Origin: Puccinia triticina
Lineage: Eukaryota; Basidiomycota; Pucciniomycetes; Pucciniales; Pucciniaceae
Direction of reading: 5' to 3'
DNA: 64,000 bases
NCBI RefSeq assembly: GCF_026914185.1
Contig: NC_070575.1
Location: forward strand, 1,426,001-1,490,000
Made by a program: the position numbers and the translations under genes. The notes under the pieces are model-generated. The model searched no databases. It had not been told where the DNA came from and was given only the letters and a program-made list of their open reading frames with translations. Positions 1-64,000 of this stretch are shown here, piece after piece (positions within the stretch are counted from its first letter, which is position 1; each line of letters opens with the position of its first letter).

Positions 1-792
1 GATTTCTGTACTCTCCAAGATTCCTGGCGAAAACCCGCAAATGATCTTAATTTGACTCTCGCAGACCTAAGCAGACTACTTGGATTAATAGACAGATTAG
101 AACAAGAGGACAGTGCAAAGGATGAAGATCCATCGGACAGTAACTCCTCAAGTCATGCACCCGAACACAGTCAAGATCAAGAGAATTCTTCTGACAGCGA
201 ACAGACTACAGCTGAATCTTGGAATGAAGATGAAAATATTTCGTCGGATTCGAACTCTACCATCGAAAATGAAGATGATCGTCAATCAGATGCCAGCCTT
301 TCGACTGACTCCCGCCGACAGACCACCTTCACAAGACATCCACTGATGATCCTTGCTAAATCGATTATCCCACTTGCCAAACTGATCAGAATATTTATCA
401 ACAAATTATCAAGTCCGCCAACAAATAAACCGCAATTTACAATTGGTACCAAGATGAGTTCAGCTGAAATGAATTCAGTGTACCTAGAAATTCGCTGCCT
501 CTATCGTGACATCACGGCTCTTCTGAGGACCTTATTTGGCATGTTTCACGATGACGCCCCCATAAATCACATCAAGGATGTCGAGGATCTGCGCGAGCAA
601 GTACGCAAGAAGTTTGATTCCTCTTTAATCTTATTATGCTTTTATCTTGTACCTCTGAATCCAGATGTTGATAGTCCTCCCGCTGGAAATCACAGCAAAT
701 CTTGGTTTTTAACCTTAAAGCAACAGTTTCTTTTGGCTGATCACAACTTTGGCATTGCTATATTCAATTTCAAGAGAGATTTTCCAATGTGA
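1..792 (+). CDS. Hypothetical rust-type protein, 3' part only
   Basis: The frame is open from the first base of the window and ends at a TGA at 790-792, giving 263 residues of the C-terminal part of a protein whose start lies outside. The first in-frame codons contain no ATG near the edge, so this is a gene truncated by the window. The visible protein has an acidic Ser/Asp/Glu-rich stretch at about residues 35-100, then a more ordered helical-looking region with conserved-looking Trp, Tyr and Cys residues, ending FNFKRDFPM. No catalytic motif is recognised. The overall build (acidic spacer plus helical C-terminal half) resembles multicopy hypothetical proteins of Puccinia, but this is recollection of style, not a verified homology. 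Function unknown. Confidence 0.55.
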   Translation, partial: DFCTLQDSWRKPANDLNLTLADLSRLLGLIDRLEQEDSAKDEDPSDSNSSSHAPEHSQDQENSSDSEQTTAESWNEDENISSDSNSTIENEDDRQSDASLSTDSRRQTTFTRHPLMILAKSIIPLAKLIRIFINKLSSPPTNKPQFTIGTKMSSAEMNSVYLEIRCLYRDITALLRTLFGMFHDDAPINHIKDVEDLREQVRKKFDSSLILLCFYLVPLNPDVDSPPAGNHSKSWFLTLKQQFLLADHNFGIAIFNFKRDFPM

Positions 793-1609
793 TTCCCCTA
801 AAATATGTACTGGCAATCATTTTTTAACACTGGTCAAAGTAATGGATATGGAAGCTGCCCTTCAATTGCAATCTCCCAAGACAGCCCTCATTCATGAGGT
901 GAGGTTGCTGTCTAGCAGAGATAATCATTGCTGGTGTGCATATAGGGTGTTGGTAGTTTTGGATTCTTGCTTTTTAGAAGTGCTATGTACTAATTTCGCC
1001 TACACACCACACTATGTGCATTCTGCCCAGAGTGATTATGTATGTATTATCATATACTACCAAATCATACTTGCATGAGATACACCTCATTGTGACTATG
1101 AAGCAAAGAAGTCAAATAAATGAGACAAGAATAGAGAAGGAATAAAGGAGAGAAAACCATTATAACAACCAGTGAAAACAATGACTGTTTGAAGCAACAA
1201 AATTCACCCTACCCACACCATGGGTGCACTTTGGTTGGGGACAGGGCACAAATTCATTCCCCATCTGTTTAAAAATGAGACCCTCTTTCAGATTCACAAC
1301 AAGGTCACAATGGGTCTGTTGTGGTACCTTTTTGATCCTTGGGAAGGTATTGAACTTACTGGAAGCAAAATTTTGAACATTGTGCTACACAAACATGGAT
1401 ATTTAACGCAGTGGTTACACTGCTTGGGCCTCACAGCCGTTAGCAGTAGCAGCCAACAAACCGCTTCTGCTAGCTGTAAATTTAGTGGTGCACCGCTTTT
1501 TTAAGAGCAATCAGTGTTAGTGCAGCGGAAAAAAAGTGCTGCTGCTGCAAGATAGCATAGTGCAGTGCAAAACCGCTATGTGAGAGCATAGTTAACAGTA
1601 TCTTTCACA
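793..1609. other. Intergenic stretch, nothing recognised
   Basis: Short open frames here (for example 1220-1504) show no domain, splice-supported extension or biased composition. I see only AT-rich non-coding sequence. Confidence 0.5.
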
Positions 1610-1840
1610 GAAAGAGCACACACACATGCAGAGCAGTAACCAGGAAAGCTAACAATCTAGTGATAGTCTAAGCAGGGATTGATGTCCCAGGATTAGTAAG
1701 AAAAGAAGCATGACCAATGGCAAAGATAAAAGACAATCATGCAGGACAAGCATAAGCGTGATAAACAACCAAGATTAATGAATCAGGGTGAGATGAGTGC
1801 AGAAAGAAGACAAGAGAAGATAGAAATCCAACAAAGGTGT
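1610..1840 (-). repeat. Dispersed repeat, inverted copy of 41235-41440
   Basis: Read in reverse complement, this segment matches 41235-41440 almost base for base over about 200 bp, for example the shared words AGGATTAGTAAGAAAAGAAG and AAGACAAGAGAAGATAGAAA. The two copies lie about 39.5 kb apart in opposite orientation, as expected of a dispersed transposable-element fragment. No coding potential is seen. Confidence 0.7.
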
Positions 1841-1849
1841 TGATTTCTG

Positions 1850-1995
1850 TTGTGTGTGCGGGTCAAGCATATATTATTAGCTTGTGAGATAATCTTTGCT
1901 AAATGTAGCAACAGTTAGCTTGATTTGGATCCTCCAGCTAATTTAGCTTGGGATTAGCTCAGCCTGGTGCAGTAGAATTTTTTAGCTAAACTGCT
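1850..1995 (-). repeat. Fragment related to the 2768-3365 MITE
   Basis: In reverse complement this segment aligns with about 3130-3270 inside the nearby MITE: GCTAATTTAGCTTGGGATTA-type words and CTAAATGTAGCAA recur in the same order. It is a partial second copy without recognisable ends. Confidence 0.5.
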
Positions 1996-2767
1996 TATGC
2001 AAGCCTTAGTTTTGGGTTGCTGAAATTTGATCTTTGGGACTGCGCAGCTGGGTTTACCATCCCAAACTGCTGTGGCATGCACCACAACTTGACAAGCCTC
2101 CAAAGGGAGTCTCTAAAAACTCATGGAACTTCACATGTACATATGTACATACACTTTCCTTTCCAATGACCAGAGCCCAACTGAGGACAGCATGTATATA
2201 ACACTCCTCTATGACCGGCAGTGGGCACAAAACAGTCATCCAGAAAGAATTCACTTTATGCAATGACCACCTTATTTGATGAACATCCAAGGTGGTCATT
2301 CAGAAAAAACACCTTATCTTAAATGAACCAAACTGGCATTGAAGGGAGAGAGTACTCTCAAGTCTCACTAGGTCCATCAGATTGCTTAGATTGAAATTAC
2401 CAGAATGAACAGGTCATCAAGAGGTTTTAGACTCTCAAAAACAGCCAGCCTCAGCCTGGGCTCCCTCCAATGACCATCTTGAATCATTCATTCAATGACT
2501 GTTACATGATTGTAGTGTACTTACCTCAATGGCCTTTGCAATGTGTTGTTCTTATTTGTGTGGTATCCACTAGATGGGCCAGTCATCTAATTTTGATGGT
2601 TGTTGATTGATCAGTGACTGGTATAGAGTTGATCAGCAAGAGGAATCAGAGGATTGGTTCACTTTCACAAGGTGTTTGTTGTGTGAAAGGTAGTTGAGGT
2701 GGGGATGGACAAGTCCCTAGCGATTCCCTTGGACTTCCCACATGTAGGCACTCAAGCACTATATTTA

Positions 2768-3365
2768 GAGCATCCACATCAGTGGCTAGATTAGTGTGGG
2801 CTAACTAGCTTGGATCACAATTTGAGTAGTTTATTCTGCAGGGTCTGTAGATCTCAACAGGAAGTTATCCTGTTGCTCATGATATTTATCTGTCTATGCT
2901 GGGTTTCAGCATGGCTAAGTCTCAAAAATCTGTTATACCCCAAAAATAAATAACCCTTCTACCATGCCTCATACTGGAAATGAATTCACCACTCTTCCTC
3001 AATGCACTTGCTATGAGTCAACTCATCTTTTTATACCAAGCACTTGGCCAGGTTACATCTTGCTGTTGAGCACACAACATCCTTAGATCATTCTTACTGG
3101 TGGATAGTTTATCTTGCAGATTGCTATTTCAGCCACTAAATTTAACCACATTTGGCTGGGCTAAGCCTGAGCTAAATTAGTGTGAAGCTCCTAATTCAGC
3201 TAACCCTTGCTACATCTAGAAACAATTAGCTCACAAGTCAGCTAACTACCCACGCATATCACACAGCTGACACACCAATACAGTCAAATCAATCCTTGCT
3301 ACTTCAGTTAGCAATAGCTACAAGTCAAACCTTGCACAAATTTAGCTTGACTGGTAAGGATGCTC
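2768..3365. mobile_element. MITE with GAGCATCC ends and TTA target duplication
   Basis: The segment begins GAGCATCCACATCAGTGGCT and ends with the inverted GGATGCTC. The similarity of the two ends continues inward for about 25 bp (CAGT..GCTA..TT.GTG). TTA flanks both sides (2765-2767 and 3366-3368), which is the target duplication typical of PIF/Harbinger elements. At 598 bp with no transposase frame, it is a non-autonomous element. Confidence 0.7.
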
Positions 3366-3689
3366 TTAGTAAACAATTACCAACTGGAGATCCAAATTTG
3401 TGAAATATTGGGCTCTTTGGATGGCAAAAGGTGATAAAAAAACTCAACTTGATGAAAGAACACAAATGAGTCCAACTGCCAAAAATAAACTAAAAGAAAA
3501 TTCCTTCCAATGTGTGATCATGGGCATAATAACATAAAATTCCACCACTTAAACTTTTTTTGACCCACTCTGCAACCAACAATTCTGTTTTCTGCAAGAA
3601 GACCTTGGAAACTTGCATTCTTCCATTCAAGCATACCAGAGTATTCTCTAGATCTAGAGGGGCGTGTAGTACAGCTTTTGAGAAACACC

Positions 3690-4186
3690 AGATAGCAGTG
3701 GGTGTGCTATTATGAACACAGCACAGAGAGGGAAGAAAAAGACTACACCTAAGTTATTTGTGAGGGAGAGAATGACAAGATGACACTATGAAAAACAAAT
3801 CAAGAAACTGCTCCCAGTTGACATGCAATTCAGGGTGTAAATGGGTTGGGCCTACCCAAAAACAACCCAAGAACCATTGGGTTTTGGGTTGGTTTTGGAC
3901 ACGTTCTTAAAGAAAATGACACGAACCAAACCCAACCCAACCCAACTTGTAAAATTATTTGGTTGGGCTTGGGTAGCCTATTTCCTAATTGGGTCAGCCT
4001 GCAAACCAACTATGACACCTCTAACAGTCAAGTTGGGGGCTTTTGGCACCTAACAGGTTGTGTCAACCCAAGACCCAACCCAAAATAGTATGACATTGGG
4101 TTGCATTCGGGCGGCACATTTTAAAATCTGCCCCAACCCAACCCAACCCACCAGGGGAGATATGTTCCCACTCCCCAGGGAGTGCC
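3690..4186 (+). repeat. MULE-related non-autonomous element fragment with GGGTTGG-rich centre
   Basis: GAGAAACACCAGATAGC at 3690 recurs at 29095 inside the better-preserved element 28831-29294. A segment at about 3799-3828 is an inverted match to that element and to the coding strand of the decayed MULE transposase at 60300. The centre (3841-4150) is rich in GGGTTGG/CCAACCC and matches 42460-42740 in inverse orientation. The right end reads CCCCAGGGAGTGCC at 4173-4186, a degraded copy of the 18-bp end of 28831-29294. The left end is not recognisable. Confidence 0.55.
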
Positions 4187-5197
4187 ACTGCTGAATTTTA
4201 TGTGAGTTTTGGTCGGATGTCAGCCGGATGGGAATAGTAACTTATCCCTAATCTGATCAAGAACTCTGTCAGAAGTGAGTCACAAGAAAGTTGAAATTAA
4301 TCCAGAAGTGATTCACAATTGATGCATAAGTACGGCAACAAAATGAGGCTGAATTGAGTCTCAAGACAGCTAGAAGAAATGTGGGAGGTAACACAATGTT
4401 GTGTAGAACTCTTTGATTTGCTTTTCTTAATTGTAGTACAACTGATGTGCAATGAGACATTAGTACAAGCCATTCAAACAGTAATTCCTGTTGAATATGT
4501 GTTGCGCATCAGTGTAACTGAATCATTACTCCAGAAAGATTTCGTGTTGTGGAATGAATGCCCTTGCAAAGAAGCATGCTTTGCCCCACCTCAAGCCCCA
4601 TTCCACTGTGCAGGACAGGCAGGGTGAATGTGAAATCTGGCAAGGAAGTGTGATATTTTAAAAAAGATACTACTCAAAATGTAAAAAGAGCTATAAGGCT
4701 AACTGGACGGCTAGATAACGGTTACTTAACTGCAAGGTTCATTCATGTGACGTACCAATGCTTCAGGGGAAAACCTTATATTTTGCAGTCGTAAGTGAGG
4801 TCACTCCCACATATCCCACATATTGGATATTCAATTGTCACGTTAAACATAGAAAAACAATCTTCATGAATATCCTTGCCTGTGAGTTTACATAAAGATT
4901 CAATATCCAAAGGGGCAAAGGGGAGATGATTTCATGTTCATGATATGTTCAAGTTGACCCTGCATGCTCTTGTAATCAAGTAGCGATTTGGACCACCCTA
5001 ACCCAACCTGCAGAGCTCAAGAGCCCAAATACAAGTGCCAAACAAAGTCAAAACAGATTTTTTGATATTGTCATGCTCAGTGATACCCCCAGTGGCCCAT
5101 CTCTGGAACGTTTCAAAAGGAACACACTATCTCCCCTGTCTTTCTCAGTTCGCATTTGTGTAACAGAATAAATCAAATTACCCATCCCTTTCCACAA
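4187..5197. other. Intergenic, 5' region of the SNF2 gene
   Basis: No supported gene. A 32-codon frame from ATG 5072 and a possible splice acceptor (TTTCTCAG, 5141-5148) lie just upstream of the SNF2 gene, so an unrecognised 5' exon or leader is possible. I found no splice that joins it in frame. Confidence 0.35.
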
Positions 5198-7547
5198 ATG
5201 TCTTCAACATTCTGTCTTGGCCAATTTATCATCACCTTGCCTTCCACTAGGACTGTAACACTTACTTCTGATGTCCCTCAGGTAGCTTTTCTTCAACGAG
5301 GCCGACAGCTAGTTCACATATACTGCGCGCCACATAATTGCTTTGGAGATCTCAGCCGAAAGCAGAGTGAATATCTAGGTCCATTATTAGGGCCAGTTTC
5401 CAGCTGTTCAACTCCACCCACCCAACCAGAAATCCCTCCCAATGATGTAGCTCTGGTGAAGTTGCGTGCCTTTCTTGTGACCAAGAATTGTATACAGCCT
5501 CAGCTGAGGGGATGTGTCTTCAGCCGCTCGGAAAACATATCTCAAGTCCAATTGGCCTTTGAAGCTGCCGAAGTGGAACTAAGCCCAATCTGGAACTACA
5601 GCCCAGATGTTTTCTTCGCAATTCCCCACCTCACTGAAACCACTAGGGACTCAAACTCCAGACCAGCACCTTGGCTCTCGACATCGCTTCAAAAGTGCAA
5701 GACAAGTATGAAACCCCATCAGATTTCCGCCCTAAACTTCCTCCTCAAGAATGAGGACTCCGAGAACAACAAGCCAGAAGCCTTGTGGTACCATCATGAC
5801 AATGCCTGGCTTCGCGATTACTGCAAGAAAGATTCAAATTCTAGCGCGAAGGAACCAAATCACAACAGGTCCCAGGGATCGATACTAGCTGACTATATGG
5901 GATTAGGAAAGACGTTAACAACCCTTGCTTTTATCCTGGCAACAAGTGATAACGCGAGAAATTTCCGACAAGCTGATCCCAACAAACGATCTGCAGCTAC
6001 ACTAGTCATCTGCCCTCTGGCAACCCTTTCAAATTGGAAAAACGAAATTGATCTCCATTTCAGAGATCACGCAATCCCTTATGAGGTTTTCCATGGAGAC
6101 AATCGGAAGAGCCTTACTAGTGAAGACCTGCAGTCGACAATGCTGATTTTGACAACTTACGAAATGATCGGAACGAGTGGTAACAAGAAACACCCCAACC
6201 AGCACAACATTGGAGCTCTAGATCTGTTCTGGTTCAGGATTGTATTGGATGAAGCCCAGTAAGTGAAATGATTCATGTGGACAATTGGCATACATGGTTC
6301 TGATTTATTTTTACGATGATAGCTTGATAAGGAATGCAGCAACACACCGAACCCAGAGCATTCAAAATCTTCAGTGCCAGTTTGTTCTTTGCTTGACAGG
6401 GACACCTGTCCAAAACCGATTGACCGACTTGCAAAGCTTGATTACGCTGTTGAAAATACATCCATGGGACGAAGAGTGGGTATGGAGGAGCTGTCTGGTC
6501 CCTCGAATGAACGTTGGTGCTCGAGAGGCAATCAAGACCTTAAGCCAACTCATGGAAGCTGTTTGCTTGAGAAGAACAAAGGATGTTTTGTTGAATCTCC
6601 CCGAGAAAGTGGAGAAATTCATACTTGTCAAAATCAGCTCCGAATGGGAGGAGATTTCGAAGGATCTGCACCAGACGTTCATCCAATATTTTGGGAGGCT
6701 AAGAACAGCGGGGGAGCGATGGGATTCATCGGAGTTTTTCAGACAGTTGACAATGCTTCGTCAATTTTGCAACCATCCATTATTTGCAAGATCAGAGATA
6801 CTTCATCAACCAAAATGGCGATGGCAGGATTCAGGAAAGATTGTCCACCTAGTCGACAACCTGAAGGTCTTCTTGGGAGGAGTTTGTGGAATTGAAAGGA
6901 CGAAAGCAGTGGTATTTTCTAGTTTCACTGGGTTTCTGGGGATGTAAGTTATGTTGTTTTGCTTTGGAGCATGGAAAGGGGATAGATGTTGATTCTGATT
7001 CAACCTTATAGTATTGAACGGGCACTTCAGGAGAACGGTATTGGATTAACCTGGCTTACTGGGGACCAGACAATCAAAAAACGTGATGAAAACCTGAATC
7101 AATTTCGAACCAACAGACAGTGTAATGTTCTCTTGGCCTCAATCCAAGCTGCCGGGGTAGGCATTGATTTGCGTTGCGCTCAGAATGTGTACATGATGGT
7201 AAGCCATAGTTGTTTTTTACAGGCATAGAAGAGAGCTAATAATACTACATCATTCAGGAACCGGGGTGGAACCCTGCAGCAGAAGTCCAAGCTGTCGACC
7301 GACTTTACCGCTTGGGACAGGGTCATCCAGTTCATGTATATCAATACTATCTAAAAGGGAGCCTGGAAATGAATATATATCAGGTTCAAAAGAGGAAAGG
7401 AGAGCTTGCACTGTATGTGATTTCTTGCTAATTTCCTTTTTGTACTTACTGATTTGAGAATGTCTTGTAAATAGGCTAAGTGTACCATCGGGGGGAAATG
7501 AGCAGTATGAATGTGCTCAGCTACTCATGAGCAATATGACAGCTTGA
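5198..7547 (+). CDS. SNF2-family DNA-dependent ATPase (RAD5/HLTF/RAD16-like core), 5 exons
   Basis: Exons 5198-6258, 6323-6943, 7012-7198, 7258-7412 and 7475-7547 join in frame to a 698-residue protein; the four introns are 59-68 nt. Helicase motifs occur in order: KPHQ (about residue 172), motif I ADYMGLGKT (231-239), Ia VICPLATLSNW, motif II DEAH formed exactly across intron 1, III LTGTPVQNRL, IV AVVFSSFTGF, V ASIQAAGVGIDL, VI EPGWNPAAEVQAVDRLYRLG. The usual ADEMGLGKT has Tyr in place of Glu. SNF2 proteins use ATP to translocate on DNA and remodel nucleosomes or protein-DNA complexes in the nucleus. No RING finger is seen between the lobes, so the RAD5/HLTF label covers the ATPase core only. 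The N-terminal 170 residues are unassigned. No stops interrupt the frame. The start is the first in-frame ATG; an upstream exon cannot be excluded. Confidence 0.88.
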
Positions 7548-7583
7548 AAGTCGCTGAATGTAACTCACGGTGGACAGCAAGCC

Positions 7584-8692
7584 TTATCTGACTGTTAGCA
7601 ATTCCGAGAAGTTGATGGTATCCGTTGGATTAATCAGAAGATTTCTCTGGGACTCGGAAAGCGTCGACAAGTATTCAAGGGAGTAGCATTTCAACGGAAG
7701 ATTACGAGGAACTTCCTTGAAGCCAGCTGGAGGAGATGTGGTTGAAGTCTGCCTGCGAGCTTCCAAGACAAAATCATGTACAAATTGGCGTCCTTTGGTG
7801 CTGGTCTTCTTCTGAATAAAAATCTGATCCAATTCTTGCGCAAATTTTGAGAACTCCGGTGACCTCCAGAGCAGAGGGATTTTGAACAGAGAGCGAGGGG
7901 GATTGATCTCAGTTTCAGAAGTAGCCTTGATGTTATCAAATAAAGATTTCGTGTTAGGGTTGAATGGGAGTGTAGAGAGCGTTTCTTGACGGTGCTGCGA
8001 GATCTGAAATGAAGAAAGAGCTTAGCCCACATTTTGGGCAAGAGAAAAGCAAGAATGTGGCATACCTGCATTCGTACTTTGGATTTACATTTGGATTTTT
8101 TCTTCTTGGATTTGTGCTGTTCTGAAAACTGACCCAATCGTAATCCTCTCTGCCTTCCAAGAAACCATCTGTGGAGAACGCCAAGCTGGAAGGATGTGTT
8201 TGAGGCTTCAACCGGATCCATGAAAAAAGGAGTAAATGTTCCAGCTGCATAGGCATTCCTCCAATGTTTTAGGATAAATTTTGCGAAAAGTTGGTTCCAG
8301 TGAGAATCCCATGGATGAGACCAGCGAAAAGTAACACCAGGAAAACAAGATTTTGAGAGGTCTTGGACAAATAGGATTCGAAAGATTGGGGATATCTTCT
8401 GTGAGGTGGGTAATGTTGAACCAACAGGAATGGGATCAATGGGCTGTATGAGAATGGAGTCTGGCAAGTTAGAGCCAATGTGGAAATTGTGGGCAGAAGG
8501 TGGGAGCTTCCATGCCTCTGAAGGAGTTTTCTTGCGGTCATATTCTATGTCTAAGAGAGCTCGCATGAAGGCAGCAATACAACGACTAAATGATGATTTG
8601 GAATTGGGGAGGATTTTTGAGTATGCAAGATTAACTTTTGCAACACCAACAGGTGGTTTGCCATTGGCGAAATGAGTCTGGGATAAGGACAT
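7584..8692 (-). CDS. Rust lineage-specific protein with F-W..PWxSxWN and VPRxLPLxCY motifs
   Basis: Two exons on the minus strand, 8692-8066 and 8003-7584, with a 62-nt intron (donor GTATGCC, acceptor TTTCAG), give 348 residues. Reading without splicing gives a 333-residue frame with an implausible C-terminus, whereas the spliced version restores similarity to the gene at 14488-16189. Shared features, in order, are a Phe-x-Trp..PWDSHWN block (about residues 120-132), an HRWFLGRQRG block aligned with QQWFHTKCRE, a Lys/Ser-rich basic stretch (KSKKKKSKCKSK) before the intron, and a C-terminal VPRNLPLKCYSLEYLSTLS. Function unknown. It lies tail-to-tail with the SNF2 gene, 36 bp apart. The basic stretch could be a nuclear localisation signal (inference). 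Confidence 0.72.
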
Positions 8693-9794
8693 TCTGAAGT
8701 AAAGGAATCACAGGACAAAAGAGCAGAGTCAGGAGGGGGAAGACAAGAGGAGGTCCAGATTATATATTACACAAATCAGGTCGTGTCTAGGAAAGTGCAA
8801 AGGGATGAGGGGAGAGAGAAATTATTAATGTGAATGAAAGGCAAATGAGAGTTTATGTAATTGACAAAGGGCCATGGCCAACTCAGAACTCAGTTTGGCT
8901 CTCATTTGATGAAAGGAGTTGTATTTGGTCAATTGAGTATCCCTCTCATGTACGCGCGTACATGGGGGTGACTTTGGGCAAATGCATTGCTTGTTCCAGC
9001 TTGGTATTACAATCTGAATATTTGGGCCCATCACATGTGAAAAAACATAATCGGTTTTTTGCCCTCGAAGGTTCCCGCCCATGTACACGCGAACATGACA
9101 GTGACACCCACCAGATCAAATATTGGAGAGTACATGAGCCGCAACCATTGCTATCTCTTCCTCGTGAGCAAACACCAATACCATTTATTCTTTAGTCCCA
9201 ACATCCAGCAGATTCAATGCCTTTCCTGAGTGTTAAGCCAAAGCAATATACCTTTGGTGTAAAATTCTGATCACTGTATAGCATAACCTAATATTTCCAG
9301 ACAACGTCAATACATCAAAAATTGATTGCTAGCTGAAGTAGATTCCAAAAGCAGAGACACAGACATGGGAAAAAGAATAGATTTGTCTGACGTGCGGGGG
9401 ACACAAGCCATCTCATTGCGATACACAACCACAGACATCAGATAGATAGGAGATCGTGAATTTCTCACTTGAATCTGGATCAGAACAAACCAAAGATTTA
9501 CTACCATCCAGACAGAGGAAGCACAGAACAGAACCAAAAACAGGAAACCATGAGGCAGTATTGTGGAATCCAGAGAGAGATAAGCCAGCTAGCTGTTGGT
9601 AGAAGGAACAGTTAGTTACAGGAAGTTAGCAGTTGTCTTTTGTTCTGATAACTTACGATCAAACTATACCCAATCGTTTACCCTTGATCATCCTAAGAAT
9701 GCTGGCCTGCTGCCGAGCCGCCCAATCCCCCTGGGGTGGTATCTGGCGTGGAAAACATCAATGCTCCTTGTCAAATGTGAATTGAAAAATCAGC
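8693..9794. other. Intergenic with two palindromes
   Basis: Upstream of the minus-strand gene at 8692. Apart from the palindromes at 8947 and 9080, no gene or known element is seen. Confidence 0.45.
8947..9097. repeat. Pair of CATGTACGCGCGTACATG palindromes, 133 bp apart
   Basis: A perfect 18-bp palindrome lies at 8947-8964 and a degenerate one at 9080-9097 (CATGTACACGCGAACATG). The first is preceded by a pyrimidine-rich CCCTCT and followed by GGGGGTGAC, so the symmetry extends outward. The pair is about 250-400 bp upstream of the start of the minus-strand gene at 8692. It could be the ends of a very short element or a symmetric protein-binding site. Confidence 0.6.
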
Positions 9795-10157
9795 TCAGCA
9801 GAAAAGTAGAAGAAGAACTTGAGGCCAAATACCTTTTCCAAGACGGTTCCTTTTCGCATCCCATATGGCCTTGACGTTTGGGATTGCCCATTCAGGAATA
9901 CGCATATCTTGTGCTCCCGCTCTGATTTTTCCATCACACAAAATATACCAACGCCAAGCCTCATGTTCCCTTTCTTTGGTGTTGCTAATGTTTAATTGTT
10001 GCTCTTCATGAGAATCTGGCTCAAAAATCTTGAGTGATTCATCAATCATTGTCTGCATGTCTTTGAGCCAAACAATTTGTATGGGAGATAGAATAGTACG
10101 AAAAGGTTCCATTGGTTGATGAGATGTTGGATTGAGATAAGATAGGTCCTCTGCCAA
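9795..10157 (-). CDS. Doubtful hypothetical gene or exon
   Basis: A 120-codon open frame on the minus strand has protein-like composition, with Trp- and acid-rich helices such as EREHEAWRWYILCDGK. It begins with TTG; the first ATG is at 10109. A possible splice acceptor precedes the frame and a possible donor (GTATTTGG) follows residue 108, so it may be an internal exon of a gene whose other parts I cannot place. No family recognised. It lies 640 bp upstream of the Tnp2 gene on the opposite strand. Confidence 0.28.
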   Translation of the reverse strand: MAEDLSYLNPTSHQPMEPFRTILSPIQIVWLKDMQTMIDESLKIFEPDSHEEQQLNISNTKEREHEAWRWYILCDGKIRAGAQDMRIPEWAIPNVKAIWDAKRNRLGKGIWPQVLLLLFC

Positions 10158-10800
10158 TTAATATTTTTTGTAATGGGGGAGGATGTCATTTCCAGAGTTG
10201 TGGACCGTGGGTACAACACCCTTTTTATGATGTAAAATTTTATAACAGGCTAACGCAACCACAAATATGTGGATTCAGTTGATGCAATCTTCTCCGAAAC
10301 AGCATCTGAAGGCATGATGGTTGCGGGGTTACAAGGGGCATTAGAACTTGAGATTCAATCCAACCGAAAAATGTACATCCAGTTCAACGAGGAAGCATCA
10401 CAGGGTGAGATGAAGTCCGACCTGGGCCAGCTCCTCATGAAAATGTACTGAAGCACATGATATGTACATATGCTCATCTTGCTATCTAAATGACTTGCAC
10501 TTGTGCATGATTGTAGCACATCACATCAACTTGGTGGCTTGCATATTCTTTGGTCAGGTGGTGAGTCAAGATATGCACATGCAACTTTTGGGTGCCAAGT
10601 ACGTAACTGTTTCCTCAAAACATTCATGAAAAAAGTAGATCTTGGTATCTGAGTAGCGATGATATAAAGCTTGCATCAACCAGCTTTCCCCAACTTATGT
10701 ATGAATGTGAATTTTTTCCTCGTGTCCCATCAAATATCTAGAAGACGTCTGAAATTACTCATTCCCAATCTACTTGAATTAAAACAAACAAACTCGCAAC
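10158..10800. other. Intergenic, 5' of the Tnp2 gene
   Basis: A 60-codon frame at 10269-10451 starting with GTG has no recognisable features and is not called. No CACTA-type terminal repeat was found by eye on this side of the transposase gene. Confidence 0.4.
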
Positions 10801-13800
10801 ATGCCTAAAACAACCAATCTCGTTTGCCATTGTGAATTCTATGGGTGCAACACCACGCAGCATGCAGAAGATGGCGGTGGAATTGTTCCTGGGAGGGTCT
10901 TGGGACGGAAAGACTATCAATTGCATCAGAAGAAAGCAACTATGCAACTCCAGAAGGAAGGGCCGAATCATCCGGAGGCACACCCAATGGGCTCTAATCC
11001 GATCCGGGTGAGTTGAATCACATCTGCTTTAAAAGCATAGTTAGATCTTGAGCTAATCCAAGTTTGACCCAGACTGGTCTGACTGCCTCCACCTCTAATC
11101 CACTGGAAAACAACACAAGGAAGGCGCCACTTTTGGAGGAGCAGTTTTGCACACAGGTCATGATTCAGATGGCCCAATCTGTCTTAAAAGACAAACTGAG
11201 CAAAGATGGGTCCGCATCTTTCCTCGAGTCAGCAAGGCAGAACATCTCATTCTTGGCAGAGCTGTGGAGCACTGAGGAACGAATTATTGATGCTAAAGCA
11301 ATGATCCAACAGATTCCCAAAACTAGAGATGCAGTTTTTCATCGACTTGGCCTTGTACCAGATCTGACAACACAAATATGTTGCCAAAAATGTTTTGCAC
11401 TCTACCCTCTGATAAAAGGAGACAAAAATCCTCCGATCACATGCACCCAGTCCTTCTTTTCCCAATATCAGGGGTATTGTAAGTGGGCTAAGTTGCAAGA
11501 AATCGTACCCAGATGTGATCAAGCCCTCTTCAAACTCGATAAACAGCAAGCATCAAAACCAATTCGGACATACTCATACTTAACTCTAAAGTCATGGTTG
11601 AAACAGCGGCTTTCTCAGAATTCTTTCGAGACCTTGCTAGACTCCAGCCTTCCCAAAACTAGATGGGAACCACACCACGACATGGAAGATGTGTGGCATG
11701 GTCAAATCTGGCGCGAATTCCCCAACTCGGACGATGGAACTGGGATATTTACCCAGAATTCTGGAAATCTTGTGTTCAGCCTATATCTTGACTGGTTCAA
11801 TGCCGAAGGAACTTCAAATCTGGGGAAGCATAACTCTGTTGGAGCGATTGTCTTGATCTGCTTGAACCTTCCTCCAAATCAGCGCTACAAGCAGGAAAAC
11901 ATATTCCTTTTCGGAATTATCCCTGGGCCCAACGAACCCAGTCTAGACAAGGTGAACCATCTCTTACGACCGCTGGTGAATGAATTGAAAGAATTTTGGA
12001 ATGGAGTCTTCTTTGAATCCACTGCTTCTCATGCTCAAGGAAGAACTATACGGGCTGTGATCTTTCCCCTGATCGCAGATCTTCCTGCTCTCCGGAAGGT
12101 TGCTGGATTTGGAAGTCACGCCTCAATTAGGTTTTGCTCTTTTTGTATGTTGAGCAAGCATGAAATTGAGGAAACGGACACCACAAAGTTTACCCGGCGG
12201 ACAAATGAAGAGCACCAAAAACATGCAAAACTTTGGCTTCAACTAGAAAATGCGACTGAACGTAAGAAGTTTGTGAAGGAACATGGCGCAAGATGGAGTG
12301 TGCTCAATGAGCTCCCATACTGGAGGCCAATAGAATTCTGCTCGATTGAATTGATGCATGCCTTGATTTTGGGTGACTTGAAAGATCACACGATGCGCTT
12401 CATGTCATTGCCATCAGTCGCATCCAAGCTTAAGGATATTCAAGAGAAGGATGCGGAATGGCAGAATGACCAGTCATATACCGATACTCCGTTTGCAACA
12501 AATTGTGTCCCTAACTCCACCAACAAGGGCAAGCAGAAATTAGACAATATTGAAGAATCAAATCAAACCTCTGAAAAACCAAACAAGCGAGCCCGTGCAG
12601 CCAAAGCCAAGCAAACACCAGCGACAACAACGCTAGGTCTTGGTCAAAGCAGAACATGTAGTGGTGCTGGTGCAACATCAGATGGGTCATCTGCCCATTC
12701 CTATAGCCTGCGGATGCGGAAGAAGGCGCTGTGTGACGCGAATGAGGAGGTAACCACCGATTCCGCAGATGAGAGTGGAAGTGATCACACTGCCACTCGT
12801 CCTCGACATAGAGCTTGCAGAGCTGCTGCATCACCAATTCCGGATTTCAACCAACCAAAACTCTTGCCAGAGGAGCTGGACATAGTACGGCGGACTATCT
12901 TGCATACAATTGTACCCTCTTGGATTGATAGGGTTCCACGCAACTTGGGATTGGCTACCCACGGATCTTTAAAAGCAGCAGAATGGCTGATACTTTACAA
13001 GATCTACTATCCCATTGCCTTGATTCCTCTTTGGACCACAGCATACAAGGATTGCGCAACTGAGGAAAGCAAAATAAGGATATCCTCACTCCTAGAATCA
13101 ACTACCTTGCTATCCAAAATTTCTCACTTCCTGACTCTCCCAAAGATCAAACTTCAAGATCTTGATGAGCTTGACAGTTTAATCTTGGATTATCAAAAGT
13201 GTCTTCAAAAAGGCTGGCCAGAAGCACCAAGCAAGCCAAATCTACATCTGACACAGCATTACTCTGAAGTTATCCGCCGATTTGGCCCACCTCGATCGAC
13301 AGCAGCTTGGGCACAGGAAAGAGTTAATGGAATGTTGCAGAGGATGCCAACAAACCATCACATTGGTTAGTCTCATGCTTATTTGTGTGTAATTATTGCC
13401 ATTGTGAGAATTTAATTACTGAGAAGGTGACATGTGTATTGTACTTAGATGATATACCGAAGACATTGATGAAGGAATGGCATATCAACTCAACATTCCA
13501 GTTAGTTCTCAAAGACCACACTGCAAAACACAACCGCGGCTCGGAGGACAACAATAAGAAGAAATCTACTCAGTTGAACAGAACTCTGATGTCAAAATGG
13601 AAGCGGGCGGTGGCTGGAAAGGAAGGTTCAAGGGGAAAGCTTGGTCAACATGCAGGTGTACCCCCACTTAACTCAACAGTTGATCTTGTTGAATACATCA
13701 AACTCAACGGCAAGACATTCACAACTAAAGATCGGCATCCAGAAAATTCCTTGGTCGAGTTCTACCTAGGGAAGGACCAGCGATTCGGTGAAGTGGAGCA

Positions 13801-14074
13801 AATTTTCCAATTGGAACAAACAGCTGGGAAAACTTGGTTGATCGTGAAACCATTCAAGGAAGTGGGACGGGAGGAAGATCCATACAAGGATTACCCAGAT
13901 CTCAACTGCCGCTTAGTGAAATCTGATCACGACCTGACTGAGGTAATTGACAGTGAAAGGGTCATCGGACATGTTGCAATTCTTCTAAATCCGATCTCAA
14001 CATTTGGTTTTGAAATACAAACAATGAGTGCTGTGGGATTGGGGACAGCTGTAAGTCTCAACAACTACCATTAG
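10801..14074 (+). CDS. tnp2-like: Tnp2-type (CACTA/EnSpm superfamily) transposase-like protein
   Basis: Exons 10801-11007, 11073-13365 and 13449-14074 (introns 65 and 83 nt) join in frame to 1041 residues from an ATG. Landmarks are a short Cys motif near the N-terminus (CHCEFYGC), a Cys cluster CCQKC near residue 174, the Tnp2 core with DWFN (309-312), LNLP and GIIPGPNEP, then ADLPALRKVAGFG, CSFC (424-427) and YWRPIEFCSIELMHALILGD. In basidiomycete Tnp2 proteins these blocks form the transposase_21 domain. A low-complexity linker with a basic KPNKRARAAKAKQ stretch follows, then a helical C-terminal region. No in-frame stops are seen, so the gene may be active or recently active. It would act in the nucleus on transposon ends. 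I could not find its terminal inverted repeats, so the element's limits are unknown. The gene could also be a domesticated copy. Confidence 0.82.
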
Positions 14075-14487
14075 AACGTGCTGGTCTATGTCTTTCTGAT
14101 ATTTTATTTGGGCTTTATTTACACATGAAGGGATGGGAAGGCCTATGCAACGATTTTTAGGCATAAAACAAAGGGGATCATTATTTATTTGTTAGCCACA
14201 TGCTCCCTTTTTTTGAATTGCAACATCCGTATAACTGCATTTTCCTCCATTTGAGAAACAAAGTGGAGCCTGCCTGAATTGCCCGGCAATTCCCCCAAAT
14301 TTGTGTTCTGCTTATAACTCCATCCAACATGATTTCACGTTTTCCTTAAACTATTCCATATTCTCAACCACCTCTTTTGCTTGATTTCACCAACAACACC
14401 TTTGCATTGTATACTGCAACCCGTCTATCATCTGCTTTTTGCCCCATAAAAATCTACTAATTAGCTTCTTGAATCCAATCAGTCCCC
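14075..14487. other. Spacer between Tnp2 gene and next gene
   Basis: AT-rich spacer with no supported feature; it presumably contains the 3' end of the transposase transcript and the promoter of the gene at 14488. Confidence 0.4.
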
Positions 14488-16189
14488 ATGCCTTCAGCAC
14501 AAGATGAACAGAGCATATCTGGGAATGGAAACCAGGGAGATACATCTTCTTCTGTGGATCCAGATGAAAGTTGGATTTCGGCGGTCGTAGATGGATTTCT
14601 TCCAAAAGCCCAATCAGTGGGAAACAGTTCTGCAATGGAAACCGGTCCTGATGGTGAGTAGCTACTTTTTGCTGTATGTATTTTCTTGCTGAGAAATGTT
14701 TTGAATCCGTAGGAGCAATTCCTTCAACACAACTGAACCAGCCATCAGCTTTGCTTGAAAAGTCTCGACTAGAACCAAAGTTTGTGGTTGAAAATGCCCG
14801 GCGCGCGAGGGAGGAGGCGGAGGTTGATGAGGACCATAATCGAGCTGAAAAACGGATAAGAGGAATTGCGGGAAAACAGGCTCTGGCGGAACATTGTGAT
14901 AAGATCTCTCGGAGTATCCAAACCTTTGTCAAGTTTTTTCTTGGTCATCCAACTCAGCCTCACGATTACCCAGCTTCTCCAAACGCTGAAGAAATCAAGG
15001 CCCAATACTGGGTGGAAAGAAGGACGGCTGAAATCAAGAAGCAACTCAATCGATTACGCCTCACGTTGAAGGCTAAGACTCCGGCAGAGATAGAATAATT
15101 TGTCTCTCAGGCAGAGAAAGAAATACGGAAGAACATCAAGTTGCCCCCCTTTACTCCTGCTCTCTCAAAAGGCCAACATAAGGGCCTAGCCATCAGCTCT
15201 CAAACCAAGGCCAATGTGGAGAGGACTCTTGCGTTGGCCGGTATCTCAAGACTCACTTTTGACTGGGATACCCATCTTGGTGCGGATTCGCCTTGGAACT
15301 CCACTGTGGTCGAGGTTTCGGCAACCAAATCTATTGAGTGGATCCGTCGATCAATGCCCTTAACCGATCAGCAGGCTTCACAGGCCCAAGCAATAATCCA
15401 ACAATGGTTCCATACTAAATGCCGCGAAATTCGCGAGTCCAGAAACATAAGCGGTGACGATTACAAGAAATTGAAGGATCAAAAAGCCACGAGGGCACAA
15501 TACCAACGATGGAGGAAGAAAGTCCGTACATCCTTTCTACTTCTCCTGTCTATCTGTAACTCATTCTGACAAAATATGTAAATATATATTTCCGTGTGTT
15601 AAAGATACGAGAGAACAGGTGCAAGATGCTTGGTCAAGTCCTAAAAGAGAATATACTACTGGCGCACGTTGTTGAAAACAAGGACTGTGGCTCCAATATT
15701 GAAGATGGCGATCAGAACACGTTACCGTTAACCGTTTCCCCGAATTGGCTTAGCAGCCATCTCACCTCCGTTGTTCACTGTCTCGACAAAATGGTACAGG
15801 CACAGGCAGATCACCACAAGACTATTGCCACTAATCAGAAGATCTATGGCCGCTCTGCAACTCGAATCAAGAATTTCAAAGGCGTCAAGGGGGTCCCCAG
15901 AGATTTGCCGCTTGATTGCTATGCCGATGCTTGGTGGCAACTCCTGAGTCCTTTTGAGCAACAAACCATCTCCAAGGTCGAAAAAATGGGGCTGCCAGAG
16001 ATTACCAAGAATCTCCAAACATACTGTTTCACCACCGCCACATCCACTGGTCAACAATCCGCTTCTCAACTCCCAACTCGTAACAACAACAAACGGAGGT
16101 TAGAAGATGAATCTGGAAATGTTGGTCCAAGTTTAGCTCCCGGAGAGGGTTCGGCCACGGCTGCCGGAGGGAGGATGAATGTTGATTAG
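14488..16189 (+). pseudogene. Second member of the PWNS/VPRDLPLDCY rust family, one in-frame stop
   Basis: Exons 14488-14653, 14713-15521 and 15605-16189 join in one frame of 520 codons with a single internal TAA at 15096-15098; coding character continues directly after it (residues FVSQAEKEIRKN). Blocks in order: an acidic N-terminus, a basic region (RAEKRIRGIAGKQ), TFDWDTHLGADSPWNST, QQWFHTKCREIRE, a Lys/Arg-rich stretch at the second splice site, and VPRDLPLDCYADAWWQLLS. These match the minus-strand gene at 7584-8692 in order and spacing. Intron 1 is canonical; intron 2 has a weaker donor, GTCCGT. The stop could be a true inactivating change, an allele, or an assembly error. Function unknown. 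Its position just behind the Tnp2 gene suggests it may ride on the same mobile unit (inference). Confidence 0.65.
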
Positions 16190-16381
16190 CTTTATTTTAT
16201 CATCTCACCCATTTCCATATCAATTTGCCTGTTGAAACGCTTATCATTGAGGGATGCTCCAGCTGCTGTGTTGTTTTCGAGATTACTTGGTAACTAAGTA
16301 TTTTGTATCCATGGGGCCAGCTGTTTGTCACCTACACATGAAAAATATATACGGCATTGATTAATGCTGAGATGTCCCTCT

Positions 16382-16524
16382 CATGTACGCGCGTACATAG
16401 GGGGGGGCTCATCCTGCCAGAAGCTATCATGATTTGAGATAACCTGATATATACTCAGTCAATTCGGTACAACTGCGGGACCGGAAGTGAGTCTGATGTC
16501 CACTCTAATGTACGCGCGTACATG
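16382..16524. repeat. Second pair of CATGTACGCGCGTACATG palindromes
   Basis: Palindromes at 16382-16399 and 16508-16524 lie 126 bp apart, each preceded by GATGTCC-type sequence and a short pyrimidine run (ATGTCCCTCT, ATGTCCACTCT). The spacing is close to that of the pair at 8947-9097. The rest of 16190-17089 holds no recognised gene; CT-rich sequence (about 16970-17040) precedes the next start and is a plausible promoter or leader. Confidence 0.6.
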
Positions 16525-17089
16525 AGTTTGCACCAACTTCAGAAATCCTTGAAGTTCACTTGTGCATGGGACCTCACCTGACTTATCCAAATGTCTCTGC
16601 CAGTTGCCCATAATCCTGTAATTAAGATCATTGCTCCAGATCTGGGCAGTTCCATGAATAATCTGAGTAACAGTCTAATGAAGTTATTTGAACATTACAG
16701 CTGTCCTGATCACTTCATCATGCGCATGACTGTTGACTGCAAAACGTCTCCTACCAAAACCATGAATTGGCACATCACAAACTTTACACATTACAGCCTG
16801 AGGAATCTATTGTCTAAGTCAAAACCATGCTTAGTCTGGTTTTGGTTATACCAAATAGATCCGTCAGCAAATCTAATCACAAAGGTTGATTGTGGGTGGA
16901 CAAAGGCTGAGTGAAAAAAATTTACACAAGGGGATCATTCTGGAATGAAATCCTCAATATATAAGTGGCTCCTCCTCCTCTGCACTTTCACCTCATTCCT
17001 CCCCCATCATCGCATCATTTATTTTTGTGACCCCCCCACATCCTCAAAAACCATTGGCGAAATAACTACTGCTCTCAATTCATATTAAC

Positions 17090-19660
17090 ATGGCAGAGCC
17101 AGAGTCCAGAATTGCCCCTCAGCTTCCTCAGGAATCAACATCTCTGCAACCACCCCTCCCATCAGATGCTCCGACTCCACCACCAAGTAAGTCGATAGAC
17201 TTATCCTCATGATCACCCCCCAGGCTGTTTCTCACTTTACCCATATCCCCCTAGGTCAGCAGGTGCTTGAAGCAAACTTTCCAGTCAAGATGTTACCAGC
17301 ACCCACTTTTGAGGAGTTTGCAATTAGCAAAAGTGATCCCGGCGGCCCTCTTCCATTGAATCCTACCAAACCGATCCTCGATAATGAAATCCAGCAAATT
17401 ACAGCGGAGGAATTTGGACAAACGATCCAAGCTGCTGAGCAAGCAGCCAAAGGGCTGAGAAATCTCAAGCTTCCCCGTAGTTGGAAACACCTAGTTGATG
17501 TCCTCGCTAATTCCATTACCAGCACGAAACGCAGTGAGTTCAAGTTTTCCCAGATTGCCCTCCCCATCCGGATGTTGCCTTCTCTTTTGACTGAAGCTCT
17601 TGCAAAGCCTGGGAGGAAACAGGCGAGATTCCGGACGATGAAGCCATCAAAATTGAATCAATCAAACCAAGCTCCACATCACCTCGAACATCAACTGGAG
17701 CAACTTCGAGCAAGCCCCCCAAGAAACGAGCCAAAAAAGGTGCCTCTGGTCGGCCAGACGACTTGTTGGAAAAGAATACCAAGACTCCAACAAACAGTAA
17801 CAATTCCAATCCAGCAGCTCTCTCAAACAAATCAGACACATCTCAGCTTACCATCCCGAAACATGCCCCTACCAAGAATCCAAACATTAACACCCCAATG
17901 GGTGCACAAGCAGCTCTTGCCACCATCAGAGACTTGGAACCGCACCACTCTCCGGATACCCCTGATAATGCTGTGCAGGCTTCACCAACTCTACCTGCCG
18001 ACTCTCAAGTTGGACCTGTAGCTTGCGACTCAGTGGTTGGAAATCCAGAACATCATATCCCGCCCGAATCCTCTCCATCAGCTGCGACTGAGACCAACAA
18101 CGCGAAAGCTGGGGTCTCCAACACTAATCTAGCTGCTCCGGTGGAGCCACCTGCACACGGAACAACAACGGCCCCTCAACCATCCCCAACCAACCAAGTT
18201 CTGCAACCTTCCCAAAGTATCCCAGAAACCCATTCTGGTCAAGCAAATCCAACCCCAAGTGGCCCATCCAACCCAAACCCTTCCAATCCCTCTTCTCAGG
18301 TTGTTGTTTGCCCGCTGACAATCCTCAAGTCTGTTGATGTGCGAATTAAAGTTGTTCATATTCACCAAGATTTTGAGGGATCCAAACCATCTTGGCAAAG
18401 GTACCAAACCACCTGGGCTTCCCTCACGTCTCTGGTTCAATTTTGTGTACAGTCCATGCACGCTTCAACTCCTTCAAACCCTGAATTCCAATTCCAACGC
18501 ACGGCATGCTCATACGCATCATGGATTAAAACAATCAGCTCCCTGGGTAAGTGTTCTTTTCTTTTTTCTACATTCGTGTCTCCAAACACAGCGTAACTAA
18601 CTGTTAGGTTGTTTCTCCCATGTATCTAGCGGACAGCTTCTTGTCACCATCCACCAATGAACAGTGGTACTGTCCCGACATCATTGATTTCCCCTTGCTT
18701 GCCACATTTGGAAACAAGGACAAATCCATCCCGCCGCAATCCTACATCTCTACTGCTGCAAAGACACCCCATCCCGAATCAACTCTAGTCCGGTTCCTTT
18801 ATCGACTTGCGCACCCTACCAAAACATCCATCTCAGAGTGGGCAAAGCTTGTTGCCGCTTCTGTGGAGATCATGGCCGATAGTCTGTACAAGCCACCCGT
18901 CCCCACAACCCAGCAGAGCAACGATCAAATCATTCAAGGCGTACAAGTACTTCAATACATCGAGGCCATCAAAAACCGCCCCTCCAGCTTTGAGTCTGCC
19001 GAAGAAAATCCTACCTCAGATGCTCCAGCCCCCCAGCGATCTCATTCTTTCGATGTTCTCCATGATTTCTTAAACCTCATTCTTGATGTTCTCTCAGCAT
19101 ATTTCATCTTCCAAACTCATGCACTCAGCGAGCCCCCACAGACAGAGGTGCACAAGAAAACCAATAAGCGGAACCGCGGTGCCACCCACAAATCATCTGA
19201 TGCTCTCACTCAGACAAACCAAGAATCATCATAATTGATCCAGCTTCGAGATGAATCAACTCGCAAACTACAGTCCTACCAGCGTCGTCAAAACTACCAG
19301 CCCTTGATATTTTTCCTCCTCGGTGGTGTTCGCGGTCTTTTTCTAGCATCCAAGAACCACCGCCACGCCGTTGTCTCTGATTGCATGGAATTCACCCAGG
19401 TAATCTCAGTAATTAAACAACACTCAAGTTCAACTCATACGCCCAAAGAACCCATCTGGAAAAACCTCTCAGCATACATTGTTAAGATATTCTCCCCTGT
19501 CTTCCGCCTGCCAAACAGAATCTCCCACATGGAAAAGACCCCAACCCAACATGAGATTGCTCAGGCCATTACTCTTGATTTTCTCAGTCATTGGGCAGAA
19601 TGCCAGCCCACTTCACCTTTCCTTATTCCCCATGCTTCCCGTCATATAGAAGACAGTTGA
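17090..19660 (+). pseudogene. Pro/Thr/Ser-rich accessory protein, 4 exons, one in-frame stop
   Basis: Exons 17090-17186, 17255-17533, 17623-18546 and 18630-19660 join with matching phases to 777 codons, interrupted only by a TAA at 19232-19234; the frame continues with coding character (LIQLRDESTRKLQSYQRRQN). The N-terminal part is helical. Residues around 150-165 contain PPKKRAKKG, a likely nuclear localisation signal, followed by about 200 residues rich in Pro, Thr, Asn and Ser. The C-terminal third is hydrophobic and helical. No enzyme motif is recognised. Intron 2 (17534-17622) was chosen because it is the only acceptor that restores the downstream frame without a stop. It may belong to the same accessory set as the neighbouring genes (inference from position and the shared decay pattern). 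Confidence 0.55.
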
Positions 19661-20401
19661 TTTTTTAAACTTGTACATATACATCAGTACATACGCTGAA
19701 GTTTATTGCTGTCTGGCCTCTTCTCACTCAAACTGTTCTTCTCGTCTTTTATTCCCTTTGTGATTTGGTCTTTTATATCTCAAATTCAGCTTCCCAGATA
19801 CCAAGCCTGTACTAGTCAACTGTTGTTCCTAGCCACAATTGTTTATAAGTAATTCATCTTGCCCTGATGCGCTTAAGATTAAAAATTGCCATCGTTCTGC
19901 TGATTTCTGAAATGAAGTCTCTCCAATGCTCTCCCTTACATCTGTTTGTGCGTTTTGCAAACCGTGGAATGTGTAACACTTCCAAACACCAAGCAGATTC
20001 TTGCCTCAGACAATGGGTATTCATCAACAAAACCTCAGTGACCATAGTAGTCTTCCTTCCATGCATCACTTGCGGTTTCTAGTCATTGGCGCATGGGATA
20101 TCTTTTCATTTGATAACGGTTTTAATTCATTTCTCCTTTAGGACATAAGTTATATATATGTAGTAATCTTTGAGAAAAATCAAACTAAATGCCAATCGTC
20201 ACGTTTGGCGGCGGTGAAATTTCTTGGTGGATTTTCTTCGTATAGTGCGGGGTGCCTTCCAATCCTTTGCTTCGAGTTTGTATCTCTTTTTTGGATCACT
20301 CCTCAAGCCGTATCGAGTTACCTCTGATCGAGAAAGTTTCACTATACACTCAACCTAATATGATATACACCCAGACCACAAGTCAGTGCTTATTGTTAGA
20401 G
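19661..20401. other. Convergent 3' spacer
   Basis: The spacer lies between the plus-strand gene ending at 19660 and the minus-strand gene ending at 20402. It contains a short TGTACATATACA-like palindromic stretch near 19672. No gene seen. Confidence 0.4.
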
Positions 20402-21098
20402 TCAATCTTGATTATATGGAGTATCACATACACCAACAGAAACAAATCCGTAGCGGACACTGGGAACTCGAGCTGCGTTGCCACTAAATCTAATACAATC
20501 TCCGTGTTTGAGGTCTTGAAAGTTTTTGAGCGCCTCGGAATTGAGTGAACACAAATTGATTCGACCTGAGTGGGACTGCGCAGGAACAAGGTCAGCAATT
20601 TGATGGGGCACACTCAAGCAAATGTTCATGGGCATTTTAGAGAACTGCTATATTTAGTGTTCAGTCTAGAGGTAAATCCCATACCTGCTTGATGGTATTA
20701 TCCACAATTTCAAGATGAGAGACCCTCTCGTGAATCGGATGCCAGTGGACCTGCAAAACTTGAGCCATACCAAAGACCTGGGCATTTTCGTATTGATATA
20801 GGTCGGGGAGTTCTCCATGGTGAATATACCAATTAAGGTTCTCTACAGTAATTGTTGGTTGGTTGGATACAGGACACAATGATAATTTTCCACATAGGAA
20901 GATCTGGCTGAGAGTATTGTCAAAGATTGCAGGAATATCAGGATCATGAAATTTGAGCACAACATGATATTCTTGATACCCAGTGAATGATGGGGGAAGA
21001 TTAAATGATGCAATAGGGGTCCCAAGGTGTATTTCATCTCCAACTCGTTGTATACTACGTGTATTTGCAAGAAGTAAATTTGCAGCAATCTCAATCAT
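20402..21098 (-). CDS. Small paralogous family protein, copy 1 (possible OB-like beta fold)
   Basis: Exon 1 is 21098-20685 and exon 2 is 20644-20402, giving 218 residues; the predicted intron is only about 40 nt, short for this window, so the junction is tentative. The protein is beta-rich and aligns over its length with the gene at 22063-22893. Shared positions include I-AN-L-NT near the N-terminus followed by GD-I, then QIFLCGKLSL with PTIT-N-NW and H-G downstream, and a C-terminal block ending HGDCIRFSG. Alternating hydrophobic strands with GD-I-x-G turns recall OB-type or similar beta-barrels, but this is only an impression. No catalytic residues are apparent. Confidence 0.5.
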
Positions 21099-21590
21099 TA
21101 TGATTGTCTAATAGTTTGGAAATACGGCAGGCTGAGTTATGACTGGAAATCGAGGAATTCTAGGGAGGGGTGGGACAAGAAGAGGCACCTAGCATTCAAT
21201 CCCGCCTTTTAATGGCGATACTCATCTATCCCAAAGTGTTGGAGGGCAAGCAACTTTTGTTTTGGCCTTCCACCCACAAAGGCAAATGACTTGTTCCCTT
21301 TCCTTCCCTGCATTATCTCATCTCAGGAATAAAGGATTTTATGTATCAATTTTGAAATGTACAAGTCAATGTGCCTCTTTGTTCTACTGTGTTAATTGGT
21401 GCAATTTGAAAATTGCTACAAAGTGTGTTCTCCACGGCAGGCATTTTGGTTTGGATTTGTTTGTCTTTATGTGTAAGATATCCTTTGTCAGGCCTTCCTG
21501 TTAACCGTTTTATTTGGATAATACATAACATATTTGTGTGATTAACCTTTGTGATAGTTTCTTGCATACGTACAATGCAGTGTTGACTGC

Positions 21591-21608
21591 CATGTACGCG
21601 CGTACATG
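21591..21608. repeat. CATGTACGCGCGTACATG palindrome
   Basis: A perfect 18-bp palindrome lies about 490 bp upstream of the start of the minus-strand gene at 21098. The remainder of 21099-22062 shows no gene. Confidence 0.6.
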
Positions 21609-22062
21609 ATTGTGACCCATTTCACGAAATCCCTTCCACCACCAAAATATCCATGTGCACGACGGACTGCAAAGTCTATTTCTACAATGTGTAATACATA
21701 AAAACAACAATACCACCACCCATGCCCCCAAGGTCTTCTCCACCCAATTACCCAAAGGCTAACGTAACAAGAAAACTCTTTCTTGGAACCTCACAAGGGA
21801 ATCCTCAATTTGGAAGTTCCATCATAGAAATCTGCCTCATTTTCTGACGAGGACTTCATTCCTCTTGTGTAAAGCATGTTTTCTGGCAAGGAAAACTGGA
21901 CAACATTGTAAATGGTAACTTACTGCTTGTAATCCAATTGTCCTCAAATGAGAAAATGTTTGCAGATAAAAAATTCCCCAGCATACCAGGCAAGACAAGA
22001 AAACTTGTAATTGAGTAACATCTGCATAACAACCAATGGCAACCAGCACAAATTGAATCTTC

Positions 22063-22893
22063 TTAGTAGCGGTTGTGTGAGTCTAATCTAAAACGCCGAT
22101 TTGGTCTCTCCCGGAGGTTGTGATTATGCCCTGTATTCCTGGGTAGTTCGTTTATATCAAAGACCTGTTGGAATATTACTGCAGTCAGTTTCCAGAGGGC
22201 TCAATCAAAATCTCTCATGATTCCCGCTCAGCTAGCCTTAAATTTTACACACACCTGGATAGTTAATAAGCTGGTACAATCCCCTGGAACAATTGATCCC
22301 TTCATCTCGATCTGATCTCCCACCCTGAACCTGGCCAGGTTAAGGTTATTCAGTTGTGGATCACCTACCAGACGCATTGGCGTGGGCTGATTGGCCATGA
22401 AATATGCAAAAGGATCAACAGTTGGTTTCCCGCACACATAGCTTAGAGTAGGGAAATGACAAACATTCAATTCGCTGGCATCTACAGCAATCAGAAATCC
22501 ATGATCTGATTCGTTCCCACCGGGCGAAAAGTCACTTGTGATTGCCACTCTGCCCCCCACATGCATTCTCTCCGTTGCATCCGGTTCCCCCAGGTGGATA
22601 CATAGCAATCCAGAATGCGGAATCCAATTGCCGTTGTCGGATGTAATAGTTGGGAATGGTATATTTTGTGTAAGGATCAGAGTTCCTGAAAGCAGAATTT
22701 GTGTGGTGGATGGCAGAATAACTTCTGGTCTGGGTGTATTACAGAGATTTATATTATAACGTCTCATTTGTTGTGGGTAAATTCTAGCTTGGGAGTTACG
22801 TGAGAAGATGACACTATTAAAACTAATCATATCACCATGACTGCTTCGTGGGGTATTTGTGTCTAAGAAGCAATTTGCAAAAATTTTCATCAT
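22063..22893 (-). CDS. Small paralogous family protein, copy 2
   Basis: The ATG at 22893 is preferred; the open frame extends to 22947 only with a TTG. Exon 1 is 22893-22255 and exon 2 is 22164-22063, joined by a 90-nt intron (GTGTGT..CAACAG) to give 246 residues. Without splicing the frame ends at 22228. It is homologous to the tandem gene at 20402-21098: KIFANCFLDTN aligns with EIAANLLLANT, both followed by GD-I; ILLSGTLIL with ILCG-type strands, PTIT-x-x-N-NW and H-G; and a C-terminal RVGDQIEMKG aligns with KHGDCIRFSG. The two genes are in the same orientation about 1 kb apart, as after local duplication, and have diverged strongly. Function unknown. Confidence 0.55.
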
Positions 22894-24622
22894 TGTGTGT
22901 ATAATTTGTTGTAGGTGAATATCAGGAAACAAAGGACTGGCTGGCAAGAAATTCCTTTTATGGTTGTGCTGGCATGGTGATATACATCAGGGCCTTCCAG
23001 TTTTTGGGTAGTACATCAAATTTATCTTGGCAGCAGAAATAGCTGATATTACACCTGAGTCATCTTTGGAGTCATTATTCTGTTTTACCACTTGAAGATA
23101 TCCCACCGCCGGAGCTTAATCCTACCATTCTCCGCCCCTATGATTGCTGCCCGTTTAATCATCACACATAATTAGATCAGAAGATCATTCAGAGTTGGAT
23201 CTTGTTTGAATCTCCATACAAACTTGACTTCCCTGCCAGTGCATCTTTCGATGTCCACCATCATGTACGCACGTACATGATGGGGATGCTTCTTGTTTCC
23301 TCTATCTCCAGTTATGTAAAGAATCATGCATGCGCAGACTGAATCATGGGAATACATATGCCCACATGATACAACCTCAGTTCCAGAGGGGAAATAGAAT
23401 TTCGTACAACTCACTTGAATACAGATTTCATTTCTGCCTTCGCTTGCCCGTACATGACAATGTACTGAGCAAATTGTTTCCTTGCATGTGCCTCCCTGCT
23501 ATTGAATCTGTTATATAAACATTTCATTTCATAGATATGTATGTAGTCTATTCAAGTGAATTCTAACTTTGTGATCCTTTCAGCGTGATTTCATAGCCAG
23601 CAAACTCTGAACAATTGATACACTATACTTTCCAAGATTCGTCACATCAGGCAAATTTTGTATTTGCATGTTCCTCGTGAGAGAGATGTCAAAAAATCAC
23701 CTCACATGTTTAAGTTCTCAACATGATTTTGTCTGGGTCTGTTTGGGTCCAGATCGGACCTCACCATCATATCCCCTGCTCAAATTGACGTGTACCCAAA
23801 TAGCAAATCACAGTTGATTACTCAACATTCTGCCTGATATTCATAACGTCATCCAGTTCCCACTTCCCATTTGTTCATTCAAAGGCTTTTCATGTCATTT
23901 AGATGTACAAAGCCTCATATGAGGATCCTAACCATCTAGATTCCGAAATTTCTACTCAACTGGACCACATCTCCCTGATCTCCCACTGGCATCTTTCTGA
24001 TGAACTGTTGCGAAATATTCATGAGGCAAGGGCTTGTTTTGTCATTTTATCATTGAGGACCGTTGAGTACTACATATATGTATTTCCAGTCTGATGTGCT
24101 GTTTTATTTTCAATTGGTAGGGTTTTTTGATCTTCTTGTCTGCTCGCTCGCTCTTTGAATTTGTTGCTTACAGCATCACTCTCCCACCGCGCGCCCCTCA
24201 TTTCAAATGCTTGATCTAGACCCGCTGCTCCTTCCGGTGAGTGCCTCGCACCTGTTTGTACCTCAGCTAACGAACGATCCGAACCTCGTTTTTGAATGTG
24301 AGTGTTGCTCTCTAGAGCAAAGACCTCATTCTTCTGTAATCTTCTCCTGGAATTTCTCAACAACCCCTGCCTGCAGTTTTCAGAACCTCTACAACTTGCC
24401 TATCAACCCTGATCACTCGTCTGCATCTGTTGTTCAACCCCCACCTCAATCGTTTCATTGCGCGAGCGCTCATCCACCCATCAACCCAGGAGTATCCTGT
24501 ATCATCCATGGAGCTAACGGATATTGGTTTCAGCAAAGATTGATCAGGAGCGGGCGTAAGAACACCTTTCCCTTCATCTATCCTACAGCGTTGATTCGAT
24601 AACAGCGCTGATATCCTCTTAA
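22894..24622. other. Intergenic, with one palindrome
   Basis: Apart from the palindrome at 23262 no element is recognised. The open frame 24207-24602 has no ATG-supported gene model and probably lies in the 5' leader or promoter region of the kelch gene. Confidence 0.4.
23262..23279. repeat. CATGTACGCACGTACATG palindrome
   Basis: A near-perfect copy of the recurrent 18-bp palindrome, 370 bp upstream of the start of the minus-strand gene at 22893, with ATGTCCACC on its left and GATGGGGAT on its right, which extends the symmetry. Confidence 0.6.
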
Positions 24623-26103
24623 ATGACCCATTCTGATCGTTTGCTCCAGGAGAACGATTCGGCTCTTGAACAGGACAGTTCCCCTGCAAGCCCACCTCGG
24701 TTTCCTGGAGCTTTTGCACTTTGGGATCAACCCCATCGCCCGATTCCACTTATTTCGGCCTGCCAATCTGTAACAGGTGCAATCGATGCCCCAGCTCCTC
24801 TCTTAGTCCACTTTACCGATTGGTGGTCACATCATCCCCTTGTGTACTCCTATCCCACCCGCCAGAGAATCATGTCGACTTCCTTTCCCCTACAGCCCCC
24901 ATTTCCTCGGACGAGAAGCGGCTCAACGGTGTACTTCCCCCTCATCGATCCCCCAACCATCTTTTCCTTTGGCGGATCGTTCGATGGTGCCTTACAAGGC
25001 GATCTATACTCATTCAGCATTGATCCTGCCGTCTCAACACCAAACTTAACCGCAAAACTTGTCGCCACGCGAGGTCCCGCCCCAACTCCTCGATCTGAAC
25101 CACTTTTAGCTGCAGCAGATGGTCATCTGTTCCTCTGGGGTGGCATGACAGAAGAACCAGGTCGTGCCGAGCAAGATACACGCATCTATTCCCTCTCGCT
25201 ATCGACTAGTTCCTGGAGTCGATACACAGTCTCAGGACCCTTTCCAGCTGCGACGTTTGGATCAACAACAACGATATTTGAAGGATTCTTTTATGTTTAC
25301 ACCGGGACTGACATGAATGGATTGGCTCACGATCGCCTTTGGCAAATTGACATCGACCATTGCAAGCTTGTCTCTCTTTCTGGCCTCTACATGATCTCAA
25401 AGCTGAGAGCGTCTTCTATTTCAATGTATATCTCTCCAGTGACCTCCAACTCGCTATGGGAGAATGTTTCATACCCCCGTAGCCCAGCAGCGCGAACAGG
25501 CCATTCGGCCATTGTATATGCTCGCTCATGGATCGTTTTTGGTGGTTCGAACGGCGAAAACGTTTTCAACGATATATGGACGTTCAATTTTGGTAAAAAG
25601 GAGTGGACATCTGTAGCTTGTTTGGGATCTCTTCCCCCTCCACGCCAACAGCACTCAGCACTTCGACTTGGCGAGAAAATGTTTGTTTTTGGCGGAGTAG
25701 ATGGCCAAACTTCGAAACTGTGCGACATGTGGGCCTTGGACCTCCTGAGTGAGTATCTCTTCTGCTTATTGGTCCAATTGTGCCTTGCTTGCCCTGCACC
25801 TGAACACGAGCTTCTTTGTCATATGTAGGTTATGCTTGGTATGAGGTCGCTTGCAAAGGAGGTGCAGAAATGATGACTATTGGCCAACTCACAGCGGCGT
25901 GGGATGAAACGATTTACTTATTGGGTAGCAACACTACCACTGCCGGCCTGCCCCTTCGTCATTCGCTCTACCACACGCTTGACTGCTCGAAAATAACTTC
26001 ATCATCCACACCATCCCGGGATTTCCAGCTAGTATTTGGGGATGTCTGCGAAACTGTTGTGGCGCTGCCACATGAACTGTACCCGACAAACGATCTACCG
26101 TGA
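24623..26103 (+). CDS. Kelch-repeat protein
   Basis: Exon 1 from ATG 24623 to 25748 and exon 2 from 25829 (intron 80 nt, GTGAGT..ATGTAG) end at TGA 26101-26103, about 466 residues. A second ATG at 24872 (MSTSFPLQPPFPRTRSG) may be the true start, since the kelch homology begins just after it. Several blades show the hydrophobic-GG-aromatic pattern: FSFGGSFDGALQGDLYSF, LFLWGGMT..IYSLSL, FYVYTGTDMNG..LWQIDID, WIVFGGSNGENVFNDIWTF and MFVFGGVDGQTSKLCDMWAL. This implies a beta-propeller used for protein binding. The loops PRSPAARTGHSA and PPPRQQHSA are typical kelch PR-x-x-HSA turns. An alternative splice near the end could fuse this gene to the dioxygenase frame that follows. Confidence 0.75.
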
Positions 26104-26138
26104 GTTTTCCTCTGATAGATTCCCTCAATCCTCATGGC

Positions 26139-26320
26139 TCCCCAAGAATTGGTGTCTTGTAGAGTTAGTGCAGTAGGCGTGCATATCATCCGTGCCACGG
26201 CTAATTCTACAAGGCACTGATTCTTGGGGAAGCCGTTGGACCAGGGAGGTTCTGGTGTTATGTACGAGTAGTGCGGTCGGCGTGCACATCAACCGTGCCA
26301 CGGCTACTCCTATGTACACC
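26139..26320. repeat. Two tandem hairpins with a shared 32-nt loop
   Basis: Hairpin 1 has 30-bp arms at 26139-26168 and 26201-26230 with about 4 mismatches; its 32-nt loop is 26169-26200. Hairpin 2 has shorter arms (GAGTAG at 26266-26271 with CTACTC at 26304-26309, plus TGTAC further out) and a 32-nt loop at 26272-26303 that matches the first loop at about 28 of 32 positions. The loop contains the near-palindrome CCGTGCCACGG. The array sits between the kelch and dioxygenase frames. Confidence 0.6.
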
Positions 26321-26471
26321 ACACCTCTTCTGCATTACCACCAAGCGGTGCTCAAGATTATTTGGACCGGCTATTCTTGTCGTATCTCCCTTCTTGTAGT
26401 GAATTGTGTAATGTTTTTTTGGCTGATATAAACTCTTCATTTGTTTATTCAGCCCAGGCAAACGCTCACGA

Positions 26472-27554
26472 ATGGGCAAGGACGCTAAGCGATTTGCGCG
26501 AGAAAAGGCAAAAAGAGAAGCACCTGTTTGTATCCCCGGCCAGCACGACAACATACACCACCGTACCGTGCCACCTTCTCGTCAACACGATCTGTGCCCT
26601 GATGAAGTCATTACAACTGACCAAACAATCAGAGAACATTACGTATCCCTGACGCATGGCGTTTGCATCGTTGCGCCAAACAACCTTCCTCCGTTCTGCA
26701 TGGCAGCTTGGTATCCATTCGAAACAATGGCGGCCAGCGAGAAAAAAGGTTGGGAAAAATTTGTCCTTCACCTCCTTAGCCAAATCGACTATGTTTCCAA
26801 AATCAACACCAACGGGCCCCAAATTCGTGGATCTTTATGGGGTGATGGCTGGCGGAAATGTTCAAAGAACACTGAACACTTTGGACGGTTTTGCTCCGTG
26901 GAGTTTTTGCGGAAACAGATGAAGCTCCTGAAATTCGACCCAGAGGACCAGAAAGCCCGACTCCTTGCAGAAGCTGGACAGTGGATCTCTGACAAATTGA
27001 GAAGCTTTGCGCCTGGCGTCCACGACTTGAATCAAAAGCTGCTCATCACTAATCAGTACCCTTCGATGAATCACACGGAGTATGGCGAACCCTATACATT
27101 GGCCGACTTCTCCTCTTTCCTGACCTTTACCATGTACGACTTTTACAATCATCCGCACACCAATAACGATGTGAACGACTGGACGCTTGTTGGTTAGATT
27201 CCGATCTTCAACCCAAAAAACTCGGATAATCCTCAGATCTTGGCCGATGAAATGTTTGACATGGAGGGGGGTCAGTTCTCCTTTCGTGATTTTCAAGTCT
27301 GTCTAGACTTGAACAAAACCCTTGGTGTTACACTGTGCGTATTCAGATCTCAAGACTACCGCCATCAAACTCTGCCTGGCTGTTCCCCTTCTGGAATGTA
27401 TACCAGAATTGGATTTTCTTGTCAGATAAACAGGAGAATGGCTAATGCTATTACCGCTTATATCAATGGCTTATATAAAAAAGATTTAGACATTGGTGGC
27501 TTGCAGAATCAAATTGACAATGCAAACGCTCCTCCAAAGAAAAGAAATAAATAG
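26472..27554 (+). pseudogene. TET/JBP-type 2-oxoglutarate/Fe(II) dioxygenase-like gene, one in-frame stop
   Basis: One frame of 361 codons from ATG 26472 is interrupted only by TAG at 27195-27197. The downstream part carries the family's C-terminal signature: a GGQFSFRDF strand, then FRSQDYRHQTLPG with the second iron-ligand His (codon 298) and YTRIGFS with the 2-oxoglutarate-binding Arg (codon 312). TET/JBP enzymes oxidise 5-methylcytosine or thymine in DNA and have expanded in basidiomycetes together with transposons. At the place of the first iron ligands (HxD) this copy reads HTN (codons 229-231), and the stop follows 11 codons later, so a functional enzyme is unlikely. The N-terminus is Lys/Arg-rich, KDAKRFAREKAKR, suggesting nuclear location. 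Phase matching would also allow splicing from the kelch gene (donor 26100, acceptor 26452). Confidence 0.72.
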
Positions 27555-28830
27555 TTGTTTTCCAAATCTTTTTACAATTAGTTTTAAATGAAATGTCATG
27601 ATTTCCTCTTTTTTTTATGTTCCTTAATTTCCAAACTCTTCATCCAACCCATGTCTTGAAGTGATCTGTCTTCAATCCAATTCAAGTTTCCTTCTCAAAT
27701 GTCCCAAACAGTGCTTTGATCCACATCAATTTGTGACAATGTATCTCATCAGTTGTGAAAGTCAATTTCTGACGAATGAATGGTTTGGATGAATGTGGAA
27801 TATTAAGTTTTTGATGAAGAACCGGTCAAGTTTCTTTCTCAACAGAATCAATATACCACGCTGAAAATAGTCAAAGTGCTCATGCGGTGTGCTTAAACAT
27901 TTGTGAAAGTAACTGAGATTAAGATTTCTGGTTCAAATTGACCAAACATATGTGCATTTATGTATGAGTTTTGTCACTTTCTTTCCTTTGGACAATTTGA
28001 AACATCACAAGCATTTCTCACTGCATTTTGTATTTGAGGATGAAATCATATATCACAAACCATTCCAACAACTCCCTCAATCCCTTGGCTTTATACTGCA
28101 ATTGTAATCTGATAAACAATAAATCTTTGTGGAGATTAATTGGGCTTTATTTAAGCCATTCAGAGCTGTAATCAATTTAGACAAGGTGTTTTTAGCACTT
28201 GTTTCACTGTAGTTAATCCATGGATAATTCTATGCAAGAATGACTGTGTAACAACGTGAAAATGGAATTATCAAAAATTGGATCAATTCAACATGCCATG
28301 AACAACAGCTGGCATCATTGAAATTTAGTACTTCAGCAAGATAAGGTTATTTAGTTGTACATCAAAGCCACTAAGCATTAGCATTAACTATTATTTCTAG
28401 GTGCAAGTTGAATGGTTTGTTTGTGCTCAACTGCAAGAAACAACATATCCTTTTCAGAAACATTTGTCACTTCCCGCTGGTGCAATAAACAAATGGCCAC
28501 AAATAATTCAATTATACTTACAGGAAACTGCTTTGATATGTTCCAGTTCATTTACAACTGATTTGAATTTGAGTTCTGGGTTATATTTCAAGATGAGTTA
28601 TGGATGATTCCCAAATTAGTTTGAATTCAGTTATGAATTACTTATTGATACTGTCTGGAAGAGTTCAGGGTGAGCTGTGCATCAGTTCTGAATAATTTTC
28701 CCCTGTGACAAGAAGACTTTTGGGATGAGTTCCAGACCACTTATGGATGATCTTCCTCACTATATACATCACTGCTTAAGCTATATTTACTAAAGGCCTC
28801 CAGCACAGTTATGGAAAAAAATTCACGTAG
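27555..28830. other. AT-rich intergenic stretch
   Basis: No gene or element recognised; the short frame at 28401-28607 has no supporting feature. Confidence 0.45.
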
Positions 28831-29294
28831 GGCACTCCCTGGAGAGTGGGAACATATCTCCCCTGGTGACCCGCCCTAAATGTCAGGTTGGGTTCCGGTG
28901 CTGTTTTTCAACCCAAACTCAACCTGTTTACACCCTGACATGCAATGTTGCAAATGTGCCTTTGTAATATTGCATGTCAACTGGCTGCAGTTTCTTGAGC
29001 TTTATTTTTTTCCATAGTGTGAGTGATTTTCATTGCATGGTGAGCAAAGGAAAAGAGAAAGGCAGAAATAAAAAGGAAAAAATAGCAAACCTGAGAAACA
29101 CCAGATAGCTGCGGATGAGCTAATTAGGAGGCCAACACAGCAAAGGGAGGGCAGAAAATGAATAAGCCCCTAGTTTAGGTGCAAGGGAAGTGGGTCTTGC
29201 TGATTTGGTTGCTACATCATGTAAGGTTTTCAAGTAGTCCACCTCTGGATAGCAAACACCAGGGGAGACCTTGAGGCACTCTCCAGGGAGTGCC
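28831..29294. mobile_element. MULE-derived MITE with perfect 18-bp inverted ends
   Basis: GGCACTCCCTGGAGAGTG at 28831-28848 is the exact inverse of 29277-29294. Both ends also share an inner CTCCCCTGG / CCAGGGGAG block. The interior (about 28961-29005) matches, nearly base for base, a coding part of the decayed MULE transposase near 60317-60360 (TTTGTAATATTGCAT, then CAGTTTCTTGAG), so the element is probably a deletion derivative of that transposon. No target duplication is obvious. Confidence 0.7.
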
Positions 29295-32052
29295 ATACCA
29301 TACCCTTCTTCTGTAACTGTGATGAATGCCTTTGGTGAAATTACTGTAAGAAATAATGAACCATGCTGGAACTCATTGACAACTGATATGAAGCTGATCC
29401 TGGACTCATACATAAATTATACAGAATTCATGCAGAATTCATCTGGAAATCAACTGGAACTAAGTTGAAACCACCAAGACACAGTTTTCACAATCAAATC
29501 AGCATTCAATTTGAAGTGTTTGCTGATTGAGATGATTTCTTGGGGTTAAATTCATATTATTTACATGCTCATGAAGGTGGTCATTTTTTTCAAATTGCTA
29601 ATGTCCCCTCATGTATGCACATACAAAGTGGTGAAAAATTCCTATTTTGACCTCCTGCAGATCAAAAAAATGTACACCCCTGTTAGATTGATGTAAAAGG
29701 CCCACATGAATTGGCATATTTCCCTACAGAAGGCCCGTATCATCTAGAATTGAGCCAAAAAAGGATGAAAGTAGGGTGAAAATATGATTCAAGTCAAGCT
29801 TGGAGGTTTGTGGTACCAGATTTCAGCTAGACATCCTGGCTTCTCAACACATGAAGGTTGTGAGTGTCTTTCGTGTTTGTTTGTTTTCCAATGTATCCAT
29901 GCACATGCATGTGAGCTGTTTTCCACTTTGCCAATGTCACCATTGTGTACGCACATACATTAGGGCTACAGAGGCCTTTCACAGCTCCATTACAAGTACA
30001 AACTGGTCAGAAATCCATCAAAGCCCCTGCAAGTCACATTTACATTGTGGGAAATTGCACATAGAGAAATTGATGAGCAGAAATTTGCCATAAATGATTA
30101 ATAATTGGGCATTGAGTAACTATTATTTCATTATAGGTTGTAATTAAGTTATCCTTAGAAAATTAAATGGCTCTATATAACATTGCACAAGGTCCTGTGA
30201 CAATTCCGCATCACTTCTGAAACACTTCCCACTGAATTCTGAAGAATTTATCAATCATTTCCTGATCCACATCTGACTCACATCAGAGGCAGAACAACAT
30301 AAAATTAGACTCTGGCACTCCCTGGAGAGTGCGTCAAAGTCTCCCCCGGTGAAAGCTTTTCTTGAAAGTTTTTGATGGCCCATAGAACAGATACCTCTGA
30401 AGGAACACCCCCAGAATTGAAACCAACTAGATCATCCAGAGAAAAATAAGTCAGGTTTTCTCCCTACATAAGAGAGGAGAAAATGGTTCCAGATGTTTAT
30501 CAAATAACTTCTGTTACCTAGCTTAACTCTATGGGATGGGGACACTTTCCAGTGTGGAAATAAAGGATAGTCACAGTATATAAATGCCTGTGTCCTCCTT
30601 CTTCAAGATGTATATTTGGTCTTGAGTGATTATTGGTGTCTTGGCTCTGCACTGCTACATTTCACTAATCTTCAGTGCTCTGCAATGAGCCTGATCTTTA
30701 GTGTAATAGTCCACAAGTAATGAAGCTCTGCACTCTGCAAGCACAAATTCCACAATAGCAAGTAAGTAAGAATAAGGGTCACATAAAACTCTCCTAATAC
30801 TCTAGTACAAGTACAATGATGAGTAGTCCGTAATTCACCATGAAAAAAGTGATGTGAATAGGTGTCAGGTGACATTCAGTAAGATATGCTGGAATTCCAG
30901 TGGTACTCCAGCATTACTCCTCTTGAATAACAATAGCCCCTTTGCCATCATCAGGGGGTTCTACCACTTTTCCATAAGTATATGGTTTGATTCAAGGCTG
31001 GAGTTAGGTTCACATCACCTACCACCTAGTCCCCTCAGGTTTTTCATGGTGTAAGATGATCAGAAAAGAAAGAGAAGATAAACTGTGAGCCCCCCACACT
31101 TGTCCGCTTCCGTTCCCACCCAATCCCGCAATATGACACTCTCCCACACTAGTCCGCTGTGGTAGAAGAGAGGTGTCCTCCGGTATGAATGAACAGAGCG
31201 GACCCTCTTCTACACAAGATAAACCCAAGTGGTTGATGGAACTCCAAACTTAGTGTAGCATAAGTGCGCCATGAACTTTGCAGAAGGAAAAGAAGTCCGT
31301 AGAGTAATAATAATAGTAGTAATATGTTGTAAAAGTAAGCCATAGAATACCACAAAAGCACTGCAAATGCCGCAAGTGATATGTAAAAGAAGGATGGCCA
31401 CAAGAAACCATAATCAAGACCCTCCACAATCACATCCTGAAGAAATAGAGTAAGAATCCATAAAGTAATCAAAAGTCCATGGAAGATAGCATAATCCAAT
31501 TAGAATCTCCAGGAAGGAACCCCCCCCCCCCTCTATGTAGACAAATCTCCACCGCTCCGCTCTAGATAATGAACCAAGAGAAAGCTCTGCCACATGTCAT
31601 AACCCAATAGAAATAGAAATCCTCCTCCCATCCCACGCACGCCGCCTGCCTCTGCTCCCACATTGTCATCTGCGCCTCCACCACTTGCCATAGACAGCCG
31701 CCAAACTCCTGATCATCCATCATCCACACCCCTGTCTAGCCTCTGGTGTTAGGATCCCACTCACCGCCTCTGCCCCAGCTGCGTTTGCTGACGTAGCCCG
31801 CTTCAGCTGCCATGGCTTCCCCCAATCACTGCACTGTGCTGGACTGCCTGGCCTCAGCAAGTCCGCTCCGCTCCGCATGTGCTATCATCAGGTAGACATT
31901 CCCTGATGCTTGCCAATATACATCACCACACCAGCAGGGAAACTCTCAGAAGGGGGTACTTGCAGGCTATGTCAACCCTGCAGGAGTAGAGAGTCAGATG
32001 TTTTGGTGAGGAATTATTTTAAGTCAATGTCACAGCTGAGCATCTGAACAAT
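29295..32052. other. Gene-poor stretch with transposon debris
   Basis: A lone left-end copy GGCACTCCCTGGAGAGTG occurs at 30314-30331 without a partner downstream. Degenerate CATGTAYGCACATACA palindromes lie at 29610-29625 and 29944-29960. Around 31080-31900 the sequence is pyrimidine-rich with 'cgctccgctc' words. No gene model is supported. Confidence 0.45.
29610..29960. repeat. Degenerate pair of the recurrent palindrome
   Basis: CATGTATGCACATACA (29610-29625) and GTGTACGCACATACAT (29945-29960) are decayed versions of the 18-bp palindrome. Both are preceded by the same ATGTC/TGTC context seen at the intact copies. Confidence 0.45.
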
Positions 32053-32257
32053 TGGAGGACTTCCTGTCGAGTCTGGGAGCCTCCCAGATCTCAATTTACA
32101 CACCCATACTCTTAATTTTTGGTAGAAGGGAAAACGTTTTCCTAACCCTACAGCTCATGACTTTCATGTGTACTGATTGTTGATTTAGTAGATGTATTAA
32201 TTTAGGAGTTATAGGGGCATTGATAGAGCTCTCTAAATGCCAACAGGAAGTCCTCCA
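32053..32257. mobile_element. MITE with TGGAGGACTTCCTGT ends
   Basis: TGGAGGACTTCCTGT at the left and ACAGGAAGTCCTCCA at the right are inverted copies bounding 205 bp. Related sequence occurs at 42130-42345, and the same end motif bounds the hairpin 61312-61421, so this is a family of small non-autonomous elements. No coding content. Confidence 0.65.
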
Positions 32258-32973
32258 TTTTTCCTCTAGTTTTCCCATCTTTCTATTTATGTATTTCAAC
32301 CATCAAATCAACATCCCTCAATCAACCCACTCACTTTCTTTCATGATTCAATCCTACTTTTTTTTTTCTCTTCTTCCTCTCATTTTACTTCTCTTTTTCT
32401 AACTCTTGTCTTGAGTCCTTCCTTGTCTGGTGAGGTTCCAACCCTTTCACATTTGGTTGTGCTTTCAACTTATAACTTGTTCCTCTCAGCCTTGTCGGCC
32501 TCGTGCCTCAGGATCATATTGCAGGACAAGATGTGCCACCTGTGACGTTTTGAGTCTGACCCAAGAAAGTAAAGAGAGCCAACTCGATGTTGGATAGCTG
32601 GCCGGGCGACATCACACTGGACTCAATTGTGCATTCATCTCGTCTTCGGATGGCATAGGAAGCAGCAGATGCGCCACGGGGCTGGGGAAGCTCTCCAGTG
32701 TGAGATCTGGGCAGTTGTCCGGTCATGGGCGTGCTTCAGCTGGGTCTTCGGCATCACCCATCATTCCTCGCAGGCAGTCGTTGTGGTTCTCATGGAAACG
32801 GGCGGGCAAAACTTGGTGTGCAGGCTGGAGTGCGTGCCGAAGCGGGGCAAGTGAACTTGGCCCCCGACGGGCGCGGCTGACCACCCAGGCCTCTCCCTCC
32901 GCCCGTGCCGGCACACCACCAACTACCACCACCACCACCACCACCAGCAGCCAACCAGGAAAACTCAGTCAGG
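32258..32973. other. 5' region of the eIF4E-like gene
   Basis: A pyrimidine-rich tract (about 32355-32400) lies upstream. Open frames starting with GTG at 32905 and on other frames reflect GC-rich codon bias near the gene. A promoter or an upstream exon may be here, but none is defined. Confidence 0.35.
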
Positions 32974-34330
32974 ATGGCCAGCGGAACGACGGCCTCGATC
33001 AGAAACAACCATCTCATCCAGCTCACCACCAACACCAACACCAACACCAACGGCAACACTCACTCTCGCTCGGCATCCTTCGAACAGAGAAAACTGCCCA
33101 GCGACAGCCACCCACTCGACTCCAAACAGCCGATCAACCCAGACAACCACCACACCCACACCCACAACCACCACAGACGGAACTCATCGATCACCTCCGC
33201 CGGATCATCCATCGCCCCTCGCACCGCCTCATCAACCTCTCTCGTCCAGCTGTCCAGCGCACCCACGCCCGACGGCCTGTCGACACTCAAGACCCTTGCC
33301 GAAGATGGCGACTCCCAGGACCCAAGCACGCTCTGTGCACTGACCACGATCGCCAACAAGCTGCCCTACCTGGCCGAATCCCAGCAGGAGCCCATCCGCC
33401 GCACGCTCGAGCTCATCAACCTGAGCACCAACACCCCCGCCGCCGCCGCCGTCCAGCCCAGCCCACTCCTCCTCGCACACTCCTGGACCCTCTTCTTCTC
33501 CGACACCTCCGGCTCCAAGTCCTCCGTCCGGGGCCACCACCACTCCCACTCCCAACGGGACCACACCTCGCTCCTCAAGGCGGCCGAGTACCAGTCCGGG
33601 ATGGCCCAGGTCTTCACCGGGATCGGCGACGTCGAGAGCCTCTGCGCCTGTCTGGCCGGCTTCAAACACACCATCGCCGAGGGCATCCGCAAAGGTAACC
33701 TCATCGGCCCCCCGCCTACGCCCCATCAAGCCGGCGCTTCCTCCCCTAGCTTCCGCAGAAGCTTCGCCGCCGCTGAGCTCCCCGGATCTGCTGAGCCTGC
33801 TGGCCCGCTCGAAGACTCCGTCGTCGTGCCCGGCAACGGATTGGGATTGATCGCCATGAAGCCGGGCCACAACCTCCACTTCTTCCGAGTCGGGGTGAAT
33901 CCAGTCTGGGAAGACCCGTGGAACGCCAAAGTGAGAGATCTCTGAGAACTCAAACAGGAGACTGGGTTAACGAACTGTGTGTGTTTTATAGGGAGGTCGA
34001 CTGACGATCCAGCCTCCACTATCGGCCCTGGACCCGACATTCGAGTCGATCGTGCTACTTATTGCCGGTGGAGTGCTAGAGACCGATGCGAACCGGAAGC
34101 TGAGCGGGAACCAAGGCCAGCTGGACAGCAGCAAACTCAAGCAAGGCGGCCGGGTCGTCGGCGTCGTCGGCTCCCGGCGACGGAACGGCGACCGCATCGA
34201 GATCTGGCTCGCCGGTCCCTCCATCGGCTCCCCTCCCACTGAGGAGTGGATCCGCAATATCCAGAACGTCCTCGCTACTGAAATCGGCTCGCCTGATATC
34301 CGATCCGCTAGGTACAAGAAACATCTCTAG
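32974..34330 (+). CDS. eIF4E-like cap-binding-fold protein, atypical
   Basis: Exons 32974-33930 and 33992-34330 (intron 61 nt, phase 0) give 431 residues from the first ATG. The C-terminal half follows the eIF4E fold: HSWTLFFSD (Trp 171), AEYQSG, DVESLCACLAGF, then after an insertion of about 60 residues HFFRVGVNPVWEDPWN (Trp 312, Glu 313), GGRLTIQ after the intron, and GDRIEIWLAG. Trp 312 with the adjacent Glu corresponds to the main cap-binding pair of eIF4E. The usual Trp at the other cap-stacking position appears as Tyr 206, as in class II (4EHP) proteins. The 'FW' that normally contacts eIF4G is LC here. The N-terminal 160 residues are Ser/Thr/His/Asn-rich and unstructured. It is probably a regulatory, translation-repressing cap-binding protein rather than the main initiation factor (inference). 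Codon use is GC-rich and intact. Confidence 0.78.
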
Positions 34331-35759
34331 GATTCCCTCTCTCCCTCCCTCCCTAGCAGTACACAGATTCACCACCAAAAAATCAACTAACCTCTCCCTC
34401 AAAAAACAAACACACACTGTTTTGTCTTGACTGTTTCTCCTATTTATTGCTTTTTCGTGTTTGTCTTACTATATATACACATCATCTTTGTCATTTGCCA
34501 ATACTTGCGCTTCGATTTGATTTTATTTTACGCCGAAGTGTTGAAGATTCCTGGTTGTTTTTTCTGCATCTGGTACAAGTCCATACGATACACACACACA
34601 CACACACAAGCATTACCACGAGAAAGATAGATTAGAAAGACAGGTTATAATTGGTTGAATGTTCCTTAGTCTCATATCAATACATAGACATACACACTCA
34701 TACACTCATACAAATACAAAAAAAAAAACAGTCTGATACTTCCACAATTCCTTTGGTTTTCTTTCCAACAACTTTTCAACAATTGCTTGATTTCTATACA
34801 TACTCATATCCATCTATTCTCACAGACCATTTGGAAACCAATACATACAGTCTACGCCCATCCTCTTTTTCAGCCACATTTGTCGCTGCCAAACAAGAAG
34901 GATTTAATCAGGTGTTATGGTAGACCCTGTTTCTTGTGATAAATGTGAAGTCAATCAAAATCCCATTTTGGTGGATGCTACAAAACACAGATGACACAAC
35001 AAAAGGAATCTCCTCAAGATAATCAAGTTCAGATTTTGCTTTATTGCATTTGCTAGACCCAATGAATCTGTAAAATGTTATGGTAGGTTGCAACCCAAAA
35101 TTTGTTTACTGTTTTTTTTTTTCATTTTTTCAGTTTGTTTGAGTTGGATTGGATATGGCTGGACACATGATCATACTGAGAAATACTGCATTCATGCTAT
35201 GAGTATGTGGTAGAATGGAACAATCAAACACAACATTCTTCCACAAAGAGCATGCACATGCACTGCAAAATTCATAATCCCTGGAATAAAACAACATCAA
35301 GAAAACCAAATCTACTGATCCAGAAGGAAATTTGGACAAGAAAACCACATGGCAAGAAACATTGAACACTAAGTTTTTAATCACATGTTTATTCAAATTT
35401 GGCAACTTTTTCAAACTGTTCAGATTTGTAGTGTTATAGTTGGCCATGTGAAACAGGCTGATGCGTATATAACGTGCTTTTTAACGACTGATGAGATGGG
35501 CTTGTGTCTCTTTTTTTTACTGCTTTGTTCTTAGGAGGCTCCCGAAATGGGAGAGGGGGATATCACATGTAACGATAATAATTTGAAAGAGTTTCGGTGT
35601 GTGAAAAAAAAAATCGAATTGGAGCACTGCTTCTTTGCACAAAAAAACGAAGAAGAAGATTCGATCGAGAAAAGGAGGATTTGGTTGGACGACATCAAGT
35701 TATTATTTCGGGAGTGAAAATCAGATTTGCTGGTTGATCGAGGATGGTCGAGGTTTAGT
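34331..35759. other. Intergenic with (CA)n microsatellite
   Basis: A (CA)n run lies at about 34590-34608, with T-rich and A-rich tracts on both sides. It presumably contains the 3' ends of both flanking convergent genes. No other gene seen. Confidence 0.5.
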
Positions 35760-38349
35760 TCAGTCTGCTGGGGTGTACAGGAGCACCAGGCGGCTATGAA
35801 ATTCGACGAGCCACTGGTTCAGCTGCTCGTCACTTGCCAGCTCCTTCCAACCTTTCCCATCTCGTGTTTCATCTTTGACGTGTAACTTGCCAACTTTCTG
35901 CTCTGCTGAAGACCCGGAGGCGGCGGCGGCCCAGACCCTTTCGACGACTTTTTCGAGCAGTTGTGCGCGCGACATGCCGTGGCGTGCTTTGATTGCGATC
36001 ACATCAGAGTTGTTTTCTTGGTAGACTTTGATCCGGTAGAATGGTACTGGAGGAGATCCATCGTTTATGCTTGGGAAGTGGCTGGTGGCGAGCGGTGTGG
36101 ACATGCTATCCATGAATGAGCCGGTTGAAGACGAGGAAAAGTTGGATGTATGCGTTTTGCCATGCGGCTTGGGTGTAAGCGAAGAAGGAGTGAGAGGAAG
36201 CAGAGCTTGATTGGGCTCAGGTGTCCCTACGCCGTTTTTGTGGGCTGAACTAGAGAGCCGTAACTTTTGACGAGATAATCTTTTGGGTGAGGTGGTGGTG
36301 AGATTGAGGGGCTGATGTGATAGATTCTCAGCTTCAGACTCATTTGTGTGACGACTGCCGGCGGAGGCATGATTTGGTGATTTGAGGTGTTGGACTTCGT
36401 CGGACAAAGGTCTATCTTCTGATCCAAGGCTCGAGGTCATCTCCTCCAGTAGCTCGACATCCCCCTCCCTCGGGCCTAAAAATTCATAAAAGATTTCGCT
36501 ATCTCGGATGTAGGAAGGAAGTTTACTAAGCTCCTGAAGGTAGTGGCTGAGTGTGTTGACTCTTTCGGCACAAAGTAGATCGTCGACGGTTTCCTTGGGC
36601 TCCGGCAGCCTCGGGAATATGCTTGGTCGGTCATAGTTCTCTCGACCAGCTTCTTCAGGAAATAGGTCCAGCAGTTCTGCATGAAAATCAAAAAAGTCTT
36701 CATACAGACGATATAGTACCAAAGTAGTTGTCTCTTCTCCAGACGAAGTCGTGGTCGATGAACAGTTGAAATGCGAGCGCAGATGGAACCAGTACTCGTT
36801 ATTTTCCCTGTGAAACGATTCGACAGTTGCGTGCGTGAAGAGTCCATACCGCTCCCGAAGATCTTCCACCGTTGCATAACCGTCTTCGCCACTGGCCGAA
36901 CTAGTTTGCCCACGCTGGACGGCTTCGTCTTTCATCTCGTGGTCCATGCTATGATCGTGGCTTGTGTGGTTCAAGCTGTGGTCATGGCTTGCGTGGTTCA
37001 TGCTGTTATCATGGCTTGAAACTCTTCTCGACATTTGCGCCGACTGTGGTGATCGGATGGGCTCAGAGCATGTGGTACTGTTTTCGATCGACTGGGACGA
37101 TGGGACCGGAATGTCGACCAGTTGAGATGCATTCAACCTTGTGTGTTGTTTTGCAGCCTGTGAAGTCCCTGTTCGTGGGGGGCGGGGGATTTGCTCGTCG
37201 ACCTCCGCAGGTTTTGACCTCAACTGCTGGTGAGATTTAGTCATCTCACGTCGAAGGGTGGGCGAGATATTTTGAGAGAGTGTGGAGGTTGCTGTAGGAT
37301 TTTCAAAGCGTCCAAGTGGAATGCTATTGCCTTTATACGCTGCAGTGGCTCTTATCCATTCATCGACACCTGGCAGAACGTCATTCTCTATCAATCTTTT
37401 GACCGCATCCGCTCTCAAGCCCTTCCCAGTGGCCAAGTCTTTAACCTCGACGTAAGTAACTGGAATTAGGCCAGCTAATTGAGAAGAAATTCTGTTATTA
37501 GTTAGGCAACAGATACGTTCATGGAATTGCCTGAACACTCACGTCCTCCAAGCCTGCCAATCGGCTTAGCTACAAACCAGTCGTGATGGCTGTGTGCAAT
37601 CAAAACAATGGCTTCTCCTTTCTTTGCCAAGAGCTCATCGTTCCGTTCTGGATGGAAATCGTAACGCACCTGCAATAGAGGGATCTGTTAGAAACTCCAT
37701 ACTTAGAATGGACAATATGGTGGTTATGTTTTTCATCATTTTATCAACTTACAACGCCATACAAAGGCTGACGTGGTGCCGCGGTTTTGTTGGGAGATGA
37801 ATTTCTTGCGCGTTGTGGAGATGGAAAAGCGGGATGCGATTGATGTGGGCCTTTGGTGGGTTTTTGGGCTCGTGGAACAGAGTTTGAAGGGACGGCTGAT
37901 GCGGCATTCTTGTCTTTGAGATTCAATGGCTTGACCGACTTTGGAGGAGGAGGACTCGGCTGATAACCTCCAGACGAGAATATTTGAAAAATATCAATTG
38001 GTACCAATCCGCGAGCTCCAGTGAGGGACTCGGTGGCTTCGAACCAGCCAGATCCCTGAGGTGACCATGCTTCGCCTACGACTTGCAGGAAGTCGCCGGT
38101 TCTAACTGAGAGCTCCGATGTCGTTTGTGCAGTGTATGGTTTGAGGGCACGGATGATTATTTCGGGAGGTTTCGAAGTTTTTACTTCTGGCGGCGGATAC
38201 GCTTTTGCCACCTTTCCGGGCACTCGACTTTCATGCTGCTTTTGTGAATACGGCTGAGCAGACGCAGACGAAGCGGAGGAGGTGGACGAGAAAGATGGCG
38301 AACAGTCTCGGGGCTTGTTAGGGACCGAAACTTTTCTGAATGCTTTCAT
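35760..38349 (-). CDS. BEM1-like: Bem1-like polarity scaffold (SH3-SH3-PX-PB1)
   Basis: Exons on the minus strand are 38349-37753, 37669-37543 and 37474-35760, with introns of 83 and 68 nt, giving 812 residues from ATG. Domains in order: SH3-1 at about 64-124 (ALKPY..ELSVRTGDFL..GWFEA..GLVPIDI), SH3-2 at about 198-258 (VRYDFHPERNDELLAKKGE..DWFVAKPIGRLGG, completed after intron 2 by PGLIPVTYVEV), PX at about 452-576 with RLYEDF and FPRLPEP, and PB1 at about 720-810. This is the full Bem1 architecture: a plasma-membrane scaffold that links Cdc42, its exchange factor and p21-activated kinase during polarised growth, with PX binding phosphoinositides and PB1 binding Cdc24. A His-rich repeat (SHDHS-type) lies at about 395-423. 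The gene has a paralogue at 62838 onward with identical exon 2 length. Confidence 0.9.
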
Positions 38350-40510
38350 CGCTGTTGAGCTACGCAGGTGTCAAAGAGAATGGTGACCGATCTTGATGGA
38401 GGTGAAGACTGGATTGAACACCTTGTTGGTAGATACGAGTTTCAGAGCGAATCAGACGAGTGGTTGCAATCGATGTGTTGATCGAAATTTGGCAGGATAG
38501 ATGAAGTCCTTGATCATGCTACAAGAGAATGTTTCAGTGTGGCGATCTTTGAGAGGAAAATGTGCAGTCCGGCAACGGATGAAAGGAAACAAGTGGGGCT
38601 ACAAGAATTAGGGTGTCAAGGGAGATCTTCTAGAAGCTGGAAAATGAGATACAATTGGTCAATACGCTGCAGTGTCAAGCTGACCGAAAGCAAACGGAAT
38701 GGAGTGGTAAGCGAAATGAAGCTGATCAACTCTGGAGTGGCGCAACTGGATTTCTTGGATTGGTGTTGCTCTGTTCAGGCTAGGGTACAGCCGTCCCTTG
38801 ACAACCACCATTGCACGGGACAACCCCCAGTGTTACATAGAGCGGAGGGTTCAGGGTTATCCCCCAGACGGCCGGTTAAAAGATGCATGAACTTTGGGAG
38901 GATCACTTAAAGCGAGACTCAGCGCTGCGTTCAGGATTTGCCCCATAGTAGCTGCATGCATGGATCAGAATATGTTGGCTGAATGTTGCTGCTTTGCCAG
39001 CACGAGAAGTTGAAGTTGTGCCGATTGTCACATTTCAACCTCCAATGAGACTGGAATTCAAACGAGCATTCCGTTGTTCTCCAGGCCGGGTTGGATACTG
39101 TCGCCTTATCCATGGACTCTTCTTCGGAAGTCTTTTATGCGTGAAGTGTAAGAGGGGGCGTTACTCTTAAACCCCTAACGCCCGCTGGGAATAGACTTAA
39201 CTTGTATGAAGGCTTGTTGCGGATCAACATGACTTCAGGGGAGGTGGGCACATATATTTAATGTAGCAAAAGTCTTCTTCGAGAAAGCTTGCCAGACCCC
39301 AGCAGAAGTCATGCCACGGAAATAAAAATGGATTGATGGAATGACCGAGCTGGTGAAACGAAAAAGATGTGGGGGTATGAACGAATCTCACCTTCCTTTT
39401 TTACCCTTTTTTCGTATTCTTCAGTTAAGCGCTGTTACATGCAAATGGTTGCCTGGGCACGGGTGGTGAGTCGGTGGGGGCGATGAGGTTAGATAATGAG
39501 TGTTGCTAAAAATGTCCTAACGAACAAGATTTCAAGAGAGGACGACTCGGCCCGAAATTCCACACGCTCAACGTTGATATTTTTTATCTGTTGGCAAGGA
39601 ACCCAGACGGAAGTGATTAGTCGACGCCCAGGTTTTTGTCCTGACAAGAATTATCGGGAATCCATGCGGCGGCGTCCTTAAATGCCCGATGTTATCGTCA
39701 CAAGGAATGGCAACCAGGTCGTCAGACAAACCCACCCCACCATAATTTTGATTTGGTTTCAGATTCCTGCTAGATACGTAAACCGCTGAATATTTAGGTG
39801 CTTTATACCCTCCGATCTCTTCGCTCAAGCGCAAGGGCAGTCGTTTCACTGAAGTCTTGATTGCTTGAAAGTAAGGTCATATCCCCTGTGACTGTTTTCC
39901 TCTGACAGCAATCACAGCCTTGCTTGTTTCAGCCGTCGAATTACACATAGTGCCCCTTGACGACTAGCAAATCCACACGGAGGAAACGCTTCTCCATCGC
40001 AACATCCGTCGTGGACGGAAATATCCAGATACATAACTGCATTTACATCGATAGGCCCCGTTTGAGCGTGATAAATAGTGTAATACCAAAAACACACTAC
40101 ATTTAATATAGCTTGCCCCGTTTGGTCGCCCCGCGTGTTGCCGACCCCCCGGGGTTCAAACAGCTTGGTGGAGACGGGCCTCGGGACGCACACCATGGGA
40201 CCAGTATTTGAGAATTGGGCCTATCGCGAATGCTCTTTTGGAAAACTACCCCGGCTGCCGGGACAGCTTCAACGTGCCCTGAGGACACTACAGGCCACCA
40301 TTGGTCCCAAGGTTGTCCTCACAAGCATCCTGAGGACCCATCTGCACCAAGGGCATCCCAAGGATGCATTGTCCAGCTCCAAAAACCCCATCATCAGGAT
40401 ACATTTTGGGAAGCTGTCCTGAGGATGATTTTGAACACCAACCCTTGGGATACTCTTCACCAAGGTTTCCCAAGGATTGCTTCCAGAAAATTGTGAAGCT
40501 GGTCGGATTA
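38350..40510. other. Intergenic upstream of Bem1-like gene
   Basis: No gene seen. Between 40268 and 40490 short words CCTGAGGA and TCCCAAGG recur in direct and inverted orientation (for example 40278, 40329, 40418 and 40304, 40357, 40466), suggesting old repeat debris. Confidence 0.4.
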
Positions 40511-40959
40511 GGGGGGGGGTTCATGTTAGCCTGATTTCACCTGCTTTTCACGGATGGTTTGAAATCTCATGCATGCTTCCTGCATAAACTTAAAAAAAAC
40601 TAAATAAGCATTCCCTTCAGCAAGGCCTTTACAGGTGAGGTCTTGCTGAGAACTCTATTTATTTTCCAGAATATCCTTGAATTGACCTGCATGAGCAGCC
40701 ATTGACTTTTTTTAGCAGGGTTTGTAGACTGATTAGGGGGGTTCACGTAAGGCTGATTTCAAAAATCAGCAACCAAAACCAGCAGATGCAGCTTTTGAAA
40801 ATTGTGAGAAAGCAAAAAGGTCTGTCTGGGCAGCTCCCCTTTGGAAGCAATCTGCCATGCATAATCCTTACTCATAGGTGCATGAGCAGACAAAATCAGC
40901 ATTGCTTTTTTTGCAACGTGAACCCCCCTATTTCAAAGTCAGGCTAGTGTGAACACCCC
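40511..40959. mobile_element. TA-flanked MITE, interrupted by a second MITE
   Basis: The left end GGGTTCATGTTAGCCTGATT (after a G run) and the right end ..AGGCTAGTGTGAACACCCC are inverted copies, and TA flanks both (40509-40510 and 40960-40961), as in Tc1/mariner-type MITEs. Another element with related ends is inserted at 40736-40928. Confidence 0.6.
40736..40928. mobile_element. Inner TA-flanked MITE
   Basis: GGGGGGTTCACGT at the left and ACGTGAACCCCCC at the right bound 193 bp with TA on both sides (40734-40735 and 40929-40930). The ends resemble those of the outer element and of the MITE at 61539-61659. Confidence 0.7.
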
Positions 40960-41234
40960 TATTGTGTATGAATTAACATGCAAACTCCACATGAATTTCA
41001 GTAGGCGGGTTGGTAAGCTTGCATGCTGCACATCTTGCTGCAACACAGCATCTACCACAAACCATCACATTCAGGTTTGCTCACTACACTCTGTGCTACC
41101 GCAAGTGATTGCCTGCAGCCAGGTGTAGGTTTGTTGCGAATGTGGTTGGGGAGGGGGGGGGGGGGTATCAGAGGGCAATTGATTGCCAAGAAAGGTGATG
41201 GGGGTTGTGGGTTCAACACTTGCTGGGTCTGGTC

Positions 41235-41440
41235 TTTGTTGGATTTCTATCTTCTCTTGTCTTCCTTCTGCACTCATTTTACCCAGATTCACCAATCTTG
41301 TTTATCACCCTTATGCTTGTCCTGCATGATTTTCTTTTATCCTTGGTCATGCTTCTTTTCTTACTAATCCTGTGACATCAATCCCAGCTTAGACTAGACG
41401 GATAGCTTTCCCAGTTACTTCTCTCCATGTGTGTGCATGC
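41235..41440 (+). repeat. Dispersed repeat, copy of 1610-1840
   Basis: About 200 bp closely match the reverse complement of 1610-1840 (see that entry). No coding potential. The surrounding 40960-42120 shows no other recognised feature. Confidence 0.7.
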
Positions 41441-42129
41441 TCTGTCCGTGATAGATACTTATATTTTGTGACATCTTCCTGAGATTCTAGTGTTTTCTGT
41501 TCATATTAATTTTTCTTCACACCCACATGTCAGCCCTGTGTATCTAGTCTAATTAAGAATAGCCTATCCCAGATCAATATCATCATTGGTTCTTTCCTCT
41601 TCTTCTCTGCACCATCCTCTGAGAAACATCCGGTGAGCACCTCAACCTCTTTGCCCTCTTCTTGAGCCTCTGGTATTCTCTCTCAGTTTCCATCTGAGTT
41701 TGTGTGTCCAATAGTCCAAATTCCAACAGTCTTGTTTTTGGCGGTCTTGGTGGGAAGAAATGCATCCTGAGGATGGCTTTTGAGCATCATGAATATAACC
41801 AGAGGAAATATTTTGAAAGATTTCCCAGGTCTAGTTTGACTATGCACCATGAGGATCTTGGTAATGCTTCTTGCCCTGCCACAGGAGATTTGTCCAAATA
41901 ACCTCCCAACATGCATCCCCAAGACACCCAATTAAGCCTGTGGTGTAATAGAGTTCACAGGCGGCTTTTCCACCCACTGGGTATTTGATATGGTATTGTC
42001 CCACTGCTTGGTATTGGTTCATTCGTTCCCATTGCATCTGGAGACCTCACAGCTGTGGATATACCCCCAAAAAGTCCAACTTTTTGCAAGGAAATCTAGC
42101 TTTTTGGGCTCTAGATCACCTCTGGGAGG

Positions 42130-42345
42130 CCCATGGATCTCAACAGGAAGTGGATGAATTCCTGTTGGCATTTAGAGAGCTCTAGATGCCCCTCTAACTC
42201 CTAAACTAATACACATAACAAAACAACAAACAGCACACATGATAGCAATGAACTACAGGCTTATGAAAAATTCTTCCTTTTTCCTGAAAATTAGGAGTTT
42301 GATTTTGTACATTGAGATCTGGGAGGCTCCCAGACTTGTGCGAAG
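42130..42345. repeat. Degenerate copy of the 32053-32257 MITE, inverted
   Basis: CTCAACAGGAAGT..CCTGTTGGCATTTAGAGAGCTCT on the left and GAGATCTGGGAGGCTCCCAGA on the right recur in inverse order in 32053-32257 (which has GGGAGCCTCCCAGATCTCAA and AGAGCTCTCTAAATGCCAAC). The outer TIR is eroded. Confidence 0.55.
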
Positions 42346-42459
42346 TCATCCAGTCATCCACTATGTAACCGTTAAAAACCAGGATAATTTTTCAAGGGTC
42401 TTGGAAAAACAACTCTCAACTTTTGGGAAAACGACTCCCATACGTCCAATGTCTTACTG

Positions 42460-42740
42460 TTTTGGGTCGGGTCGGTTTCTGACCCGACAGGTCTTGGGTC
42501 GACCCGACCTATTAGGCGCCAAAAACCCCCAAATTTACTATTGGAGGCGTTGTAGTCGGGTCACAGGCCGACCCGATTAGAAAATAGGCTGCCCAAACCC
42601 AACCCAAAAATCTAGCGGGTCTGTGGCGGGTTGGGTTGAAAACCAGTTTTTGAGACAAAAGCCGACCCGAACCCGGCCCCAGACCTGACACGGGCCAGGT
42701 ACCCGCCGGGTCGACCCAGCCCACTTTCATCCCTAGGCTG
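42460..42740 (-). repeat. GGGTTGG/GGGTCGACCC-rich dispersed repeat
   Basis: In reverse complement this matches 3955-4090: GCCTATTT..TAAT.GGGTC.GCCTG and GGGGG.TTTTGGC.CCTAA.AGGT recur in order. The similarity covers the unique part as well as the simple GGGTTGG words, so it is a true repeat family and not only low complexity. Confidence 0.6.
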
Positions 42741-43399
42741 AGACTCCCATTTCCTTGTGTATTCATTCAAAATTAGTTGCTCAAAAAATACAAAAAAAAA
42801 AAAAATGAGAATGGAGCTGAGCTTCTTGGCTACACAATACATATTTCATGAAGAAGTTTGGATGATTTTTGGAAAAGATACAGCCAGGCAAAAAAGTTGT
42901 GTTTGTGCGTACCTGTCACGCCAAAAAACGGGGATGTTGAATTTTACATGCTATGTTTTACATTGTATCAACCATGTAAAATGCATAGCATGTAAAATTC
43001 AATAATTGGTGCAATTTCATGAATTTTACATTTGGTTACACAAATATCACAGCATGTAAAACAACCCAATGTAAAAGCCACTGTGTAAAATCACACTGGT
43101 ACTTTCCACCCTGCAATTTTACAGTCTATTTTTTACATCCTACGTACCATGCAAAAATCATGCAATGTAAAACTGCAGACACACCCAAAACTCTTGAGAT
43201 TTACACAATTCTGTACATCAATGTAAAATCAATATTATGCAAAAATATCACTTCCGCCACCCAATAATCAATTTTACATGCGGTGTAAAAAATAAGCAAA
43301 ATTATGCAAATTAAATTTTCAAAACAACTTACAAGAAAACAAGTGTATGATGCACTGTGATGCAGCACAACAACAGAACTAAAATTTGAAAATACTATA

Positions 43400-43725
43400 A
43401 AAACAATGTCCGGACGGTGGTGCCGACACAGCTCCCAGATCACCAACACTGTCCTTTGGACCTCTGTCTCCACCAAGACCTCTGTCGCGGCCAGTCGGAT
43501 GGAAATTCCCCCCATGTCCAGGACGTCGGCCCCTGCAGACACCGTGCTCTAGCGAGTTCCGCACCGCATCCCCTAACGTCAAGGAGATCCCTCCATCCAA
43601 GAACGAGTCTGAGGTGCAGTTCACAATGGACATCAGATGAGTCCGGCTGCTCAGATACAAGGGCCGACAACAGCCCGCCGTTATGATCAAATGTGTCTTC
43701 CTAACACCGCTGCCCATCTCTGTAA
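43400..43725 (-). pseudogene. Dihydropteroate synthase fragment A (N-terminal part)
   Basis: Two minus-strand frames, shifted relative to each other near 43540, together show the start of a DHPS domain: SIVNCTSDSFLDGG (family signature [I/V]-N-x-T-x-DSF-x-DGG), then SAGADVLDMGGISIRLAATE and VQRTVLVIWELCRHHRPD. DHPS joins p-aminobenzoate to the pterin in folate synthesis and in fungi is part of a trifunctional FOL1-type protein. The frameshift and lack of flanking domains make this a broken captured fragment. Confidence 0.75.
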
Positions 43726-43989
43726 ATGTGCTAAAAATTTTGGCCTCTGCGTCACTGAATGGTTCATCTTCCTGGCCACACTGAAAACAACAAAACAATT
43801 TTACAGCCTGATTCAAAGTCATCAGTTAGATGAGAAAGAAAAATGGTGATGATGGTGGTGAAGATGGTGATGGAAAGAAGGAATCTACATGACATAATTT
43901 CAAAGCGGTGCAAAAGTTGCATTTGGATTAACGTCTTGAAAAGCTTCACTGAATTTCTTTGGAAGACATTTTCACTTTTCCAAATTCAC

Positions 43990-44262
43990 TAGAGCGAGCC
44001 GATAAATGCTGGACAGGCAAGGTTTTCCGCGGATGTGCATCAGCACGTAGGGCACGTCCAAGCGGGCAACCGTTGGGAGCATGGCTTCGTCGGCTTCCAC
44101 GCCGGAGAAATCGTTAACAATTTTCGCGCCCGCTGCGACGGCTGCTTCGGCCGTTGCCGTGCGGAAAGTGTCGATGCTGATGTGGCAGTCCAGACGGTGG
44201 CGCCGACGCAGCTCCCGGATCACCGGCACCGTCCGTCGGATCTCTGTCTGCACGGGACTAGT
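43990..44262 (-). pseudogene. Dihydropteroate synthase fragment B (middle part)
   Basis: The frame encodes EIRRTVPVIRELRRRHRLD, then HISIDTFRTATAEAAVAAGA, KIVNDFSGVEADEAML and PYVLMHIRGKP, the second and third strands of the DHPS barrel with the conserved SIDT and IVND motifs. It repeats the RTV.VI.EL.RRH block of fragment A, so the element holds two overlapping, independently captured or duplicated pieces, in scrambled order. The GC-rich composition differs from the surrounding AT-rich sequence. Confidence 0.78.
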
Positions 44263-44659
44263 CGGACAGGTCGCCCTTGACCCTGGCAAGCAGCCAGTCG
44301 ATCCCCATGTCTTGCTTGCCTTGGACGGCGGGCGAAGAGCTCGGTCTGCGAAGCGGGCGTCCGTCGCGGACGGAAATGATTAAGGAGTCAAAGTCGAAGC
44401 GATCCTAGAACTTGAAGATGCCAAGGAGGAGCTTGCCCACTAGATGGTTCAGTGCGCCCGAGGCCGTGTGCGGAGTGGTGTTGAGTCAAGTGGTACTCCG
44501 GGGACAAAGGTGGTGTTGATGTTGAGCAGCTCAGTGGGCTCTGCTGCTGCTGTGGATTCCTTGGACTGAATTCTTGACGCGGATGAGGTGTGGATGGGCT
44601 CGGATGTAGTCGGGATGTTGGAGGTTAGTGAGGTGGTTGATGACTTCGAGTTAGGTGAT

Positions 44660-44830
44660 GAGGAGTCGGAGATGGGCCCCTGGCTTCCGGAGGGGTCGCA
44701 GGACCCTCGGGCCTTAGCCCACTGCTTGATAGCCATGCCGATGTGCGGTGAGAGGTGATGGTAGGCGCGAATGAGCGCCGAGTTACACCAACTGAGCCGG
44801 CGAACCTGGATGTGGTATTTGGAGCGCACT
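44660..44830 (-). pseudogene. Terminal nucleotidyltransferase (Cid1/Trf4-like) fragment
   Basis: The minus-strand frame contains NSALIRAYHHLSPHIGMAIKQW then AKARGSCDPSGSQGPISDSS. This resembles the segment after the catalytic domain of Cid1/Trf4-type poly(A)/poly(U) polymerases (residues N-x-x-L-x-x-Y-x-x-x-x-P-x-x-x-x-x-x-x-x-K-x-WAK followed by the substrate loop). Only this short part is present; the continuation is unrelated Ser/Thr-rich sequence. It is a captured gene fragment, with family assignment from motif recognition only. Confidence 0.55.
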
Positions 44831-46464
44831 ATCATGAGGAATTATATTGGATGAAAAAAATAATGTCAGCAGCGGGGGGCTGGCGGAGACAGATGATAGA
44901 TAGCCAAGAGCATGGAAATGGAAGAAAAACTTGAGGACAACCAAAGACAGGAGGGGGTAGGTGGTTGTTCCGTTGGGCCTGGCCATGGTGGTGGTTGTGC
45001 ACCGGTGTACGTGAGACAATTTGATGACCGTTGGGTGGGATTGGTGTAGGCAAGTGGGCGGTGGTTTGAGGGAGGGGATGGTGGTGTGTGGGATGGAGGG
45101 GCAGGAAAGGTCCACTTTGGGAGACTTTGGGATGGGCTATCATGTGTATTCCCCAAGCAAGGTTGGAAAATTGCATGTATCAGGGCAAGTCTGGGGATTT
45201 ACACCCTCTGGGAACATGGTTGTGAGCAGACAGGATGTGAAACTAACAGATGTGGATGCTCAGAGGTGTTTTTACAGTATGCCCTTTACATTCTCAGACT
45301 TTACGTGCTGTGGTTTTGAGGCAAGTCACTGTAAAATTACATTTGGGGGGGAATTTCACAACTTTTACATGGGGAGGGCTTTAAATGCTTGTGTCACTGT
45401 AAAGCAGTACCATGTAAAATTCTCCCATCCCCCAAAAAACTCCATTGTTTCTAAGGGCCCAATTATAAACAGTTATTGGAATTTTATTCAAAAAAAATCC
45501 AAATTCATTCAAAACTTTTTTTGTCTGGATTTTTCTTATGTACAGATTCAAAAATAGCCCAAATGACCTCGAGGAGGTCATTTGGGATCAAAAATTTTCA
45601 AATTTTTGTTATTGAAGCAATTTACAGGCATACAGTACATGTATGCAACACTGTACCGCACCAATCCAACGGTAGAACTTAGTTGTACCGTTGGTAATGC
45701 CGTGTATTACAGATCTCTGCCTCGGGTGCACAGGAGATCTCTGATCTGGTTCCGTCGAGTCCACATCGAGGGGATGTGTTCACCGGGCGCCCGAGTATCA
45801 TCCGCAACGTTTTGGCCAGGGGCCTGTTGTTCCCCAGTTCCGTTATTATTAACCACCTGCAATGAAAAAGAACGAATCCCCATGATTCCTGCATGCGGTC
45901 GACCCATGGTGCCTGCCCCAACAGGGGCTACCAGCCCCCCGGGGACTATTTTGCCCTGCCTCGTGCCCCCAAGTGAGCGTCCCCTGCTCGTCTGAGCGAC
46001 GCGCCTGCTGCCACATTGGGCCGATAGGTGAACCGACCCTTGTGCGCCTCCGGCACGCCCGCCCCGTTGTCCAGCTCGCCTGTCGGTTATACGGATTATG
46101 GCTGACCGTTGGGCCGGCCCTTTGCAGCCGCGCAGCCAACAAGGCTTGTCGACACGGGTACCACCCTGTCGCGCGATTTCGCCGCCCCTCAAATTGCCAT
46201 TTATGCGACCCCCAACGGGTCGACCATGGGACAGGGGCATCCCATGGCCGAACCGGAGTGGCGACCCAAGGCCGCCCTTTTGGAGTGCGGCGACCTCGGG
46301 GCGACCCACTTGGGAGGCCCCTGGGACCTCCCTGACGGTCCCGAGGTTGTCTTTGGGGGTGCCTGTGGGGCGGTGTTCCTAGGGTAGACCCAGGGTCGCC
46401 GCCTGATGGCTGGGTCACGGGGGCGCCCCACTGATGGTTTCTGGGGTGACTCAACCGCCCCGCG

Positions 46465-46572
46465 GTGTACACACAAAAGTGTTTGACCGCGCGCGTATCG
46501 GCCGTGCAGCCTCAGCCGTCAGGAGGATACGGAAGCGGTTCTTCAACTGCCCAAATGTACGCTCCACGGGCG
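46465..46572 (-). pseudogene. Harbinger (DDE_4-type) transposase C-terminal fragment
   Basis: The minus strand encodes VERTFGQLKNRFRILL then ARPIRARSNTFVC, the conserved C-terminal block of PIF/Harbinger transposases (E-x-x-FG-x-LK-x-RFRIL, followed by the V/A-x-x-HN region). The catalytic N-terminal part is missing and the sequence downstream is GC-rich and not recognisably transposase. Confidence 0.65.
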
Positions 46573-46647
46573 GGGGGGGGGGGGGGCGGAACAGGCGGTG
46601 TTGGCCAGGAATTTGGAATTCTTGTTGTGTGGCCCGCAGGTTTATAA

Positions 46648-47461
46648 GGCCCCAATTATAAACGCTATTTTGAGATTATTTTGAGATTATTTTGAAATCG
46701 TTTTGGAATCAAAACCAACTTTGTTTTGATTTCTTTTCATTTCAAAATTGGTTCAAAACTCTTCAAACACACCCGGGAGGGGTGTTTGAGATTTCAGAAA
46801 TCCAAAATTCAAGGAATTGAACTTTTGAAATGGCAGTACGCCTGTATGGTTGCCAGGCCACTACTCCCCATTCAAATTTCTGTACTGGGTCAGCGGAGGT
46901 TGCAAATGGGTACATATATACCTACCACCAATTCTTGGACTGGCATGTCCGACGACTCCTCTAGCCAACCAAGTTCTGGGATATGGCGGTCCAACAAGAT
47001 GTCGGACTTGCCTGTCCGAGCAGATGGGCCAATTTGTGATGGCCATGTCCAAGAACTGCTCGGACAGGCCGCTCCGAGGACTCGTCGGACCTACCGGTCC
47101 AAACTGGTGCCAGCACATAGTCTGACCTGCTTGCCGAGGTCTTTGGCAACTTGCAAGCAAGGAACATTGTACTCACACGAGGGAACCTCCTGGGCCAGCG
47201 GAGCATCCGGTTCAAGCTCCGGTCCTGGAGCTGTATTCCAGCTGTCCTGGCCCCTGTCACAGTTATCTTGCCCCTGCCTACCCACTCCGGCAGGCTACTC
47301 GGTCAGAGATGCACAAATGTTTATATGTGCACCCTGTTGTTTGAAGCTTGCCCGAGAGATTTTTGAAATCAACAGTCTTTCATTTCGATTTTGTTTTTGT
47401 TTCAAAATTGTTTTCAAATACTTTCAAAATAAAACTCAAATATTTGTTTATAAATGGGGCC
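46648..47461. mobile_element. PIF/Harbinger-like MITE, inner
   Basis: GGCCCCAATTATAAAC at the left and, inverted, GGCCCCATTTATAAAC at the right bound 814 bp flanked by TAA (46645-46647 and 47462-47464). The ends are related to those of the outer element into which it is inserted. The interior has short inverted CTCGGACA/TGTCCGAG words but no supported gene. Confidence 0.7.
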
Positions 47462-47600
47462 TAATTGTACATAATTATTGAGGCTTTTTTGAAACATATT
47501 TGGGCCTGTATTTGCCACAGAAAGTTAAGAGATTTTGATTTGAATCAAGTTTGGAATATATTACAATAAAACTTCGATAACTGTTTATAATTGGGCCCTA

Positions 47601-47643
47601 AGTCCCTCCTACGGAGGCGGGCGCTCCGCGCCCAGGAGGGACT
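47601..47643. repeat. GC-rich hairpin
   Basis: AGTCCCTCCT and AGGAGGGACT form 10-bp perfect arms around an inner GGGCG..CGCCC stem. It abuts the right end of the Harbinger-like element. Similar hairpins occur at 61670-61731 and 62233-62280. The next 340 bp (GC-rich, then pyrimidine-rich) lead into the gene at 47981. Confidence 0.6.
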
Positions 47644-47980
47644 GAGTTAAGTTCGTGTAGTCCCGCGCGGTGGAGATGCTGTCCCTCTGACGGAGGCTCG
47701 CTTCGCGAGTTCAGCCGCACCCCCGGGGGCCCGAAGTCTCGAGGGACTTTCTTTTCGCTCGTCCTCTGACCCAAAACTCGGGCCACCGTCAAGCAAACCA
47801 TCATTCTTCTCATCTCTCAGACTGCCTGCCCTCCTCGCTTCTCTTACAGGTATGAAACTTGTCATCTGGGATTTCCTTTGACATCGTATGTTTTACTTCC
47901 TAATTAATCATTGAATCATTTTCTGCTCATTCGACAAGCCAGAAGGACCCACGAATATTCCATACAAGCCAAATAGTACA

Positions 47981-49288
47981 ATGAGGACCAACTCGGATCA
48001 CTGCACCGGACCAGTTAATCAAAAGCAAGAACTAATCTCTGCTACATCTGACGCTGCATTCAAAAGACTGTTCAAAGAGCGCTCCATTCTCATCCCGTTT
48101 CTCAATAGTATTTTGAAGGAGGATCGAGTTGTGATTGCCGAAGTTAAAAAAATCGCCAAAGTCGTACGTTCCGCTCCAGGTTCACCAACCAAGCAACACG
48201 CAACTCCTCATAAACGGAAACGATCTTCAACAATTGATGACGTGCAATACATTACCAATGAGTGCCCGGGTTTTTACAAATCGCACCGGACTATACGCTA
48301 CGACCTTGTTGTGGTAACCGCCGACAATACCATTATTGACATTGAAATGCAGACACAACCCCAAACTTTTTATCTTGACAGAATGGTATACTACAGCTCT
48401 CGTCTGATTTGTAACTACAGCGGTTGGAGTGGCGACAAGCAACCGCGCAACGTTTACAAGGAGTTCAATGGTGAACGCATCTCCGCTACGGAGCTAGGAA
48501 CAAGCAAGTGGAATTACTCATGTAACCCAGTTTACATCATCTCAATCTGTAATTTCGCGTGGAGTCGTGTCCCGACTATATCCAAGTCGCTACATGAACA
48601 TTGGCTTTTGTGGCAGTCGCCACATTGGAAAAAAAGTGCATGTCTCCCAAAGAACCCAAACAACGTCGTGGCTGTAGCGCAAGACAAACCGGTTGCACAA
48701 TTTGTTTTTGTATCCCTCCCGACTTTTCGCGACGTTCAGGGCCACGACGTAAACAACACGCTGGAAAAAATGATCTGGATTTTCGCTAATGTTAAACCAC
48801 AAACAACCCTGCAAATGCTTCCCGAATGGACAAAGACTGACGAACTTCTCAAGTCAATCATTGACCTGCTCCGATATGGTGCTCTCACCCCCAAAGAGCA
48901 ACAAGAATACGAGACTTGGAAAGAAGAAGAAATCCAATATTTAGCAACAATGGGGGACGGGATACAAAACGGAGTGGAAGAAGGTCTGAAAGAAGCGTTG
49001 GCAGTGGTTGAAGCTGAACGCAATTGAGCCGAAACTGAACGCAATCGAGCCGAAGCTGAACGCAATCGAGCCGAAGCTGAACGCAATCGAGCCAAAGCTG
49101 AACGCAATCGAGCCAAAGCTGAACGCAATCGAGCCAAAGCTGAACGCAATCGAGCCAAAGCTGAACGCAATCGAGCCAAAGCGGCCGAAGGCAAACTCAA
49201 TCAAGAACGGGCTCGAATCGCGGAGTTGGAAAGGCTGTTGGCCAGGCTGCAAGGTGGGGGCATAGAACCACCACCGAACATGACATGA
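47981..49288 (+). pseudogene. Rpn/PD-(D/E)XK nuclease-transposase-like gene with heptad tandem repeat, one in-frame stop
   Basis: One frame of 436 codons from ATG has a single TGA at 49025-49027. The N-terminal part has SDAAFKRLFKERSILIPFLNSI (residues 23-44 in part), matching the opening of PD-(D/E)XK Rpn-type proteins, and YDLVVV..IIDIEMQ with the catalytic Asp 108 and Glu 122-x-Gln 124. Such proteins are recombination-promoting nucleases best known from bacteria. The C-terminal part is a 21-bp tandem repeat (about 49010-49190) encoding AERNRAE/K heptads, a charged coiled coil, followed by RIAELERLLARLQGG. The stop falls inside the repeat where neighbouring units have CGA, so one C-to-T change explains it. 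Even if read as truncated at 49027 the nuclease part is intact, so activity cannot be excluded. The direction of any transfer from bacteria is inference. Confidence 0.72.
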
Positions 49289-49936
49289 ATTGCATAGTGA
49301 GTGGAACTGAGTCTTTTCGTTAGAAAGATACCAAGTTAGTTGATCCTGACAGAACATGTTGCTATCGTGGTGGCGAGGCTCTTTCCCAAGGTTTTTGTTT
49401 ACCAGGGACCTTGCGGGGGCGTTGCGGATGCCGATTTTTAGGGAATTCTTTCGTATCTTTGTTAAGCAGTCGCATGTCGGACGGGCTTGACAACCAAAAA
49501 AGAACTCAATTCCAAAGGTCTGCAAGCGGTGTTTCTTTTGTTATCATTTCGTATCGGAGCAACTCTAGCATTGTTAAGCACCTCATCTTTTAGTTTACCA
49601 GCAAAAAATCTACCCAATACAATCTGAACAATATAGCTTTATGTGGGCTAAAAGTACATGTTAGAATGCCAGCCTGGTTTTTCATTTTCTCTCTCTCTGT
49701 TCACCTTTTTTGTGGCTCTTTTCTTTGCCACACTTCATCGAATCAATCCTTGTTGCGCTGATGTTGGGCAGTATCAGATTGGTCTATCAGGAAAGAAAAA
49801 AACAAGTCACAATGAATTTTATCGAGTTTTGTAGTGGGTTTGAATGGGAAATAATCAATCCCAGAACTCAGTCCCACTGTGAGTTGAAAATCAATAACTG
49901 TGAGCTGGATCTAAATCCCAATCATTGACCATTTAA
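49289..49936. other. Intergenic, nothing recognised
   Basis: AT-rich, with no supported gene or element before the MITE at 49937. Confidence 0.45.
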
Positions 49937-50132
49937 GGTGTTCAAAGTTGAAATCATAAAATTTTCAATGCATAAAATCATAAAATCATAAAACTTTCAA
50001 GTGATGATTTCATATGTATCATTCTAGAAATGTTGCTTTAATTTGAGTGCTTGGATGCAACATATTTTCTTCAGCTTAGAATTTTATGATTTTATGGTGT
50101 TATGATTTTATGCAAGTCAACTTTGAACACCC
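49937..50132. mobile_element. MITE with GGTGTTCAAAGTTGA ends
   Basis: GGTGTTCAAAGTTGA at the left and TCAACTTTGAACACC at the right are exact inverse copies; TAA lies next to both ends. The interior repeats ATCATAAAATCATAAAA and its inverse, making almost the whole 196 bp foldable. No coding content. Confidence 0.7.
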
Positions 50133-50235
50133 TAATTGTGTTTTCCCACAATAATACAACTTATTAGTGACATTATGACCAAAGATATCTTCCATGTGGG
50201 ATGTGGTAAATTCTGAGCTTCTCTATTCATCATGA

Positions 50236-50895
50236 TCAACTGAACATGTCTTCATTTTTGTGGCTATCATTGTGTATGCGAGGGGTATGCAGAGTTTGAG
50301 GGAGAGAGATAATGCCGGGTTCTGATGGCGCCGTTGGTGTTAGGATTGATCGAGAGCAAGTTACATTGGCAAGTTGTGATTCATCGTTGTTGCTGTGAGC
50401 ACTTACATCTTGATTGTTAGCATGCATATCAGCGGGGTCTTTGGCATGAGAAAAAGCTTTGATGACTCGATTAGACCCAGATTTTTCTTTGTTTTCACCA
50501 ATATCAGAACTATACTCAAGCGTTGGAACTGTTGAGATTGGCAACCCAACTGGTTGACCACATTCTGGGCCTAGGTCAACATCCAAATTGGAATGATCAT
50601 CCGTCTCTTGGTGATTGCCAATCTCAGATGACAAATCAGTATCAATCAAGTCACAGTCGTTATCGGCAACCAAGTTCTCATCATAGTTCACGCTACAATC
50701 TTCATCCTGAGATTCCTCTGGCAAACAATGGTCATGTTTGTGAGGGTCATCAAACCTATGATTGACATCGGGGTGGCATTGCTTCACCAAGGGAGCTGAT
50801 GGCGGGTTCGGACAAGTATCTTGGGATCTACAAGGACGGGTTTTTGAGTGTGTTTCCTTCCATGATTGTGAACGTAGAGTTGGTTGCTTGCGCAA
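50236..50895 (-). CDS. Acidic hypothetical protein, uncertain
   Basis: A 219-codon open frame on the minus strand, Asp/Glu/His/Asn-rich, starts with TTG. In frame upstream an ATG (about 50934) is separated from it by a single TGA. Composition is protein-like but shows no recognisable domain. It may be a remnant of a repeated rust gene. The region 50896-52320 beyond it contains no further supported gene. Confidence 0.3.
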   Translation of the reverse strand: MRKQPTLRSQSWKETHSKTRPCRSQDTCPNPPSAPLVKQCHPDVNHRFDDPHKHDHCLPEESQDEDCSVNYDENLVADNDCDLIDTDLSSEIGNHQETDDHSNLDVDLGPECGQPVGLPISTVPTLEYSSDIGENKEKSGSNRVIKAFSHAKDPADMHANNQDVSAHSNNDESQLANVTCSRSILTPTAPSEPGIISLPQTLHTPRIHNDSHKNEDMFS

Positions 50896-52358
50896 TCACT
50901 GCTCATCAAAACCGCCGAGGTGGAAATTTCCAGACATTCTTGCTTGATTGAAAGTCAGAGCGGGCCCGTAGGGGTACAGAGGCATCAAAGTTCCCAGAAC
51001 ACAAGTCAGGTCGGCCATGAAAAGTCAAATCCGACCATAAGCGCCGTACAAGTAGGGATCCATCGGAAGGCAATGAAGTTTTGCAGGGAAAATAAAATAA
51101 AAAATCAATAACAGTCTGGTATTCTTGTTGGGATTGAAATAAGAGGGTGAAAAATCGGGTATTCTTCATTGGTAAAATTGAATTTCTTCAGCTATTGGCT
51201 GGTATTTGGGGGCGAGACACCTTTAAGGGCTCATAACCTGTTGTAGTGTGAGCAGCAGATAGAGTGATGTATTGCTAGTACCAGGCCGGAGGGGAAGTAC
51301 CTTCTCCTCTGGGCTGAGCTGCAGCCAAGTAGGCTATGTGACATATGTCACAACACTGATTTGGCTGATTTCCTACAAAGGCAATCCGCCAAATCCTTAT
51401 CTATGGTGCTCCAAACCGCCCCAAATTTTTTCTGCCATAAGAATATCTAAGTATATTAAATCCACACTTTTGTGGAAATTGGGATCAAGGGTTCCCCCTG
51501 CAATTTTCTGAAAGGGGGCTTAAAACTTAGCCCCCTGCCCACAAAAGGAAAATTGGCACTCCTGTTCAACCTCCAACTTTTTCAGGTATCAGCATGTTAC
51601 ACTTAACACCGTGAAAAAATTAATTTAAAGTCCCCAAACATAAATGCCTTGGACTTGCCCCCCAATTCCTGAAGCAGGCATGAAAAGGGGCAGGATTCAA
51701 CCCCCTCGTGCCTGTTGTAATTGCAAGGGCATGAGGGGGGCAAAAGAGAGCAACGCAAAAAGATTGAAAAAGTATAAATTGAGAGAAATGCATCTGTTTT
51801 ATCCCGAGGCAAAAAAAATCTGAGCTTCAACGGTAAGCACCAGGGAAAAATTGAGGTCACCTGAGGGCAGGTGATTTGAAGAAGACTCTTGTTCAGTCTC
51901 CAATCATACTCCAAAACCCATTGAGTGGGAATCCCCAATGACCACAAAGGGGCCATTGTTTTGATAGTGGAGTCTTGCCACAGTAGCTCAGGTGTCTGAA
52001 CATGTTTTACTCAATGTCACCTGCCACCAGCTGTCATCACATTTTCCCTGGTGGTGGGTGCAGATAGACCAAGGAACAGTGTTAACTATACCTTCCCAGG
52101 AGCCTAAATCACAAGTCAACGCTGATCTACGCTGATGGCCACTTCCTAGTATGGTTGCTTGGTCCGCGCTGCCCTTTGAATTGGGTTCTGTGTTGGAAGG
52201 AGTAGCTGAAACGTGATTCTCTCTTTCTTGAAGGGGCAATACAGTGACTAAGGCAAACATAACCTTCCCAATAGGAATTCCTCCCCAAAACAATCTTCTC
52301 GGACCAGTGCATAGGGACAAATGGCGGCGACCTCAACGAACTTATATGGCCCCCAGTC

Positions 52359-53384
52359 TTGAGTGTTTGTCCGCCGGCAGCTCAAGTTCCCCTGTCGCGC
52401 TTGCACAGGTTGAGCGAGCTTGTCCTGGTCCCCTCCGCCATCACATTTGTGATAGGTCTGAGGGGTTTAATGTTCAAAAAATTCAAGTCAATCAGTCGGG
52501 CGGCCCAACTCAATGTGTTCTACCATTTTATCGAATTCAAGAACTTGGTGAATCCGACAGCGGCTGGTGTGGCTGCAAAACTGAAGGAGTTTTCAACGGA
52601 GTGGGCAAACCTGAAAATCCATCTCACCACTGAAATCTTCATGGGTTTCATCCTGCAGAGCAGCATCGGTCGCAACTCCCCTCTCAAACTTGACTTTGAC
52701 AGAAGAGTTGAATTGGAATTGCAGAAGACGGCTGAGTCAACCACTCCCACTTTTGATCGGCTGATTCAGATCCTCGGGGCATGCAAGTTACAGGACAATC
52801 ACACTCGACCAGCGTCCAGATCGGCCCCTGCTGGACATCACTCACCGGCCATCGTGCAATCAAGCACGGAGGTAACACCTTTTGATCAATTGGCTTTCCT
52901 GGTTGACATTCCGGAGGCCGACTGGCCGGCAGCGTTGGAATTCTACCACTTTACAGCAAATCGATGCTGGTCATGTGGGGATAAGTTCCACTACTTACGC
53001 GACTGTCCAACCAGAACGCGGTCAACGCCGGTAAACCGCAGGCAACGAGGACCAGGTGGTTTGTCCTATTGTCCAGCCCCTGCAAATTTTCCCCAATTCC
53101 AGCAAGCGCCTTTCATGCCAATGATTCGCGCAGTTTATCCACCGCCAAACCTCCAGTACGGCTCGTCACAGTTTGAGCACTCAACTGGAAATTTTCCATA
53201 CGGTCCTCAAGTCAATCCCGCCCAGTACTTTTGCCAACCTTTGATGTTCCACCCCCCCGGCCCCTACCAGTACCAACACCCGAACCAACTGCAGCAACCT
53301 CCGGACAATTTCCGACCGGCAGACAGCTATCAACCTCAGCCAAATCAGTTGAGACATCAACAGTCGAGCAACTTCAAGCATTGA
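52359..53384 (+). pseudogene. gag: Copia Gag with CCHC zinc knuckle
   Basis: The frame contains a copia-type capsid region and the zinc knuckle CWSCGDKFHYLRDCP (C-x2-C-x4-H-x4-C), which binds RNA, followed by a Pro/Gln-rich tail. It lacks a convincing ATG; an ATG at 52321 is in another frame, suggesting a frameshift near the start. It ends at a TGA in frame with the protease. Confidence 0.7.
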
Positions 53385-53423
53385 TCTGATCAATCGCAGG
53401 GGGGTGGGGCTTCAGCCAAGGAA

Positions 53424-53705
53424 GTGGAGGTGTCTGAACTTCCCGATGGCGTTGCGGAGGGTTATTTTCAAGCAATGACGGCCGAGATTGACGTAAGTAC
53501 TCCAGCAATTGTAGACTCTGGGGCAACCCACAACCTTACAGGAAATCTCAGCCTGCTCCACAGCTTCAGGAAGCTTAAAGTCCCTATTTCTCTCAATGTA
53601 GCAACTTCTGGAGCTGGAGCCAGCATATCAGGCGCAGGGGAATTGCTATTTTGCAAACCAAATGGGGTCACAGTCACCATAAAAAGTGTCTTGTACTGTG
53701 AGTGA
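53424..53705 (+). pseudogene. Copia aspartic protease
   Basis: The frame carries IVDSGATHNLTG, the D-S/T-G active-site motif of retroelement aspartic proteases. It is in the same frame as gag, separated by stops, and is broken again by TGA at 53703-53705; coding character (TLISLAALRKADWSFLY) continues in frame after that stop. Confidence 0.75.
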
Positions 53706-53882
53706 GCGTCATCCACTTTGATCTCACTTGCCGCCCTTAGGAAGGCTGATTGGTCTTTTCTATATGAATGTGATGCAGACACTTTTGAAATATTTGATAA
53801 GTCGGCACAACTCTTGTTCCGGTGCCTGTTTGAACGTGAACGTAACCGGTGGTGTATCCCATGTCTGATGATTTGAACATCA

Positions 53883-55178
53883 TTGAGGTTCAACAAATCT
53901 TCTGGAGTGGCAACAAATCTCTCAATCTCTTCTTCTCTTCCTGTTTCACTTCCCTCTACTGTTTCTCTTTCCTCATCTTATTCCTTGTTGCCATGCTCTC
54001 TCGATTCCACTCCAAATCCTATGCCTACGGATAGGCCCTACTCTTCTGACTTGTCCTTGACAGCAATGAACTCTACTTCTCTCTCTGCTTCACCAAATGA
54101 TCCTTTTGTCACACCGTTTGAAAGGATATATCCGTCGTCCTGGCGTCCTGAGTCGCTGACTGAATTGGAGAAGGTACTCCTCTTCTGGCATCGGATTTTT
54201 GGACATGTCAGTCTGCGAAAGATCAGGTCTTTGATCAAGCAGCGCCTAGGTTTTGGGCTCCCATCTGATCTTCCTCCAGGGAAGATTCATTGCCCTATCT
54301 GTGCAATAAGCAAGAGTACCAGTCTTAATCGAATGACAAGTACGATGCACAACCCTTCGAGGTTGGAGATACTTTGCATGGACTTGATGGGACCAGGACA
54401 CCATTGATGGCTCCAAATATTTGCTGACATTGCGGGATGTGGCGACGGGCTACTCTTACGTAAAAGGGCTGTCTGACGCAAACGCAGTTCTCATGGAAGT
54501 TATCCAAAAGCTTGAGAAGCACACCGGAGACTCTGTTAAAATACTTCGAAGTGATAATGGAGGGGAGTTTGCAAATAAAGCTCTAAATGTGTTTCTGAAA
54601 GAGAAAGGAATTATTGCCGAAAGATCACTTCCATATCACCACTAATCTATCAAAAAGGTGTAGTGGAGCGCTTCAATAGGACTGTTGCAGACATGAGGCG
54701 CACGGTTTTGAGCAACAGCCAACTGCCTAGGAATTTTTGGATCTACGCTTTCATTTGGGCAAATCATGTGCTCAATTGTATTCCTAATAAGGCCAGCAAA
54801 GGAAAAACACCTTTTGAAGCTGTAATTCAACGGCCTCCATCTTTTGATATGTTCAGGATATTTGGCTCCAAAGATTTTATTCATGTCCCTGCCGAGCTCC
54901 AAAATAAACTCAATGACAGAGCTTATGAGGTGTATGTGGTGGCACACCTAGAGGCCAGCAAAGGCTGGATGTTTTACGTGCCTTCCACAAACAAATTTGT
55001 CTCATCTGCAATGGTCTGTTTTGTAGACAGTATTCCAAGAGTGACATTGACTAAGACCCCGACTGCTCCACCAGTCAACCCGGCATCCGGTCCAGAAAAG
55101 ATGTCTCTTGATTTCATACCGAGGCAGATTTCTTTGGGCAACTTCATCAACAAAGTTGAGTTTGATAATCTCTTATTG
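53883..55178 (+). pseudogene. Copia integrase with GAG-pre-integrase zinc domain
   Basis: WHRIFGHVSLRKIRSLIKQR..CPICAISKS forms the HHCC zinc domain. The catalytic core shows LEILCMDLMGP (first Asp), ILRSDNGGEFAN (second Asp) and VVERFNRTV (Glu), in three frames (about 53883-54407, 54421-54645 and 54655 onward). The integrase would insert the cDNA, but the frameshifts disable it. Confidence 0.8.
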
Positions 55179-55183
55179 ACGCT

Positions 55184-55846
55184 GTGCTGCAGTCATGCTC
55201 TTTTTATGGAGTGGACATTCCAAAGACATACAAACAAGCGATGAAATCTACAGATAAGGCGCAATGGGCCACTGCAGTTTCTGAGGAACTATCCAATCTG
55301 CTTGAAATGGATGTCTGGGTGTCAAAGCTAATGCCGGAAGGGACTAAACCTCTGGATGGACGATGGGTGTTCACAAAGAAAGCGGGTGATGATGGTCAAA
55401 CAAAGCATTTTAAGGCACGCTATGTCGCTAAGGGTTTTCGACAGGTTGCGGGCAAAGATTTCAACAAAACCTTTGCTCCTACGGCAACTTTTGTGTCACT
55501 CCGGTTGCTTTTGACAATTGCTGCTGGTTTCAATTTGAAGGTTCACAGTTTCAACTTTGTCGCAGCGTATCTCAACTCCCCAATAGACGAGGAGGTGTGG
55601 GTTAAACCCCCCAACGGTGTTCAACTCCCAGAAGGGCATGCTTTCCTGCTTAAGAAAGCGTTGTATGGCACACGCCAGGCGGCTCGCTGCTGGTGGCTTC
55701 ATCTGAGGGGCGTCCTGGACAAGTTAGGATACTCCCCTTTGCAATACAATAACAGTCTCTACATTTTGCCACATGAATCCGAGACTGGAATGATTTGGAT
55801 ACATGTTGATGACGGGGCTGTAACAGCTTCCAATGCGAACTTCTAA
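55184..55846 (+). pseudogene. Copia reverse transcriptase
   Basis: The RVT_2 domain shows W-x-x-A-x-x-EL near the start, RWVFTKK, FKARYVAKGF, the FAPTATF block, FNFVAAYLN with an early catalytic Asp position read as Val-Ala, KALYGTRQAARCWW and IHVDD (the YVDD active-site box). It overlaps the previous frame and ends at a stop after the VDD motif, so the domain is split from what follows. Confidence 0.82.
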
Positions 55847-55863
55847 AGAAGCTGGAACATGAC

Positions 55864-56732
55864 TTGAAGGACGTTCTGAAAATAAAATGGTCTGATGAAC
55901 TGGATTCCATAGTTGGACTAAGCATACAACGGACAGCTGAAGGTTTTATATTATCTCAACCCAAACTGACCAAGGGATTACTTGATGAGGAGTGGGATGG
56001 GGTGCAAATAGCTAAGACGCCTTTGCAGCATAATTTCAACGCGCCTACGGAGGCTGGTGACCCGTCCACTTCCTCGAAGTATCTCCATGTTCTAGGTATG
56101 ATGAGCTATCTGGCAGTAGGAACAAGGCCAGATATTGCCTTTGCAGTGAACTACTTGGCGTGTTTTTCCGCTAAAGCTAGTGTCACGCACTGGAAAGGAG
56201 TTCGTCATCTGGTGAACTATATCGCCGGCAGTACTGATCAAAAGCTTTGCATTTTTCCTAACAGAGACCCCAAGGCGTTGCAGACATACTGTGACGCATC
56301 CTGGGGTGGCGAGTTCTCTAGGTCTTCATACAGGGTTCTTATTCTGTTTTTAGGCTGTCTGATCTTATGGTGGCACGTCGACAGGCTTCCGTGGCAGCTT
56401 CCACTGGCCATGCGGAATATATGGCGCTGGGAGCCGCGACGCGGCACGCTCTGTGGATCAAGAATTTTCTGAAGGATGTACTGAAAGTGGACATATTGGG
56501 ACATCTTCATTGCAACAATCAGTCAGTGGTGCGGGTAGGTACAGATGATGTGTCTAATAAACGGACAAGGCACACTGATTGAGATTTCTATATAACTAAT
56601 GAAGCATTGTACAAGAAACTGACTACTCTGACGTGGGTGCCTACAAATGAGCAATGGGCTGATGTTTTTACAAAAAGTTTACCTCCTGAACTTTTTAGGC
56701 GAATGCGGAATTTCCTTCTTAAGACAATATAA
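55864..56732 (+). pseudogene. Copia RT thumb and RNase H
   Basis: GMMSYLAVGTRPDIAFAV and YCDASWGG, then after a frameshift ASVAASTGHAEYMAL and KRTRHTD, give the RNase H core residues D, E and D. An in-frame TGA at 56580-56582 stands where family members usually have an Arg codon; the end of the polyprotein (FYITNEALY..WADVFTKSLPP) follows in frame to a TAA at 56730-56732. Confidence 0.8.
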
Positions 56733-56911
56733 TTGTTTCTTTCGTATATATTTTTTCCTCCGCTTATATTGTTTCTCTATTATCCATTCTCAATGTGGGG
56801 CCGTAGTTTTTTTTCCCCTTATTTTTCTTCCTTTCACCTTTTTTTTCCTATCTTCACTATCTCTGGATTACTTTTTGTATGTAGGGTCTCGAATCTGGGC
56901 GAGGGGGTGGC

Positions 56912-57040
56912 TGTTGTAACCTAACCTGTTAGGTTACAGCGTGTGACACTTGCCCACCCTTGGAGACCATATTTGAGCGGGTAAACAGACTGCAGAGTCT
57001 GTTTCTCCCACTTACATTGTCATTGATATTGTTTCAGTCA
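56912..57040 (+). repeat. Putative 3' LTR of the copia element
   Basis: The segment starts TGTTGTAACC directly after the polypurine tract and contains a 24-bp palindrome (arms TGTAACCTAA and TTAGGTTACA). The end is uncertain (a CA near 57040 or 57045). No second copy was found in the window. Confidence 0.4.
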
Positions 57041-57045
57041 CTTCA

Positions 57046-57848
57046 GGGCTCAGTAGGAAAATGACCGCCAGCCATATAAGTTTTTTGTTACACACCCAAA
57101 AAGTCCAAAACTTTCAGGAATATTTCCATAATGCATATAGTTTGTGCTATCAAATTATTAGCAATAGTTTTCCATTGTAGGATGACATATAAGGGGTGCA
57201 CGTAGGGCTTAGTAGGAAAATGACCACCAACCTTGTATCTTTTTTATTACAGACCCAAACAGTCTAAAAATTTCAGGAAGATTTCAATGTAGCATATTAA
57301 GCTTGCTATGAAATTCTTAGCCATGGGGTGTAATCAAAATAAGAGATATAAGGTGTGTGTGGATAAAGCCTGCCGCGCACACCCCATATCTCCTATGTTT
57401 ATCACATCAAGTTGCTAAGAATCTCATATCACAAATAATATGCTACATGAAAGATTTCCTGAAATTCTTGGACTGTTTGGGTCTGTAACAAAAAAGTTAT
57501 AAGGCTGGCGGCCATTTTCCTACTAAGCCCTCCGCGCACCCCTTATACATCATTGTAAATTGGAACACTATTGCTAATAATTTTATAGCACAAAATATAT
57601 GCATCATGGAAAGATTCCTGAAATTTTTGGACTGTTTGGGTGTGTAACAAAAAAGTTATATGTTTGGCGGTCATTTTCCTACTAAGCCCTACGTGCACCC
57701 CTTATATGTCATTCTACAATGGAAAACTATTGCTAATAATTTGATAGCACAAACTATATGCATTATGGAAATATTCCTGAAAGTTTTGGACTTTTTGGGT
57801 GTGTAACAAAAAACTTATATGGCTGGCGGTCATTTTCCTACTAAGCCC
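57046..57848. repeat. 159-bp tandem units arranged as a large palindrome (2 forward, 3 inverted)
   Basis: GGGCTCAGTAGGAAAATGAC at 57046 and GGGCTTAGTAGGAAAATGAC at 57205 begin two forward units 159 bp apart. The inverse, CATTTTCCTACTAAGCCC, ends units at 57530, 57689 and 57848, again exactly 159 bp apart. The units share a GTTACA..CCCAAA.AGTC and AAATT.TTAGC interior. The axis of symmetry is at about 57364-57371. No coding potential. Transcription would give a long fold-back RNA. Confidence 0.8.
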
Positions 57849-59578
57849 AACACGCACCCCTTATATCTCATGTTCTGATGACACACTATTGCTAAGAAAT
57901 TCAGGGGGTACAATTTATGCATAAATCTCTGTGCTCTCAAGTTTTATGTCTCTAGTACGTGGAAAAAAAAAGTTATACATAATTGGGAGGCTCTAAAACT
58001 TGTTTGCTGGTGAAAGCTTGAATTCAATCAATTTTCACCAGCCAGGAATGTTTAGCCTTGGATGTAGCATCTAGCCAATGGGAAGTCCTCCATTGTAACA
58101 ATATTGCACACATTTCACATAACAGATATGTGGTCCTACATATACAACTTGGGTCCAGCTTTAGGCAAATCAACAAATTACTATGTGCACACCAAAAAAG
58201 GTGTGAACCTTTGTCCACTCCAATAGTTTTGGATCAGGGAGATGTTGTTCACACCAAATGTGCATCCAAAATGAAGTGTCCACAAGTTCACTCCAGCATT
58301 TATTGGAGTTATAAAACATGCACTCCAAACATATTGGAGTGAACTTTAGTGCACTCCAATTCCCTCATTTTGTGCACACCAATGAGCTCTGGAGTAAAGT
58401 ACCATCCACTGCAAAAAGAGTGTGAGTGGCACTTCACTTCAATCAGATTGGATTACATCAAAAAAGAACTTTTTAAATGAATAAAAAAGAGATTTATTGA
58501 AACCATCACAAATCATGGTTATTAAGAAGAAAGGTGACATAAAAACAAATAAAAAAACTCTAGACTTTCAAAAAATTCTCATAAGGATCCAGGCCCTTTT
58601 TAAATAACATCACCCAAGTTTTAGTTGAAGTATACTTTTTTGCTATAATGGGGGGAGGGATGGGTTTGAACCCATTGATACCCTCAACAGTAGAAAAAAC
58701 CCAGTAATTCACATCAACATGGAGCAGATAATTTGCCTTGGAATAACTAGAATCTTTGGAGCCTAGTAAAAGAGGGAGGAAGGTGAAACAGATGATCAAA
58801 AATAATTGGATGGGTGCAAGTGTTGGCAATAATTTGCCCGTTTTCTAACCTATTGAGCCAATTTTAAGCTTTCAATGGGGATTTTATGGCAGGGCTTGTA
58901 ACATTGAGGGCATTAACAATTGTTTTTATTATTTATTCAACTCCCTGTATTCTTGAGTAGATTTTTTTGTTGCTCATGATCTTGTTGATAATTTCCTGCC
59001 TGACCTGAAACCATCCCTGCTTGCCATCTTCGCCCAGAAAATTTGAAATGCAGTGACACTGAAACCCACAGTTACCATCTCCATCTGGATCAAAAACATC
59101 CAGAATTTGCATGCAGAGGTGTTTTAGAATCTGGTTGAGGTAAGTGGCCTATTAAAATCATATTCAAACATATGTAAGCCACATGTATGATAATTACAAT
59201 GGGTGTACATACCATGTTTGGTTGAGAAGCCAATGGTTCAGGTTGGATGTTCTATTCATCCAATTTGGACTCCCCACTCACTTTTTCTTCTTGTTCTTTT
59301 CATCTATCTTATTCACACCATTGGCCTTGTTCTCATAATTTAATTGGGACTCTGCGCTTGCTCCGCCATACTTAGCATTGTAGGAATGAGTTATTGTCTT
59401 TGCTCTCCTCTTAAGGGCTATCTACATTGTCATTGTTGTCAACATCCTGTTTGATTTGATTAGATCTGCTATCAGGATGTTTTTGAGGCTTGGCTACTTG
59501 CTTCTTTTGTGATTTCTGCTTGTACAATCTAAAAGGCTGAGGGATTTCTCTTGGTAGATGTTTTTGCTTTCTTCATGT
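57849..59578. other. AT-rich transposon-derived spacer
   Basis: No gene is supported. GGAGTGCA/TGCACTCC words at 58210-58400 form short inverted repeats. The stretch from about 58860 rightward may already belong to the decayed MULE. Confidence 0.4.
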
Positions 59579-60660
59579 TCATTGGCTGGCCTTTTTTGGA
59601 TTTTTCTTGACTCCTGGGACTTGAATGGGGATGACACCATGATTTCTGGATACTATTTGGTGGATTTTCTTGAAAAGTATTGCTAGCCTTCTGGGAGGCT
59701 CATTAGTAAGTGTTGCAGTCATCTTTTTAATTTCGTCATCAAGTTGAACTTCAATTTTGCCTTTTTTCTGCAGAAGCAATGTAATTTAATTGGATCCTAG
59801 CTCTGCATCAAGTCCAAAAAGATCTATAACAACCAATCCACTCACAGTGAACTCAAGATTGTATTTCAAATGCCATTGGAGGTGTAAATCATCTGGCATC
59901 AATGTCCTTCCACTCTCCAATATTTCAGAAATCTTATGAGCACAAGGTATTCCAATTCCTTCAGTGAGAGTTTGAGAAAAGCACTTTGTTGGGTCCAGCT
60001 TTTTCAGGAGATCAAATTTTTCAATTTATTTCTTGATTTCAAAACTTGAGATCTTGCCAAGGATCACAATGAAGGGTTTAGGGATGCTGACAAGTCTCTT
60101 GATGGTTTCTTTAACAATTTATTTGTGGACTTGATTGATCTGAGCATCAACTGCTAGTGATAATGAATTAAAAACATAAATTATATCAGCTGTCAAGTTT
60201 GTGATGAATTTTTTGAGATAATTGTAACCATATTCAACCCTTGATGTGTTGAGATTGCAGAAATGAGGATACTGGCTCAGGCCACAAAAAATGGCTCCTT
60301 GACAGGAATCACTTTGTAATATTGCATTTCAACTGGCAGCAGTTTCTTGAGTTTTTTCACAGTGATCCACTTTTCAAGGTGATCTAGGGCCCAAGTTGTT
60401 AAGAATCCCTTCAAGGTATTGTATTGTTCTTCATATATTCTGGTGGATTTCAAGTAGGTTACCTGTTTCCAAAAAGCCATAAACCTTTCCCATGGTTTTT
60501 CCTCTTTCTTGCCCTTCTTGAAAATGGAAGGAAAATAATTTTTGCAGTTGGTTGTTATGTTTTTGTTGAGGTGCCAAGTGCAGAGGTTGGCTTGAGCATT
60601 GGGGAAAGCTTTTTCCAGCGCTTGGCATAAGGCATCATCTTGAGAACTTGGATTTCCCAT
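59579..60660 (-). pseudogene. Decayed Mutator-like (MULE) transposase
   Basis: The minus-strand frame 60660-60277 encodes DDALCQALEKAFPNAQANLC then TWHLNKNI, the C-x2-H MULE transposase block in which the third catalytic acid precedes a C-x-W-H motif, and continues through WKQVTYLKST to WALDHLEKWI. A further frame at 59779-59579 is basic and Lys-rich like a C-terminal tail. Between them the frame is broken by stops. The N-terminal catalytic part is not recognised; minus-strand coding character at about 60860-61100 may be related. Part of the coding sequence recurs in the MITEs at 28831-29294 and 3690-4186. Confidence 0.68.
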
Positions 60661-61311
60661 AAATAATTCTCCTTGTCTTCAAAAGTAAAAAAAAACAGAA
60701 TGCTACAGAGAAAGATTGTTTGGTAGATCTACTATAAACCTGTGACCCTGTCCAATGATATGTAAGAGGGTTATATCAATTGGTCTTGTATGTGGGTAAT
60801 GTGATGGTTGATTTGGGCAAAGTTAATTGATCCTGGGTGAGAAAAAAAGAGGTTTTGGATGGCTCTCCTAGTGTTTGCCTTGACTTCCCATGCCCAGTTC
60901 ATCTCCTTGAAGAATGTCATCATAGCTTCAATTGGGCTCCTCCCACCTGATTCCTCTCAACGGATATTCTGTAAAGCATTTGTGATTGTCTTTTGGTTGC
61001 AAGTGTTTGGTCATCAGATGTTCAAAGCTGCAGGAGAATTTGTGCTGGCTTGAGATTTGCCTTTGAGAGCTTCCAGATATCATTGACTTGTTCCAGCAAG
61101 AGTTGCCTGTCAGTAATGTGGGAATTAGGGACGGGTCTCCCGCAAGCAGGACGGTGCTTGCAGGGTGGAGGGGCTTGTGTTATGTTCAATACATATTGTG
61201 TTTTGAGAAAAGCTTGGACAATTTTCCAAAACTATGTAGTTCTGTAGAGGAAAGTTAAGCTACACTTTTGGGATCTATGAGGCACTGGTAGCTGGATATG
61301 TATGAGTAGAA
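60661..61311. other. Probable continuation of MULE debris
   Basis: Short minus-strand stretches resemble coding sequence but are full of stops. No independent gene is supported. Confidence 0.35.
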
Positions 61312-61421
61312 TGGAGGACTTCCCGTCAATCTGGGAACTCAGATTTTTCCAGATTTTGCGGGGAAATTTCCCTGCAAAATCTGGGAAAATCTGGGTTTCC
61401 AGATTGGCAGGAAGTCCTCCA
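61312..61421. repeat. Near-perfect 110-bp hairpin with TGGAGGACTTCC ends
   Basis: TGGAGGACTTCC at 61312 and GGAAGTCCTCCA at 61410-61421 are the ends of a fold-back in which almost every base pairs (AATCTGG, CCAGATTTTGC and their inverses). It shares its ends with the 32053-32257 MITE. Confidence 0.7.
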
Positions 61422-61538
61422 ATCTGTGGGTGAACCCCATCTCTGGCATACATCAAGTGAAGTTGGTGTTTTTGTGATGGAGGGATTACCCAAATGTCCA
61501 AGAATTAAATAGATATTCAAAAACACAATACTAGGACA

Positions 61539-61659
61539 GTTCACGTAGGGCCAAAATCAGCAAGACCAAAATAAAGTTTATCCCACGGTCCCAGCCAATT
61601 TGGCTGGGAAGGCTTGCTGATTTATAACATCAGCAGGGTTAAAAAATCCCTACGTGAAC
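61539..61659. mobile_element. MITE with GTTCACGTAGGG ends
   Basis: GTTCACGTAGGG (61539-61550) and CCCTACGTGAAC (61648-61659) are exact inverse copies bounding 121 bp; inner ATCAGCAAG/CTTGCTGAT also pair. The same end motif recurs at 40741 and, in part, at 28820. Confidence 0.7.
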
Positions 61660-61669
61660 CCAAACTTAA

Positions 61670-61731
61670 CACAAGTCCCTCCCTGTGCTTGGGGGGTGCA
61701 AGCACCCTCCCACTTGCGGGAGGGACTTGTG
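61670..61731. repeat. GC-rich hairpin with 14-bp perfect arms
   Basis: CACAAGTCCCTCCC and GGGAGGGACTTGTG form the arms, with an inner TGCTTG..CAAGCA stem. It carries the same AGTCCCTCC core as the hairpin at 47601-47643. Confidence 0.65.
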
Positions 61732-62837
61732 CCTAATGTCCAACATTTGGCCTGAGGCTGCCCAGCCAAATGGCCAAAAAATCCTTCTAATCCACATATC
61801 ACCGCATACCCCTCGGATTTCTTCACAGCCTCCAGTACCATTAGAATCAGCTCCTTGTTGTACATGTTACCATGTATCCCATCAAAGTTGTATCCTCATC
61901 CCTTGGAAGTAAATGTGATGTAAAAAAACTGCCTTGGGAGGTCTGGTGAGCCAAAATTGTGAGAACCTGTCCAATCTTGACCAGCGAGTGGCCCAATGGG
62001 TCCATCACATTGCTCAGAAACAGCCCTGGCAAGAATGGCTGCTGAGCAGCCAATTTTTGTTGAGAATACTTGAAAAAATATGTACAAGATAGCTGAGATC
62101 AAGGGCTACAACATGGTCAGCTGGGATTTGGAGTAAAACTGTAGAGCTAATCATAAAATAAATGTAAATACAAAATTGCTCATTTTCTTCAAAAAACCTT
62201 GTCAGCCTCAGGCCAAGAATCCGACTTGAGTCCTAAGCCTTTCCTTCGGAGACGCTTCGCGCCTCCTCGGAGAGGCTTAGTCAAGCTCGACGTGAACCGT
62301 CCTAGTAGATGGTAACCTGATGCGGTTTGATGATCATGAAGCTGCTGCGCATCACCTAACATCACGTTATGTCCGCATTCATATCCATGCTTATTCACAC
62401 GTCTCTTCAAAAGTTCAAGTTTATGTAACCCGAGTCCTGAAAGTTGAATTGCACGTCCGGGCGAAATTGACAATTCACAGCTCATTGAATGAGCTGCGAG
62501 GACGAATCGGCTGTGATAGCCAGCTATCCCACCTTCGGTCGGAGCTGAAGAGTTTGTTGTGCCGTGTGTAATATCATCGGTCGAGACCGGCGGAGACTTG
62601 GCCCGAATTTGAAAATGTGCACTCTTTCACCAGTCTTGAATTGCCTGTCTGGGCCTGCCTCCACAGCTCAAGTTCAAAAGTTTATGTACGGGGCCCGGGC
62701 TTGCTTGACGTGACTTGTTTTCGCACTTGGCACTCACCATACGCAAACCTCCTTGACCTTCAAGTTTCGAAGCCTTCTTTAAATCCTCTACAACTTCCTC
62801 AGGTTCATGAGATCTATTGCACTTGATGCTGGATCGA
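61732..62837. other. 5' region of the second Bem1-like gene
   Basis: A GC-rich hairpin lies at 62233-62280 (arms CTAAGCCT / AGGCTTAG around GACGCTTCGCGCC). Beyond it the composition becomes gene-like, but no separate gene is supported; promoter and leader of the gene at 62838 are expected here. Confidence 0.4.
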
Positions 62838-64000
62838 ATGGCCACCAAGATTAAAGCCTCCCGTTCACTGAAGGTCTCGCCCTCCCAAGTCCAATTCACA
62901 GTCTCTGCTGCTCATTGCGAGGACCCCTTCGCCCGTGACGGTGATATTTCTGCGCCATTCGGATCACCGCCGGCCCTGGTAATCCGAGCAAATTCAGACT
63001 ATCAATCCAAACAGGCCGGCCAGCTATCCTTCCGAGTTGGCGAGTTCTTTCACGTGTCAGATGTCTTTACAGACATCGAGGGCATCGCCTGGTTCCAAGC
63101 CGAAAACCCATTGAAATCTGTACAGGGCATTGTCCCAGCGACCTATTTCCAAAAGTACGCCCCTAGCAGGCCAAGCAATCTACACCCGATAGAAAAAGGC
63201 CCTAACCACCGGGGGAAGTCACAACTTCTCCAAGTCTTTTCTAAAGGGAAAGCCCCTATTCCTTTGACTCTACCAGCTGCACCCCTGAGGGACCTAGGCT
63301 CAGCTAGCTCTGAGTCTTCTCGAACTGCTGAGCGAAAGCCCACTAATGTCAGGTATCAGTCACTTTTTGGAACGGTGAGTCTCGTGTTTCTTGAATCACG
63401 TCACTTTGAAAACATCGATCAATTTACAAGCCATACATTTACTCCATTCTAGATGAAGTACACATTTGTAGCTGAGCGACCAGATGAACTGAGTGCCCGC
63501 TACGGAGAACCCGTTATTATTATTGCTCATAGCGCTCAAGAGTGGTTCGTGGTGAAACCTATCGGTCGTTTGGGTGGACGTAAGTATGCCGTCAGTTGTA
63601 GACTCGAGTTGCTTGTCAGTCCAGTTTCCTAAACAAACATTCCCCTTTGTACAGCCGGCTTCATACCAGTGTCGTATATCGAACTCCAAGAGATCCGAAC
63701 CTGTCGGGTACTTTCGTCTGAACAAGGTCGAGATTTGATTCGTGGATCAGTCATTCCCACTGTAGAGGAATGGAAGGCACGCGTGGCCCAATACAAGGCT
63801 TGCAGCATCATCCTTGGTGCGATCGGAACAGGGAACTCGCCGATCCTCAGTACCTCTCCGCAAGAACTAACCAGCCCTCTTGGTCCACATCGGATCATGG
63901 AAAATTTTACCGCGGCATTGGATGAACAAGGCTCAGGACAGCACACTACGGCTCAGGATGACCCAGATCCACGCGTAATAGATTGGCGAGAACGGCAGGC
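62838..64000 (+). CDS. Second Bem1-like SH3 scaffold, 5' part, runs off the window
   Basis: Exons are 62838-63374, 63453-63579 and 63655 to beyond the window end, with introns of 78 and 75 nt. The ATG at 62838 (MATKIKASRS) is preferred; one at 62826 is possible. SH3-1 spans about residues 47-107 (ALVIRANSDY..QLSFRVGEFF..AWFQA..GIVPATYF) and SH3-2 spans exon 2 into exon 3 (MKYTFVAERPDELSARYGE..EWFVVKPIGRLGG, then PGFIPVSYIEL). The intron positions, phases and the 127-nt second exon are the same as in the gene at 35760-38349, proving common descent. The sequences have diverged considerably, especially SH3-1 and the linkers. The PX and PB1 domains would lie outside the window. Likely a polarity scaffold. 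Confidence 0.82.

What the first reader, a model, noticed from the sequence alone, without database searches (positions are those of the whole stretch)
42930..45432. Pack-type transposon that captured two overlapping DHPS fragments and a nucleotidyltransferase fragment
A 2503-bp segment has matching inverted ends (GGGGATG..), an exact 8-bp flanking duplication CAAAAAAC, and TGTAAAA-packed sub-terminal regions, yet carries no transposase. Inside are GC-rich pieces of at least two cellular genes in one orientation: dihydropteroate synthase twice (different but overlapping parts, order scrambled) and a Cid1/Trf4-like piece. Gene capture by TIR elements is well known in plants and less documented in rust fungi. 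DHPS is an antifolate target, so antisense or chimeric transcripts could matter.
Basis: partly seen in the sequence, partly recalled or inferred. Interest (0 to 1): 0.75.

Follow-up and report, generated by a model that had tools for sequence, protein, structure and literature searches.

The report
Rust transposon carrying scrambled gene pieces
In the genome of a wheat-rust-type fungus sits a small jumping element that has no enzyme of its own and instead carries broken, rearranged pieces of two ordinary cell genes, showing that these fungi too have the kind of gene-shuffling transposon best known from plants.

Summary
Window 42930-45431 is a 2502-bp non-autonomous TIR transposon. Its target-site duplication is 9 bp (CCAAAAAAC), not 8, and seven paralogous empty sites run through the junction. 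Its ends recur with different interiors. Five related copies encode all or part of a rust protein with a GCM-type finger, an RNase-H/DDE core and a USP (ubiquitin-protease) fold. This fits MuDRF, a GCM-bearing branch of Mutator described in rusts in 2011, so the element is best read as a MuDRF-type Pack-MULE.

The cargo is real: two DHPS pieces overlapping by about 70 bp in permuted order, and a Cid1/Trf4-like nucleotidyltransferase piece, all in the transposase gene's direction. Intron sequence is kept, so capture was from DNA. The source-type genes lie on other contigs. A second element with these ends carries a SAM-domain gene piece. The DHPS pieces also occur in four Helitron-like repeats, and an adjoining non-gene stretch in those and a fifth, so the cargo was probably passed between transposons.

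The pieces are truncated or frame-broken. No function, and no antifolate effect, is supported. It is a new variant of a known kind; the USP domain and the cargo relay are the most interesting parts.

The parts
42921..42929 (.). left 9-bp target-site duplication CCAAAAAAC
   Evidence: empty sites
45432..45440 (.). right 9-bp target-site duplication CCAAAAAAC
   Evidence: empty sites
42930..45431 (+). whole element, 2502 bp, non-autonomous MuDRF-type (Mutator-like) element with gene-fragment cargo
42930..42981 (+). left terminal inverted repeat (imperfect, about 52 columns)
45380..45431 (-). right terminal inverted repeat (imperfect)
42930..43384 (+). left subterminal region, 32% GC, 14 TGTAAAA/TTTTACA motifs, shared in part with other copies (about 71-83%)
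43408..43877 (-). DHPS piece B: upstream part of the DHPS exon plus intron sequence; shared with Helitron-like repeats
43781..43877 (-). retained 3' part of the intron that precedes the DHPS exon in the gene: acceptor TTTTCAG ending at 43781 and a branch-like CTAACTGAT at 43829-43821; the 5' splice site is not included. Splice sites assigned by motif (recalled) and frame, no RNA evidence
43897..43990 (-). non-gene stretch ('filler'), otherwise found only in the five Helitron-like repeats
44021..44255 (-). DHPS piece A: downstream part of the DHPS exon, 78.7% identical to the gene; overlaps piece B by about 70 bp of gene sequence
44253..44800 (-). Cid1/Trf4-like nucleotidyltransferase piece, 64.6% identical in DNA to the gene on contig 13, several stops
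45011..45431 (-). right-end region, 81-82% identical to the corresponding end of the coding copy on contig 2, where the transposase gene starts further in and reads leftwards

Best explanation
A Pack-MULE of the MuDRF branch of Mutator. It keeps both ends of a coding MuDRF-type element but has host-gene DNA in place of the transposase gene. It is (or was) moved in trans by the GCM-DDE-USP protein encoded by relatives with the same ends, and leaves a 9-bp duplication. Shown: ends, duplication, empty sites, multiple copies, coding relatives with the same ends, cargo identity and orientation, retained intron sequence. Inferred: that this protein binds the TTTTACA/TGTAAAA repeats and moves this element. 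Inferred with moderate support: the DHPS cargo came second-hand from an ancestor of the Helitron-like repeats that carry the same DHPS segment and the same non-gene neighbour, whereas the nucleotidyltransferase piece was added in the Mutator-like element. The cargo lies in the transposase gene's direction behind the retained right end, so any transcript from that end would be sense, chimeric and broken; most likely it does nothing.
Confidence: 0.82

Rival explanations
1. Same element, but the DHPS pieces were captured straight from the HPPK-DHPS gene or from a lost paralogue by this family, and the Helitron-like repeats took theirs separately from the same source.
For: Each carrier keeps gene stretches that the other lost; the DHPS pieces are only about 67-80% identical to today's gene, so a lost paralogue is possible; further DHPS relics exist at L030 and L039.
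Against: The non-gene filler next to the DHPS piece is shared by both carriers and was seen nowhere else in the search; shared differences against the gene prevail, though three sequences without an outgroup do not say on which branch they arose.
Confidence: 0.35
2. A Pack-type element of another TIR superfamily (hAT, KDZ, P or similar) rather than Mutator.
For: Pfam does not recognise the transposase as MULE; Hermes (hAT) appears in the Foldseek list, though at E 0.31; TIRs are short; subterminal repeat clusters also remind one of hAT, CACTA and KDZ elements (recalled).
Against: 9-bp duplications in 5 of 7 pairs, where hAT, KDZ and P make 8 (recalled; 8 bp for P and for one hAT also in passages); GCM + DDE matches the published MuDRF branch.
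Confidence: 0.1
3. A functional regulatory element whose chimeric or antisense RNA acts on the DHPS gene.
For: Nine 21-base words, the longest exact stretch being 26 bases, are shared with the gene; the cargo is uniformly oriented.
Against: Pieces are truncated or frame-broken, identity is low, and the two copies differ at 3.8% of cargo sites and 3.1% of the end sites that align, so no sign of constraint; no RNA data.
Confidence: 0.03
4. Chance: a pseudogene cluster between unrelated repeat ends.
For: The region is repeat-rich, and the flanks on both sides are themselves repeats.
Against: A second, 96% identical copy with the same ends and cargo, 9-bp duplications and empty sites.
Confidence: 0.01

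Closest known systems
Pack-MULEs of plants
   Same: Non-autonomous Mutator-like elements with gene fragments; definition read in PMC3310237 (passages). Capture from DNA, pieces of more than one locus, GC-rich cargo (54.5%) beside an AT-rich left end (32% GC).
   Different: Fungal host, MuDRF ends with short TIRs, apparent take-up of cargo from another transposon class.
MuDRF elements of rusts and other Basidiomycota (PMC3164196, passages)
   Same: GCM domain plus DDE transposase, distant MuDR branch, present in Puccinia.
   Different: The passages describe one protein with GCM and DDE only; the copies here continue into a USP fold with conserved Cys, His and Asp. Gene-fragment carriers are not mentioned in the passages read.
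Histone H3 transduplication by hAT in Pyrenophora and Mycosphaerellaceae (PMC3538342, PMC6710886; passages)
   Same: Host gene sequence inside a fungal DNA transposon.
   Different: hAT, one gene amplified, captured without introns as a transcript or retrocopy according to PMC6710886; here Mutator-like, several fragments, intron sequence retained.
Gene-carrying Helitrons of fungi (Pleurotus, PMC4289320, passages)
   Same: The Helitron-like DHPS repeats have a hairpin, then CTAG, then T, as Helitron 3' ends do.
   Different: That paper reports no P. ostreatus gene fragments in intact copies; here host HPPK-DHPS sequence is carried. The 5' start is TT, not TC, and no helicase was looked for.

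Membership tests
Pack-MULE | non-autonomous (no transposase inside) | tested here: met
   no GCM, DDE or USP match in the window at 1e-6
Pack-MULE | carries host gene fragments whose source-type genes are elsewhere | tested here: met
   DHPS and nucleotidyltransferase pieces; genes with open DHPS and nucleotidyltransferase frames on contigs 3 and 13
Pack-MULE | ends shared with coding Mutator-like elements | tested here: met
   ends shared with L045 and the contig 2 element, which code for the GCM-DDE-USP protein; Mutator membership of that protein rests on the rows below
Mutator superfamily | 8-11 bp target-site duplication (PMC6446971) | tested here: met
   9 bp exact in 5 of 7 pairs, 8 of 9 in one, none in one
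Mutator superfamily | MULE-type DDE transposase | tested here: inconclusive
Mutator superfamily | long TIRs, commonly hundreds of bp | tested here: not met
   about 52 imperfect columns; the same review lists MULEs with TIRs of 22-51 bp and some families without TIRs, so this is typical rather than defining
MuDRF | GCM domain and DDE in one protein | tested here: met
MuDRF | sequence match to the Repbase MuDRF entries | not testable with these tools
   Repbase not held
Helitron (for the DHPS repeats, not the window element) | 3' hairpin followed by CTRR, insertion before T | tested here: met
   3 of 3 loci read (contigs 9, 12, 15): hairpin, CTAG end, then T
Helitron (for the DHPS repeats, not the window element) | 5' TC | tested here: not met
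   4 of 4 loci with that end start TTAAAAATCC after an A; the contig 9 copy lacks it
Helitron (for the DHPS repeats, not the window element) | relation to a Rep-helicase coding element | not tested
   -

The most novel reading that the evidence does not exclude
Rust fungi run a Pack-MULE system of their own: MuDRF elements whose transposase is fused to a ubiquitin-protease fold pick up genomic DNA in the transposase's direction, take cargo over from Helitron-like carriers (with rearrangement through a tandem or circular intermediate), and are themselves multiplied by retrotransposons they land in, so gene pieces travel through three classes of mobile element in turn.
Probability: 0.35. Interest if true: 0.68.

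Novelty: new variant of a known kind. Interest (0 to 1): 0.5.

Why it matters
Gene capture by Mutator-like elements is best documented in plants. In fungi the cases that I saw in print are hAT and Tc1/Mariner elements and Helitrons (PMC3538342, PMC6710886, PMC4289320; passages). A MuDRF Pack-MULE in a large rust genome says the same kind of machinery shuffles gene pieces there, from DNA, and that cargo can be inherited from another transposon. It also warns annotators: predicted genes such as PTTG_03117 look like element cargo. A transposase with a USP fold raises a testable question, whether the element edits ubiquitin marks on its own protein.

Tried and rejected
An 8-bp duplication was dropped because the base at the right end varies between copies and matches the ninth flank base. 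My first reading of the intron as a complete 24-nt GT-AG unit was wrong: in the gene the frame has TGA and TAA inside an 87-nt intron GTACCG...GGGCAG, and the element keeps only its 3' part. Ordinary MULEs of this genome as partners: none of the 150 PF10551 matches listed falls in these elements; one weak match (contig 13, 4769710, E 1.2e-7) lies 0.8 kb from a transposase-like stretch, on the strand opposite to that gene. Pfam on transposase ORFs and on ten homologues: nothing over cut-off. Sequence search of P0025 and of both alignments against solved structures: no credible relative. Foldseek on the DDE-bearing model: nothing at E <= 0.001. The pair of ends in L047 shows no shared duplication and was counted as a miss. 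P0055, first thought to be the source gene of the L042 cargo, is 98% identical to the element-borne piece over 62 residues and is more likely element cargo too; the match at contig 8 stays unidentified. The contig 2 Helitron-like copy (L033) has no DHPS match in the held DNA. Paper searches for gene capture by Mutator-like elements in rusts or for captured DHPS (listings, plus passages of eight papers) showed none; most subscription journals and preprints are not held.

Full report
What genome. The window is bases 1426001-1490000 of contig 18 in a 122.8-Mb, 18-contig assembly without names. The best named relative of the transposase frame searched is a Puccinia triticina entry (73%), and a cargo frame of a related element is 89-98% identical over parts to two P. 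triticina entries. A rust transposon survey gives 3.2 Mb as 2.6% of a P. triticina haplotype, i.e. about 123 Mb (PMC12210899, passages). I therefore take it to be P. triticina or close kin; this is an inference.

The element. Window 42930-45431 has imperfect inverted ends (52 columns, score 40 against a best of 24 among about 2000 random pairs). TGTAAAA/TTTTACA occurs 19 times inside and 15 times in the remaining 61,498 bases. Joining the two flanks and searching the genome listed 44 matches (40 of 141 candidates were scored). Seven of them run from query base 3 to 130-135, across the junction at base 120, at 86-90% identity, some with small gaps. The element sits in an older repeat, and unoccupied copies of that repeat show the empty site.

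The family. A left-end query gave 37 matching stretches and a right-end query 16; paired by position they outline elements of about 1.9 to 13.7 kb. Where both ends could be read, five of seven pairs have an exact 9-bp duplication, one has 8 of 9, and one (L047) has none. A second copy with the same cargo lies on contig 5, 96.3% identical over 2215 alignment columns. Its two parts carry matching duplications ATTATAAAC but lie about 20 kb apart in opposite orientation, next to inverted stretches ggcgatcttta. The simplest reading is a later insertion of another transposon and an inversion.

The cargo. The source-type genes are a HPPK-DHPS gene on contig 3 (Pterin_bind 5.5e-77 over the whole model in one frame; HPPK 4e-12, its halves in two frames, so an intron or a break there is unresolved) and a Cid1-family nucleotidyltransferase with a 547-aa frame on contig 13 (palm domain 1.9e-22, PAP_assoc 3.5e-7). 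The element has, on its minus strand, from right to left: the nucleotidyltransferase piece (44800-44253), DHPS piece A (44255-44021, downstream part of the exon), a 94-bp filler, then DHPS piece B (43877-43408, intron sequence and the upstream part of the exon). A and B overlap by about 70 bp of gene; piece A of one copy and piece B of the other are 85-88% alike over 66 bp. In the gene an 87-nt stretch with GT and AG ends, a multiple of three, separates HPPK and DHPS in the same frame and holds two stops. The element keeps about the last 97 bases of the corresponding stretch, with an acceptor TTTTCAG and a branch-like CTAACTGAT, but not the donor. Capture was therefore most likely from DNA, unlike the intron-less histone H3 capture by hAT in Mycosphaerellaceae (PMC6710886, passages).

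More cargo. The contig 1 element (L044, duplication GTATCTTAT) carries a piece 82% identical to a single other place, a 926-aa frame with a SAM domain, plus a 137-bp piece matching contig 12. A lineage of seven loci (L042 and others) has one 357-bp match elsewhere, on contig 8 at 73%, not identified. In both elements where it could be judged, the gene pieces run in the transposase gene's direction; two elements are too few for a rule.

Relay between transposons. DHPS sequence is also found in four dispersed repeats on contigs 4, 9, 12 and 15, about 3 kb long where measured; DHPS order is that of the gene on contigs 9, 12 and 15, and the contig 4 copy has piece B only. A fifth copy, on contig 2, has the filler but no DHPS in the held DNA. 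At three loci read, one end is a hairpin followed by CTAG and then T, as in a Helitron 3' end; the other end, read at four loci, starts TT after A, not TC, so I call them Helitron-like only. The 3' end query matched five places, four at 94-100% and one at 72%. Three of the five repeats contain the filler twice, and in the search it was seen nowhere else outside the window element and its copy. The window element's filler is 90.8-92.3% identical to the upstream filler (5 of 5 loci) and 83.7-84.8% to the downstream one (3 of 3); for the contig 5 copy the ranges are 87.4-89.0 and 81.3-82.6. In the DHPS parts, window element and Helitron-like copies agree against the gene at 49 (B) and 31 (A) sites, against 12 and 22, and 15 and 11, for the other two splits. 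Yet each carrier keeps short gene stretches that the other lost. The best reading is a common ancestral captured copy, gene-ordered and probably duplicated in tandem, from which the Mutator-like element took an A-filler-B interval. A lost DHPS paralogue as common source is the main rival.

Function. Piece B needs two frames and the nucleotidyltransferase piece has several stops; piece A is open but truncated. The two copies differ at 3.8% of cargo sites and 3.1% of the end sites that align, as expected without constraint. The longest exact match to the DHPS gene is 26 bases (29 for the contig 5 copy), with nine shared 21-base words; none with the nucleotidyltransferase. I find no support for an effect on folate synthesis or antifolate response. 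RNA data were not available.

Verdict. It is a Pack-MULE of MuDRF type, a new variant of a known kind, with two notable extras: a USP fold in the partner protein and a likely hand-over of cargo between transposon classes.

Noticed in passing
L045:6626-7675, L049:3944-4996, L052:4232-5266, L057:4099-6449: Transposase-bearing copies of the family encode a C-terminal ubiquitin-specific-protease fold with conserved Cys, His and Asp, not mentioned in the passages read on MuDRF.
   Followed up: partly
L025/L026/L036 (contig 9), L023/L027/L038 (contig 12), L024/L032/L034 (contig 15), L028/L035 (contig 4), L033 (contig 2): Helitron-like repeats: four carry DHPS pseudogene pieces with intron sequence, a fifth (contig 2) shares the filler and flanking parts only; shared stretches are mostly 90-98% alike.
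   Followed up: partly
L042, L043 and loci on contigs 2, 9, 11, 12, 13: Seven loci of one cargo-carrying element share the same outer flanks (left flank read at five, right flank at six; about 97% over 2.6 kb of left flank in L042 against L043), so the element was multiplied with a larger host repeat; neighbouring frames look like Copia integrase (recalled, not tested).
   Followed up: partly
L022 and L010 (contig 5, 818 kb and 840 kb): The second copy of the window element is split, its parts about 20 kb apart in opposite orientation with matching duplications; inverted stretches ggcgatcttta at both breaks suggest insertion of another transposon and an inversion.
   Followed up: partly
L030:1551-1874 and L039:1302-1544: Further DHPS relics beside repeats, about 69% identical in DNA to the gene and cut differently, reaching further downstream in the gene.
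   Followed up: partly
L029:2109-2667: The HPPK half of the contig 3 gene lies in two frames; an intron or a frameshift was not resolved.
   Followed up: no
window 47915-49024 (+): 370-aa frame with a PD-(D/E)XK nuclease family transposase domain (PF12784, 4.6e-19), downstream of the element.
   Followed up: no
window 11052-13367 (+): 772-aa frame with Transposase_21 similarity (1.2e-17) and weak Plavaka similarity, probably a CACTA-like element.
   Followed up: no
window 45451-45560: The right flank runs into a common repeat (GGGCCCAATTATAAACAG...) about 10-14 bp beyond the duplication; the contig 5 copy inserted into a similar sequence.
   Followed up: partly
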